In this document: one piece after another, positions 1 through 38,553 of the stretch
Numbering within the stretch: position 1 is the stretch's first letter
Layout of the letters: the number at the start of each line of letters is the position of its first letter
Virus record (IMG/VR): IMGVR_UViG_3300039106_000113
Location: 1-38,553 of that record
DNA: 38,553 bases
Strand: one strand, 5' to 3'
Source of the DNA: a virus
Made by a program: the position numbers and the translations under genes
Notes under the pieces: generated by a model
Databases searched by the model: none
The model's input: only the letters and a program-made list of their open reading frames with translations
Told to the model about the DNA's origin: nothing

Positions 1-136
1 AGCTATATAATAGTGGGATGATAGTTAAATATATAGCTAAAGACCAACTAAGAGCAAACTGGGAGTTTGTTAAAGCTGGTTTAGAGAAAGTAAGAAACAA
101 AGGTCACAATGACTGGATAGTAGAGGACATATATTG
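1..136. repeat. Terminal direct repeat, left copy
   Basis: Bases 1-136 match 38418-38553 in the same orientation except at 74 (A/G), 89 (A/G) and 131 (A/C). It holds the last codons of the gene that ends at 38438 and the first 39 codons of the gene at 18-410. This shows that the contig closes on itself. Whether the ends are physical terminal redundancy, headful permutation or an assembly overlap cannot be told from one contig. Confidence 0.95.
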
Positions 137-410
137 CGATTGTTACGAGCAACGGTCTTTATTATTCATGTGTATTAACGATGATGTAAATATAGGCTTT
201 ATGGTAATGCAACCTAACGGACATTCTATGCACCTATGGGCGGCTTGGCTAGACAACCATCAAGATTTAACTGAAGGCTTGTTTCATGCTAAGGCAATAG
301 CTAAAGAAGGTGGCTATAATAAATTAACCTTTACATCTGCTCGTAGAGGGTGGGATAAAAGGGCAAAACAATTAGGATTTACCCCATCAACATGGGAAAT
401 GAAAGTTTAA
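18..410 (+). CDS. GNAT-like small phage protein, possible internal virion protein
   Basis: 130 residues. The C-terminal half (LFHAKAIAKEGG, then GWDKRAKQLGF near the end) resembles the acetyl-CoA-binding helix and last strands of GNAT-fold proteins, which occur in podoviruses beside internal virion genes (T7 gp13 is related to this fold). No enzymatic claim is safe. The start ATG overlaps the stop of the preceding gene across the circle (ATGA at 38435-38438, also at 18-21), so it is coupled to the tail-module gene that ends there. It is followed 9 nt later by the first large internal virion gene. The role is inferred mainly from position. Confidence 0.6.
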   Translation: MIVKYIAKDQLRANWEFVKAGLEKVRNKGHNDWIVEDIYCDCYEQRSLLFMCINDDVNIGFMVMQPNGHSMHLWAAWLDNHQDLTEGLFHAKAIAKEGGYNKLTFTSARRGWDKRAKQLGFTPSTWEMKV

Positions 411-419
411 GGAGATAGT

Positions 420-1535
420 ATGATTAGTATCGGAAAATGGCTACCTAGCCTAATTGAAACATTTACATTATATGGTGGCGGTGGTGGCGGTGGGCAATCA
501 CAACAATCATCTACTTCTATTGACCCTACGCTTAAACCTTTCGTGCAGTATGGATTGACTGAAGCTCAAAAACTATATCAAAGTCCTGGACCTGGTTACT
601 ATCCTGGTCAAACTTATGTAAACCCATCTAGTGCAACACAACAAGCAATGCAAGCTACGACTAATCGTGCGATGTCTGGCAACCCATTATTACCTGCCGC
701 ACAACAACAACAACAAGACGTTATCGGTGGTAATTACTTACAGAACAATCCTTACTTTAATCAAGCGATGCAAGGCGCTGCAAGTGGCGCACAACAATCA
801 TACTATGATGCTATTAACCAAGCTAATACTGGCGCATCGTCAGCAGGTCGTTATGGCTCTGGCGCACAAGAAAACTTATTTAACAGAGCTGGAACGACTC
901 TTGCTAATACGCTTGCAAATAAATATGGTGAACTAGCCTATCAAAACTATGGTGCTGAACGTGGTCGTCAAGAAGCGGCATCTGGTAATGCACCTGCATT
1001 GGCTCAAGCTGACTATGCTGATATGGCGCAACTTGCTAATGTTGGACAAACTCAAGAAGGCTATCAACAACAAGCATTGCAATCTGATATTGACCGCTAT
1101 AACTACAATGCTAACTTACCATACCAAAAACTATCACAATTTGCTGGATTGGTTGCAGGTCAACCTCAAGGCTCTACTACAACAAGCACATCAAGCGGTG
1201 GTGGTAAAATTGTATGTACTGCAATGAATCATGCTTATGGCTTTGGCTCATTCCGTCAAACAATATGGCTACAACATTCAGCTACTATGCCTAACGCTAA
1301 AACGATTGAGAAGGGCTACCACACGTTATTCTTGCCAGTTGTAGCTTATGCCTTTAACGGTACGCCAAATGCGCTTAGAAACGCTGTAAGACGTGTTTTA
1401 GAGCATATTGCACGCCATCGTACTGCTGACTTATGGAAAGAGATGCGAGGTAAAAAGCGTGACCCACTAGGTCGTATCTATCGTGCTGTAATTGAACCTA
1501 TCTGCTACTTAGTTGGCAAAGTGAAAGGGGCTTAA
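420..1535 (+). CDS. Gln/Gly-rich internal virion (ejection) protein
   Basis: 371 residues. AAGGAG lies 5 nt before the ATG. Residues about 20-28 are a glycine run; residues 30-260 are rich in Gln, Ala, Asn and Tyr, typical of extended virion proteins. From about residue 262 there is a distinct basic module (KIVCTAMNHAYGFGSF ... LEHIARHRTADL ... RIYRAVIEPICYLVGK) that I believe recurs at the C-terminus of phage virion proteins; its function is unknown to me. It begins a run of five genes in the position where podoviruses keep DNA-ejection proteins. Internal virion protein is an inference from composition and location. Confidence 0.6.
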   Translation: MISIGKWLPSLIETFTLYGGGGGGGQSQQSSTSIDPTLKPFVQYGLTEAQKLYQSPGPGYYPGQTYVNPSSATQQAMQATTNRAMSGNPLLPAAQQQQQDVIGGNYLQNNPYFNQAMQGAASGAQQSYYDAINQANTGASSAGRYGSGAQENLFNRAGTTLANTLANKYGELAYQNYGAERGRQEAASGNAPALAQADYADMAQLANVGQTQEGYQQQALQSDIDRYNYNANLPYQKLSQFAGLVAGQPQGSTTTSTSSGGGKIVCTAMNHAYGFGSFRQTIWLQHSATMPNAKTIEKGYHTLFLPVVAYAFNGTPNALRNAVRRVLEHIARHRTADLWKEMRGKKRDPLGRIYRAVIEPICYLVGKVKGA

Positions 1536-1536
1536 T

Positions 1537-2100
1537 ATGGGAATGCCACTTCTTGTTGGTGCTGGCTTAGGTGCTGGTACTAATTTATTGCGAGGTAAAG
1601 GTGTAGGCGGTATTTTAAAGGGCGCTGCTTTAGGCGGTGCTTTAGGTGGTATAGGTGGTGGGCTTAATGGTTTAGCTAATGGCGGTTCTTTTTTAGAGGG
1701 CGCAGGGCTAAATGGATTAAGTGGTGCTACTGCTAACGCTGGAATCGGTGAAGCTGTAATTCCAGGCTCAATAGAAAGTGGCGGTGATGTAGTATTAGGT
1801 GCAGATGGTGTTTATAGAAATGCGGCAAACTTTCAAAATGTATTTGGCAATCCAGTCTTTACAGGTGGTGAAGGTTTGCTATCTAACGGTATGAGTAATA
1901 TAACCGATATGATGCCACAAAGTTTGTCTGAATATGCAACACCACAAAACTTGCTTGGTGTAGGTCAGGTATTAAGTGCTATGCCTTCAAATCAAGCACC
2001 ATTACAAAACATTGGTAGCGGTCAAATATCACAAGGGCAAATGCCACAATATACACCATTTAATACTGGTACTCCAGCTTGGAAGAAAAGGAATCAATAA
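1537..2100 (+). CDS. Gly/Ala-rich hydrophobic virion-associated protein
   Basis: 187 residues. The N-terminal 50 residues are almost entirely Gly, Ala, Leu and Ile (GAALGGALGGIGGGLNGLA) and could insert in a membrane; the rest is Asn/Gly/Ser-rich with low complexity. It starts 1 nt after the upstream stop, and its stop overlaps the next start (TAATG). In this location a glycine-zipper-like segment suits a protein that enters the host envelope during DNA delivery, but that is inference. I do not recognise a named family. Confidence 0.55.
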   Translation: MGMPLLVGAGLGAGTNLLRGKGVGGILKGAALGGALGGIGGGLNGLANGGSFLEGAGLNGLSGATANAGIGEAVIPGSIESGGDVVLGADGVYRNAANFQNVFGNPVFTGGEGLLSNGMSNITDMMPQSLSEYATPQNLLGVGQVLSAMPSNQAPLQNIGSGQISQGQMPQYTPFNTGTPAWKKRNQ

Positions 2101-2882
2101 TGTCTGATTGGAATATATTTGGTACAGCACCAGAATCATTAGCAGGCTTATTGGGGGCGCAAGCTACTCAAGACTTGCAAAAGAAAGCAATGACTACTGG
2201 CTTAATCAACACAGCACTAGGTTACTTGGTACAGCCTAAGAACCAAAACTTAGGTCTAGGTCGCATCTTAGGTCAATCATTAATGTCAGGTATGCAAGGC
2301 GCACAAGGCGTATATAGTGGTGCTTTAGAGGATTGGCAGACTAAGCAGAAGATAGCGGAGTTACAACGAAATCAAAAACAACAAGAAAAAATACAAGGTT
2401 ATCTTGAAAACATTCAAGACCCTAACGAAAGATTATTGGCTGAATTAAATGCACCTGAATATGTAAAATCAAAATTAACACCAAAACAAAGAGAAACAAA
2501 GATTGCGCCTAATGGCCAATTAATTTATACAGATACTGGCGAGTTAGTAACTCAAGCATCATTTGCTGCGCCTAAAGAACCTGCTGATGTTACTTCTGTG
2601 CAAGAGTTTGAAAGAGCAAAAGCCGACCCTGAGTTTATGAGCTTTTTAAGAAATAAATGGACTGCACAAGCACAAGCTCAAGCGCCATTTAAAACTGCTG
2701 AACAACAAAGACAAGAACGTGAAGATGCCTATAAATATGGTACTCCACCTACTACTTCTGCTATTATTCCTCAAGTATGGACTGCTCAAGATATTATAGA
2801 TACCGCATCAAGCGCAGGTAAAACAATAGCGCAAGTGCAAGCTGATTTAAAAAAACGTGGCATTAAAGTTAAAGGAAATTAA
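2100..2882 (+). CDS. Putative internal virion protein, coiled-coil centre
   Basis: 260 residues starting MSDWNIFG. The ATG at 2100 shares its A with the upstream stop TAA, and AAAAGG lies about 10 nt before it; a longer reading from 2079 is less likely because it runs inside the previous gene without its own ribosome site. Residues about 70-110 are Gln/Lys/Glu-rich and likely helical (QKIAELQRNQKQQEKI). The C-terminus (WTAQDIIDTASSAGKTIAQV) looks like a small helical domain. Family not recognised; the role is inferred from the block of virion genes. Confidence 0.55.
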   Translation: MSDWNIFGTAPESLAGLLGAQATQDLQKKAMTTGLINTALGYLVQPKNQNLGLGRILGQSLMSGMQGAQGVYSGALEDWQTKQKIAELQRNQKQQEKIQGYLENIQDPNERLLAELNAPEYVKSKLTPKQRETKIAPNGQLIYTDTGELVTQASFAAPKEPADVTSVQEFERAKADPEFMSFLRNKWTAQAQAQAPFKTAEQQRQEREDAYKYGTPPTTSAIIPQVWTAQDIIDTASSAGKTIAQVQADLKKRGIKVKGN

Positions 2883-2884
2883 TA

Positions 2885-3496
2885 ATGGCTGATTATTCAC
2901 AACTACTATATGGCACTACTGAATCAGCGACAGCACCTATTGGGACTAGATTGCCAGGTCAAGGATTGCCAGGTCAATTAAGAGATAAAGCAATGGATAG
3001 GGCTGCTGAACTTGCTCAAAAGAAACTTGATGCTAGTTATGAAGTTTTAAATAAAGGTTCATATAATTTATCTCAACTAAATAAATTTATTGACTTAAAT
3101 ACTCAAAATAGAACTGGTGGCATACAGGAAGGAGTTATGTCATCATTTATGCCAGAGTCTTGGCGAGGTGATGCTGAAAAAGTTATGCAAAGTATTACGT
3201 CTGATTTAGCACCAAATAAGCGAGTAGAAGGTTCTGGTACAACTTCAGATAAAGATATTGCATTATATTTAGAATCTTTGCCAAGTATAGGTAAAGGCGG
3301 TGAAGCAAATAGACAAATTCGTGACTTATATCAAAAACAATATGATAGGGCAAAAGCTAAGGTTGATTTTTTACAAACCTACTATGACCAATACGGTCAC
3401 TTAAATGGTGCTGAAAAAATTTGGTCAACACAAAATCCACCAGCACAATATGGTAAGGCTAAAACTGGGTTTTCACTTAGACCTTTGGGAGAATAA
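2885..3496 (+). CDS. Putative internal virion protein
   Basis: 203 residues, starting 2 nt after the preceding stop. Predicted mostly helical with Lys/Gln/Tyr-rich segments (RDLYQKQYDRAKAKVDFLQ). The end (GKAKTGFSLRPLGE) leads directly into the next start one base beyond the stop. No catalytic motif or membrane segment is visible. It may be a helical component of the ejected complex, but nothing in the sequence proves this. Confidence 0.5.
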   Translation: MADYSQLLYGTTESATAPIGTRLPGQGLPGQLRDKAMDRAAELAQKKLDASYEVLNKGSYNLSQLNKFIDLNTQNRTGGIQEGVMSSFMPESWRGDAEKVMQSITSDLAPNKRVEGSGTTSDKDIALYLESLPSIGKGGEANRQIRDLYQKQYDRAKAKVDFLQTYYDQYGHLNGAEKIWSTQNPPAQYGKAKTGFSLRPLGE

Positions 3497-3497
3497 T

Positions 3498-4943
3498 ATG
3501 GCTGAATTTGAAATTACAGCACCAGATGGTAAAAAGTACATAGTAACTGCCCCAAAAGGTACTTCCCAAAAAAATATATTAGACTATGCTGAACTGGAAA
3601 TTAAAAAACAAGCTAGTGATGCTAAACGTGCTGCATTACAACAAGAGTCATGGCTATCTCGCAATTTAAAAGGTGCTGCAACTGCACCATCTAATTTATG
3701 GCAAGGTGCAAAGCAATTAGTTAATGAATTACAAAACCCACAAGAGTATATTAATCCACAAACTGGTGAAACATCATCAATGCCAGTTCAAGGTTATCAA
3801 GCATTGCCAAGACAAGAATATGACACTTCACAAATTAAAGAAAATCGTTTGATTGCTGAAGAAGCGCCTATTGGTTCAATTACAGGTAATATAGTAACTG
3901 GACTAGGTGCAGCGTTTATTCCTGTTGTTAATAGAACTGCTGGTAGTATGGCTGCTGGTAGCATATTAAGCGCATTACAACCAACACTTGGCCAAGAAAG
4001 TAGATTAGAAAATGCTGGGATTGGCGCTTTAACAAGTGGATTAATTCCTAATGCGCCTAAATTATTACAAGTTCCATTAAGTGCTGGGGCTAATAGGCTA
4101 ATGATGTCTGCTGTTAAGCCAGCTAAAAAAGAATTGGAATCTGGAGTTGGACAAAAAGCAGTACAAACTTTACTTGAGGAAGGTGTAAATCCAACTGTTG
4201 AAAGAACAATATTTGGTCGTGGATTAGATACTATACAAAATAAAATATATTCATTAAATGACCAAATTAACGGAATGATTGCTAACTCTGATAAAAAAGT
4301 TAGTAAATCTTCTGTTTTAAAATATTTGGATAATTTAGAAGAATCTTATAAATATCAAATTGACCCTGCATCTGATGTTGCTGCTGTTAGGTCTGTAAGA
4401 AAAGCATTTGAAACACATGAAAAATTGCCAAAACCAATTCTTAGGTCTGGAATATGGTCGCCACAAGCAGTAGATGAATTCCCAGTTCAACTTGCTCAAA
4501 AAATTAAACAAGGAACTTATAAAGCTATTGGAGATAAAAACTTTTCTGAGCTTGGCGGTGCAACAAAAGAAGCTCAACGAGCAGGCGCAAAAGGATTAAA
4601 AGAAGAAATTGCAAGAGTAGAGCCTGCTGTAAATTTACTTAATGCAAAAGAGTCTGATTTAATTAATGCGTTGGATGTTGCAGAATCTAGAGCTTATACA
4701 GCATTAAAAAATAATCCAGTAGGGATTGCAGGTCTTTCAAACAATCCAGTTCAACTTGCTGGAATGATGGCAGATAGAAGTGATGCGTTTAAAGCATTAG
4801 TAGCTAGAATGATGTATCAAACAAGTAAAGTATTAAAGCGTGTTCCAACACCAGCAAATAAAGGTTTAATTGGACTACCTGCTTCATCTGGTATAACTTC
4901 ATATAATCAACTAAACACCCCACAAGGGTTACTAGACCAATAA
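3498..4943 (+). CDS. Large internal virion / DNA-ejection protein
   Basis: 481 residues starting MAEFEITAPDGKKY. GGGAG precedes the ATG at 3498; an in-frame extension to 3405 lies inside the previous gene and is rejected. The N-terminal 30 residues resemble the short beta module that opens many large phage internal proteins. Residues about 120-165 contain an Ala/Gly-rich hydrophobic stretch (GNIVTGLGAAFIPVV ... AAGSILSAL) that could span a membrane, as expected for an ejection protein. The rest is helical. There is no lytic transglycosylase motif. It is the longest gene in the virion block before lysis. Confidence 0.55.
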   Translation: MAEFEITAPDGKKYIVTAPKGTSQKNILDYAELEIKKQASDAKRAALQQESWLSRNLKGAATAPSNLWQGAKQLVNELQNPQEYINPQTGETSSMPVQGYQALPRQEYDTSQIKENRLIAEEAPIGSITGNIVTGLGAAFIPVVNRTAGSMAAGSILSALQPTLGQESRLENAGIGALTSGLIPNAPKLLQVPLSAGANRLMMSAVKPAKKELESGVGQKAVQTLLEEGVNPTVERTIFGRGLDTIQNKIYSLNDQINGMIANSDKKVSKSSVLKYLDNLEESYKYQIDPASDVAAVRSVRKAFETHEKLPKPILRSGIWSPQAVDEFPVQLAQKIKQGTYKAIGDKNFSELGGATKEAQRAGAKGLKEEIARVEPAVNLLNAKESDLINALDVAESRAYTALKNNPVGIAGLSNNPVQLAGMMADRSDAFKALVARMMYQTSKVLKRVPTPANKGLIGLPASSGITSYNQLNTPQGLLDQ

Positions 4944-4952
4944 GGATTTACA

Positions 4953-5168
4953 ATGCTTAACAGACGACACGATGACAACAAGGAAGCCGACATGACACCA
5001 GAAGAACAAAAAGAGCTACATAAAGAAGCCATCAAAGAAGCTATCAACGAGTGGTTAGATAAGCAATATATATTATTTGGCAAGTGGACATTACGTGGCA
5101 TGGCATCAGCAGGGTTGGCCATGTTTTTATATGGTTACGCAGCAGCACATGGATGGATTGTAAAATGA
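4953..5168 (+). CDS. Small one-TM membrane protein, possible holin-like
   Basis: 71 residues. A charged helical N-terminus (MTPEEQKELHKEAIKEAINE, from residue 14) is followed by a single hydrophobic segment at about residues 48-68 (GMASAGLAMFLYGYAAA). An internal start at that second Met is also possible. It lies 560 bp upstream of the 3TM holin and endolysin, so a lysis accessory role is plausible. Its stop overlaps the next start (ATGA). Confidence 0.6.
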   Translation: MLNRRHDDNKEADMTPEEQKELHKEAIKEAINEWLDKQYILFGKWTLRGMASAGLAMFLYGYAAAHGWIVK

Positions 5169-5338
5169 AAACCTCATTCATTAATCGCATTACACTTTGT
5201 CAGCATTGTCGTAAGGCTTTTATAATTAACGAAGAAGGTAACGAAACTGAATGCGATGGCTGTATTAGCGAAACTGAAATTACACATCAACTCATTGACT
5301 CTGGTGATTTACTAGGAATTAACTATGACAGTCCATAA
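5165..5338 (+). CDS. Small zinc-ribbon-like protein
   Basis: 57 residues. The ATG at 5165 overlaps the previous stop, which decides the start; a longer frame from 5084 overlaps the upstream gene and is rejected. It carries CQHC at residues 12-15 and CDGC at about 31-34, a pattern able to bind one zinc ion. It lies in the pre-lysis cluster. Function unknown. Confidence 0.65.
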   Translation: MKTSFINRITLCQHCRKAFIINEEGNETECDGCISETEITHQLIDSGDLLGINYDSP

Positions 5339-5513
5339 ACTTATACCTGCAATGGATTACTTTAAGCACATGGTAGGAAAAACGATTGAAGAAGTAGCCA
5401 TCTTTAATGACGAGCTTGTAATTATCTTAGATGATATGTCTGAGGTATGTATTTACGAAGGCGAGTATGGATTGACTATGCAGATTAACTCAAGACCAGA
5501 ACAGGACGATTAA
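5325..5513 (+). CDS. Small acidic hypothetical protein
   Basis: 62 residues. Overlaps the previous gene by 14 nt; AGGAAT upstream serves as ribosome site. Predicted beta-rich core (EVAIFNDELVIILDDMSEVCI) with an acidic tail. No known motif. It ends 1 nt before the holin gene. Confidence 0.6.
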   Translation: MTVHKLIPAMDYFKHMVGKTIEEVAIFNDELVIILDDMSEVCIYEGEYGLTMQINSRPEQDD

Positions 5514-5514
5514 T

Positions 5515-6000
5515 ATGTTTACTCTTTTAACAACACTTGTATCATTCTTAACAGGCGGAGTGCCTAAGATACTAGACTTCTTTCAAAACAAGGCTGACAA
5601 TAAGCATGAGTTGGCTATGGCGCAATTACAGTTTACTCAGCAACTAGAATTACAAAAGGCTGGCTTTATACTTCAAAAAGATTTGGAGGAAATTAAGTAT
5701 GACGAGATACAGACGACAACAGCAGGCGCAGAAAGACTTGCGTTATATTCGCATGACGTTGAGATTGGAAAAGGCGCATCCACGTGGGTTATTAACTTAC
5801 GTGCTATGGTTCGCCCAGCTATTACTTTTGGCTTGTTTGGTTTACTTGTTCTTGTAGAGATATTTGGCTTTTATTACGCTATTCATACAGGCATTAGCTA
5901 TAATGATGCTATGCAAAGTTTATGGTCACAAGATATGCAAACAGTATGGGCATCAATCGTAGCATTTCATTTTGGTACACGTGCTTTTGATAAGAAATGA
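5515..6000 (+). CDS. 3TM-type holin
   Basis: 161 residues. Hydrophobic N-terminus (MFTLLTTLVSFLTGGVPKIL), a Lys/Gln/Glu-rich helical middle (residues 25-75), then WVINLRAMVRPAITFG and a strong membrane segment (LFGLLVLVEIFGFYYAI), ending WASIVAFHFGTRAFDKK. This order matches the 3TM holin family of phages and gene transfer agents (GTA_holin_3TM). It would permeabilise the inner membrane to release the endolysin encoded by the next gene, which it overlaps by 4 nt (ATGA). Confidence 0.8.
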   Translation: MFTLLTTLVSFLTGGVPKILDFFQNKADNKHELAMAQLQFTQQLELQKAGFILQKDLEEIKYDEIQTTTAGAERLALYSHDVEIGKGASTWVINLRAMVRPAITFGLFGLLVLVEIFGFYYAIHTGISYNDAMQSLWSQDMQTVWASIVAFHFGTRAFDKK

Positions 6001-6434
6001 AAATATCTAAAGAAGGACTAGAACTAATTGCGTATTTTGAAGGTGTTAGGCTTAAACCGTATAGATGCCCTGCTCAACTTTGGACTGTTGGCATCGGTCA
6101 TCTTATTGGTGATGGTCATACTTTACCAGATAGTTGGAACAGAACTTTTACATTAGAGGAAGCCTATGCACTATTGGCTAAGGATGTCGCACGATTTGAG
6201 CGAGGAGTTTCTTTGTACTGTCCTGTGCCACTTACACAAGGTCAGTTTGACGCTCTTGTTAGCTTTAGCTTTAATCTCGGTCTTGGTACACTTCAAAGAA
6301 GCTCACTCCGTCAAAAGGTTAATCGTGGCGATTGGGATGGCGCAAAGAAAGTTTTACTTAAATATAACAAAGCTAACGGCAAAGTGCTTAAAGGTTTAGA
6401 TTTAAGACGCAAAGCCGAAGCCAAGTTATTTTAA
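5997..6434 (+). CDS. GH24 endolysin (phage lysozyme)
   Basis: 145 residues, the usual length for T4/P22-type lysozymes. The catalytic set is visible: E15 in YFEG, C24 in YRCPAQ and T30 in LWTVGIGH, giving the E-8-C-5-T spacing of lambdoid GH24 enzymes. QFDALVSFSFNLG near residue 83 is the conserved helix of the C-lobe. It hydrolyses the N-acetylmuramic acid-GlcNAc bond in peptidoglycan. No signal peptide or SAR segment is obvious, so release by the upstream holin is expected. Its end overlaps the convergent phosphoesterase gene by 4 nt. Confidence 0.93.
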   Translation: MKISKEGLELIAYFEGVRLKPYRCPAQLWTVGIGHLIGDGHTLPDSWNRTFTLEEAYALLAKDVARFERGVSLYCPVPLTQGQFDALVSFSFNLGLGTLQRSSLRQKVNRGDWDGAKKVLLKYNKANGKVLKGLDLRRKAEAKLF

Positions 6435-7648
6435 ACTGAAAACACGTCTTTTCTTTCATCACCTGTATCTAAAACATTATCAAGTCTATCTCTAACCTCT
6501 TGTATAGGTAAAAGCCTTCTACCAACTTCTCCATAGGTCTTGGATCGTAGAATGATTGTAATAGACTTTCTATTTCGCCATCCATTATCGTGAGCATATC
6601 TATCTAAAGCTGCAAGATGGTTAAATGACTCAATAATAATGCTTGGATATTCTTTCATTACATTACCATGATGCACATGACCAATATCAATATAGTGAAA
6701 TTCTGTTTCACCATAATCTTGCCTAAAATCAGTAATCATTACGTCAGCCAATCTATTAGGCTTACATTTATCACTATGGTGAGTCATTACTAAAGTTTTA
6801 CCCATACGATACGCAATAAACACGCTATCATTATTTAAGATATTAACCCTGTTAGTATGCCCATAAGCCACACGTAATAGTTCTGCCATCCAAATATCAT
6901 TAGTGCGTGAATGATTACCTTGATTAATAATTACATCTACATTTTGAGATTTTGTAAGCGCCTTCTCAATAATAAATCGCATAACACGAGAATAAACTTT
7001 AATCATTCGTGGGAATCGTGAGTCATAATCTAATACATGGCCACTAGCTTCAGTGGTGGCAGAGTAATTCTCATAATGCGTCATGTCACCTAAATCATTA
7101 ATTACAATTCTTTCGCAGGGCGGTAGTTCATCAATGAGTATGCTGATAGCTTTGCATAATTCTGTTTCTGCAATCTTTAAATCAAAGTTTTCGCCTACTT
7201 CATTTTTATGTGATAAAAGACCTAAATGCCCATCACCAATTTGAATAAATGGAATAATGTCTGTTTGATAATTTAATGGTGAGGGTTGTATTGAGATTGG
7301 AGTTAATTCTTCATAAAATGAGCTTATAGCTTCTTTTACAAACTCAAGGTATTTTTGGTCATCTAACCTAGTCTTAACCCACTGCCCACTAGCCTTGCCT
7401 TCTTTATCGTAATAAGTAGATACACCTCTAACTACAAACGGCTCTGGTGCTACTCTAGTCATATCATGTGATGGAGAATAACCACTTGTTGCCGCCTTGC
7501 GCTTTAATAAACGAATAGCAGCATCTACTACACTTGATTGCACATTATAAAACTTTGCAGCCTGTCTATTTGAACCTAGCTCACATGACTTGGTGTAATA
7601 CTCCCACTGTCGGATAGTTGCGTATTGCTGTAAGGTTTCATCTAACAT
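6431..7648 (-). CDS. Calcineurin-like metallophosphoesterase with N-terminal HTH-like region
   Basis: 405 residues. All metallophosphoesterase motifs are present: GDGH (138-141), GDMTHYEN (187-194), GNH (244-246), THHS (289-292) and GHVHHG (323-328), which bind two metal ions. Residues 1-55 look helical (NRQAAKFYNVQSSVVDAAIRLLKR), like a helix-turn-helix that would recognise DNA. Phages carry similar proteins, often called DNA repair exonuclease-like; the substrate cannot be read from sequence. It is last in the leftward transcription unit, with AAGGAC 6 nt before the ATG. Confidence 0.85.
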   Translation of the reverse strand: MLDETLQQYATIRQWEYYTKSCELGSNRQAAKFYNVQSSVVDAAIRLLKRKAATSGYSPSHDMTRVAPEPFVVRGVSTYYDKEGKASGQWVKTRLDDQKYLEFVKEAISSFYEELTPISIQPSPLNYQTDIIPFIQIGDGHLGLLSHKNEVGENFDLKIAETELCKAISILIDELPPCERIVINDLGDMTHYENYSATTEASGHVLDYDSRFPRMIKVYSRVMRFIIEKALTKSQNVDVIINQGNHSRTNDIWMAELLRVAYGHTNRVNILNNDSVFIAYRMGKTLVMTHHSDKCKPNRLADVMITDFRQDYGETEFHYIDIGHVHHGNVMKEYPSIIIESFNHLAALDRYAHDNGWRNRKSITIILRSKTYGEVGRRLLPIQEVRDRLDNVLDTGDERKDVFSV

Positions 7649-7657
7649 TTTTAGTCC

Positions 7658-7753
7658 TTAAAGTATTAAAATATATTCAACAAATAACCCATATATGCCG
7701 TAGATAATACTACACATACAGCAAAAGATAACAAAGTACATTAGTACATTCAT
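7658..7753 (-). CDS. 31-residue small membrane protein
   Basis: Below common ORF cutoffs. It reads MNVLMYFVIFCCMCSII and then GIYGLFVEYILIL: one long hydrophobic segment with three Cys and no charge except one Glu. Its ATG overlaps the stop of the upstream secreted-protein gene (ATGA), strong support for coupled translation, and its stop lies 9 nt before the phosphoesterase start. Likely an inner-membrane peptide of unknown role. Confidence 0.55.
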   Translation of the reverse strand: MNVLMYFVIFCCMCSIIYGIYGLFVEYILIL

Positions 7754-8037
7754 AGTGTAGGCTTACCATTACAAGCTGTATAAACCCCTTCCCATATCTG
7801 TATAGCGTTTAGTTTAGGGTTAGCATAAGCATAACCTACCCAGCCTAATGCTTGCTCAATCTCTGCGTTATCCCCCATAGTGCGGATTAACTCATTCTTA
7901 ACCTCTTTCTCAGTTTTACCTGTATCTCTAAAGCGGTAAGTAATAATCTTAGTGAAGTTTGCCCATTCATCACAAGGTGTTTCTGCATGAGCTGTTAAAC
8001 AAAAAGTACCTAAAAAAACTGCTGTAATTAACTTCAT
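7750..8037 (-). CDS. Secreted small protein with signal peptide
   Basis: 95 residues from MKLITAVF. AAAGGAG sits 8 nt upstream of the ATG at 8037, and this ribosome site lies inside the codons of a longer reading from 8055, so the shorter start is preferred. A classic signal peptide (KL, hydrophobic core, LTAHA/ET) predicts cleavage after residue 18. The mature protein has two Cys (near its N-terminus and in YTACNG) that could form a disulfide. First gene after the 8056-8321 control region. Possibly a periplasmic host-modifying factor; family unknown. Confidence 0.75.
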   Translation of the reverse strand: MKLITAVFLGTFCLTAHAETPCDEWANFTKIITYRFRDTGKTEKEVKNELIRTMGDNAEIEQALGWVGYAYANPKLNAIQIWEGVYTACNGKPTL

Positions 8038-8092
8038 TTTAAAACTCCTTTTCATTAATAAATGTAAACCATACTTTACTTTTTACTGCTTT

Positions 8093-8110
8093 TGTTACTT
8101 ATCGGTAACA
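8093..8110. promoter_or_regulatory. Inverted repeat TGTTAC-N6-GTAACA
   Basis: Perfect 6-bp arms (8093-8098 and 8105-8110) around TTATCG. It lies 56 bp upstream of the start of the secreted-protein gene, a place for a regulator to control leftward transcription. No regulator can be assigned. Confidence 0.45.
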
Positions 8111-8111
8111 C

Positions 8112-8131
8112 TTTTGTCTATAACAAAATAC
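8112..8131. promoter_or_regulatory. Operator-like repeat, copy 1
   Basis: The 20-mer TTTTGTCTATAACAAAATAC, whose first 17 bases are a perfect palindrome with 6-bp arms (TTTTGT, ACAAAA) around CTATA. It is repeated exactly 40 bp further on, about four helical turns, so two dimers could bind the same face of the helix. Confidence 0.55.
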
Positions 8132-8151
8132 AAATTATTAAACACAAACTT

Positions 8152-8171
8152 TTTTGTCTATAACAAAATAC
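8152..8171. promoter_or_regulatory. Operator-like repeat, copy 2
   Basis: Exact second copy of the 20-mer at 8112-8131, with the same internal palindrome (8152-8168). The bases between the copies are not repeated, so this is a spaced pair of sites and not a simple tandem duplication. Confidence 0.55.
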
Positions 8172-8196
8172 ACACAAACAGTTCAACTTTCTAAAA

Positions 8197-8215
8197 TGTT
8201 CATGTAACGTGAACA
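8197..8215. promoter_or_regulatory. Inverted repeat TGTTCA-N7-TGAACA
   Basis: Perfect 6-bp arms (8197-8202, 8210-8215) around TGTAACG. A further GTTCA half-site lies at 8181-8185. It belongs to the same cluster as the other palindromes but has a different sequence, so more than one protein may bind here. Confidence 0.4.
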
Positions 8216-8321
8216 AACTTTAAATACCTACTCCATTACAAACCGTTGCTGTCAGTATAGGCTTGTAACAGGCTAGATACTTGTGCCAAGAGCTATATCT
8301 AACTACCTTGCAAGGATTCTT

Positions 8322-8582
8322 TTAGCACAACATCCAAAGCCAGTTTCTTTTACGAGATTTAACTATTTCCTCTTTTGCTACTCTTTGTTCTTCCCACTTA
8401 TTCTCAATCCATTCTTGCATTTTTTGTTGAGCGATTTTTGCGGTGTTATATTCACCTATTTTCAAATCTGTACCACTACTCCAATATTCATGTGGTACTA
8501 CCCAATAAGCGATATAACTGTTATGTTCAGTTTTAAGTACTCGCCCATACACAGTTCCATCAGGTTTTGAAAAGTTAGTCAT
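8322..8582 (-). CDS. Small hypothetical protein
   Basis: 86 residues from MTNFSKPDG. The ATG at 8582 overlaps the upstream stop (ATGA) and has GGAG before it; a reading from 8603 is rejected. Contains an aromatic beta-like half (YIAYWVVPHEYW) and a basic helical half (QKMQEWIENKWEEQRVAKEE). Last gene of the long leftward chain before the 8056-8321 control region. Function unknown. Confidence 0.6.
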   Translation of the reverse strand: MTNFSKPDGTVYGRVLKTEHNSYIAYWVVPHEYWSSGTDLKIGEYNTAKIAQQKMQEWIENKWEEQRVAKEEIVKSRKRNWLWMLC

Positions 8583-8770
8583 TGTTCTTCTCCACCAATA
8601 CATGAGTTAAGTGTCTGTATAGTTTCTCGCTGCATTACAATTACAGCTTCCAACTCAGCTACTTGTTGGCGTAGTATCGCAATGTCTTGCTTCTGCATAT
8701 TGATAGTCACATCTTTAGGGTCGCAAGCATGAGTACCTGCATCTAGTCCACAGTATTTGCATTTATCCAT
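8579..8770 (-). CDS. Small zinc-finger/coiled-coil protein
   Basis: 63 residues from MDKCKYCGLD. The ATG at 8770 forms TGATG with the upstream stop. CKYC plus a Cys nine residues later (GTHAC) suggests a metal site. Residues about 30-55 (ILRQQVAELEAVIVMQRETI) form a heptad coiled coil that resembles the segments in the 164- and 94-residue proteins next door at both DNA and protein level. Confidence 0.6.
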   Translation of the reverse strand: MDKCKYCGLDAGTHACDPKDVTINMQKQDIAILRQQVAELEAVIVMQRETIQTLNSCIGGEEQ

Positions 8771-9264
8771 CACTCACTCTCCTTAACTGTGTACAAATTA
8801 TGGTAACCTGTAGGTAAATCTTTCTTTCTAGAGTATGCTGAAAACCCTTGGTAATCTACGCTTAGCTCGCCAACAGGTTCACCAATCTTCTCTTTCAGCC
8901 ACTCGTTTAAATGCTTAGTAGTTAGTGGTGTGGATAGGGCTTGTTTTGCTTTAACTTCTTCTGTTGTTTCGTAAAGAGCTTTTTTAGAGTTGTACTCGCG
9001 ATTAGCAACATTCTCACTAATTACATTACCCAAAGTCTTACGCAGTTTAATTATCTCAATTTCATGTAGGGCTAATTGTTCTAAACCTGTTGGCGTTAAT
9101 GCACGTTCACCTATATGCTTTAGCAGTTCATCCCTGTGCTTGGATATTTCAGCCACTTCTTGGCGTAGTGTTGTGATTTCATTCCTAGCGTCAACGAAAA
9201 CTGGGTTAGTTCCGAAATCTGTAATTCCGGTCATGGCATCGGTTATCTTATCTATAATATCCAT
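8770..9264 (-). CDS. Hypothetical protein with coiled coil
   Basis: 164 residues from MDIIDKITDAM. The start at 9264 overlaps the upstream stop (TGATG) and follows a repeated ribosome-site cassette. Residues 28-45 (EITTLRQEVAEISKHRDEL) are a coiled coil similar to its neighbours; the C-terminal part (LTTKHLNEWLKEKIGEPVGE, then YQGFSAYSRKKDLPTGYHNL) looks like a separate small domain. Function unknown. Confidence 0.55.
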   Translation of the reverse strand: MDIIDKITDAMTGITDFGTNPVFVDARNEITTLRQEVAEISKHRDELLKHIGERALTPTGLEQLALHEIEIIKLRKTLGNVISENVANREYNSKKALYETTEEVKAKQALSTPLTTKHLNEWLKEKIGEPVGELSVDYQGFSAYSRKKDLPTGYHNLYTVKESE

Positions 9265-9467
9265 CACTCACGCTCCTTAATAGAAAGGGGATTAGTTTTA
9301 TGAAAATTGACATGGCTCTCGTAATACCAAAGGTGTTGTAGTGGATAATTTCTAGTTCTTCCCGACTCAAATACCACTAGTAAAGTATTACCCTCAAGAG
9401 CAAATGAACTAACCTCTTGCAATGTTATTTTTCCTAAATTATCTTTAGGGCTTAAAATCATTTCCAT
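9264..9467 (-). CDS. Small beta-rich hypothetical protein
   Basis: 67 residues from MEMILSPKDN. ATG at 9467 just after the repeated GGAGAGTGAGTG cassette. The pattern NTLLVVFESGRTRNYPLQHLW resembles a short KTSC-like strand-loop fold, though the KTSC residues themselves are absent. Coupled to the next gene by TGATG. Function unknown. Confidence 0.5.
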   Translation of the reverse strand: MEMILSPKDNLGKITLQEVSSFALEGNTLLVVFESGRTRNYPLQHLWYYESHVNFHKTNPLSIKERE

Positions 9468-9490
9468 CACTCACTCTCCTTTAATCTTGG

Positions 9491-9775
9491 TTAAGGCCAC
9501 TCAGGATTGCTTTCTTTTAACAACTTAAGTGCCTCTCTAGTCTTATCTAACTCCTTATCGGTTTCTTCTTCACTTATGAATGACTGTCTTAGCATTTCGT
9601 GTAACTCTACAATCTTTTCTTCCAACTCAGCAATACGCATGGCTTGTTCTTGTTTGTCGTTATCAAGCTCATCTATGATGTTGTCATCATGCTTTAACGC
9701 TTCTTCCAACTCAGCAATACGCTTTTGTAATTTTGGTATTTCTTCATCAAGGTAAACTGGTGTTTGTTTCATCAT
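9491..9775 (-). CDS. Coiled-coil protein with internal duplication
   Basis: 94 residues, nearly all heptad coiled coil. The segment RIAELEE occurs twice, 28 residues apart, and the DNA behind it (about 21 nt, TTCTTCCAACTCAGCAATAC on the plus strand) is identical in both copies. Its ATG overlaps the stop of a 27-residue upstream gene (ATGA). Probably an oligomerising accessory protein; no function is evident. Confidence 0.6.
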   Translation of the reverse strand: MMKQTPVYLDEEIPKLQKRIAELEEALKHDDNIIDELDNDKQEQAMRIAELEEKIVELHEMLRQSFISEEETDKELDKTREALKLLKESNPEWP

Positions 9776-9855
9776 TCACTCCACAAAACTTCTAATATAA
9801 AATAAGCTAATACAAGCCCACAGATTAAAGCTATCACCTCTAGTATCTCAGTCAT
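9772..9855 (-). CDS. 27-residue small membrane protein
   Basis: Too short for usual ORF lists. It starts MTEILEVIALICGLVLAY and ends ILEVLWSE: an acidic tip, one hydrophobic helix and an acidic end. A clear ribosome site (AAGGAAGG) lies 5 nt upstream, its start overlaps the previous gene by 8 nt, and its stop overlaps the next start (ATGA). Both couplings support real translation. Confidence 0.6.
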   Translation of the reverse strand: MTEILEVIALICGLVLAYFILEVLWSE

Positions 9856-10015
9856 CTTCGCCTTCCTTATAATGTTTTTTCCAGTAGGGTTCTTCTTTCT
9901 CTTTAGATGGCTTTTTGCCAAAGATACGGTCAAAGCCTTCTGCATACTTTTCTTGCTGCTTTTTATCGCCTAGTTTAGTTCTTAAAGCATCGCCTGTAAT
10001 TGGATTGCTAGACAT
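9848..10015 (-). CDS. Small basic hypothetical protein
   Basis: 55 residues from MSSNPITGDALR. GGAG lies 5 nt before the ATG at 10015; an alternative ATG at 10027 (TGATG with the ssb stop) would add four residues. Highly charged (KKPSKEKEEPYWKKHYKEGE). It follows ssb directly, so it may belong to the recombination cassette, but no motif supports a function. Confidence 0.6.
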   Translation of the reverse strand: MSSNPITGDALRTKLGDKKQQEKYAEGFDRIFGKKPSKEKEEPYWKKHYKEGEDD

Positions 10016-10026
10016 TATTAACTCCA

Positions 10027-10401
10027 TCAAAAAGGAATATCTGATTCTAAGCTATCAAACGAGTCAATCACATCAAGTTTTTGACTTGGCTTATCTTTAC
10101 TACCTAATAACGTAACATCGCTTACACGACACTCTAGGCTTGTTTTTTCTGTGCCATCCTTTGCTTTATATGGGCGCAAGCTAATCTCGCCTGTAATGCC
10201 TATTTGTGTGCCTTTTAAAAGCATTGGCGCAAGTATTTCTGCACGTTTACCCCAAAGATTGCAGTTTAACCATGTTGTTGTTTGCTTTTCGCCATAACCA
10301 GATGTAAGCGATAGTGAAAAGTTTAAGATTGCATCTTTGTTTGCTGTGTAACTTAATTTTGCATCTTGACCAGTACGGCCTGTGGCTGATAGTGAATTCA
10401 T
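10027..10401 (-). CDS. ssb: Single-stranded DNA-binding protein
   Basis: 124 residues with an OB-fold: MNSLSATGRTGQDAKL, TTTWLNCNLWGKRAEIL and TQIGITGEISLRPYKAKDG match SSB strands. A variable linker leads to the acidic tip SDIPF, the standard C-terminal docking peptide of bacterial SSBs for repair and replication partners. Shorter than E. coli SSB because the linker is short. Lies in one coupled cassette with exonuclease and annealing protein; its start overlaps the exonuclease stop (ATGA). Confidence 0.93.
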   Translation of the reverse strand: MNSLSATGRTGQDAKLSYTANKDAILNFSLSLTSGYGEKQTTTWLNCNLWGKRAEILAPMLLKGTQIGITGEISLRPYKAKDGTEKTSLECRVSDVTLLGSKDKPSQKLDVIDSFDSLESDIPF

Positions 10402-11015
10402 TTTAGTTCCTTTAGTTGTTTAGTTAAGTCTGCTACTTCTGTTAAAAATAATTTTACTACATTTTCTGTTTCAGCGATATATTCATCATCACGTTCAACA
10501 CGGACTATAAATAATTCTAGGTTCTCACCTAATGCTGGACAATAGCTTACAAAGTCACACCATCTTGCCCCTGTGCAAGCCATCTGCCATTGCATCTGTG
10601 GGATATACTTTGTAGGTGCTTTACCTGATAGCAAAGTGTCTACGTGGTTGGCTGGTGTTGGGCATTTAATTTCAATCAATCCATAAAGACCTACAAGCCC
10701 ATCAGGACTAGCCCCAGCCATTTCAATACTTGGATGGTCAACAAATCCTATCTCTGTTACCGTAACGCCTTGCTTAAACTCATACAAGCTACGTGCAATA
10801 GGTTCTAGCTCAATACCACGTTCCATGTGTGAGTTAGTATAACTCTCCTCACGTTGACCTGTTAAACGCTGGCAAACAAGTTCCATGCGGTAGTTTCTGC
10901 GACTTGCTGCTTCACCTGTCTTTAATGTTGCTAAAACGTCTGCTACACGGCTTGCAGTAACCCGACCTAGTCTGTGCAAGTGCCATTCTTCTGTGCCTTG
11001 TATATTGTCCATCAT
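10398..11015 (-). CDS. YqaJ / lambda-type recombination exonuclease
   Basis: 205 residues. It opens with GTEEWHLHRLGRVTASRVADV, typical of YqaJ viral recombinases. The PD-(D/E)xK core is visible: E of MERGIELEPIA, D of GASPDGLV and ExK of IEIKCPTP, followed by IPQMQWQMACTG. It would resect dsDNA 5' to 3' and hand the strand to the ERF annealing protein encoded just upstream. The ATG overlaps the stop of a 45-residue gene (ATGA). Confidence 0.9.
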   Translation of the reverse strand: MMDNIQGTEEWHLHRLGRVTASRVADVLATLKTGEAASRRNYRMELVCQRLTGQREESYTNSHMERGIELEPIARSLYEFKQGVTVTEIGFVDHPSIEMAGASPDGLVGLYGLIEIKCPTPANHVDTLLSGKAPTKYIPQMQWQMACTGARWCDFVSYCPALGENLELFIVRVERDDEYIAETENVVKLFLTEVADLTKQLKELK

Positions 11016-11149
11016 TTAATTCTCGGTAAAGGTTTAGAAAGTAAATACTTATGCCCCATTGCTTTAATTGCTTTAGCTATCTTAGCGTCACGGTCTTTAC
11101 GTTGTTTATCGCTAGGTGGCGTTAAGCCGTATAGTGATGTGATAATCAT
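11012..11149 (-). CDS. 45-residue basic protein between exonuclease and annealase
   Basis: Missed by a 60-codon cutoff. Starts MIITSLYGLTPPSDKQRKDR and ends YLLSKPLPRIK; strongly basic, Lys/Arg-rich centre. Both ends are coupled by ATGA overlaps (to the annealase upstream, to the exonuclease downstream), so its translation is very likely. The position suggests an accessory to the recombination pair; no known family. Confidence 0.6.
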   Translation of the reverse strand: MIITSLYGLTPPSDKQRKDRDAKIAKAIKAMGHKYLLSKPLPRIK

Positions 11150-11715
11150 GCTGGCATCCCTTCAAATAATGCTTTCATCTCGTCTTTAGCCTTAGTAATA
11201 GGTGCTGTGTAGCTTGAGTCTGACTTAACCTGATTGCGTACAGCTATGAATATGCTTTGTAGTTCGGCCATTGTTTTTGCGCCTCGTATCATAGCGACAT
11301 AAACATCAACTGGTTCAAGTTTAACAGCAGCAACTTCATCACGACCAGTAACAGCTTCTAATGCGTCATGTTCTACAATCTCCATCGCTGTAACCCATAA
11401 ATACCTGCGTTGATATGTTTCTACTGCCCCGATATTTTGAACCTCATGGCAACCTTTTAATGCTGCGCTACCCATTGGGCTAGTAATAATTATTTGCGAG
11501 TTATCCTCAATATCGGTAATGGTTAATGTAGCTAAATCACTTGCAAAACTTACTACACCACATAAACCTTCTTTATTAAAAATAGTATTGATAGTTGGCA
11601 AAAAGTCACCAAGCTCAAAGTATTTGTACCCTGCAAACTTGTTATTGCCAGACTTTGCTAACTTGCTATTTTGCAACTCAATTCGTGCTGCGTTTAATTT
11701 TTTATGTACACTCAT
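11146..11715 (-). CDS. erf: ERF-family single-strand annealing protein
   Basis: 189 residues from MSVHKKLNAARIELQ. AAAGGTG lies upstream of the ATG at 11715; a reading from 11739 is less likely. Conserved ERF features: an N-terminal helix, GYKYFELGDFLPTINTIFNKEGL, and the signature GAVETYQRRYLWVTAMEI. ERF proteins form rings that anneal complementary strands, pairing with the downstream exonuclease and SSB in recombination, concatemer formation or genome circularisation. Confidence 0.88.
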   Translation of the reverse strand: MSVHKKLNAARIELQNSKLAKSGNNKFAGYKYFELGDFLPTINTIFNKEGLCGVVSFASDLATLTITDIEDNSQIIITSPMGSAALKGCHEVQNIGAVETYQRRYLWVTAMEIVEHDALEAVTGRDEVAAVKLEPVDVYVAMIRGAKTMAELQSIFIAVRNQVKSDSSYTAPITKAKDEMKALFEGMPA

Positions 11716-11716
11716 C

Positions 11717-11854
11717 TTATTCACCTTTAGCCAATTCATCTAAATACTCGTCAATCTGCTTTCTTGCACATTCATATAACCATTGGTCATACTCTGCCAT
11801 CTCAATTAGTTCTCTATCATCACCATAATCAGGTATGTAATAATCGTTGGCCAT
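11717..11854 (-). CDS. 45-residue acidic protein
   Basis: Unlisted short gene. Starts MANDYYIPDYGDDRELIEMA and ends EYLDELAKGE; very acidic with many Tyr. TAGGAG lies 6 nt before the ATG. It ends 1 nt before the annealase start region, so it is likely in the same transcript. Small acidic phage proteins can mimic DNA, but that is speculation here. Confidence 0.55.
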   Translation of the reverse strand: MANDYYIPDYGDDRELIEMAEYDQWLYECARKQIDEYLDELAKGE

Positions 11855-11855
11855 C

Positions 11856-11975
11856 TTAAACTCCTAACAATAAATAAATAAATGCTGACATTAATACAAC
11901 TGCTATAAAGCAGAACCCGATAACAATACATTCGCAGGTATCATCTTTAACTTTGCTATTTTTGTAATCAATCAT
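11856..11975 (-). CDS. 39-residue small membrane protein
   Basis: Starts MIDYKNSKVKDDTCECIVIG and continues into one hydrophobic segment (FCFIAVVLMSAFIYLLLGV) running to the C-terminus. Three Cys lie at or near the membrane edge. It shares its 3' end with the ribosome-site region of the next gene and starts 1 nt after the upstream stop. Probably a tail-anchored inner-membrane peptide; function unknown. Confidence 0.5.
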   Translation of the reverse strand: MIDYKNSKVKDDTCECIVIGFCFIAVVLMSAFIYLLLGV

Positions 11976-11976
11976 T

Positions 11977-12132
11977 TTAAATATCCCTATCTAATTCATC
12001 AATGTTTATAATTTTAACGTCAAGCGTTTCAACATCATAGGTGCTTGCTAAATATTCTGCCTGGCTTAATGTCATGTAATAATCGTTTACTTCTTTGTCA
12101 TCTACATAAACACTATAATATTGATTAAACAT
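11977..12132 (-). CDS. 51-residue acidic protein
   Basis: Starts MFNQYYSVYVDDKEVND and ends INIDELDRDI. GGAG lies 6 nt before the ATG at 12132, inside the end of the previous gene, which it overlaps by 8 nt. Predicted alpha/beta with a clear acidic end. No family recognised. Confidence 0.55.
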   Translation of the reverse strand: MFNQYYSVYVDDKEVNDYYMTLSQAEYLASTYDVETLDVKIINIDELDRDI

Positions 12133-12253
12133 TTTTATTCTCCAATTCACGTTTAGCTAGTAACACTTCTAATTCTTCAAAATCTTTACGCATTGCTTGT
12201 ATTTCTTTTATTATTTGCTCTAGTTTTGGGTCTTTTAGGTCATTAGTGTGCAT
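12125..12253 (-). CDS. 42-residue coiled-coil protein
   Basis: Starts MHTNDLKDPKLEQIIKEI; the remainder (MRKDFEELEVLLAKRELENK) is a continuous charged helix with heptad Leu/Ile. AAGGAG lies 8 nt before the ATG. Overlaps the upstream gene by 11 nt and the downstream one by 8 nt, an arrangement that fits coupled translation. Function unknown. Confidence 0.55.
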   Translation of the reverse strand: MHTNDLKDPKLEQIIKEIQAMRKDFEELEVLLAKRELENKNV

Positions 12254-12563
12254 TGTTAAACTCCTTAATTTCATTAATAAGTGAGTATGCTTTGCTAACG
12301 TAATCTAGTGTACTTTTTAAGTAGAATGATTTGTCTGTTTCAGACCAGTTAAAATAACTAATTTCTGCATTACGCAATGTAATGTTGAAGTTATGATAAA
12401 GATTCCATATTTTTGAACCAAATTCTGTTGATTCAATAGGATTGTTGATTGCTCTAAGAAAATCTAAATCGTTGTTTAGTGACTCTAATATATCTTCAAT
12501 GTCATCAAATATATATTCTTGAGGTTTTAATTCTACTGCTACGTTTGAAAATTGATATGTCAT
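12243..12563 (-). CDS. Hypothetical early protein
   Basis: 106 residues from MTYQFSNVAVELK. The start at 12563 follows GGAG within a 28-nt leader that is identical upstream of the next gene; longer readings run through that leader and a hairpin and are rejected. Mostly helical, acidic, with Asn/Ser/Tyr-rich stretches. Not recognised. It is the second gene from the presumed early promoter. Confidence 0.6.
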   Translation of the reverse strand: MTYQFSNVAVELKPQEYIFDDIEDILESLNNDLDFLRAINNPIESTEFGSKIWNLYHNFNITLRNAEISYFNWSETDKSFYLKSTLDYVSKAYSLINEIKEFNNAH

Positions 12564-12587
12564 TTTAATCTCCACTGTTTCTATTAA
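12560..12587 (-). repeat. Duplicated translation leader, copy 1
   Basis: 28 nt identical to 12811-12838, covering the ATG, the ribosome site GTGGAG and upstream bases of the 106-residue gene. In transcript sense it reads TTAATAGAAACAGTGGAGAT, then TAAAATGA. Confidence 0.8.
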
Positions 12588-12589
12588 TA

Positions 12590-12603
12590 GGGGCTTGCGC
12601 CCC
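12590..12603 (-). other. Hairpin before duplicated leader, copy 1
   Basis: Perfect GGGGC-TTGC-GCCCC stem-loop between two genes, two bases upstream (transcript sense) of the duplicated leader. There is no U-run after it, so it is not a normal intrinsic terminator; it could set RNA processing or stability. Confidence 0.55.
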
Positions 12604-12613
12604 ATTGTTTAAA

Positions 12614-12814
12614 TTAAATTCCTAAGTCAGAAAATAATTGATTTAATAATTTGTAAGCCCGAACTGATTGTTTATCTGATTCAGGCTCTCCATTTGTATT
12701 TTGATTAATTTTTAAAATAAAAAGAGCATAATTCAAATCATCAAGTTGCTTTTTGGTAGCAATAAGTTTAATTTCAGATTGGTTGCGATTGTATAATGTT
12801 GCTTGTAATCTCAT
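12614..12814 (-). CDS. Hypothetical early protein, first gene of the leftward unit
   Basis: 66 residues from MRLQATLYNRNQ. GTGGAG lies upstream of the ATG at 12814, inside the duplicated leader. Pattern NQSEIKLIATKKQLDDLNYAL, then a Lys/Asp-rich helix. First gene after the candidate leftward promoter, so it should be among the earliest products; small early proteins often act on the host, but nothing here shows how. Confidence 0.6.
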   Translation of the reverse strand: MRLQATLYNRNQSEIKLIATKKQLDDLNYALFILKINQNTNGEPESDKQSVRAYKLLNQLFSDLGI

Positions 12815-12838
12815 TTTAATCTCCACTGTTTCTATTAA
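12811..12838 (-). repeat. Duplicated translation leader, copy 2
   Basis: Identical 28 nt to 12560-12587, covering the start and ribosome site of the 66-residue gene. As in copy 1, a stem-loop sits directly upstream. Confidence 0.8.
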
Positions 12839-12839
12839 G

Positions 12840-12861
12840 TCGGTTGCTTTTTCTCAACCGA
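12840..12861 (-). other. Hairpin before duplicated leader, copy 2
   Basis: Stem TCGGTTG / CAACCGA (7 bp) with an 8-nt loop, two bases upstream of the duplicated leader in transcript sense. The stem sequence differs from the copy at 12590-12603, but position and size are alike. Confidence 0.55.
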
Positions 12862-12867
12862 TGTGTA

Positions 12868-12896
12868 ATATTAATATATCTAAAATCATAATGCAA
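12868..12896 (-). promoter_or_regulatory. Candidate leftward early promoter
   Basis: Minus-strand TTGCAT (12896-12891), 17-bp spacer, TAATAT (12873-12868). Both boxes match sigma70 consensus at 4 of 6 positions. It is placed to start the leftward unit just before the first hairpin and leader. A palindrome overlaps the -35 box. Confidence 0.45.
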
Positions 12897-12903
12897 ACAT
12901 TAT
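12888..12903. promoter_or_regulatory. Operator-like palindrome ATAATG-CAAA-CATTAT
   Basis: Perfect 6-bp arms in the middle of the divergent control region, covering the -35 box of the leftward promoter. The right arm continues as CATTATTTATACA (12898-12910), and the same 13-mer recurs at 15541-15553 in the promoter of the HTH gene. The HTH protein is the natural candidate binder (inference). Confidence 0.5.
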
Positions 12904-12934
12904 TTATACATTTTATTAAAATAATTGAGGATAT

Positions 12935-13312
12935 ATGAAAACTACTGAACATCAAGAACAGGTCGCACTAGTTACATGGTTTAGATTGCAATACAAGCAA
13001 TACAAGTATCACTTATTTTCAATTCCCAATGGCGCACACTTAGCTGGTGATGCAAGACTACGAGCAATTAAAATGAATGCAATGAAGGCTGAAGGATTAT
13101 TACCAGGCGTCAGTGATTTAATGTTAATAGTGCCTAGATTAGGCTGGCACGGTATGTTTATTGAAATGAAGTCTAAGACTGGCCAGCTATCAGATAACCA
13201 AAAAGAGTTTATGGGCGCAGCTACACTTATGGGCTACCAAGCTGTGGTCTGCTATTCTTTTGAAGATGCTAAAGAAGCTATTACAAATTACTTGCATGAA
13301 AGCAAAAGTTAG
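12935..13312 (+). CDS. VRR-NUC domain nuclease
   Basis: 125 residues, a stand-alone VRR-NUC of the PD-(D/E)xK group. Core: Q9 in the first helix, IPNG (30-33), GVSD (58-61), E77 and K79 in IEMKSK, then QLSDNQ (84-89). Phage VRR-NUC proteins are structure-specific nucleases thought to cut branched DNA such as Holliday junctions during recombination and packaging. First rightward gene. Its TAG stop is followed by 36 further sense codons in the same frame. Confidence 0.9.
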   Translation: MKTTEHQEQVALVTWFRLQYKQYKYHLFSIPNGAHLAGDARLRAIKMNAMKAEGLLPGVSDLMLIVPRLGWHGMFIEMKSKTGQLSDNQKEFMGAATLMGYQAVVCYSFEDAKEAITNYLHESKS

Positions 13313-13353
13313 TTTAGAGTATCACTATCACTTGACGGTGAACATTGGGTAAG

Positions 13354-13433
13354 CCTTAGACAACACTCTGCTGGTACCCACCAGTCCGTCAACATCCCTA
13401 AAAAAGATGAGAGTGTTGTCTAAGGTTTTTTTT
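13354..13433 (+). terminator. Large intrinsic terminator-like hairpin
   Basis: A perfect 16-bp stem (13354-13369 with 13410-13425), extendable by a wobble and two A-T pairs, then eight T (13426-13433). The 40-nt loop holds an inner hairpin CTGGT-ACCC-ACCAG (13371-13384). It lies just before the ribosome site of the next gene. Termination, or attenuation with read-through, is likely; the branched loop is unusually big for a plain terminator. The 13313-13444 gap has no start-codon ORF I can support. Confidence 0.75.
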
Positions 13434-13444
13434 GGAGAAACCAA

Positions 13445-14164
13445 ATGCATTACTACCAATTTAACATTGGTGACTATCAGAGCCACACAAAGCATTTATC
13501 CCCTACTGAGGATATTTGCTACCGTAGGTTATTAGACTTTTATTACTTACATGAACTACCAATACAAAATGATTTAATTAAAATTACTAGACTACTTTGC
13601 TTAAACAAAGAGTATTTGTCTGACGTTGAAAGCGTTTTGTCAGAGTTTTTTATTCTTACTGATGATGGCTGGATAAATCATCGTGCTAATAAAGAAATTG
13701 AACAATACCAAGCATTTAGTGAAGCGGGTAAACGTGGGGCTGCTAAAAGGTGGTCAAAGGCTAGTGATAGCGAGTTTATAGGGGGGCTATCAGGGGGTGT
13801 ATCAAAGGCTAATGCTAAACAAGAACCAATAACCACTAACCATAAACCAACTAAATACATACCACCAATTCCAACGGAATTATTTACTGAGTATCAAGCT
13901 ATCAGAAAAAGTAAAAGAGCAGCACCATTAACTGAACGTATGTTTAGCGCAATATGTAAGCAAGCAGCATTAGCAGGTATTACACCAGACAAGGCAATTA
14001 CTATTTGCTGTGAAAGAGGCTGGACAGGATTTGACGCATCATGGTTAAAGCAAGATAAACAAGCATCTACATTAAATGCAGCTCTTTCAGTATTTAAACC
14101 ACAATACATTGCAGAACAAACAGCACACATCAAAACAGTAGGAGATAGTCATGCAGACTTTTAA
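13445..14164 (+). CDS. DUF1376 (YdaU-like) replication-module protein
   Basis: 239 residues. The N-terminal 95 residues (MHYYQFNIGDYQSHTKHL, then EDICYRRLLDFYYLHELP and DGWINHRANKEIEQY) match DUF1376, a winged-helix-like domain in phage replication genes. A basic linker (GKRGAAKRWSK) follows, then a C-terminal helical domain ending WTGFDASWLK. TGGAG precedes the ATG. It overlaps the P-like gene by 14 nt, an O/P-like pairing of origin binding and helicase loading (inference). Confidence 0.8.
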   Translation: MHYYQFNIGDYQSHTKHLSPTEDICYRRLLDFYYLHELPIQNDLIKITRLLCLNKEYLSDVESVLSEFFILTDDGWINHRANKEIEQYQAFSEAGKRGAAKRWSKASDSEFIGGLSGGVSKANAKQEPITTNHKPTKYIPPIPTELFTEYQAIRKSKRAAPLTERMFSAICKQAALAGITPDKAITICCERGWTGFDASWLKQDKQASTLNAALSVFKPQYIAEQTAHIKTVGDSHADF

Positions 14165-14627
14165 TTTACCGCCAGAATGGGTTGAACGTATTTTTATGCG
14201 ATTACATGGTCGCTTTGGTAATAACTTTTTTGACAAGTTTAAGATTGGCCAGTTAAACGATGCTGGAGAAGATATTGGTATTGCTAATGCTAAAGCTACA
14301 TGGTCATTAGAATTAGCTGGTGTAAGCGCAGAACGTATTAAAGCAGGATTAGATGCTAAGTATCAATATGCCCCTAGCTGTGATGAATTTTTAAAGCATT
14401 GCGTAACAAACAACATACAAGACTTTAAGGCATTGCCAGCACCAGTTAGCCATGAGGACAACAAAATACACGCTGACAAGTTAGCATTATTTGTGCATGA
14501 ACGATTAAAGCCTAAAACGGATTACCATGCTTGGGCTAAACGTATATTAAAAAATCCGCAGAACTTCCCAGAAACATCAGTAGAAGCTGCAAGAGAAGTG
14601 CTAGGTGATAACTATGTTGTGGCTTGA
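14151..14627 (+). CDS. Replication protein P-like (helicase loader candidate)
   Basis: 158 residues. The pattern WVERIFMRLHGRFGNNFFDKF, IANAKATWSLELAGVSAERI, then LDAKYQYAPSCDEFLKHC resembles phage replication protein P, where the protein brings the host replicative helicase to the origin. It follows the DUF1376 gene with coupled overlap. No polymerase or helicase gene exists in the window, so recruitment of host machinery makes sense. Similarity is by eye. Confidence 0.65.
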   Translation: MQTFNLPPEWVERIFMRLHGRFGNNFFDKFKIGQLNDAGEDIGIANAKATWSLELAGVSAERIKAGLDAKYQYAPSCDEFLKHCVTNNIQDFKALPAPVSHEDNKIHADKLALFVHERLKPKTDYHAWAKRILKNPQNFPETSVEAAREVLGDNYVVA

Positions 14628-14787
14628 TAAAGACAAGTATCACATGATCTGCGGTGAGTACACTATCGCCATATACTTTAACGGTTATAACAAAAGATAC
14701 GGACTAAGCAAACAAAATAAAAACTTAGGCTATTTTGATAATTTAGATGATGCAAAAAAAGAGGCGAAAAATGATAACGATAGGTAA
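14614..14787 (+). CDS. Small AP2-like/LGYF protein
   Basis: 57 residues from MLWLDKDKYHMIC; a GTG at 14605 would add three. It ends NLGYFDNLDDAKKEAKN, like the last strand and helix of AP2-type DNA-binding domains found in phage homing endonucleases. Overlaps both neighbours (14 and 17 nt). Could be a small DNA-binding protein; weak evidence. Confidence 0.45.
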   Translation: MLWLDKDKYHMICGEYTIAIYFNGYNKRYGLSKQNKNLGYFDNLDDAKKEAKNDNDR

Positions 14788-15529
14788 AGCAACGCTACAC
14801 AATGTTGATTGCATGGATTATATGAAGTCATTGCCAGATAATTCAGTTGATTTAATTGTTACATCACCACCATATAACATGAGAACTAGAGTAAGAAATG
14901 GTGAATATACAACTAGAGAAAAGTCAGACCATTTTAGTAAAAAATATAATAATTTTGATGACGCACTAACTATTGATGAATACTTTACTTTTCACTCTAA
15001 CGCTATAAATGAAATGCTAAGGTTGTCTAAAATAATAATTTATAACATACAAATTGTTACTGGTAGCAAAGAGGCATTATTTAAAATAATCGGATTATTT
15101 CATAAAGAAATTAAAGATATAGCAATATGGGATAAAGGTCATGGGCAACCATCAATGCACGATGGAGTCTTAAATAAAGCAACTGAATTAATTTTAATAT
15201 TAGAACCAAATGCTAAGGCTGGTCGTTGTTTTAATACTTTTAATTTTAAAAGAGGCACACTAAGCGATATTTGGAGAATACAAAGAGAGCAAAACGAGGT
15301 TGAAGGACACTCTGCAGCATTTCCAATTAAATTTGCAGAAACAGCAATATTAAACTTTTCAAAAATTAATGATATAGTTTTTGACCCATTCATGGGAACG
15401 GGAACAGCTGGCGTGGCTTCTTTAAATCATAACAGATGGTTTTATGGGTGCGAGCTAGACAAAGACTACTACGAGGCATCAATCAAGCGCATAACTCAAG
15501 CTACTGCACAAGAAAGATTATTTGCATAA
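14771..15529 (+). CDS. DNA N4-cytosine/N6-adenine methyltransferase (beta class)
   Basis: 252 residues from MITIGKATLHNVDC, with the ATG at 14771 preferred over an extension to 14747. Motif IV TSPPYN (31-36) comes before motif I DPFMGTGTAG (205-214), the order of beta-class enzymes; SPPY suits N4-cytosine or N6-adenine. It transfers methyl from SAM to DNA. No restriction enzyme is adjacent, so it is an orphan enzyme, likely for evading host restriction or marking phage DNA. Target sequence unknown. Locally AT-rich compared with the C5 enzyme region. Confidence 0.9.
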   Translation: MITIGKATLHNVDCMDYMKSLPDNSVDLIVTSPPYNMRTRVRNGEYTTREKSDHFSKKYNNFDDALTIDEYFTFHSNAINEMLRLSKIIIYNIQIVTGSKEALFKIIGLFHKEIKDIAIWDKGHGQPSMHDGVLNKATELILILEPNAKAGRCFNTFNFKRGTLSDIWRIQREQNEVEGHSAAFPIKFAETAILNFSKINDIVFDPFMGTGTAGVASLNHNRWFYGCELDKDYYEASIKRITQATAQERLFA

Positions 15530-15537
15530 AATAGTTG

Positions 15538-15567
15538 TTGCATTATTTATACAATCTAATATATAAT
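15538..15567 (+). promoter_or_regulatory. Promoter of the HTH regulator gene
   Basis: TTGCAT (15538-15543), 18-bp spacer, perfect TATAAT (15562-15567), 25 nt before the ATG at 15592. The spacer contains CATTATTTATACA, shared with the divergent region at 12898-12910, and TTGCAT-N5-ATACAA is nearly palindromic, so autoregulation is plausible. Confidence 0.65.
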
Positions 15568-15591
15568 TATTCTTACTAACTAGGAGATTAT

Positions 15592-15759
15592 ATGACACAC
15601 ACAGAATTTAAAGAGGTACGAAGTAAAACAGGATTGACTCAGACCGAGTTTGCTAAACGACTATTTAAGACTAGAGATAGCATTGCAAAGTATGAGTCAG
15701 GTAAGTTTAATATCCCAGCTTATATGGATGTATTGCTAAAGGCTACTTTTAATGACTGA
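15592..15759 (+). CDS. Cro-size HTH_3 DNA-binding protein
   Basis: 55 residues, under the usual cutoff. TAGGAG lies 6 nt before the ATG. Residues about 6-45 match a lambda Cro/C1-type HTH: LTQTEFAKRLF (helix 2) and RDSIAKYESGKFNIP (recognition helix and loop). It likely represses a few promoters, including its own. It has its own promoter and overlaps the next gene by 8 nt. Confidence 0.85.
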   Translation: MTHTEFKEVRSKTGLTQTEFAKRLFKTRDSIAKYESGKFNIPAYMDVLLKATFND

Positions 15760-15940
15760 GATGACCTGTAATGAATTCATCCAAAAGATGAAAGCAGCAG
15801 GCTTTACAGGAAAGTTTCGTGCAACAGATGGTAAGCAAGTAATAACTGGCGAGATTAAAGCAGAAAAAGTTGATACGGTAAAGGTTACAACTTCAGACGA
15901 GTCAAGGCGCAAAATTAAGGATATGTTTCATGGAAGTTAA
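15752..15940 (+). CDS. Small basic hypothetical protein
   Basis: 62 residues (ATG 15752; an alternative Met at 15761). Helical start (CNEFIQKMKAAGFTGKF) then beta (VITGEIKAEKVDTVKVT). It overlaps the HTH gene (8 nt) and ninB (11 nt), so it is part of the same message. Function unknown. Confidence 0.6.
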   Translation: MTEMTCNEFIQKMKAAGFTGKFRATDGKQVITGEIKAEKVDTVKVTTSDESRRKIKDMFHGS

Positions 15941-16301
15941 GAATTTCAACATTAGCACAAGTAACTTGCCTTATCTGTTTGAAAAGATTAAGGCACTAGA
16001 CTTATCGCTAGGTTATGTCTGCAATGTAACGATTAAGTCACATGGTAGAAGTACAGACCAAAATTCACGTCTTTGGAAGCTATACAGCGCACTAGGTGAC
16101 TACATTGGTGAGTCACCAGATGGTATTCATGTGCTTATGGGTTATAAATTTTTAAGATGCCAGCACGTAGTTAATGGTGAAACGATAGAGTCTATATTAA
16201 GCACGACTAAACTAACGACTGCTGAAATGGCTGATTATCAAAACAAGATTGAGTTATGGGCTGGTAGTATAGGGTTTGCGTTTGGGGGAGAAAATGAATG
16301 A
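15930..16301 (+). CDS. ninB: NinB-family recombination protein
   Basis: 123 residues, shorter than lambda NinB (Orf). Retained features: GRSTDQNSRLWKLYSALGD, MGYKFLRCQHVV, and TTKLTTAEMADYQNKIELWA, which correspond to the NinB core. NinB/Orf binds ssDNA and can substitute for RecFOR in phage recombination, fitting the exonuclease, ERF and SSB genes. Its stop overlaps the start of the 299-residue ORF (ATGA at 16298-16301). Confidence 0.85.
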   Translation: MEVKNFNISTSNLPYLFEKIKALDLSLGYVCNVTIKSHGRSTDQNSRLWKLYSALGDYIGESPDGIHVLMGYKFLRCQHVVNGETIESILSTTKLTTAEMADYQNKIELWAGSIGFAFGGENE

Positions 16302-17178
16302 GCTGGCTCTTTTCGCAGGTGCTGGTGGAGGAATTCTTGGAGGAAAACTCTTGGGATGGCGAACAATCTGTGCAGTTGAGCGTGATGCCTACGCAGCACA
16401 AGTTTTGGCGCAACGACAAAATGATGGAATTCTTGAACCCTTCCCAATTTGGTCTGACGTGTGCAGTTTTGACGGGACAAAATGGAGAGGACTTGTTGAC
16501 GTGGTATCTGGAGGATTCCCGTGCCAAGACATTAGCGCAGCAGGAAAAGGCGCAGGAATTGACGGTGAAAGAAGTGGATTGTGGAAAGAATTTGCACGGA
16601 TTATTGGCGAAGTTAGACCTAGATACGCTTTCGTGGAAAACAGCCCAATGCTCACTACTAGAGGACTTGGAGTTGTCCTTGCAGACTTGGCCGCGCTGGG
16701 GTTCGATGCGGAATGGGGCGTGCTATCTGCGGCCGATGTTGGTGCAAACCACCAAAGAGAAAGAATATGGATACTTGCCGAACAACGAAACTTTCTTTCA
16801 CACTCCGAACACGACAGGAATGGATGGAGGGAGCAACTCACGCAAAGCTCTGAAAAAGAGAATGCAACAATGGCCTACTCCAACAGTTGGATGTATAGAA
16901 GGAGGGGAACAATCAAGCCGTGTGGAAAAAAACGAATCAGGTGGATATTTGTTGAGAAAAATGAACAAGCCACATATAACTTTTGGAGCAAAACTTTCAG
17001 ACGCAGTAATTTACGAGGAAAAACAAAAGAAACCAATAAGTGGTGGGAAACTGAACCCAACGTGGGTAGAGTGGCTGATGGGGTGGCCTATGGGATGGAC
17101 AGACTTAAAGCCATTGGAAATGGACAAGTTTCATTATGTGCAGCAACCGCTTTCACCTTGCTTAGAGAAAGATTCTAA
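16294..17178 (+). CDS. C5 cytosine DNA methyltransferase
   Basis: 294 residues from MNELALFAGAGGG (ATG 16294). Motifs in order: FAGAGG (7-12, SAM), GGFPCQDIS with catalytic C77, ENSP (115-118), NHQRERIWI (152-160), and AIGNGQ near the C-terminus. The target-recognition part between VIII and IX is short, giving a small enzyme. It methylates cytosine C5, probably for protection from host nucleases. Almost its whole length (881 bp) is also open in the +1 frame (next entry), and the region is visibly more GC-rich than its neighbours. The GGGGGAG is only 3 nt from this ATG, so initiation may depend on ninB coupling. Confidence 0.9.
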   Translation: MNELALFAGAGGGILGGKLLGWRTICAVERDAYAAQVLAQRQNDGILEPFPIWSDVCSFDGTKWRGLVDVVSGGFPCQDISAAGKGAGIDGERSGLWKEFARIIGEVRPRYAFVENSPMLTTRGLGVVLADLAALGFDAEWGVLSAADVGANHQRERIWILAEQRNFLSHSEHDRNGWREQLTQSSEKENATMAYSNSWMYRRRGTIKPCGKKRIRWIFVEKNEQATYNFWSKTFRRSNLRGKTKETNKWWETEPNVGRVADGVAYGMDRLKAIGNGQVSLCAATAFTLLRERF

Positions 17179-17197
17179 AAATGAAATTACACCATAA
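16298..17197 (+). CDS. Overprinted 299-residue ORF inside the C5 methyltransferase gene
   Basis: Starts 4 nt after the methyltransferase ATG (ATGAATGA), in the +1 frame, and stays open for 299 codons. GGGGGAG lies 7 nt upstream, better spacing than for the methyltransferase, and its ATG overlaps the ninB stop. The protein begins MSWLFSQVLVEEFLEENSWD, has PRWGSMRNGACYLRPM and WPTPTV in the middle, and ends with LNPTWVEWLMGWPMGWTDL and CLEKDSKNEITP. From memory, proteins with this opening and this WVEWLMG-P-GWTDL ending recur in phages beside C5 methyltransferases, which suggests a conserved dual-coded gene. Function unknown. Confidence 0.75.
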   Translation: MSWLFSQVLVEEFLEENSWDGEQSVQLSVMPTQHKFWRNDKMMEFLNPSQFGLTCAVLTGQNGEDLLTWYLEDSRAKTLAQQEKAQELTVKEVDCGKNLHGLLAKLDLDTLSWKTAQCSLLEDLELSLQTWPRWGSMRNGACYLRPMLVQTTKEKEYGYLPNNETFFHTPNTTGMDGGSNSRKALKKRMQQWPTPTVGCIEGGEQSSRVEKNESGGYLLRKMNKPHITFGAKLSDAVIYEEKQKKPISGGKLNPTWVEWLMGWPMGWTDLKPLEMDKFHYVQQPLSPCLEKDSKNEITP

Positions 17198-17351
17198 AGC
17201 TAAACTAACTAACGACCAGGTTAAAGATATGCGTAAACAGCATCTAGCTTACGTTGTTGGCTATGAAACACTTGCTAAACGCTTTAACTGTGGCATATCA
17301 ACAGCTAGAGATATATGTACTTATAGGACACGATACAATGTCAAAGGCTGA
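17181..17351 (+). CDS. 56-residue HTH-like protein
   Basis: Unlisted short gene starting MKLHHKAKLTNDQVKDMRKQ. The segment GYETLAKRFNCGISTARDIC has the layout of a helix-turn-helix as seen in phage transposase-like or resolvase-like small proteins. Overlaps the end of the 299-residue ORF by 17 nt and the HNH gene by 14 nt. Probably DNA-binding. Confidence 0.6.
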   Translation: MKLHHKAKLTNDQVKDMRKQHLAYVVGYETLAKRFNCGISTARDICTYRTRYNVKG

Positions 17352-17592
17352 ACGATTATATTTTAACAAGGTAGCAGAACTGGGTTGTATGGTTTGTAAG
17401 ATGCCAGCCGAGATTCATCATCTTAGAACTGACGCAGGTATGGGCATGAAAAGCAAAGAGGTTATCCCATTATGTCCAACGCATCACAGAAATGGTGGTT
17501 ATGGTGTTGCTATTCATGCAGGTAGGTTAGAGTTTGAAGCCAACTTTGGCACAGAGTTAGAGTTACTAGAAAAAATGAAAGGTTTACTATGA
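17338..17592 (+). CDS. Ref-like HNH nuclease domain protein
   Basis: 84 residues from MSKAERLYFNKVAEL (ATG 17338; longer readings cover the upstream HTH gene). CMVCKMPAEIHHLRT and IPLCPTHHRNGGYGVAIHAG give the zinc/HNH pattern of the phage P1 Ref-like group, which nicks DNA and acts in recombination. Short for Ref, with only the nuclease core. Its stop overlaps the next start (ATGA). Confidence 0.75.
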   Translation: MSKAERLYFNKVAELGCMVCKMPAEIHHLRTDAGMGMKSKEVIPLCPTHHRNGGYGVAIHAGRLEFEANFGTELELLEKMKGLL

Positions 17593-18197
17593 GTGTCAAC
17601 GGCATTTATTTTTCAAAGACTAAACAAAAATGGATTGCTCAATGCAGGTCAGATGGTAAGGTAAATCATATAGGCACGTATGAAACACCAGAGCAAGCAT
17701 CAATGGCTTATGCCAGCTTCAGACTTAATCTAAAACGTGAACCAACTGCTAATGACTATGTAAGGTTAGCAAGATACAAGTCATACTGTGAGTTCTGTAA
17801 AACGCCTAGAACAATATCAGAAATGTTTGCTAATTATCCTAAATCTAATACGGGTTCAGTTCGTCATGTATCAGATTACCTGGTGCAAGAAGGTTTTATA
17901 GAAAAGAAAACACAAAGCGCAAAAATTAACGCTAAAGATAAGTACATATACGTTACCATCAAAGACTTTAAAGACACAGACCTAAAGCCTATGGGCAGGT
18001 CGCAAATAAATAAAGTAAGATTTGAAACAACAATGGGTATTAAAGCTAAAGATATTATTGATGGTGCTAGAGTGATTAACTTTGATAACTTGCACCTACA
18101 AGCAAAGTATAATGAGCAACGACATTTAGATAGGCTGGCCATGAAGTCACCTAAAAACTATATAAGCGGTGCAACCATGTCAACTGCTGATTGGTAG
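17589..18197 (+). CDS. AP2-domain protein with possible winged helix
   Basis: 202 residues. Residues 5-48 (GIYFSKTKQKWIAQCRSDGK, HIGTYETPEQASMAYASF) form an AP2 DNA-binding domain like those in phage HNH homing endonucleases, but no HNH motif follows. Residues about 66-115 (CEFCKTPRTISEMFANYPKS, then VRHVSDYLVQEGFIEKK) resemble a winged helix. It is the last gene before the late promoter region, so a transcription or antitermination role is an attractive guess, unproven. Confidence 0.65.
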   Translation: MSVNGIYFSKTKQKWIAQCRSDGKVNHIGTYETPEQASMAYASFRLNLKREPTANDYVRLARYKSYCEFCKTPRTISEMFANYPKSNTGSVRHVSDYLVQEGFIEKKTQSAKINAKDKYIYVTIKDFKDTDLKPMGRSQINKVRFETTMGIKAKDIIDGARVINFDNLHLQAKYNEQRHLDRLAMKSPKNYISGATMSTADW

Positions 18198-18198
18198 A

Positions 18199-18227
18199 TT
18201 GACTAAACGCTTGCATCATGTTATATT
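18199..18227 (+). promoter_or_regulatory. Strong sigma70-like late promoter
   Basis: TTGACT (18199-18204), 17-bp spacer, TATATT (18222-18227): five of six matches in both boxes with optimal spacing, the best promoter I see. A transcript would begin near 18234 and meet a terminator about 40 nt later. It stands at the head of the packaging and structural genes. Confidence 0.75.
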
Positions 18228-18242
18228 ATAGCAACGGTTTAT

Positions 18243-18275
18243 AGTAAGTTGAAAGCATAATCAGCTTACTTTTTT
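18243..18275 (+). terminator. Promoter-proximal intrinsic terminator
   Basis: 10-bp stem AGTAAGTTGA / TCAGCTTACT (18243-18252 with 18261-18270, one G-T wobble), 8-nt loop, then TTTTT to 18275. It would stop most transcripts from the promoter 15 nt upstream after roughly 45 nt, or end transcription arriving from the early genes. Antitermination may be needed to reach the late genes. Confidence 0.7.
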
Positions 18276-18382
18276 ATTCCAGCGACAGTACATCGCTAGA
18301 AAGCAATCCTAGCCCCCCAGACGTGGTAGGGTAGACTCCGAGGCAGTCTAATTGCGAGAGCCTCCTAATTTTAAGGATATGT
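18276..18382 (+). ncRNA. Structured 5' leader, possible pseudoknot or packaging site
   Basis: 107 bp with no ORF, richer in G+C than its surroundings. It has AGCGA-7 nt-TCGCT (18281-18297) and TAGACT-7 nt-AGTCTA (18332-18350). The loop of the second (CCGAGGC) can pair GAGGC (18340-18344) with GCCTC (18360-18364), an H-type pseudoknot 7 nt before the AAGGA ribosome site. A cos or pac site near terS is the other possibility. No tRNA fits. Confidence 0.45.
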
Positions 18383-18751
18383 ATGGGTATATTAGAAGCT
18401 GCACCAGTTTTAGTTTCTGCTAAAGAGAACATATCTAACACCAAGAAAGCTATTGCTAACTGGAACTTGGGCGCAAAAGATGTAGACGCACCTAACAATG
18501 AATTTTGGCGCAAGATGGCTAAGATATGGTCAGTAGATGAAAAGACAGCTCGCACTCAGATATGCGGTAACTGTGCTTACTACGACAACACCCCAGAAGT
18601 CTTATCAGCAATGACAGACAAATACCCACTCAACGAATTTGATATATACAACTCTTTTACTCAAAGAGGTTATTGTCACAAACTAGACTTTTGTTGCCAT
18701 ACGCCTAGAACTTGTCAGGCATGGGAACGCAAAGATTACGAGGAAGAATGA
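18383..18751 (+). CDS. Cys-rich conserved phage protein (putative zinc binder)
   Basis: 122 residues. ICGNCAYYDNTPE and GYCHKLDFCCHTPRTCQAWE give six Cys with a His, a likely metal site. Similar Cys-rich proteins sit near terminase genes in other phages as far as I recall; function unknown. First gene after the structured leader; AAGGA precedes the ATG by 6 nt. Its stop overlaps a 13-residue ORF (TGATG). Confidence 0.65.
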   Translation: MGILEAAPVLVSAKENISNTKKAIANWNLGAKDVDAPNNEFWRKMAKIWSVDEKTARTQICGNCAYYDNTPEVLSAMTDKYPLNEFDIYNSFTQRGYCHKLDFCCHTPRTCQAWERKDYEEE

Positions 18752-18792
18752 TGGCTTGTAAATCTAAATCAAAGAAACCACCTAAAAAATGA
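18751..18792 (+). CDS. 13-residue micro-ORF bridging two genes
   Basis: Encodes MACKSKSKKPPKK. Its start forms TGATG with the upstream stop and its stop forms ATGA with the next start, so it fills the gap exactly. GGAAG lies 5 nt upstream. It may be a true basic micropeptide or just a device that hands ribosomes to the next gene. Confidence 0.45.
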   Translation: MACKSKSKKPPKK

Positions 18793-19484
18793 CACCACTA
18801 CGCATATTTGTTGGATTTGATAACAACGCAGAGCCGATAGCATTTTATGCGTTCTGTCAGTCAATTATTGAACGCTCAAGCATACCAGTATCATTTACAC
18901 CACTATCACTCAACAACCTACAAGGCTATGAAGAAACTCATACTGATGGCAGTAATGCTTTTATCTATTCACGCTTTCTCGTGCCTTCTCTATGTGGGTA
19001 TGAAGGCGTTGCTATGTTCTTTGATGGGGATATGATTGTCAAAGACGACATCGCAAAACTACTAGCACTCTATGACGACACTAAAGCAGTACAAGTTGTT
19101 AAGCACGATTACAAGACTAAAGCCAGCATCAAGTATTTAGGCGCAAAGAATGAGAACTATCCACGTAAGAACTGGTCTAGTGTAATTATATTCAACTGTG
19201 CTAAGAACAAAGACCTAACACCTGAGTTGGTAATGACATCAACAGGTAGCTTCTTACATCGCTTCAGCTGGTTAAATGATGATGACATTGGTGAACTGCC
19301 TAAAGAATGGAACTGGCTTGCTACTGAGTACGACTTTAATCATGATGCAAAGCTAGTCCACTATACACTTGGTACTTGCTGTTTTAGTGACTATCAAGAA
19401 TGCGATTACAGCGATGACTGGTGGGATGTTTACAGTGGTTTAATCTATCCATTAACAGGTAATGACAAAGAGAGTTTACTTTAA
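18789..19484 (+). CDS. GT8-like glycosyltransferase
   Basis: 231 residues. IFVGFDNN opens a GT-A fold; SNAFIYSRFLVPSLCGYEG precedes FFDGDMIV, whose DGD corresponds to the DxD metal site that binds the sugar nucleotide. The late His motif is less clear (AKLVHYTLGTCCF). Glycosyltransferases of this type move a sugar from an activated donor. In a late operon the target may be a virion protein, host surface glycan or modified DNA; not decidable here. Confidence 0.7.
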   Translation: MTPLRIFVGFDNNAEPIAFYAFCQSIIERSSIPVSFTPLSLNNLQGYEETHTDGSNAFIYSRFLVPSLCGYEGVAMFFDGDMIVKDDIAKLLALYDDTKAVQVVKHDYKTKASIKYLGAKNENYPRKNWSSVIIFNCAKNKDLTPELVMTSTGSFLHRFSWLNDDDIGELPKEWNWLATEYDFNHDAKLVHYTLGTCCFSDYQECDYSDDWWDVYSGLIYPLTGNDKESLL

Positions 19485-19494
19485 TAACAACAGG

Positions 19495-19516
19495 GTGACC
19501 AACCAATAGGAGTCAC
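19495..19516 (+). promoter_or_regulatory. RBS-sequestering hairpin before GIY-YIG gene
   Basis: GTGAC (19495-19499) pairs with GTCAC (19512-19516). The loop and right arm contain the ribosome site AGGAG (19508-19512), 10 nt before the ATG. The same layout with different but complementary stem bases recurs at 20065-20087. Hairpins that hide the ribosome site are known for T4 I-TevI. Confidence 0.6.
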
Positions 19517-19522
19517 AATAAC

Positions 19523-20080
19523 ATGGCAGACGAAACATATTACATTTACCAATTAATAGACCCAAGAAATAGCAAGCCGTTCTATGTTGGTAAAGGCAAG
19601 GGCAAAAGGATGTACGACCATGAGAATGAAGCTAATGGTGATAGTGAGCATCCTAAATGTCATTTAATACGTGAAATAAAGTCATTAGGTTATGCTATTG
19701 AATATAATGTTGTTAAAAGATTTGAAATAGAAGATGATGCGTATGACTATGAAGAAAAGCTAATAGATGAAATAGGACTTCATAATTTAACTAATAAAAT
19801 TAGAGGTGGCAGGTTCTGTGGTTATGTAGAGCCAGTCAATGAATATTTAGAATTAGTAAAACTTTTAGCAAAGATATTTAGAAAGACAAATCTTGATTTT
19901 AATAAAAATACTATGAAAATGGGTAGACTAAGTATTGATATTACAGAGGTGTTAAAGAATATAGTTAAAAATTCATTAGCTAAACTATTTAAAGAAAAAG
20001 GTAATGATTGGGTATTGGGTAAGTTTAAAGAATATAATATTATTCTATTGATAAATAATGAGGGGCAACCAACCTTTTAG
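19523..20080 (+). CDS. GIY-YIG homing endonuclease-like protein
   Basis: 185 residues. YYIYQLIDPRNSKPFYVGKG (residues 6-25) is the GIY-YIG core, with R29 and a candidate catalytic Glu in DYEEKLIDEIG. The C-terminal 90 residues are Lys/Asn/Ile-rich with no NUMOD repeat. The gene is more AT-rich than its neighbours and splits the glycosyltransferase gene from terS, typical of a mobile free-standing endonuclease. Its stop lies inside the second covarying hairpin. Confidence 0.85.
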   Translation: MADETYYIYQLIDPRNSKPFYVGKGKGKRMYDHENEANGDSEHPKCHLIREIKSLGYAIEYNVVKRFEIEDDAYDYEEKLIDEIGLHNLTNKIRGGRFCGYVEPVNEYLELVKLLAKIFRKTNLDFNKNTMKMGRLSIDITEVLKNIVKNSLAKLFKEKGNDWVLGKFKEYNIILLINNEGQPTF

Positions 20081-20087
20081 GAGTTGC
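20065..20087 (+). promoter_or_regulatory. RBS-sequestering hairpin before terS
   Basis: GCAAC (20065-20069) pairs with GTTGC (20083-20087); the loop starts CAACC, as in the first hairpin, and AGGAG (20079-20083) is again 10 nt before the ATG. Compared with 19495-19516, two stem positions changed on both sides so pairing is kept. Confidence 0.6.
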
Positions 20088-20093
20088 AGTTGT

Positions 20094-20405
20094 ATGGAAA
20101 ATAATAAAGACTTTGATAAAATAGAAGGTGGTTTTTCAAAAAGAGGTGGTAAGCGTGAGGGTTCTGGTCGTAAGGCTGGAGTACCTAATAAGATTTCAGC
20201 AACAGTTAAAGAAAATGTAATATCTGTATTTGAAGCGCTAGGTGGTATAGACCACATGAAGGAATGGGCAACAGAGAACCCTAATAACTTCTATAACATT
20301 TACGCAAAGATATTGCCTACGCAGACAGAGATTAGCGGTGTTGATGGTTCAGACATTCCACTAAGCATAGGGATTAGGTTTGTCAGTAGCACAGTTCCCG
20401 AGTAA
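20094..20405 (+). CDS. terS: Terminase small subunit
   Basis: 103 residues from MENNKDFDKIEGG (ATG 20094; a reading from 20058 covers the hairpin and the GIY-YIG end). KRGGKREGSGRKAGVPNK is the basic GGxRxGxGR motif that opens many small terminase proteins; EALGGIDHMKEWATENPNNF follows, usual for this group. It recognises the packaging site and recruits TerL. Overlaps terL by 26 nt. Confidence 0.75.
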   Translation: MENNKDFDKIEGGFSKRGGKREGSGRKAGVPNKISATVKENVISVFEALGGIDHMKEWATENPNNFYNIYAKILPTQTEISGVDGSDIPLSIGIRFVSSTVPE

Positions 20406-21627
20406 GCTAGAGTTCTTATTTGAGCCACATAGATACAAGGTAGCTTATGGCGGTAGAGGTAGCGGTAAGTCATGGGGCTTTGCTAGAGCATTACTCATAC
20501 AAGCTGCTAATAAACCTTTACGCATATTATGTACTCGTGAGATACAGAAGTCTATTAAGCAGTCAGTACATACATTGCTTAATGACCAGATACAAGCATT
20601 AGGCTTAGGTGCTTTCTATGAGGTGCTAGAGTCAGAGATTAGAGGGCGCAATGGTAGTTCGTTTACATTTGCAGGACTAGCCAGTAATACGGTTGAGTCC
20701 ATTAAGTCATTTGAAGGCTGTAACATTGTATGGGTAGAGGAAGGACAAACGGTTTCTAAGCGGTCATGGGATATATTAATCCCTACGATACGGTCAGAAG
20801 GTTCAGAGATATGGGTTAGCTTTAATCCTGATGTTGATACTGATGATACTTACCAACGCTTTGTAGTCAATCCGCCTGATAACGCTAAGGTAGTTAAAGT
20901 AAATTACAGTGATAATGCTTGGTTCCCTAGTGTACTAGAGATAGAGCGATTACATAGCAAAGAACACAACCCTGACTATGCGAATATATGGGAAGGTGAT
21001 TGTAAAGCAGCAGTTGATGGTGCTATCTATTCTAATGAGATTAGAGAGGCGCAAGAAGGCAATAGAGTAACGACTGTGCCTTATGACCCAATGCTTAAGG
21101 TTCACGCTGTAATGGACTTAGGTTGGAATGATAGTATGTCTATTATCTTATGCCAACGTGGTGTGTCAGATATTAGAGTAATAGGTTATATAGAGGATGA
21201 CCATAGGACTTTAGATAGTTACTCTGCACAACTTAAAGCATTGAACTATAACTGGGGGCAAATGTTTTTACCTCATGATGGCAGAACTAAAGATTTTAAG
21301 TATGGCACTAGCGCAGAGGATATAATGCGTAAGCAAGGGTGGGATGTTAGAATAGTTCCAATTGCAGACATAGAATCAGGGATTAGAACAGCTCGCATGA
21401 ACTTTCATCGGATATACTTTGATAAGTCAGCGATACGATTAGTAGATTGTTTAAAGCATTACAGACGTAGCATTAACAACAATACGCAAGAGCCTGGCGC
21501 CCCATTGCATGATGAATATAGTCACGGTGCAGATGCGTTTAGATATATGGCCACATCAATAGACCAAATGAAGAACGAGTCATGGGGTGGCGGTAAGATA
21601 CAATATAATTCAAAAGGTATAGTATGA
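20380..21627 (+). CDS. terL: Terminase large subunit
   Basis: 415 residues, starting at TTG 20380 (no ATG fits; GGGATTAGG upstream). Walker A GGRGSGKS (24-31), Walker B IVWVEE (116-121), and nuclease residues in VMDLGWNDS, PHDGRTKD and DEYSHGADAFRY, the layout of Terminase_3/PBSX-type enzymes. It is the ATPase motor and nuclease that packages DNA through the portal. Type cannot be used here to settle cos or headful packaging. Confidence 0.93.
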   Translation: MSVAQFPSKLEFLFEPHRYKVAYGGRGSGKSWGFARALLIQAANKPLRILCTREIQKSIKQSVHTLLNDQIQALGLGAFYEVLESEIRGRNGSSFTFAGLASNTVESIKSFEGCNIVWVEEGQTVSKRSWDILIPTIRSEGSEIWVSFNPDVDTDDTYQRFVVNPPDNAKVVKVNYSDNAWFPSVLEIERLHSKEHNPDYANIWEGDCKAAVDGAIYSNEIREAQEGNRVTTVPYDPMLKVHAVMDLGWNDSMSIILCQRGVSDIRVIGYIEDDHRTLDSYSAQLKALNYNWGQMFLPHDGRTKDFKYGTSAEDIMRKQGWDVRIVPIADIESGIRTARMNFHRIYFDKSAIRLVDCLKHYRRSINNNTQEPGAPLHDEYSHGADAFRYMATSIDQMKNESWGGGKIQYNSKGIV

Positions 21628-21740
21628 CGCCAGAAGAAAGAGCAGAACTCGTAAGATTAAAAAATCTATTACGTGGCAAGCCAGAGCCAGTAGTACAAGA
21701 GCCAGTTAAACCTAAACGTGGTCGTAAGGCTAAAGGATAG
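21624..21740 (+). CDS. 38-residue basic AT-hook-like protein
   Basis: Unlisted short gene starting MTPEERAELVRLKNLLRG and ending PVKPKRGRKAKG. The KRGRK core resembles an AT-hook. Start overlaps the terL stop (ATGA); portal begins 2 nt after its stop. Probably a small DNA-binding or packaging accessory peptide. Confidence 0.55.
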   Translation: MTPEERAELVRLKNLLRGKPEPVVQEPVKPKRGRKAKG

Positions 21741-21742
21741 TT

Positions 21743-23968
21743 ATGAAAGACAGCGAAATACTATATCGGATAGAACAAGAAGAACAGATTGCTTATGGTA
21801 TTAATGACGCTGCCTTATCTAACGATAGGGCTACTGCTATTGATTACTACTTAGGCGAGCCATTTGGTAATGAGGTAGAAGGTCGTAGTCAAGTTGTTAG
21901 CTCAGACGTGCAGGACACGATAGAATCAGCATTGCCACAGTTGCTTAAAGTATTTGTATCTGGCGACCAAGTTGTTACGTTTGACCCAAAGAACGCAGAA
22001 GATGTAGACGGTGCAGCACAAGAAACGGATTACATTAACCACATCGTCATGGAGAAGAATGACGGCTTTACAATTTTCTATGTCTGGTTTAAAGATGCTC
22101 TACTTTCTAAGAACGGTTACGTTAAAGCGTACTACGAAGAAGAATCAGAAGTTGAGGAAGAAAGCTACGAGGGATTAACAGACGCACAGCTATCAATGCT
22201 AGTGCAAGATACCAACGTAGAAGTATTAGAACACACAGCTTATGCTGACCCATCCGTAGATATGGAAGCCATGATGCAACAAGCAGTTGCTAATGGACAA
22301 GACCCATACGGTATGCAACCACCATTCTTACATGACGTTAAGATTAGCGTGACAGAAACTAAAGGTAAAATCTGTATTAAGAACGTAGCACCTGAAAACA
22401 TTATGGTGTCAGTTGATACAGCAAGCCCATCATTACAGAAAGCAAGGTTCGTGCAACATCGTGAGGTTATGAGTCGTGGTGAAGCGTCAGAAGCCTTTAA
22501 GATTAGCAAAACAAAGATGGATGAAATATATGCAGAGTCATCCGATAACCTAGAACAAGAATCAAACGCACGTGATATTTACAATGAAGAGTATGACCGT
22601 GTATCAGATATGGGCATGGTATTAGTACGTGATACTTATATACGATTAGATGACGAGCTTACTCGCTGTGTTGTTATTGGTAACAGAATAGTATTTAAAG
22701 AGAAGGCAGAAGTCGTGCCGTTTGCTTGCATTACACCAATGCTCATGCCACATCGCCACATAGGTCGTAGCTACTCAGACTTAACGATGGATATTCAGCT
22801 AATCAAGTCAACACTATTACGTGGTCAGCTTGATAATATGTATCTAGCCAACAATGGGCGCTATGCTATTAGCGACAGAGTAAACCTAGATGATATGTTG
22901 ACCTCAAGACCTGGTGGAATTGTACGTGTTGAAGGCGAGCCAATGTCAGCCATCATGCCATTAAGCCATCCACCATTACCGCCATCTAGCTTTGCTTTAG
23001 TAGAGTACATGGACAGCATGAAAGAAAAGCGTACAGGTGTTACTGCTTACAATCAAGGCTTAGATGCTAATAGCTTAAACAAAACTGCTAGTGGTATTGC
23101 TCAAGTTATGTCTGCTGCTCAACAACGTATTGAGTTAGTAGCTCGTACATTTGCAGAAACAGGCGTAAAAGACTTATTTAAGTTAGTCCATAGGTTGGTT
23201 AGGACTTCATACACTAAACCTGATGTGGTGCGATTACGTAACAAATGGATTGATGTTGACCCAAGAGAGTGGAAGAACCGTAACGATTTAACTATCTCAG
23301 TAGGCTTAGGTGCAGGTAATAAAGACCAACAACTGATGCACTTGACAACTATCTTGCAAATGCAAAAAGAAGCGCTCGCAGCAGGTATCACATCACCTGA
23401 GAAGATTTACAACGCATTAGCTAAACTTACACAGAACGCTGGCTTTAAGAACCCTGAGGAATTCTGGACTAATCCTAGTGAAAATCAACCAGCACCACCG
23501 CCTAAATCTGATACTGAGATTGCAATAGAAGGTCAGAAAGAGATTGAAGCAATGAAGTTACAAGCTGGCGCACAGAAGTTCCAAGCTGAAACAGCACTAG
23601 AACGTGAGAAAGCACAGCAACAACTACAACAAGAGCAAGCAAGGTCAACAAATGACGTACAGATTGAACAATCTAAGATTGCCGCACAGATGGAACTAGA
23701 ACGCTGGAAGGCTGAACTACAAGCACAAGTAGATTTACAGAAAGAGCAGATGCGTGTTGAAGCTCAACGTCAGATTAAAGAGATGGAATATACGCAAGCA
23801 AAACCTATGCCAATTAATGTAACTACACCTGATAACTCTGCTGTGATGGAAACATTATCTGTGCTACTTGAACAACAAAAGCAAGCGAATGATGAACTTG
23901 TAAGAACATTAACCAAACCAAAAACCATAGTCCGTGACCAAAATGGTCGTGCTATTGGTGTAAATTAA
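21743..23968 (+). CDS. Portal protein
   Basis: 741 residues, within the size range of P22-like portals. After an N-terminal RIEQEEQIAYGINDA it shows RSQVVSSDVQDTIESALPQL, VPFACITPMLMPHRHIGRS, LTMDIQLIKSTLLRGQLDNM and GVTAYNQGLDANSLNKTASG, typical portal sequences. Residues 610-700 are a long Gln/Glu/Lys-rich helix that may form the barrel. It forms the dodecameric DNA gate at one capsid vertex and docks TerL. Confidence 0.9.
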   Translation: MKDSEILYRIEQEEQIAYGINDAALSNDRATAIDYYLGEPFGNEVEGRSQVVSSDVQDTIESALPQLLKVFVSGDQVVTFDPKNAEDVDGAAQETDYINHIVMEKNDGFTIFYVWFKDALLSKNGYVKAYYEEESEVEEESYEGLTDAQLSMLVQDTNVEVLEHTAYADPSVDMEAMMQQAVANGQDPYGMQPPFLHDVKISVTETKGKICIKNVAPENIMVSVDTASPSLQKARFVQHREVMSRGEASEAFKISKTKMDEIYAESSDNLEQESNARDIYNEEYDRVSDMGMVLVRDTYIRLDDELTRCVVIGNRIVFKEKAEVVPFACITPMLMPHRHIGRSYSDLTMDIQLIKSTLLRGQLDNMYLANNGRYAISDRVNLDDMLTSRPGGIVRVEGEPMSAIMPLSHPPLPPSSFALVEYMDSMKEKRTGVTAYNQGLDANSLNKTASGIAQVMSAAQQRIELVARTFAETGVKDLFKLVHRLVRTSYTKPDVVRLRNKWIDVDPREWKNRNDLTISVGLGAGNKDQQLMHLTTILQMQKEALAAGITSPEKIYNALAKLTQNAGFKNPEEFWTNPSENQPAPPPKSDTEIAIEGQKEIEAMKLQAGAQKFQAETALEREKAQQQLQQEQARSTNDVQIEQSKIAAQMELERWKAELQAQVDLQKEQMRVEAQRQIKEMEYTQAKPMPINVTTPDNSAVMETLSVLLEQQKQANDELVRTLTKPKTIVRDQNGRAIGVN

Positions 23969-23977
23969 GGATAAATT

Positions 23978-24403
23978 ATGGCAACGTATGTAAAGTATGA
24001 ATTAGGTATTGAAAAGATGATGGAAGGCGGTAACGCTGGCTCTGACACTTGGCAATTAATCCTATCAAACACAGCTCCAAACGTAGCAACTAACACAACT
24101 GCTGCAAGTGCTACTGAACTAGGTACATCGGGTGGCTATACGGCAGGCGGTGTTAACTGCACAGTAACAAGTGCAACGGCCACAGCAGGTACATATAAAC
24201 TTGTACTAGCAGCACCAGCTTCACCTACATGGACAGCATCAGGCGGTGGTTTTACATTCCGCTATGTCATTTTATATAACTTGACACAAACTCAATGTAT
24301 TGGCTATTGGGATTATGGTTCAAGTGTAGTAATGAACGGCACTAATGCTGACACATTCACACCTACACTAGACGCAACAAACGGAGTATTTACAGTTGCT
24401 TAA
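23978..24403 (+). CDS. Putative structural (head/decoration) protein
   Basis: 141 residues, Thr/Ala/Gly/Ser-rich and beta-like, starting MATYVKYELGIEKMMEGG and containing WTASGGGFTFRYVILYNLTQ. Such compositions are usual for capsid decoration or fibre proteins. AAGGA precedes the ATG. No family assignment. Confidence 0.55.
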   Translation: MATYVKYELGIEKMMEGGNAGSDTWQLILSNTAPNVATNTTAASATELGTSGGYTAGGVNCTVTSATATAGTYKLVLAAPASPTWTASGGGFTFRYVILYNLTQTQCIGYWDYGSSVVMNGTNADTFTPTLDATNGVFTVA

Positions 24404-24467
24404 TGTTGACTATACATTGCCATGTGAAACTGGTCACTTAGGCTATAAACCAGGACAGCTTAAATGA
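24396..24467 (+). CDS. Possible 23-residue peptide (TTG start)
   Basis: Reads LNVDYTLPCETGHLGYKPGQ after an assumed TTG start at 24396, and its stop overlaps the next ATG (ATGA). It would fill the 60-nt gap between two structural genes. No ribosome site stands out, so this is tentative. Confidence 0.25.
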   Translation: MLNVDYTLPCETGHLGYKPGQLK

Positions 24468-25093
24468 CGGCTTTATTAACTAGAGCAGTAAAAGGTTCAG
24501 CGCTTACTTATACTGAGTTTGACGCCAACATTGACGAGATTGAAGTTCGTACTGGTCAAGGTTGGAATGACTTAGTACAAGACGTTACTGTTCGTACAGG
24601 CTCTAATGCACCTAGTCCTACTATCTTTATTGGTGGGATTAGTGCGTATGAGTTCTCACCTACGACAATGAATGAATGCTTTGTAAACTTTCACATGAGG
24701 CATGATTATATTGCTGGCACTATGGTTTATCCTCATGTTCATTGGTCGCATAACACAGATGCAGCAGGTGTAGTTAGATGGGGTTTTGAATATACACTAG
24801 CTAGACGTAACGATAGCACAGGTGTAGTGACATTTGCGTCACCATCTACATTGTATATTGAGCATACAGTAGCATTAGGTGAAACATATCAACATCATGT
24901 AAATGAAGCAGCAGATGGGGCAGGTATAGCAGGCACAGACTTGCAAGAAGATGCAATTATTATTTGCCGTGTATTTAGAGATGCTACTCATATTAACGAT
25001 ACATACCCTGACCCTATTCATTTACTAACAGTAGATATTCACTATGAATGCAACACCTTATCAACCCCTTTAAGAGTTCCACCATTTAACTAA
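24464..25093 (+). CDS. Structural protein, His-rich beta domain
   Basis: 209 residues. Residues 30-100 (GWNDLVQDVTVRTG, then FVNFHMRHDYIAGTMVYPHV and HWSHNTDAAG) resemble a phage structural protein type with a conserved H-x-H-W strand, seen near fibre genes. Many His and Asp could bind metal. Part of a run of beta-rich proteins probably on the virion surface. Confidence 0.55.
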   Translation: MTALLTRAVKGSALTYTEFDANIDEIEVRTGQGWNDLVQDVTVRTGSNAPSPTIFIGGISAYEFSPTTMNECFVNFHMRHDYIAGTMVYPHVHWSHNTDAAGVVRWGFEYTLARRNDSTGVVTFASPSTLYIEHTVALGETYQHHVNEAADGAGIAGTDLQEDAIIICRVFRDATHINDTYPDPIHLLTVDIHYECNTLSTPLRVPPFN

Positions 25094-25094
25094 T

Positions 25095-25454
25095 ATGCAA
25101 AGATGCCACGATAGAGTTAAAGAAACAACTACAACCACAGGCACGGGGGATATTACCTTGCTTGGTGCTGTTACGCAGTTTCAATCATTCTCAAATGCTT
25201 ATATATTAAATGAGCCATTATATTATGCGATTGTAGGACAAACAGGTAGCGAGTGGGAGGTAGGGCGAGGACATCTATCAGCAACCTCTACATTAGTTAG
25301 AGACATCATATTTGAGAGTTCTAATAGTAATACTGTGGTTTCATTAAGTGCAGGAACTAAAGATATATTTGCAACTATTCCTGCTGAACGTATTGAAGAA
25401 ATATTTACAAAAGGGCAAGCCTTAGCATCAATTCGTGGCTTCCAATTACCTTAA
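25095..25454 (+). CDS. Small structural protein
   Basis: 119 residues. DRVKETTTTTGTGDITLLGA is a recurring opening in phage virion proteins, with WEVGRGHLSATSTLVRDIIF and SAGTKDIFATIPAERI following. Lies 1 nt after the previous stop. Its role is probably as a connector domain for fibres; inferred. Confidence 0.6.
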   Translation: MQRCHDRVKETTTTTGTGDITLLGAVTQFQSFSNAYILNEPLYYAIVGQTGSEWEVGRGHLSATSTLVRDIIFESSNSNTVVSLSAGTKDIFATIPAERIEEIFTKGQALASIRGFQLP

Positions 25455-25464
25455 GGATTAAACA

Positions 25465-25932
25465 ATGGCAACCGTAAACACCGACCCGATTTATAGTAAA
25501 GTAGGCGTAATTGACTCAAGTACATTAGCAGCAGGTACACTACTCGGACCGACAGCTAACACTGCTCAAGATGGCACAGGTACGATTTACCCTATATTCA
25601 CAGCAGATGCTACTAATGGTAGCTTTATTCAAAAATTAACCTTTCAATCTATCACTACGGTAGCTGCTACTGTATGTCGGATATTTCACGTTGATGAAGT
25701 TCCAACTGTAACTAGTGGTGCTTTGGTATCTAACACATCACTTAATACACACTTAATTGGTGAGATTGCATTACCTCAAGTAACAGTATCTCAAACTGCT
25801 GCTGCACCGCATTTAGAATATGCGTTAAACCTTGCTTTACCGCCAAGCAATCGTATTGCTATTGCATTTGGTACGTCAACTGGTGCAAGTACGACTGGCT
25901 GGGCTGTTTTAGGCATAGGCGGAAATTATTGA
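25465..25932 (+). CDS. Putative virion surface protein
   Basis: 155 residues, Thr/Ala/Ser-rich and beta-like (MATVNTDPIYSKVGVIDSST, SFIQKLTFQSITTVAATVC). Ends WAVLGIGGNY. AAGGA precedes the ATG. Its stop lies in the left arm of a 7-bp inverted repeat that leads into the second GIY-YIG gene. No family assignment. Confidence 0.55.
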   Translation: MATVNTDPIYSKVGVIDSSTLAAGTLLGPTANTAQDGTGTIYPIFTADATNGSFIQKLTFQSITTVAATVCRIFHVDEVPTVTSGALVSNTSLNTHLIGEIALPQVTVSQTAAAPHLEYALNLALPPSNRIAIAFGTSTGASTTGWAVLGIGGNY

Positions 25933-25948
25933 CCTTTAAAATCAATAA
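25926..25948 (+). other. Inverted repeat at the insertion edge of the second GIY-YIG gene
   Basis: TTATTGA (25926-25932) and TCAATAA (25942-25948) form a perfect 7-bp stem with a 9-nt loop, including the stop codon of the upstream gene. No U-run follows. It may limit read-through into the endonuclease gene. Confidence 0.45.
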
Positions 25949-25960
25949 CTTAAATAATAT

Positions 25961-26668
25961 ATGACAATCGGATGCTACATTTTGAATAATACTAAATCCA
26001 ACAAGAAGTATGTTGGTCAAAGTATACATATTGAAAGAAGGATTAGACAACATTCTGACGCAATAAGTAAAAATGTAATTCACAAAGCTATAAACTCTGT
26101 TGGGTTTAATAACTTCTCTATAAATATTTGGGAATGTAAAAAAGAAGATTTAGATGAACTTGAAGAATTTTTAATAAGTGAGATTGGTACATTAGTTCCT
26201 AATGGATATAATGTGTCTATAGGTGGATATGGACTTCGTGGAGTAGTTAAGACAGAAGAACATAAGCGTAAAATAGGCATTGCTAATAGTGGTAAAGTTA
26301 TGTCAGAAACTACTAAAGAAAAATTAAGACAATCTAATTTAGGCAGAAGTCCATCCAATAAAGGTAAAACACAAACGCTTACGCCTGAACAAAAAGCAAA
26401 GCATAGATTAGCAATGGACAAACTAAAAAAACCTAAGAAAGTCAGAATGACTAGAGAAGAAAGTGCAAAGTTTATGTCAGAGAACTATTCAGGTGTAAAT
26501 CATTCGCAGTATGGTAAACAAAAATCAGAAGAAACAAAAGCAAAAATAAGTAAAAAATTATTAGGCAATGTGGCTTGGAATAAAGGTAAACCTATGACAG
26601 AAGAATCAAAACGTAAATTATCAGAAAGTCAAAAGGCTAGACTTGCAAAAAAGAAAGAGCCAAAATGA
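25961..26668 (+). CDS. GIY-YIG homing endonuclease with NUMOD3 repeats
   Basis: 235 residues. CYILNNTKSNKKYVGQSIHI (5-24) plus R28-type RRIRQH is the GIY-YIG core; NGYNVSIGGYG closes the domain. The C-terminal half has repeated NUMOD3 DNA-binding motifs (TEEHKRKIGIANSGKVMSET, SEETKAKISKKLLGN, TEESKRKLSESQKARL). It lacks a visible Shine-Dalgarno sequence (AAATAATAT before the ATG). AT-rich insertion between two structural genes, coupled to the next one by ATGA. Confidence 0.92.
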   Translation: MTIGCYILNNTKSNKKYVGQSIHIERRIRQHSDAISKNVIHKAINSVGFNNFSINIWECKKEDLDELEEFLISEIGTLVPNGYNVSIGGYGLRGVVKTEEHKRKIGIANSGKVMSETTKEKLRQSNLGRSPSNKGKTQTLTPEQKAKHRLAMDKLKKPKKVRMTREESAKFMSENYSGVNHSQYGKQKSEETKAKISKKLLGNVAWNKGKPMTEESKRKLSESQKARLAKKKEPK

Positions 26669-26829
26669 TTTACTGGCAAGTGACATTCAAAGACGGCTCA
26701 CTTGGCTATCAAATTATGGATGACGACTTGAGTAATGCTATTGTTAAAGACATTGAAGGTAATCTAATGACAGGTGAATTTGAATATACAACTACGGACA
26801 CAGAATGCGCTGTGCCAGCGTGGGCTTAA
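26665..26829 (+). CDS. 54-residue small structural-module protein
   Basis: Unlisted short gene starting MIYWQVTFKDGSLGYQIMDD and ending DTECAVPAWA. Start overlaps the GIY-YIG stop (ATGA), and its stop abuts the next ATG. Beta-like, acidic. May have belonged with the gene upstream of the endonuclease before insertion. Function unknown. Confidence 0.6.
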   Translation: MIYWQVTFKDGSLGYQIMDDDLSNAIVKDIEGNLMTGEFEYTTTDTECAVPAWA

Positions 26830-27747
26830 ATGTTAGACTTTAGTCATGTTCCAACGAGAGGCAATGCTGACGTACAAACCTTTATAGGCAATCAACGTAC
26901 GGTAACAGGCGGTACACAACAATGGGTAAAACCTAGAGGCATCTCTATGGTTCATATTCTTTGCTTAGGGCAAGGTGGTAATGGTGCTAGTGCTACGGCA
27001 GGTGCAACCTCAGCAGGTGGCGCAGGTGGTGGTAGTGGCGCACAATCTACTTTATTAATTCCTGCTCGTATGTTACCAGACATTTTATATATTAGTGCTG
27101 GTGCTGGTGGTGCTGGTACGGCTGTGGCATCTATTGTTGCTGCTAGACCTTTTGGTGCAACCTATAACTCTATCCCACTAGCACAAGATACTTTTCTTAT
27201 TGCAGGTGGTGCGATTGGTAACGCTGTAACGGCTGGTGCGGTTGGTACTGCTGCTACTGCTATTCTATCAGGTAAAGGTATTGCTACTTTCTTGGCTGGT
27301 ATCGCTGGCGGTGCTGCTGGTGCTGCCACTGGTGCAGTAGGTGCTGCTGTGGCTGCTAATACAACTGGATTGATGGTAAGTGCTGGGGGTGGTGGTGCAG
27401 GTATGAGTGCTGCTGCGGCTTTTGCTGGTGGCAATGCGTTTACAACTGCTCTACCTACTGGATTTGTAGGACATGGTGTAGGCGGAACAGCAGGTACATC
27501 AGGTGTAGCAGGTGGTCGTGGTAATCATGGCGCACAGATATTATCAGATGCTAATGGTGGCTGGGTATTATCAGGTGGTGGTGGTGGCGGAACAGGCTTC
27601 CCTACTGCTACGGCTTCAGCAGGTGGGGATGGGGGTAGAGGTGGATTTGGTTGTGGTGGCGGAGGTGGCGGTGGGGCAGTCACAGGTCAGACAGCAGGTG
27701 TGGGTGGATTTGGCGGAGCAGGGCTTGTAATTATAACGGCTTGGTAG
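26830..27747 (+). CDS. Glycine-rich adhesin-like tail protein
   Basis: 305 residues. It opens with a short head (FSHVPTRGNADVQTFIGNQR) and a WVKPRGISMVHILCLGQGG strand pair, then Gly/Ala-rich segments through to GGFGGAGLVIITAW. Multiple GGGG runs (near residues 185, 247, 280) could pack as polyglycine helices, as known in the T4-like phage adhesin gp38 of S16. A receptor-binding role is inferred. The minus-strand ORF over it is a shadow of its composition. Confidence 0.65.
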   Translation: MLDFSHVPTRGNADVQTFIGNQRTVTGGTQQWVKPRGISMVHILCLGQGGNGASATAGATSAGGAGGGSGAQSTLLIPARMLPDILYISAGAGGAGTAVASIVAARPFGATYNSIPLAQDTFLIAGGAIGNAVTAGAVGTAATAILSGKGIATFLAGIAGGAAGAATGAVGAAVAANTTGLMVSAGGGGAGMSAAAAFAGGNAFTTALPTGFVGHGVGGTAGTSGVAGGRGNHGAQILSDANGGWVLSGGGGGGTGFPTATASAGGDGGRGGFGCGGGGGGGAVTGQTAGVGGFGGAGLVIITAW

Positions 27748-27757
27748 GGGATAATAA

Positions 27758-28744
27758 ATGTTAGGCTTTAGTCCATTATCCACTTTACCGCTAAGTAGTT
27801 TACCAGTTGCTAGTAGTGGGCAAGTCAACTACACGCTTACGTGTAATGCAGGGGCTTACACCTATACAGGACAGGTTGCAACTTTAACTTATACGCCTGG
27901 TGCTACTACTATCAATTACACATTAACTTGTGCTAATGGTAGTTATAGCTATACGGGTGTAGCAGCAACACTTAAAGTTGCTCATAGTCTTACTTGTAAT
28001 GTTGGGACTTACACTTACACAGGTATAGCAGCATCATTAAAGGTAGCGCATAGATTAACTTGTGCAGTAGGGGCTTATACTTACACAGGGGTAGCGGCAA
28101 GTCTTAAAGTAGTACACAGCTTAACGTGTAATGCTGGCAGTTATAGTTATGTAGGTAAAGCGGCAACACTTACTTACACGGCAGGTGCAACAGCATATAG
28201 TTTGGCTTGTAATGTTGGTAGTTATGCTTACACAGGACAAGTAGCAACATTAACTTATGTGCCAGGCGCTAGTCCGATTGCTTATGTTTTATCTTGCGCT
28301 AGTGGTAGTTATATTTATGATAATGCTTATGTCAATAGCGGATATGTTGACAGTGGTTACTTTCAAGACAATGTAGTATTAACTTATGTATCAAATGCCT
28401 CTACTGCACCAACAGGTGGTGGCAGATTTAGACGACAACTCATTGTAGTTGAGATAGATGGTAAAGAGTATAGGATATTTGCTGACGAACTAGAATCATT
28501 CTTAGCGTCAATGAAGCAAGAAGTTAAAGATGAACCAGTTAAGAAAGTAAGCAAGAAGAAAGTTAAAGCGCAACCAGTTAAGTTGCCTAAGATTAGAATT
28601 ATATCAGCACCTGTAAACATTATTCCGCAATTACAGGCGCAGATAGAAAGAACAAACGTAGTATTATATAATATCATGAGTAAAGCAATGCAACGCTACT
28701 CAGATGATATTGAAGATGAAGAATTAATTTTGATGATGTTATAG
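27758..28744 (+). CDS. Repeat-containing tail/fibre protein
   Basis: 328 residues. Residues 25 to about 211 hold seven imperfect copies of a 22-29 residue beta unit (consensus SLTCNVGSYTYTGVAATL), each with one Cys; the last copy is disrupted by an insertion (YVNSGYVDSGYF). The C-terminal 110 residues are unrelated, charged and helical (KKVSKKKVKAQPVKLPKIR). The repeat part would form an extended beta rod or stacked Ig-like shape; likely a host-contact protein. Confidence 0.6.
   Translation: MLGFSPLSTLPLSSLPVASSGQVNYTLTCNAGAYTYTGQVATLTYTPGATTINYTLTCANGSYSYTGVAATLKVAHSLTCNVGTYTYTGIAASLKVAHRLTCAVGAYTYTGVAASLKVVHSLTCNAGSYSYVGKAATLTYTAGATAYSLACNVGSYAYTGQVATLTYVPGASPIAYVLSCASGSYIYDNAYVNSGYVDSGYFQDNVVLTYVSNASTAPTGGGRFRRQLIVVEIDGKEYRIFADELESFLASMKQEVKDEPVKKVSKKKVKAQPVKLPKIRIISAPVNIIPQLQAQIERTNVVLYNIMSKAMQRYSDDIEDEELILMML
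27830..28390 (+). repeat. Seven-copy in-frame repeat region
   Basis: DNA encoding the seven units. Units 2-4 are the most alike (22-23 residues each, AHSLTCNVGTYTYTGIAA-like); units 1, 5 and 6 carry a longer TYTPGAT-type linker. Unit number could vary between relatives through recombination. Confidence 0.7.
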
Positions 28745-28751
28745 GGTATAT

Positions 28752-29597
28752 ATGGCAAGATTAGCTGAATCAGGTTCATTACAGTACGCAATAGAAAACA
28801 ATAACCTTACTAATGGTGTTGCTCGCATTGGTGCATCTGGCTATATCGCAGGGGCATATAAAGACTTCATGGCATGGTCATCATATAACGTAGGTGTTGA
28901 GCCTTCATGTCTAGCGGCACGAGGTCATCTCTATCATGGCTTTTATAAAGAGCTATCATCATACGGTTACAACATGACTGCATCAGGTGACTTCTTTAGT
29001 ACGCCAGATAGTGTAGCGTCTAGCATTACAGGTGACATCTCTATGATTGTTGATGTTGCATTAGATGACTGGACACCAACAGTAGGTAATTGCTTAATTG
29101 CTAAAGACGGTGTTAGTGTAGGTACAAGGTCATATCAATTTTCAGTAAGAACAGACGGTAAACTACAATTCGCACATTCAACTAATGGCACAGCTATTAT
29201 CACAGCAGTATCAACGGTAGCGCCTAGTTTTATTAATGGCCAACGCTATCATGTAGCAGTAGAACGTGAATCAGTCACAGGTAAGGTTAGGTTCTATACA
29301 GGCACAAATCACTTAGAACTAACATTACTAGGCACTGAGGTAGCAGGTACAGCAGGCGCTATATTTGATGGCACAGCGATTGTACAGTTTGGTAACTTAG
29401 CGGCATTATCATTTGAACTATCTGGCAAGGTATTTGATAGTGAGATTTATTCAGGATTACAAATAACAAGTCCAACAACAGCAGTCATGAAAGTTGACTT
29501 TGACCCAACTGATTGGGTAAGCGGTACAACATGGACAGGCGTTGATACTGGCGAAGTATGGACAATTAACGGTAACGCATTGGTGAGAAAAACATGA
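28752..29597 (+). CDS. Putative receptor-binding protein with LamG-like domain
   Basis: 281 residues. Residues about 90-235 (SITGDISMIVDVALDDWTP, RSYQFSVRTDGKLQFAHST, GQRYHVAVERESVTGKVRFY) follow the jelly-roll pattern of concanavalin/LamG domains that bind sugars. Ends WTGVDTGEVWTINGNALVR. Third in the cluster of surface proteins. Carbohydrate binding on the host envelope is the likely role. Confidence 0.6.
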   Translation: MARLAESGSLQYAIENNNLTNGVARIGASGYIAGAYKDFMAWSSYNVGVEPSCLAARGHLYHGFYKELSSYGYNMTASGDFFSTPDSVASSITGDISMIVDVALDDWTPTVGNCLIAKDGVSVGTRSYQFSVRTDGKLQFAHSTNGTAIITAVSTVAPSFINGQRYHVAVERESVTGKVRFYTGTNHLELTLLGTEVAGTAGAIFDGTAIVQFGNLAALSFELSGKVFDSEIYSGLQITSPTTAVMKVDFDPTDWVSGTTWTGVDTGEVWTINGNALVRKT

Positions 29598-29857
29598 GCG
29601 ACATGGAAGATATTAAACGTGGTGAGCAAGCAGATGTTGTGCTTAATAACCCGTTATTTAAAGAATCTATTACAAAAGTACGTGACGGCATCATCAAGAG
29701 TATGGCATCAAGCGCATTAGGTGACGCTGAGACGCACAATCGTCTAGTCATTGCCATGCAGTTGCTAAACCAAATAGAAAAACAGCTACAAGACGTTATT
29801 AACACAGGCAAGATGGTTACATTACAGACCGATAACAAATTTAAACTATTTAGGTAA
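29594..29857 (+). CDS. Small helical protein before the scaffold
   Basis: 87 residues, coupled to the upstream gene by ATGA. Helical and charged (EDIKRGEQADVVLNNPLF, QLLNQIEKQLQDVI). A protein of this kind sits near the capsid genes in some podoviruses; function unknown. The 43-nt gap after it holds only a short inverted repeat and the next ribosome site. Confidence 0.55.
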   Translation: MSDMEDIKRGEQADVVLNNPLFKESITKVRDGIIKSMASSALGDAETHNRLVIAMQLLNQIEKQLQDVINTGKMVTLQTDNKFKLFR

Positions 29858-29900
29858 TGGGCGAACCTAAATATAACTAAGCCCTTTATGGAGAAGTAAA

Positions 29901-30854
29901 ATGGCAGACCAAGCAGAAATGCAGTCAGCAGAAAGTCGTATGTTGGCTATGCTAGACGATTTTGAAGAAGAAGCACCACAAGAAGAAGTTCCTGATGAGG
30001 AAGTCGAAGAACAAGAGGAAACAGACGATGGTGAGTCAGAACTAGAAACCGAAGATGAAACAGAAGGCGAGGACTCGGAAGAACAACCAGAGCAGACTGT
30101 TAAATTAAAGGTCAATGGTGAGGAAATTGAAAAGCCTATCAATGAAGTAGTAGCATTAGCACAGCAAGGACTAGATTACACCAAAAAAACGCAAGAGGTA
30201 GCAGAACAACGCAAGGAGTTAGAGGCATACGCTCAAACCATACAGGTTCAAGAGCAAAACTTCAAACAACAAGTGCAACTGCAAAACGCTTTAATTGGTG
30301 ACGTAGCGCAACTAACAAACATTGACCAACGACTTGAAGCCTTTAACAACGTAAACTGGCAAGAGTTATCAGACAATGACTTCGTAGAGGCGCAAAAACT
30401 GTTCTTTACTTATAACCAACTGCAACAACAACGTAGTCATTTGGCTACGGAACTTGAAGCTAAGTCTAAACAGATTACAGAGCAACAGAATCAATTATTA
30501 ACTGAACGCATCGCCAAAGGTAAAGAGGTTCTAGCCAAAGAGATACCGAACTGGAGTAGAGATACCAGCCAGCAAATTATTTCAACAGGCAAGGAATACG
30601 GTTTTACGGATGACGAACTCGGAATGATTGTTGACCCTAGACACGTTAAGGTCTTACATGATGCTATGCAATGGCGCAAGTTACAATCTAATTCGGTTGT
30701 AAAGAACAAAGTTACAAGTGCCAAGCCAGTAGTTAAGCCTGGTGCAAAAGATACAAAAAACGAGAGCAATTCACAATTTAAACAGCAACGTGATTCATTG
30801 CGTAAGACTGGCAAATCTGAATATGCTCAACAATTAATTGAAAGAATGATTTAG
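29901..30854 (+). CDS. Capsid scaffolding protein
   Basis: 317 residues. The first 70 residues are extremely acidic (EEVEEQEETDDGESELETED), then long Gln/Glu/Lys helices (DYTKKTQEVAEQRKELEAYA), then a basic C-terminus (KVTSAKPVVKPGAKDTKN, ending SEYAQQLIERMI). This charge polarity, with the basic end contacting the shell, and the place directly upstream of the capsid gene are typical of podovirus scaffolds. It would guide procapsid assembly and leave before maturation. Confidence 0.75.
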   Translation: MADQAEMQSAESRMLAMLDDFEEEAPQEEVPDEEVEEQEETDDGESELETEDETEGEDSEEQPEQTVKLKVNGEEIEKPINEVVALAQQGLDYTKKTQEVAEQRKELEAYAQTIQVQEQNFKQQVQLQNALIGDVAQLTNIDQRLEAFNNVNWQELSDNDFVEAQKLFFTYNQLQQQRSHLATELEAKSKQITEQQNQLLTERIAKGKEVLAKEIPNWSRDTSQQIISTGKEYGFTDDELGMIVDPRHVKVLHDAMQWRKLQSNSVVKNKVTSAKPVVKPGAKDTKNESNSQFKQQRDSLRKTGKSEYAQQLIERMI

Positions 30855-30863
30855 GAGTAATAT

Positions 30864-31817
30864 ATGGCAGTTTCAGCAACCAACACCTACACAGGTAGGG
30901 GCATTCAGGAGTCTTTTGAAGACATTATTTTTGACATCTCACCAGAAGATACTCCATTTTTATCAACATTAAAACGCATGACGGCTGGTCAAACCTACCA
31001 TCAATGGCAAACTGATGCTCTAGCAGCAGCAGCTACCAATGCACAAATTGAAGGTGATGACGGTTCATTCACAACTTCAGCAGCAACAACTGTGTTAGGT
31101 AACTACACACAAATCTCACGCAAAACTGTGCAAATTTCTGGTACATACGATGTAGTTAAAAAGTATGGCCGTAAATCAGAAGTTGCTTACCAATTAATGA
31201 AAGCTGGTAAAGAACTTAAACGTGACATGGAATATGCTTTAGTACGCAACCAAGCATCATCAGCAGGTGGCGCAGGTACAGCACGTTCTTCTGCTGGTAT
31301 TGAGTCATGGATTACTAACCGTGTACTAGCAACAGGTTCAACAGCAGGTTCTACACCAGGCTTCAGTTCAGGTACAGTTGTTGCACCAACAGATGGTACT
31401 TCAGTAACTTTCGTAGAAGCTGACTTAAAATCTGCATTGCAATTAGCATGGTTAGACGGTGGTGACCCATCAACAATCTTGATGTCAGCTACTAACAAAT
31501 CACGCTTTGCTAACTTCGCTGGTATCGCTACTAAGTACAATCAAGTAAACGGTACTTCACAAGCTACTATTACAGGTGCTGCTGATATTTATGTATCAGA
31601 CTTCGGCAATCACACTGTAAAACTTGACCGCTTTATGCGTGACCAAGTTGTACTTGGCATTGACCCTGGCTACGTTGGTTTGGCTACATTGCGCCCAATG
31701 GAGAAAGTAGAGTTAGCTAAGACTGGTGACTCAAGCAAATGGCTATTGACTACTGAGTACGCTCTAGTAGTACAAAATCCTGATGCTCATTGCAAGGTGA
31801 TGAACACGGGGCTTTGA
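30864..31817 (+). CDS. Major capsid protein (DUF5309-like)
   Basis: 317 residues. Opening AVSATNTYTGRGIQESFED, then IIFDISPEDTPFLSTLKRM and YHQWQTDALAAAATNAQIEG, match the SU10/DUF5309 type of major capsid protein, with ISGTYDVVKKYGRKSEVAYQ and DIYVSDFGNHTVKLDRFM later in the fold. HK97-type shell protein. A strong hairpin terminator follows, as expected for the most expressed gene. Confidence 0.88.
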   Translation: MAVSATNTYTGRGIQESFEDIIFDISPEDTPFLSTLKRMTAGQTYHQWQTDALAAAATNAQIEGDDGSFTTSAATTVLGNYTQISRKTVQISGTYDVVKKYGRKSEVAYQLMKAGKELKRDMEYALVRNQASSAGGAGTARSSAGIESWITNRVLATGSTAGSTPGFSSGTVVAPTDGTSVTFVEADLKSALQLAWLDGGDPSTILMSATNKSRFANFAGIATKYNQVNGTSQATITGAADIYVSDFGNHTVKLDRFMRDQVVLGIDPGYVGLATLRPMEKVELAKTGDSSKWLLTTEYALVVQNPDAHCKVMNTGL

Positions 31818-31845
31818 TAGCTTAGTTAGTAATATTTAGTAATAA

Positions 31846-31873
31846 ATGGGGGAGTTTCGGCTTCCCCATCTTT
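31846..31873 (+). terminator. Terminator after the capsid gene
   Basis: 9-bp stem ATGGGGGAG / CTTCCCCAT (31846-31854 with 31861-31869, one G-T pair), 6-nt loop TTTCGG, then CTTT. The U-run is short, so it may act as a partial terminator or 3'-end protector lowering expression of later genes. Confidence 0.7.
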
Positions 31874-31884
31874 AAGGGCGTATA

Positions 31885-32205
31885 ATGTTTTTTGATTACA
31901 ATAAAGACACAGGTGTTAGACAAAACTTTCACTATGACGAAGCGACAGGTGATGTCAGCTTAACGTCAGTACAGAATTTAGACGCTTTCTTTGAGGCTAT
32001 TAAAAGAAAACGTGATAACCCTGACGCATGGAAGAAAGGCGTTAAGGAAGAATGGGCGCATTATGCAAGCATACCGCCTGTTATAGAGATGCAATTACGC
32101 AAAAAAGGCATTGACATTAATAACCCATTACAGACTAAAGAATTGATGCGAGAGATTAACACAAACTATCCATTCTTAAAAGTCACAACTGCAACGGTAA
32201 AATAA
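31885..32205 (+). CDS. Conserved post-capsid phage protein
   Basis: 106 residues. MFFDYNKDTGVRQNFHYDEA, then helical DAFFEAIKRKRDNPDAWKKG and WAHYASIPPVIEMQLRKKGI. A similar protein follows the capsid gene in many podoviruses; role unknown. Shares one base with the next start. Confidence 0.65.
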   Translation: MFFDYNKDTGVRQNFHYDEATGDVSLTSVQNLDAFFEAIKRKRDNPDAWKKGVKEEWAHYASIPPVIEMQLRKKGIDINNPLQTKELMREINTNYPFLKVTTATVK

Positions 32206-33545
32206 TGAACTTAAACGAACTAAAGGAATGCCAGCTCGCTATCCATGATTTAATTGAGCATGACGACTTTGAAAACGCATTCCCATTAATATATGCAGTA
32301 TTAGAAGAATACCCTGATGATGCGCCTACAATACACTTTCTAGGCTATATATGGCTACTATCAGGCAAAGAGTCACTAGCCTATCAAATGTTCAAACGTG
32401 CGGTAGAGATACAACCTAAAAATAAAGCGTTATGGACATCACTAGGTAGAGCTTATCATGAGATGCACAAACCAATAGAGGCGATTAACTGTTTTGTTAA
32501 GTCTGCCGAGTTAGACCCTGATTACGCTATGGCATATTCAAATATGTCAGCAACATTAGTACAAATGTCAGACTGGAATGGTGCAGAGAAGGCATCAAGA
32601 ATGGCACTAGAATGCTTACCAAGCGATTTAAATGCACAGTTGAACCTAGCACATTGCCACTTAGCAAATGGCGAGTGGGATAAGGGTTGGACAGAGTGGG
32701 CTAAGTCATTAGGTGGCAAGTTCCGCAAAGAATATGTTTATGGTGATGAAAAACGCTGGGATGGTTCAGCAGAAAAAGATTTAGTTATTTATGGTGAGCA
32801 AGGTTTAGGTGACGAGATATTTTATGCAAGCTGTATTAACGATGCTATTCATATTAGCAACAAAGTTTATATAGACTGTGACCCTAAGCTAGAAGGACTA
32901 TTTAAACGTAGCTTCCCACAAGCAGAAGTGCATGGAACTCGTAAGGTTGATAACCCAAGATGGCTAGAAAATGCTATAATAACGGCTAGAAGTTCTATTG
33001 GTTCTTTACCTGAGTTTTTTAGACACGATGATAGCGATTTTAATGGTGAACCTTACTTAAAGGCAGACCATGAAAGACGCTTAATGTGGCGAGCATTGTT
33101 TGACTCATACGGTAAAAAAGTAATTGGCATTACAACGCATGGCGGTAAAAAGATGACCAATGCTAAAGGTCGTAAACTTACCGATAAAGACTTAGCACCA
33201 TTACTTAAACAAGATTTTGTATTTGTATCACTAGACTATAACGTAGAAGAACGTATAGACGGTGTTAAATACTTTGAATGGGCGACAAACTCAGATGATT
33301 ATGATGATACTGCTGCGCTTATTGCGGAATTGGATGGCGTAGTGGGAATTAATACCACAGCTTTACATTGTGCAGGTGCTTTAGGTGTTCCAACATGGGT
33401 ACTAGTGCCTAAATATCATCAATGGCGATATGCAAGGCCAACAATGCTTTGGTACAAGTCTATGACAATGGTTAAGCAAGGTGATAAAGGTTGGCTAGAG
33501 GTAGTAGCTGGTGTATGGCGTGATGTAGTAAAGACTTTATGCTGA
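32205..33545 (+). CDS. TPR protein with GT9-like glycosyltransferase domain
   Basis: 446 residues. Residues 20-165 hold about four TPR units (ALWTSLGRAYHEMHKPIEAI, YAMAYSNMSATLVQMSDWNG, LNAQLNLAHCHLANGEWDKG). Residues 190-446 resemble the heptosyltransferase/GT9 fold: GEQGLGDEIFYASC at the start, then ELDGVVGINTTALHCAGALG, which corresponds to the donor-binding end. TPR-GT proteins can modify proteins or glycans. Its presence among virion genes suggests virion or host surface glycosylation. Confidence 0.7.
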   Translation: MNLNELKECQLAIHDLIEHDDFENAFPLIYAVLEEYPDDAPTIHFLGYIWLLSGKESLAYQMFKRAVEIQPKNKALWTSLGRAYHEMHKPIEAINCFVKSAELDPDYAMAYSNMSATLVQMSDWNGAEKASRMALECLPSDLNAQLNLAHCHLANGEWDKGWTEWAKSLGGKFRKEYVYGDEKRWDGSAEKDLVIYGEQGLGDEIFYASCINDAIHISNKVYIDCDPKLEGLFKRSFPQAEVHGTRKVDNPRWLENAIITARSSIGSLPEFFRHDDSDFNGEPYLKADHERRLMWRALFDSYGKKVIGITTHGGKKMTNAKGRKLTDKDLAPLLKQDFVFVSLDYNVEERIDGVKYFEWATNSDDYDDTAALIAELDGVVGINTTALHCAGALGVPTWVLVPKYHQWRYARPTMLWYKSMTMVKQGDKGWLEVVAGVWRDVVKTLC

Positions 33546-34048
33546 TTACAGACGAATATAAGGCAATGCAAGCTAAACTGCATGAGAACCCTGATTATGG
33601 TGTATCTAGTACGTTTTTTGCACCTATTGTAGACAATGTAATACAAGCAAACGGCATTACAGAACTATTAGATTATGGTGCTGGTAAATGTAGGCTTAAA
33701 GATGCTTTAACAGTAAGCGTTAAATATAGAGCATACGAACCTAGTAACCCATTATGGGATAAGAAACCAGAACCTGCTGAATTAGTTTGCTGTATTGATG
33801 TCTTAGAACACATTGAACCAGATTGCTTAGAGTCAGTATTAGATGACTTAAAAAGATTATGCTTGCCTTATGGATTATTTACTATTCACACAGGCGCAGC
33901 ACAAAAGATATTACCAGATGGTCGCAATGCTCACTTAATACAAGAGAATTGGGATTGGTGGAAAGAGAAACTAGACCAACGATTTACTATCATAAAACAT
34001 TTAATTATTGATACAGGCATCATCGTGTTTGTTAAGATTAAGGATTAA
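33539..34048 (+). CDS. Small SAM-dependent methyltransferase-like protein
   Basis: 169 residues, starting 7 nt inside the TPR-GT gene. ITELLDYGAGKCRL is a class I SAM-binding motif, and ELVCCIDVLEHIEP the acidic post-motif typical of small-molecule or glycan methyltransferases. The C-terminal half is AT-rich but intact. Coupled with the GT it may cap or decorate a sugar; substrate unknown. Confidence 0.7.
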   Translation: MLITDEYKAMQAKLHENPDYGVSSTFFAPIVDNVIQANGITELLDYGAGKCRLKDALTVSVKYRAYEPSNPLWDKKPEPAELVCCIDVLEHIEPDCLESVLDDLKRLCLPYGLFTIHTGAAQKILPDGRNAHLIQENWDWWKEKLDQRFTIIKHLIIDTGIIVFVKIKD

Positions 34049-34050
34049 AT

Positions 34051-34656
34051 ATGGCATTTGCTACATATTCAGATTTACAGACGCTTGTTGCAAATTATGC
34101 GGCACGTACAGACTTAACAACACAAATCCCCGACTTCATCACATTTGCTGAGAATAGATTATCTCGTAGCTTACGCACTTCACCAATGCTATCAACAGCA
34201 TCATTAACTATTACAACTGGTTCTGCAACAATCCCAACAGACTTGCTAGAATTGCGTGATATCTATGTTGATACTAACCCTGTTACTCATATTGCGTATT
34301 TAACACCTGACCAGTTCTATAAGAACGTTTATATCAATACATCAGGTGATAGTTTTTATTACTCAATTATTGACGGTGTATTTAAGTTTGCACCTGCACC
34401 AACATCACAAACGGCTAACATACTTTACTATGCAAAACCAACAATTTTATCTGTATCTAATACAACTAACATTTACTTATCTAACTATCCAGATGCTTTG
34501 CTATACGCAACAATGGCCGAACTTGAAACCTATTTAATGAATGATGCTCGTGTGCAACATTGGGCTGCTTTATACGACAGAGCAATAGACAATATTAAAA
34601 CAAGTGATTTAGGAACTAAATATCCTAACACAGCATTAAATGTAACAGCTCACTAA
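34051..34656 (+). CDS. Head-tail adaptor (gp4-like)
   Basis: 201 residues. TYSDLQTLVANYAARTDLTT, IPDFITFAENRLSRSLRTSP, and ATIPTDLLELRDIYVD are typical of the P22 gp4-like adaptor family found in many podoviruses, with PDALLYATMAELETYLMNDA in the C-terminal helices. It binds below the portal and begins the short tail. Confidence 0.78.
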   Translation: MAFATYSDLQTLVANYAARTDLTTQIPDFITFAENRLSRSLRTSPMLSTASLTITTGSATIPTDLLELRDIYVDTNPVTHIAYLTPDQFYKNVYINTSGDSFYYSIIDGVFKFAPAPTSQTANILYYAKPTILSVSNTTNIYLSNYPDALLYATMAELETYLMNDARVQHWAALYDRAIDNIKTSDLGTKYPNTALNVTAH

Positions 34657-34666
34657 GGACTAAATC

Positions 34667-36091
34667 ATGGCAAAAACAAAAATAAGCGAGTGGAGTTCAA
34701 CCCCAGCTTCTAATTCAGATATTGATGGCATTAATTTAGCAGAGGGCATGGTTCCATCAGACGTTAATAATGCTATTCGTGAGATGATGTCACAAATAAA
34801 AGACCTTCAATCTGCAAATGGTACTTACTACACAGCAGACTCTGATGCTATTGCTATTGGTGCTGGTGGTACTGGCGCTATTACTGCTTCAGCTGCTCGT
34901 ACTAATTTAGCTGTTTTAGGTACTAGCAATAACTTATCTGATGTAGCTAGTGCTTCAACTGCCAGAACAAATCTAGGCTTGGCAATCGGAACAGATGTAC
35001 AAGCATATAACTCTGATTTGCAAGGTATATCTCAAGGTGGTAATTCATGCTTCAAAAACCGCATCATCAATGGTGGCATGGTGATTGACCAAAGAAATGC
35101 AGGTGCGGTTGTGACACTTACGAGTACGTTTCCTGTTGATAGGTTTTATATTATTATGTCCGCTGCTGGTAAGTTTACAGCTCAACAAAACGCAGGAGCA
35201 GTTACCCCCCCATCAGGGTTTAGTAACTATTTAGGAACGACCTCAACCTCTGCGTATACGGCAGGTGCCTCTGAAATATTTGGTATAAATCATAGAGTTG
35301 AGGGGCTTAATACCGCAGATTTAGGATGGGGCACAGCTAGCGCATCAGCAGTAACACTTTCATTTTGGGTTCGTAGTTCTTTGACAGGAACTTTTGGAGG
35401 TGCTTTTTATAACTCTGGAAATACTCGGTCTTACCCATTTAGTTATACTATTTCAGCAGCAAATACTTGGGAACAAAAAACTGTAACCATTGCAGGGGAT
35501 ACAAGCGGAACTTGGCTAGCTACAAATGGAGTTGGTCTTGGTATAAATTTTAGTATTGGTGCTGGTGCAACAGTAAGTGGAACGTCAGGAGCATGGGCAG
35601 GAGCAACCTATTGGAGTGCCACAGGAGCAACATCCGTAGTCGGCACTAACGGTGCTACGTTCTACATCACAGGCGTTCAACTAGAAAAAGGCTCAACCGC
35701 CACATCATTTGATTACAGACCTTATGGGACAGAGTTAGCTTTGTGTCAGAGGTATTATGAAAAAAGCTACAACGATGGTACAGCAATTGGAACAGCAACT
35801 ACGGTGGGAGTTGTTGGTCAGTCTGGATTGCAAGGTGTGACTACAACCACAGAGGCTGGTACTTATGTTACGTTTAAAGTGACAAAACGAGCTACTCCTA
35901 CAATCTCTGTATGGGATGGAAACGGCAACTCAAACAAATTAGACAGAATACAAGCTGGTGTCACCAATAACTACAATTCAACTTTTAGCGGAACGGCAAA
36001 TTTGGGTGCAAATGGCTTTGTTGGTTTCTCAGGAAGTGGCGCAACTTGCACCAGCGTACAATTTCATTATGCAGCTTCTTCGGAGTTATAA
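34667..36091 (+). CDS. Tail fibre protein with carbohydrate-binding-like domain
   Basis: 474 residues. The N-terminal 130 residues (MAKTKISEWSSTPASNSDID, IGAGGTGAITASAARTNLAV) include the fibre repeat A-R-T-N-L-A. From residue about 127, CFKNRIINGGMVIDQRNAGA and ITGVQLEKGSTATSFDYRPY are the hallmark of a phage fibre domain thought to bind carbohydrates, ending in a C-terminal tip (ALCQRYYEK onward). Receptor recognition at the tail. Confidence 0.82.
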   Translation: MAKTKISEWSSTPASNSDIDGINLAEGMVPSDVNNAIREMMSQIKDLQSANGTYYTADSDAIAIGAGGTGAITASAARTNLAVLGTSNNLSDVASASTARTNLGLAIGTDVQAYNSDLQGISQGGNSCFKNRIINGGMVIDQRNAGAVVTLTSTFPVDRFYIIMSAAGKFTAQQNAGAVTPPSGFSNYLGTTSTSAYTAGASEIFGINHRVEGLNTADLGWGTASASAVTLSFWVRSSLTGTFGGAFYNSGNTRSYPFSYTISAANTWEQKTVTIAGDTSGTWLATNGVGLGINFSIGAGATVSGTSGAWAGATYWSATGATSVVGTNGATFYITGVQLEKGSTATSFDYRPYGTELALCQRYYEKSYNDGTAIGTATTVGVVGQSGLQGVTTTTEAGTYVTFKVTKRATPTISVWDGNGNSNKLDRIQAGVTNNYNSTFSGTANLGANGFVGFSGSGATCTSVQFHYAASSEL

Positions 36092-36092
36092 A

Positions 36093-36242
36093 ATGATAAC
36101 ATACAAATTAACTAAAAATTCAAATGTTATTCTTAAAAATGATAGCTTTTGGATACCTATAGACCCCTCCAACACAGACTACCAAGCCTTTTTAAAATGG
36201 CTTGAACTCGGCAACACACCATTACCAGTGGATGAAGTGTAG
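36093..36242 (+). CDS. Small fibre-associated protein
   Basis: 49 residues from MITYKLTKNSNVILKNDSFW; a longer frame from 35958 lies inside the fibre gene and is rejected. It ends WLELGNTPLPVDEV, similar to the short domain seen in tail-fibre assembly proteins (W-L-x-x-G-N-T-P-x-P). Likely a fibre chaperone or tip partner. Overlaps the next GTG start (TAGTG). Confidence 0.6.
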   Translation: MITYKLTKNSNVILKNDSFWIPIDPSNTDYQAFLKWLELGNTPLPVDEV

Positions 36243-36697
36243 TGTACTACCTGCGTTACATTATCTACTTTATCCCTGCAATGCTAGTCACATGGCTATG
36301 TTGGATAACTAACCCTATTGCCTGTCTGTTTACCGTCAGGACTTCAGGTAGAGATAACCTAATTCCATTCTTTTACTTATGGCAGACGTTTGACCATGAG
36401 GTAGATTGGGGTTGGTATGGCGATTATGATTTATTCACCAACAAAACACAGGCTGAGTACGATAACTCATGGCTACTTAGATACTTGTGCCGTGTATGGT
36501 GGCTATCTCGTAATACTGCTTATGGGTGGCACTTAAAGTTGTTTAGCGTAGCACAGAATGAGGGCTTTCAAATACAAGGTAAGACTAGAGCTATATTCGG
36601 TTTTTATAACGATTATAACTTTGGCTGGAAGTCACATGATGGGCAACTTAGAAAAATGTTTGCAGGGCGTATTTTAGGTATTAGGAAAGTAAAATAA
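36242..36697 (+). CDS. Hypothetical protein with N-terminal membrane segment
   Basis: 151 residues from GTG 36242. Residues 4-30 are hydrophobic (LRYIIYFIPAMLVTWLCWIT), then a Trp/Tyr-rich soluble part (DHEVDWGWYGDYDLFTN, SWLLRYLCRVWWLSRNTAYG). Widespread in podoviruses near tail genes, as I recall, without known role. The start is set by the overlap with the preceding stop. Confidence 0.55.
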   Translation: MYYLRYIIYFIPAMLVTWLCWITNPIACLFTVRTSGRDNLIPFFYLWQTFDHEVDWGWYGDYDLFTNKTQAEYDNSWLLRYLCRVWWLSRNTAYGWHLKLFSVAQNEGFQIQGKTRAIFGFYNDYNFGWKSHDGQLRKMFAGRILGIRKVK

Positions 36698-36705
36698 GGA
36701 ATCTT

Positions 36706-38130
36706 ATGGCAACTGTACGCATCCCTTTTAATGAATGGCTACCAGACCAACCTGCTGTAGCACAATCTATGCAAGATGCTACTAATGTAGTTCCTATTGC
36801 TTCAGGCTATGCGCCATTCCCATTGTCAGAAAATTATTCTAATGCCGCATCTGAAGATTTGTTAAATGTAGGTACAGGTAAGTTTAGTTCTATTACAGAG
36901 TTATTTGCTGGTAGTGCTACGAAGTTATATAAATTTAATTCTGCCACACTTAATTTAGACGATGTATCAAAGGTAGGCGGATACAATACTTCATCATGGG
37001 ATTTTGAGCAGTTTGGCAATGTACTACTTGCCGCTAATAATGTTGATAAAATTCAAGCATGGACAGTTGACACGTCTACCGTTTTTGCTGACTTAGATGC
37101 TTCTGCGCCTATTGCTAAATACGTTGCTGTTATTCGTGATTTTGTAGTAGCAGCAAACTTAGACGCTGGCGTCAATCCTACTAAGGTTCAATGGTCAGAT
37201 ATAGCAGATGAAACAAACTGGACATCAGGTTCTACATCACAATCAGATTATCAGCTAATTCCAGACGGTGGTAACATTACTGGCATTACAGGTGGTGAGT
37301 TTGGGCTTATATTCTTAGAGCGCTCTATCGTTCGGATGTCATATATCGGTAGCCCATTTTTCTTTCAGTTTGATACTATCTCACGCAATCTAGGCTGTAA
37401 GTATGGCGGTAGCGTCACACAGTACGGGCAAATGTCTTATTTCTTATCGTCAGACGGGTTTTATTCATGTGATGGCCAATCTATTACGCCAATAGGAAAC
37501 GAGAAGGTAGATAGATATTTTTATGATAATGTAGACTTAAATAAAGCAGATAAGATTACGGTTGCTATTGACCCTATCCGCAAATTAGTTGTATGGAATT
37601 ATCCTACTATATCTAACACACATTCATTATTAATTTATAACTGGCAAATTCAAAGATGGTCACAAGCTGAAACAACTGCTGACTATATTGTATCTGCGGC
37701 ATCATCAGGCTACACATTAGAGGCTTTAGACGCATTTGGTACGCTAGACACGCTCACAACATCATTAGATAGCCCATTATGGACAGGTGGTAGTTTCTTG
37801 TTTGCAGGAACGTCAGGCGCATATATTGTAACCTTTACAGGCGCTAACTCAACACCTAACTTAATTACTAGCGATATAGAGCAAGGTTATAACTCTGTCG
37901 TAACATTGGGTAGAGTACAAGTTGATAATGGCTCTGCTACGGTTGCTGTTGCATCAAGAAAAGAACTAGACGATACGATTACCTTTTCATCACCTGCAAC
38001 AACATCATCTGAGGGTAGAGCATCGTTAAGGTCTTATGGTAGATACCATAGATTTGAAGTTATCCCATCAGGTAATTGGACAAGTGCTATTGGCATTGAC
38101 GTTGATATTACACAGCAAGGGAATAGATAA
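36706..38130 (+). CDS. Tail hub / DNA stabilisation protein (gp10-like)
   Basis: 474 residues. MATVRIPFNEWLPDQPAVAQ, ATNVVPIASGYAPFP, VQWSDIADETNWTSGSTSQS and GLIFLERSIVRMSYIGSPFF fit the beta-propeller-like hub proteins of podovirus tails, of which P22 gp10 is the known example. It would close the tail channel after packaging. AAGGA precedes the ATG. Overlaps the next gene by one base. Confidence 0.72.
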   Translation: MATVRIPFNEWLPDQPAVAQSMQDATNVVPIASGYAPFPLSENYSNAASEDLLNVGTGKFSSITELFAGSATKLYKFNSATLNLDDVSKVGGYNTSSWDFEQFGNVLLAANNVDKIQAWTVDTSTVFADLDASAPIAKYVAVIRDFVVAANLDAGVNPTKVQWSDIADETNWTSGSTSQSDYQLIPDGGNITGITGGEFGLIFLERSIVRMSYIGSPFFFQFDTISRNLGCKYGGSVTQYGQMSYFLSSDGFYSCDGQSITPIGNEKVDRYFYDNVDLNKADKITVAIDPIRKLVVWNYPTISNTHSLLIYNWQIQRWSQAETTADYIVSAASSGYTLEALDAFGTLDTLTTSLDSPLWTGGSFLFAGTSGAYIVTFTGANSTPNLITSDIEQGYNSVVTLGRVQVDNGSATVAVASRKELDDTITFSSPATTSSEGRASLRSYGRYHRFEVIPSGNWTSAIGIDVDITQQGNR

Positions 38131-38438
38131 TGTTTCGTAATCTTAACTATTCTGGTGCTACGCCTCGTGAGATATCAGAGGTAGTAAACAACATGATGAA
38201 TGGTAAAACAAATAATACTGGAACAGTGACATTGGCAGTAGCAAGCGCAACAACAACGACTATTAATGATGAACGTATAGGCTATAACACTGTCATTTTA
38301 TTAATGCCTACAACGGCTAATGCGGCAAGTGCTTTGACTAATGTATATGTAAGTGCAAGGGCAAAAGGTAGCGCAACTTTGACACATTCAGCAAACACAG
38401 ACGCAGATAAAACATATAGCTATATAATAGTGGGATGA
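38130..38438 (+). CDS. Small tail-associated protein
   Basis: 102 residues. MFRNLNYSGATPREISEVVN, then GKTNNTGTVTLAVASATTTT and VSARAKGSATLTHSANTDAD, ending TYSYIIVG. A short Thr/Ala-rich beta module of this type closes tail gene blocks in related phages. The stop overlaps the start of the acetyltransferase-like gene that begins at 38435 and, after closure, at 18. Confidence 0.65.
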   Translation: MFRNLNYSGATPREISEVVNNMMNGKTNNTGTVTLAVASATTTTINDERIGYNTVILLMPTTANAASALTNVYVSARAKGSATLTHSANTDADKTYSYIIVG

Positions 38439-38553
38439 TAGTTAAATATATAGCTAAAGACCAACTAAGAGCAAACTGGGAGTTTGTTAAGGCTGGTTTA
38501 GAGAAGGTAAGAAACAAAGGTCACAATGACTGGATAGTAGAGGACATCTATTG
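38418..38553. repeat. Terminal direct repeat, right copy
   Basis: Matches 1-136 with substitutions at 38491, 38506 and 38548. Relative to the gene start each falls on a third codon position and leaves Lys, Lys and Ile unchanged. Confidence 0.95.
38435..38553 (+). CDS. 5' fragment of the acetyltransferase-like gene (copy of 18-410)
   Basis: 39 codons plus two bases, cut by the window end. The protein is identical to that of the left copy over this length, despite three base differences. It is the same locus seen twice because of circular closure, or a diverged second copy if the ends are true repeats. Confidence 0.85.
   Translation, partial: MIVKYIAKDQLRANWEFVKAGLEKVRNKGHNDWIVEDIY

Follow-up and report, generated by a model that had tools for sequence, protein, structure and literature searches.

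A phage C5 cytosine methyltransferase that is probably encoded as two subunits in overlapping frames of one gene

In the C5 cytosine methyltransferase M.EcoHK31I the gene for the beta subunit lies in another reading frame inside the gene for alpha. The enzyme, which acts on YGGCCR, consists of two polypeptides, alpha with motifs I to VIII and X and beta with motif IX, and its predicted target-recognition domain (TRD) was placed in the larger subunit (PMC3404938). M.AquI likewise consists of two polypeptides, one bearing the catalytic motifs I to VIII and the second bearing IX and X (PMC3404938). In the ShiLan-type arrangement, a phage methylase gene hides an HNH endonuclease whose coding sequence belongs to an inserted mobile element (PMC11855218). 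Here we describe a locus in an IMG/VR virus record (38,553 bases; this whole stretch is called the window) in which two overlapping frames, alpha and beta, very probably encode a single heterodimeric C5 methyltransferase. Alpha would be the catalytic chain and beta would provide target recognition and motif IX, and the two products would associate and depend on each other.

The features of the locus are listed in Table 1. Beta, the product of which begins with MSWL, is read in the +1 frame of alpha and overlaps it over 16298-17178, and both ATG codons fall within ATGAATGA. An earlier note, made from the letters of this DNA, had pointed to two start codons followed by two frames that stay open for about 300 codons and share 881 bp, which the ORF coordinates confirm. 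It was also right that the second frame has the better ribosome-site spacing (7 nt against 3 nt after GGGGGAG), that its ATG shares an ATGA with the stop codon of a ninB-like gene, and that the overlap is GC-richer than its surroundings (0.46 against 0.32-0.38), given that GC content is 0.463 over 16294-17193, 0.32-0.37 upstream and 0.37-0.38 downstream. A second DNA methyltransferase, of the N6/N4 type, is encoded upstream of the locus (14747-15529; PF01555, E=3.4e-31), and downstream there are genes for a RecA-dependent nuclease-like protein (17254-17592; PF16786) and for a weak AP2-domain protein (17589-18197).

Table 1. Coordinates of the two frames, their motifs and adjoining elements in the window
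Feature	Position	Strand	Remarks
Alpha, C5 cytosine methyltransferase frame	16294-17178	+	294 aa; motifs I-VIII and X; PF00145 E=1.5e-32, phrog_363 E=2.8e-66
Beta, MSWL frame (+1)	16298-17197	+	299 aa; putative target-recognition and motif IX subunit; phrog_1008 E=3e-27
Shine-Dalgarno-like GGGGGAG	16284-16290	+	ends 7 nt before beta ATG, 3 nt before alpha ATG
NinB/Orf-like recombination mediator	15930-16301	+	phrog_72 E=5.1e-17; stop overlaps beta start (ATGA)
Alpha motif I, FAGAGGG	16312-16332	+
Alpha motif IV, GGFPCQ	16510-16527	+	catalytic Cys
Alpha motif VI, ENSPML	16636-16653	+
Alpha motif VIII, NHQRERIWI	16747-16773	+
Alpha motif X, GNGQV	17116-17130	+	kept by 81 of 83 alpha frames
Beta TWPRWGSMRNG	16685-16717	+	conserved element upstream of recognition region
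Beta WPTPTV	16871-16888	+	repeated module within variable recognition region
Beta motif IX-like LNPTWVEWLMGWP	17051-17089	+	just upstream of DNA encoding alpha motif X; HHalign with second-family betas, P=0.0043
Switch region	16783-17094	+	alpha unconstrained linker; purifying selection on beta (putative recognition region and motif IX)

The database search that had been proposed for the 299-residue protein returned, besides phrog_1008 and phrog_26627, more than 590 relatives in IMG/VR, of which the best 80 were kept, and 78 of these 80 match beta from residue 1. Homologues beginning at the equivalent ATG, which had been set beforehand as a test, are thus present in related phages. Together with Acinetobacter phage ABMM1 and Salmonella phage S9-5 the first analysis comprised 82 loci, in nearly all of which both frames are open across most or all of the gene, whereas the third frame has 11-32 stops. 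The exceptions are a second-frame stop at codon 144 (L069), two shorter methyltransferase frames (L079 and L038) and a stop just ahead of the methyltransferase start (L031). No first-round locus that includes the 5' end has lost the beta ATG, which mostly has a Shine-Dalgarno-like sequence 7-11 nt before it. The codon 4 nt upstream of the beta ATG, scored in 81 loci, is ATG in 42, GTG in 13, TTG in 9 and no start codon in 17; where this alpha start is missing, alpha can begin at an upstream ATG or, 5 nt downstream, at an ATG or TTG. The MSWL proteins, described in the earlier note as neighbours of phage C5 methyltransferases, are encoded inside the methyltransferase genes, and a dual-coded pair of this length, although unusual in general as had been supposed, is common within this methyltransferase class. 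Among prophage copies, two (L096 and L085) have alpha interrupted by a TAG nonsense codon and a beta frame open over its full length, which speaks against the two-subunit reading. The copy in E. coli PCP07014 (L359), an annotated pseudogene, is interrupted in each frame by a stop near codon 121, and the gene pair in E. coli PT62 (L360) is intact in both frames.

A second family was retrieved with the alpha catalytic region as the only query, so that the search was blind to beta. It returned 80 loci, and in 79 of them the +1 frame stays open for 120 codons or more (median 216), whereas the +2 frame reaches this length in none (median 33). The second-family betas are homologous to the MSWL proteins (HHalign, E=9e-36), and they start inside alpha, roughly at motifs III-IV, with start sites that are less clear. 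By comparison, none of 51 single-chain C5 genes is stop-free in the +1 frame from motif IV to X (mean of 10 stops), the 51-sequence C5 set including at least one two-frame member (L183). Relatives occur in phages of Acinetobacter, Salmonella, Klebsiella, Pseudomonas, Vibrio, Stenotrophomonas, Microcystis, Bacteroides, Paenibacillus larvae, Lacticaseibacillus and Mycobacterium, as well as on a few plasmids and in bacterial genomes. In the phages of Stenotrophomonas, Mycobacterium and Bacteroides, beta is open in the C-terminal part only, and mycobacteriophage Llama and the deep-sea phage KM23-C739 have a frame shift in mid-gene. In Llama (L111) one frame change breaks both frames and the methyltransferase appears as two annotated genes, as in several related phages. 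Three contigs differ in a poly-G run inside the overlap, with 10 G in L171 and L172 (near 1910-1985) and 11 G in L178 (near 1413-1488), a change by which the two frames trade places and alpha motifs I-IV become fused to beta. It may be due to phase variation, to decay or to a slip in sequencing.

Alpha is itself a recognizable C5 methyltransferase, since the motifs taken to define a PF00145 enzyme (I, IV with PCQ, VI, VIII and X) are all found in this one chain. The statement that it has every C5 motif needs correction in one respect, given that motif IX was not found and the alpha matches to M.HhaI and M.HaeIII in the PDB stop at residue 163-164. A motif IX-like pattern was present in none of 83 alpha frames, although the pattern is evidently strict, as it was also found in no beta. 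In C5 methyltransferases motif IX normally lies just upstream of motif X. At the corresponding position beta has a site, LNPxWVExLMxWPxxWTxL-like, which is present in 71 of 83 betas and, as an IX-like signature, in 71 of the loci from the second-family search. When 51 C5 methyltransferases were aligned with the second-family betas by HHalign, the best local match placed RRLTPRECARLMGFPD on SLNPTWVEWLMGFPPG (P=0.0043), a modest match that weakened to P=0.019 with both families pooled. A first, small Dcm-type set gave no match to beta, the motif IX match being obtained with the larger set, and a scoring matrix from 12 motif IX sequences, too thin a sample, ranked the LNP site as the top beta site in 64 of 163. 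Upstream of this site, the WPTP modules of beta differ in number and kind among relatives.

Motif X provides a further connection. Nine contigs, with at least three architectures among them (L135; L138, L139, L141, L158 and L169; L167, L168 and L178), have it in the beta ORF, which runs 63-156 residues further into motif X (VDRLKAIGNGQVP), and lack it in alpha. Its presence in beta would be difficult to understand if beta were not part of the enzyme. In L138 (1809-3212), L158 and L169 an insert of about 156 residues, alike among these contigs, separates IX from X in beta. Other searches with beta gave little. No Pfam or NCBIfam family matches it, Pfam at relaxed thresholds gave nothing credible for beta or for the X-containing betas, the Pfam match of composite alpha-beta-alpha sequences still failed to run through motif IX, and a PDB profile search with beta returned chance matches only. 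AlphaFold2 models of the window beta (85-sequence alignment, pLDDT 56) and of a second-family beta (76 sequences, pLDDT 52) had no meaningful PDB match. Such database silence and poor models would suit a protein that folds only together with its partner, which is not to say that they are evidence for such folding.

How the two frames share the work is indicated by the distribution of constraint along the gene. Between motifs IV and VIII alpha is the more constrained, with an NN/SN ratio of 0.16-0.17 in both families, whereas from motif VIII to X the values are 1.28 for alpha and 0.37 for beta in the MSWL family, and 1.48 and 0.13, respectively, in the second family. On disjoint pairs this contrast gave Fisher p values of 8e-25 in one family and 7e-24 in the other, with sites within a pair treated as independent, and in bins of 75 nt the switch point was located at the end of motif VIII. 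The same is observed when the window is compared with the single relative L001, where beta dN/dS from VIII to X is 0.27 and that of alpha 2.21; 33 changes at 64 sites are silent only in beta and 4 at 65 sites are silent only in alpha. Since alpha is neutral and beta constrained in this segment, selection there sees the beta protein, and the alpha residues under the recognition region behave as a linker that needs only to stay open.

Because alpha lacks motif IX and is neutral from VIII to X, its recognition domain must come from elsewhere, and the IX-like site in beta, together with the nine contigs having motif X in beta, points to alpha as the catalytic chain and to beta as the putative chain for target recognition and motif IX. 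In the mechanism that we propose, ribosomes would start beta at the well-spaced ATG adjoining the ninB stop, and alpha at the codon that precedes this ATG by 4 nt. Alpha would form the catalytic large domain, with the SAM site, the PCQ nucleophile and motifs VI, VIII and X, and beta would form the small domain, with the WPTP modules of the target-recognition region and motif IX. The products would then associate, only the pair would recognize and methylate its site, and methylation would presumably shield the phage DNA from host restriction. The locus is thus most likely a phage-borne methyltransferase with specificity residing in beta. Extended to the relatives, the evidence makes it probable, with less assurance than for the window itself, that a widespread class of phage and prophage C5 enzymes are obligate two-frame heterodimers with one domain per frame, and that in the lineage of the window the frame for the small domain grew in the upstream direction until all of the methyltransferase gene was dual-coded.

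Three other explanations have to be weighed against this one. The second frame could be open merely through the conservation of the methyltransferase and its codon bias, and not be translated; alpha motifs such as FPCQDIS do force parts of the beta sequence, and in the catalytic part divergence by codon position peaks at alpha third positions. The chance that this is the whole explanation is nevertheless practically nil. Synonymous codon shuffles of the window alpha gave a mean of 6.5 stops in the beta frame, where there is none, and not one of 400 shuffles reached zero. Over 79 loci, in shuffles that preserve the alpha protein and codon use and in which the overlap ends at the earlier stop of each locus, so that the L069 truncation is excluded, 5.5 stops per gene or 437 in all were expected and none was observed; the frequent second-frame stops that would have spoken against dual coding were not seen. 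The reverse shuffles of beta codons in 79 loci predicted 865 stops in the alpha frame, again with none observed. Divergence at fourfold sites, counted at identical Gly, Ala, Val, Pro and Thr residues and binned by protein identity, was 0.42, 0.36 and 0.29 for alpha at 60-70, 70-80 and 80-90% identity, against 0.64, 0.55 and 0.52 for flanking single-coded genes of the same loci in the matching bins, and the reduction was similar in motifs I-IV and IV-VIII. With changes classed by their effect on both frames, the closest pairs gave dN/dS values of 0.20-0.48 for beta and 0.13-0.32 for alpha, in agreement with the earlier claim that both proteins are constrained, although for the first 75 residues of beta one estimator indicates weak purifying selection (NN/NS 0.7-1.0). 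Moreover, beta dN/dS is 0.13-0.37 where alpha is neutral, and none of the 51 single-chain C5 genes is open in the +1 frame from motif IV to X. These results confirm that the conserved pair is genuinely dual-coded.

Dual coding, conservation and selection would also suit a beta that is a separate protein and no part of the enzyme, acting as a regulator, inhibitor or helper of the methyltransferase or against host restriction. None of the sequence or fold searches identifies beta. We regard this as improbable, since alpha has no motif IX and is neutral from VIII to X, exactly where beta is most constrained, since motif X can be in beta instead of alpha, and since beta accompanies essentially every alpha of the class. 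Of the roles suggested in the earlier note, complementing the methyltransferase agrees with the recognition domain and motif IX that beta appears to supply, and a regulatory or inhibitory role is not supported. Programmed frameshifting, by which alpha (I-VIII) would be joined to beta (recognition region and IX) as a single chain, would account for the collinearity of the elements across the two frames, and rare contigs do fuse the frames via poly-G or poly-A changes. It is very improbable all the same, given that beta retains its own ATG in the first-round loci with a 5' end, mostly at good Shine-Dalgarno spacing, and is open from there through motifs I-VIII, and that two shifts would be required for a single chain that includes X. 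No intact single-chain relative was found among the retrieved loci, which included two frame-fused contigs only.

If the heterodimer reading holds for the whole class, the starts 4 nt apart may fix the subunit ratio, and specificity would evolve in beta while alpha drifts beneath it as a passive linker. Because gene finders normally retain one frame, the examined records of this class usually show one protein, in some cases beta under the label 'DNA methyltransferase', and the annotated protein expressed alone may prove to be an inactive enzyme. The locus would also be an unusually clean case of natural overprinting, in which selection hands over between frames at a structural domain boundary, and hence a test bed for the origins of overlapping genes, as well as a natural split methyltransferase, of use in a field where engineers have so far mainly split monomeric enzymes.

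The beta ORF has been seen before, without a two-subunit explanation, as the records of phrog_1008 and phage Lily indicate: phrog_1008, which matches beta, goes under the label 'DNA methyltransferase', and in phage Lily the match to a second-family beta overlaps LILY_63 ('g62 internal gene', 'hypothetical protein'), both labels being silent on the subunit relation. A paper describing this phage class was not found among open-licence full texts. The locus has in common with the ShiLan-type genes an out-of-frame ORF within a phage methylase gene; a hidden HNH gene was considered and rejected, as beta has no HNH match in Pfam, there is no insertion and the arrangement is fixed across the class. 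M.AquI resembles the nine relatives with motif X in beta, and differs from the window, where motif X (GNGQV) remains in alpha. By the described motif division, the window alpha, with I-VIII and X and without IX, is like that of M.EcoHK31I, which is, by analogy, a precedent for the division of labour proposed here. Unlike in M.EcoHK31I, the start of the window beta follows that of alpha by only 4 nt, so that beta spans the entire alpha gene, with an extra N-terminal part over motifs I-III, and selection puts the probable recognition region in beta, whereas the TRD of M.EcoHK31I was predicted in the larger subunit. As far as the open-licence literature shows, what is new relative to these systems is the whole-gene overlap of the window with starts 4 nt apart, the change of constraint between frames at motif VIII, the forms with motif X in beta, and the breadth of the arrangement across phages of many phyla, some copies being partial.

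Follow-up and report, generated by a model that had tools for sequence, protein, structure and literature searches.

In a broad group of uncultured podovirus-like phages, the terS-position gene has as its leader a compact RNA hairpin with a built-in Shine-Dalgarno sequence (SD). In the window analysed here, a 38,553-base virus record encoding a Terminase_3 large subunit and an SU10-type portal, a gene for a GIY-YIG endonuclease appears to have captured that leader; a conserved terS-leader hairpin together with this capture is the best explanation of the locus, and one in which we have reasonable confidence. A large group of uncultured phages carries the element at their first packaging gene, and the window would provide a concrete case of a mobile endonuclease taking a neighbour's expression signal instead of bringing its own, a case that bears on the ways in which selfish genes may spare an essential gene from harm. 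The junctions also show exchange of the N-terminal part of terS between phages with unrelated large subunits, and that exchange bears on the evolution of packaging specificity.

Two copies of one element in the window

Hairpin 1, of GTGAC type (19495-19516, plus strand), precedes the GIY-YIG gene (19523-20080, plus strand, 185 aa); besides its geometry, fold and model match, its identity with the terS leader of L104 and the presence of the same hairpin before terS in L002 mark it as the resident terS leader. Hairpin 2, of GCAAC type (20065-20087, plus strand), is the present leader of the terS-position gene (20094-20405, plus strand, 103 aa) and, by its model match and by the matching order of GIY-YIG gene, GCAAC hairpin and terS in locus L097, is probably derived from a donor phage. 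The parts of hairpin 1 are, in order, GTGAC, CAA, CC, AATA, GG, A and GTCAC; those of hairpin 2 are GCAAC, CAA, CC, TTTTA, GG, A and GTTGC. The shared architecture is a 5-bp stem, a CAA/A internal loop, a CC/GG pair and an internal AGGAG, the SD of the GIY-YIG gene (19508-19512, plus strand) in the one and of terS (20079-20083, plus strand) in the other. In both, 6 nt separate the end of the stem, and 10 nt the end of AGGAG, from the ATG (at 19523 and 20094). Two changes, U-A/C-G and G-C/A-U, distinguish the stems, and both preserve pairing. The window hairpins are thus copies of one element, and the common layout, AGGAG position and 10-nt spacing from which the original prediction started are confirmed by coordinates and predicted folds. 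A covariance model, the training set of which partly included both window hairpins, finds them at E values of 5.5e-14 (hairpin 1) and 7.6e-11 (hairpin 2), with E = 1 at the next-best place in the window. Rfam yielded 0 matches above the gathering threshold over the whole window and nothing relevant in 19300-20500 at E up to 10.

Each hairpin is predicted to fold in the manner described, at -7.2 kcal/mol. Compared with shuffled sequences, hairpin 1 stands out to a fair extent (z -2.19) and hairpin 2 does not (z -0.33); competing structures arise for hairpin 2 when a wider context is folded. Since the energy is also only moderate, fold energy alone does not suffice as proof of structure; the hairpin is established by conservation, not by energy. 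That the hairpins hide the ribosome site, as had been proposed, holds in part: both predicted folds pair GG and the last G of AGGAG but leave the two A's unpaired, and the predicted SD pairing (0.58) ranks ninth and tenth among the 29 window gene starts that were scored. SD masking in the cell is accordingly a prediction, and the masking predicted is moderate.

The GIY-YIG gene matches PF22945 above the cut-off. Its motif (Y-x-Y, YVGKG, R29, E77 and N91) is kept in 9/9 aligned rows, and on these residues, catalytic R and E included, the protein is a member of the GIY-YIG nuclease family. Its stop codon (20078-20080) falls within hairpin 2 and overlaps the SD of terS. The terS-position gene owes its name here to its place before terL (20380-21627, plus strand; Terminase_3): a Pfam search assigned it to no family, it matches phrog_11043, for which the annotated function is unknown, and its structure model is weak (pLDDT 64.2).

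A leader of terS across phages

Pairing in the element is conserved. In alignment A1, 238/238 cells pair, with 31 both-side changes as against 10.8 in shuffles (0/500); in alignment A4 (from which L119, L347, L362 and L506 are excluded) 99.4% of 322 cells pair, with 40 both-side changes as against 11.5 in shuffles (0/500), and controls in which A4 was slid show 26-43% pairing. Because 44 of the 46 distinct A4 rows and nearly all A1 rows had been picked for the fact that they pair, a sample was taken with no stem condition. Among the 103 core matches (in 102 loci) examined of the 120 stretches reported, 54 lead terS-like or GIY-YIG genes, and the outer three pairs are complete in 53/54 of these sites versus 4/49 of the others. 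The fully paired matches examined represent eight different triplet pairs; two of these (in L347 and L362) precede other genes and are probably there by chance. G-U pairs are tolerated in the stems, as expected for RNA. The CC/GG pair is invariant across hairpins and, never varying, provides no evidence of covariation. The pair-preserving character of the stem differences, first remarked in the two window hairpins, therefore extends to relatives in both alignments and in the unconditioned sample; the hairpin family, its place before terS, these changes and the junctions described below are all computational observations.

Relatives were fetched by TerL alone, 80 being kept of 441, and model R1 matches 73 of the 80; six of the remaining seven start too near terL, and the seventh (L063) has a terS without a hairpin. 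The 31 whole records examined contain two strong matches only in the window, one in each of 27 others and none in 3. When viral_contigs was scanned for the exact GTGAC pattern, free of any gene condition, the matches listed (80 loci of more that matched) were chiefly terS leaders, including those of phages with TerL ~30-35% identical. The 236 complete ORFs led by the hairpin comprise 222 that form one terS component, 5 GIY-YIG genes, 4 ParB-methylase genes and 5 that are single, and most phages with the hairpin before terS have no GIY-YIG gene at that place. The upstream DNA falls into 39 clusters, across which the hairpin is retained; one cluster, L194, is a chance match, and the chance matches L119, L129, L168 and L187 and the window copy L001 are excluded from the count. 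The spacing from hairpin to ATG is 6 nt in 170/182 distinct contexts. The terS genes of L040, L074, L061, L063 and L346 are without a hairpin of their own.

The search of named phages by blastn gave no convincing element site and no named isolate; the sole match inspected, in Aeromonas phage PT2, was rejected, as it runs antisense to the genes. The covariance model does not match MW202691, H66 or nine bacterial-genome loci with TerL 40-66% identical, and a search of the literature for a terS leader hairpin found no paper describing the element.

Origin of the second hairpin, and captures elsewhere

L002, with a TerL protein identical to that of the window, carries one GTGAC hairpin immediately before its own terS; relatives lacking the GIY-YIG insert, which the original prediction proposed to compare on this point, do keep a single hairpin. 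The window tracks L002 up to 19528 and again from 20323, inside terS, which is chimeric: its 5' part is donor-like and the remainder L002-like. Over the 49 nt at 19489-19537 the window matches the terS leader of L104 without a difference, through the ATG and the MADET codons (19523-19537, plus strand) that are now the first five of the GIY-YIG gene. As for a free-standing homing endonuclease, the insert is missing at the same place in the close relatives L002 and L104, and a TerL tree, made by a quick method, groups the window with the GTGAC clade.

A peptide-pattern search of viral_contigs for relatives of the GIY-YIG gene found none; tblastn on the loci examined found homologues, 55.6% identical, in L097, L098 and L308. 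Homology to the L097 protein begins at window residue 6. In L097 the gene is followed at once by a GCAAC hairpin and a MEN-type terS, its stop codon falling within the terS hairpin as in the window, and its own leader, as read there, is a different, terminator-like structure. Since in L097/L098 the homologue thus has another leader and precedes a GCAAC hairpin with its terS, the GIY-YIG gene, hairpin 2 and part of terS probably arrived together. The simplest reading of the sequences is that these three moved from an L097-like phage into an L002/L104-like phage, where the endonuclease most likely captured the recipient's resident terS leader and first codons; terS would have retained a leader because the donor terS segment brought its own hairpin. 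Of the two origins first suggested, neither is quite right: the endonuclease did not, most likely, import its own copy of the element, and the insertion need not have duplicated the terS leader. Homing is the presumed cause of the insertion.

The leaders of the GIY-YIG genes of L097 (L097:2755-2812), L032 (L032:3110-3168) and L062 (L062:1092-1150) fold as a terminator-like three-way junction (z -2.75, -2.62 and -1.98, respectively), with one pair-preserving change between L032/L097 and L062; Rfam gave no match to the L097 leader.

Similar captures behind the hairpin can be read in the sequences of other lineages, represented by L035, L040, L074 and L346. L035, like its near copies L269 and L318, has a GIY-YIG gene behind the hairpin and a second hairpin, of GTAAT type, before terS. 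GIY-YIG genes also stand behind the hairpin in L040 and L074 and, in L346, behind one of TTGAC type; in these three terS overlaps the end of the GIY-YIG gene, in the first two by its start, and there is no second hairpin. ParB-methylase-like genes lie immediately behind the terS hairpin in L061, L237, L278, L280 and L316, and at L217:1750-3008 a gene of 396 aa separates a damaged hairpin (GAAAC/GTTGC) from the intact one that precedes terS. In L303 (543, minus strand) a 40-aa ORF behind the hairpin resembles terS with its middle deleted.

The hairpin also borders exchanges of terS itself. L106 (L106:3741-4069) and L117 are near-identical in the N-terminal part of terS but not outside it, and their TerL proteins are unrelated; the borders of the exchange lie at the hairpin/ATG and near the 3' end of terS. 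A quick TerL tree (111 rows) shows at least 21 changes of TerS type and 8 of stem type. Both main stems accompany each of the three large TerS types, in a comparison from which L194 is excluded along with the five loci left out of the cluster count; this is evidence against the idea that the N-terminal part of TerS recognises the stem.

Possible function and rival explanations

The hairpin holds the SD in its 3' half, GG pairing with the invariant CC and the last G lying in the outer stem, and would most likely act in cis to damp translation of terS for as long as it stays closed; what opens it would be either the arrival of a ribosome from the upstream gene or the release of a putative ligand that reads the conserved internal loop. 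An upstream ORF ends no more than 20 nt before the hairpin at 256 of 297 sites, past the hairpin start at 5 and more than 50 nt before it at 25; 11 have none. Translational coupling is thus possible in most of these phages, not in all. In the window, recombination would have set the GIY-YIG gene, the donor terS hairpin and the N-terminal part of terS just behind the resident terS start, so that the endonuclease would start from the resident leader and first codons and the displaced terS from the donor hairpin, which a ribosome finishing the GIY-YIG gene would open. The position of the GIY-YIG stop codon inside hairpin 2 suggests such coupling between the two genes, and makes the suspected link between endonuclease and terS expression plausible.

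A further-reaching possibility, which we put forward tentatively and think somewhat less probable than its negation, is that the terS leader hairpin is a phage translational operator read in trans and, by its conserved position, at once the left border at which phages swap TerS DNA-recognition parts and a landing pad for mobile genes, with homing endonucleases that arrive there taking over terS control. If true, homing endonucleases would be made when terS is made, and some would bring a spare hairpin that keeps terS expressed. Protein-bound translational operators are known in phages, among them those of T4 gp43 and RegA and the MS2 coat operator. The present element resembles them as a small conserved hairpin that overlaps the ribosome site and has conserved unpaired bases; it differs in that the type of the TerS N-terminal part does not track the type of stem, and its ligand is putative. 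Several candidates for what might act on the hairpin were considered. The window encodes a 122-aa cysteine-rich protein (orf18383, at 18383-18748); as a trans-acting factor it was rejected, being present in 14/30 records and missing from most GCAAC-type phages. The binding motif of CsrA-like proteins is A-N-GGA, and a CsrA-like reading of the GGA fails in that some hairpins do not keep this motif and the invariant CC would go unexplained. A competing GNRA mini-hairpin formed with an upstream GG would have only 2 bp and is missing in several classes.

In leader hairpins of the I-TevI/mobE type, a late promoter gives a transcript that omits the 5' arm. Passages of PMC2988022 and PMC3014915 describe SD-masking hairpins for the T4-group homing endonucleases I-TevI, I-TevII, I-TevIII, segB and Aeh1 mobE, and similar structures for the T4 late genes e, soc and 49. 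The window resembles the former in having an RNA hairpin predicted to cover part of the ribosome site of a GIY-YIG endonuclease gene, and the latter in that a structural or late phage gene would have its ribosome site folded away. It would be possible on this ground that the GIY-YIG gene brought a hairpin of its own, a copy of which later reached terS, and GTAAT-type hairpins with a CATTTATGG loop did always have a GIY-YIG gene upstream in the loci examined. Other GTAAT-type hairpins, however, have no GIY-YIG match nearby, the element is smaller than the T4-group hairpins, belongs to terS, before which it stands in most phages with no GIY-YIG gene there, and is neither owned by nor moves with the endonuclease; the closest homologues (in L097, L098 and L308) have another leader, as read in L097. 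The element is not an endonuclease hairpin of the kind seen in I-TevI, with which it was first compared; endonuclease-owned control is already disfavoured and highly improbable. Genes e, soc and 49, for their part, are single-gene cases, unlike a small covarying element that spans phages and three TerS types.

That the hairpin is an ordinary ribosome site which happens to be structured, kept for SD spacing or mRNA protection and regulating nothing, is unlikely, though its moderate fold energy and an SD pairing unexceptional among window genes would suit such a site; stem pairing and internal loop are kept across divergent phages with unrelated upstream DNA, and newly landed genes retain the hairpin. 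Rather less likely still is a site acting as DNA, in recombination or cleavage (a cassette border, or a packaging or homing target), with the RNA hairpin incidental. Exchanges of terS and insertions of genes do have their left border at the hairpin, and passages of PMC10448857 place nuclease genes at phage exchange borders; yet pair-preserving changes, G-U pairs and the fixed distance to the ATG fit RNA, and the stem bases are free to vary provided that pairing is kept. A conserved terS leader, captured in the window, remains the preferred reading.

Parts of PMC10448857 describe endonuclease genes that are clustered close to terminase and delimit regions of genetic exchange, and the window agrees with them in having an endonuclease gene near terminase at such a border; those parts describe no leader-RNA capture, and a text search of the paper finds hairpin and ribosome 0 times. 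In L416, L459 and L465 a GIY-YIG gene lies directly behind terS, in L416 between terS and terL, and in different phages both flanks of terS are thus occupied by GIY-YIG genes. Within the window, 1.3 kb upstream, the gene at 17589-18194 has a weak AP2-domain match, below the Pfam cut-off, and is possibly another mobile endonuclease.
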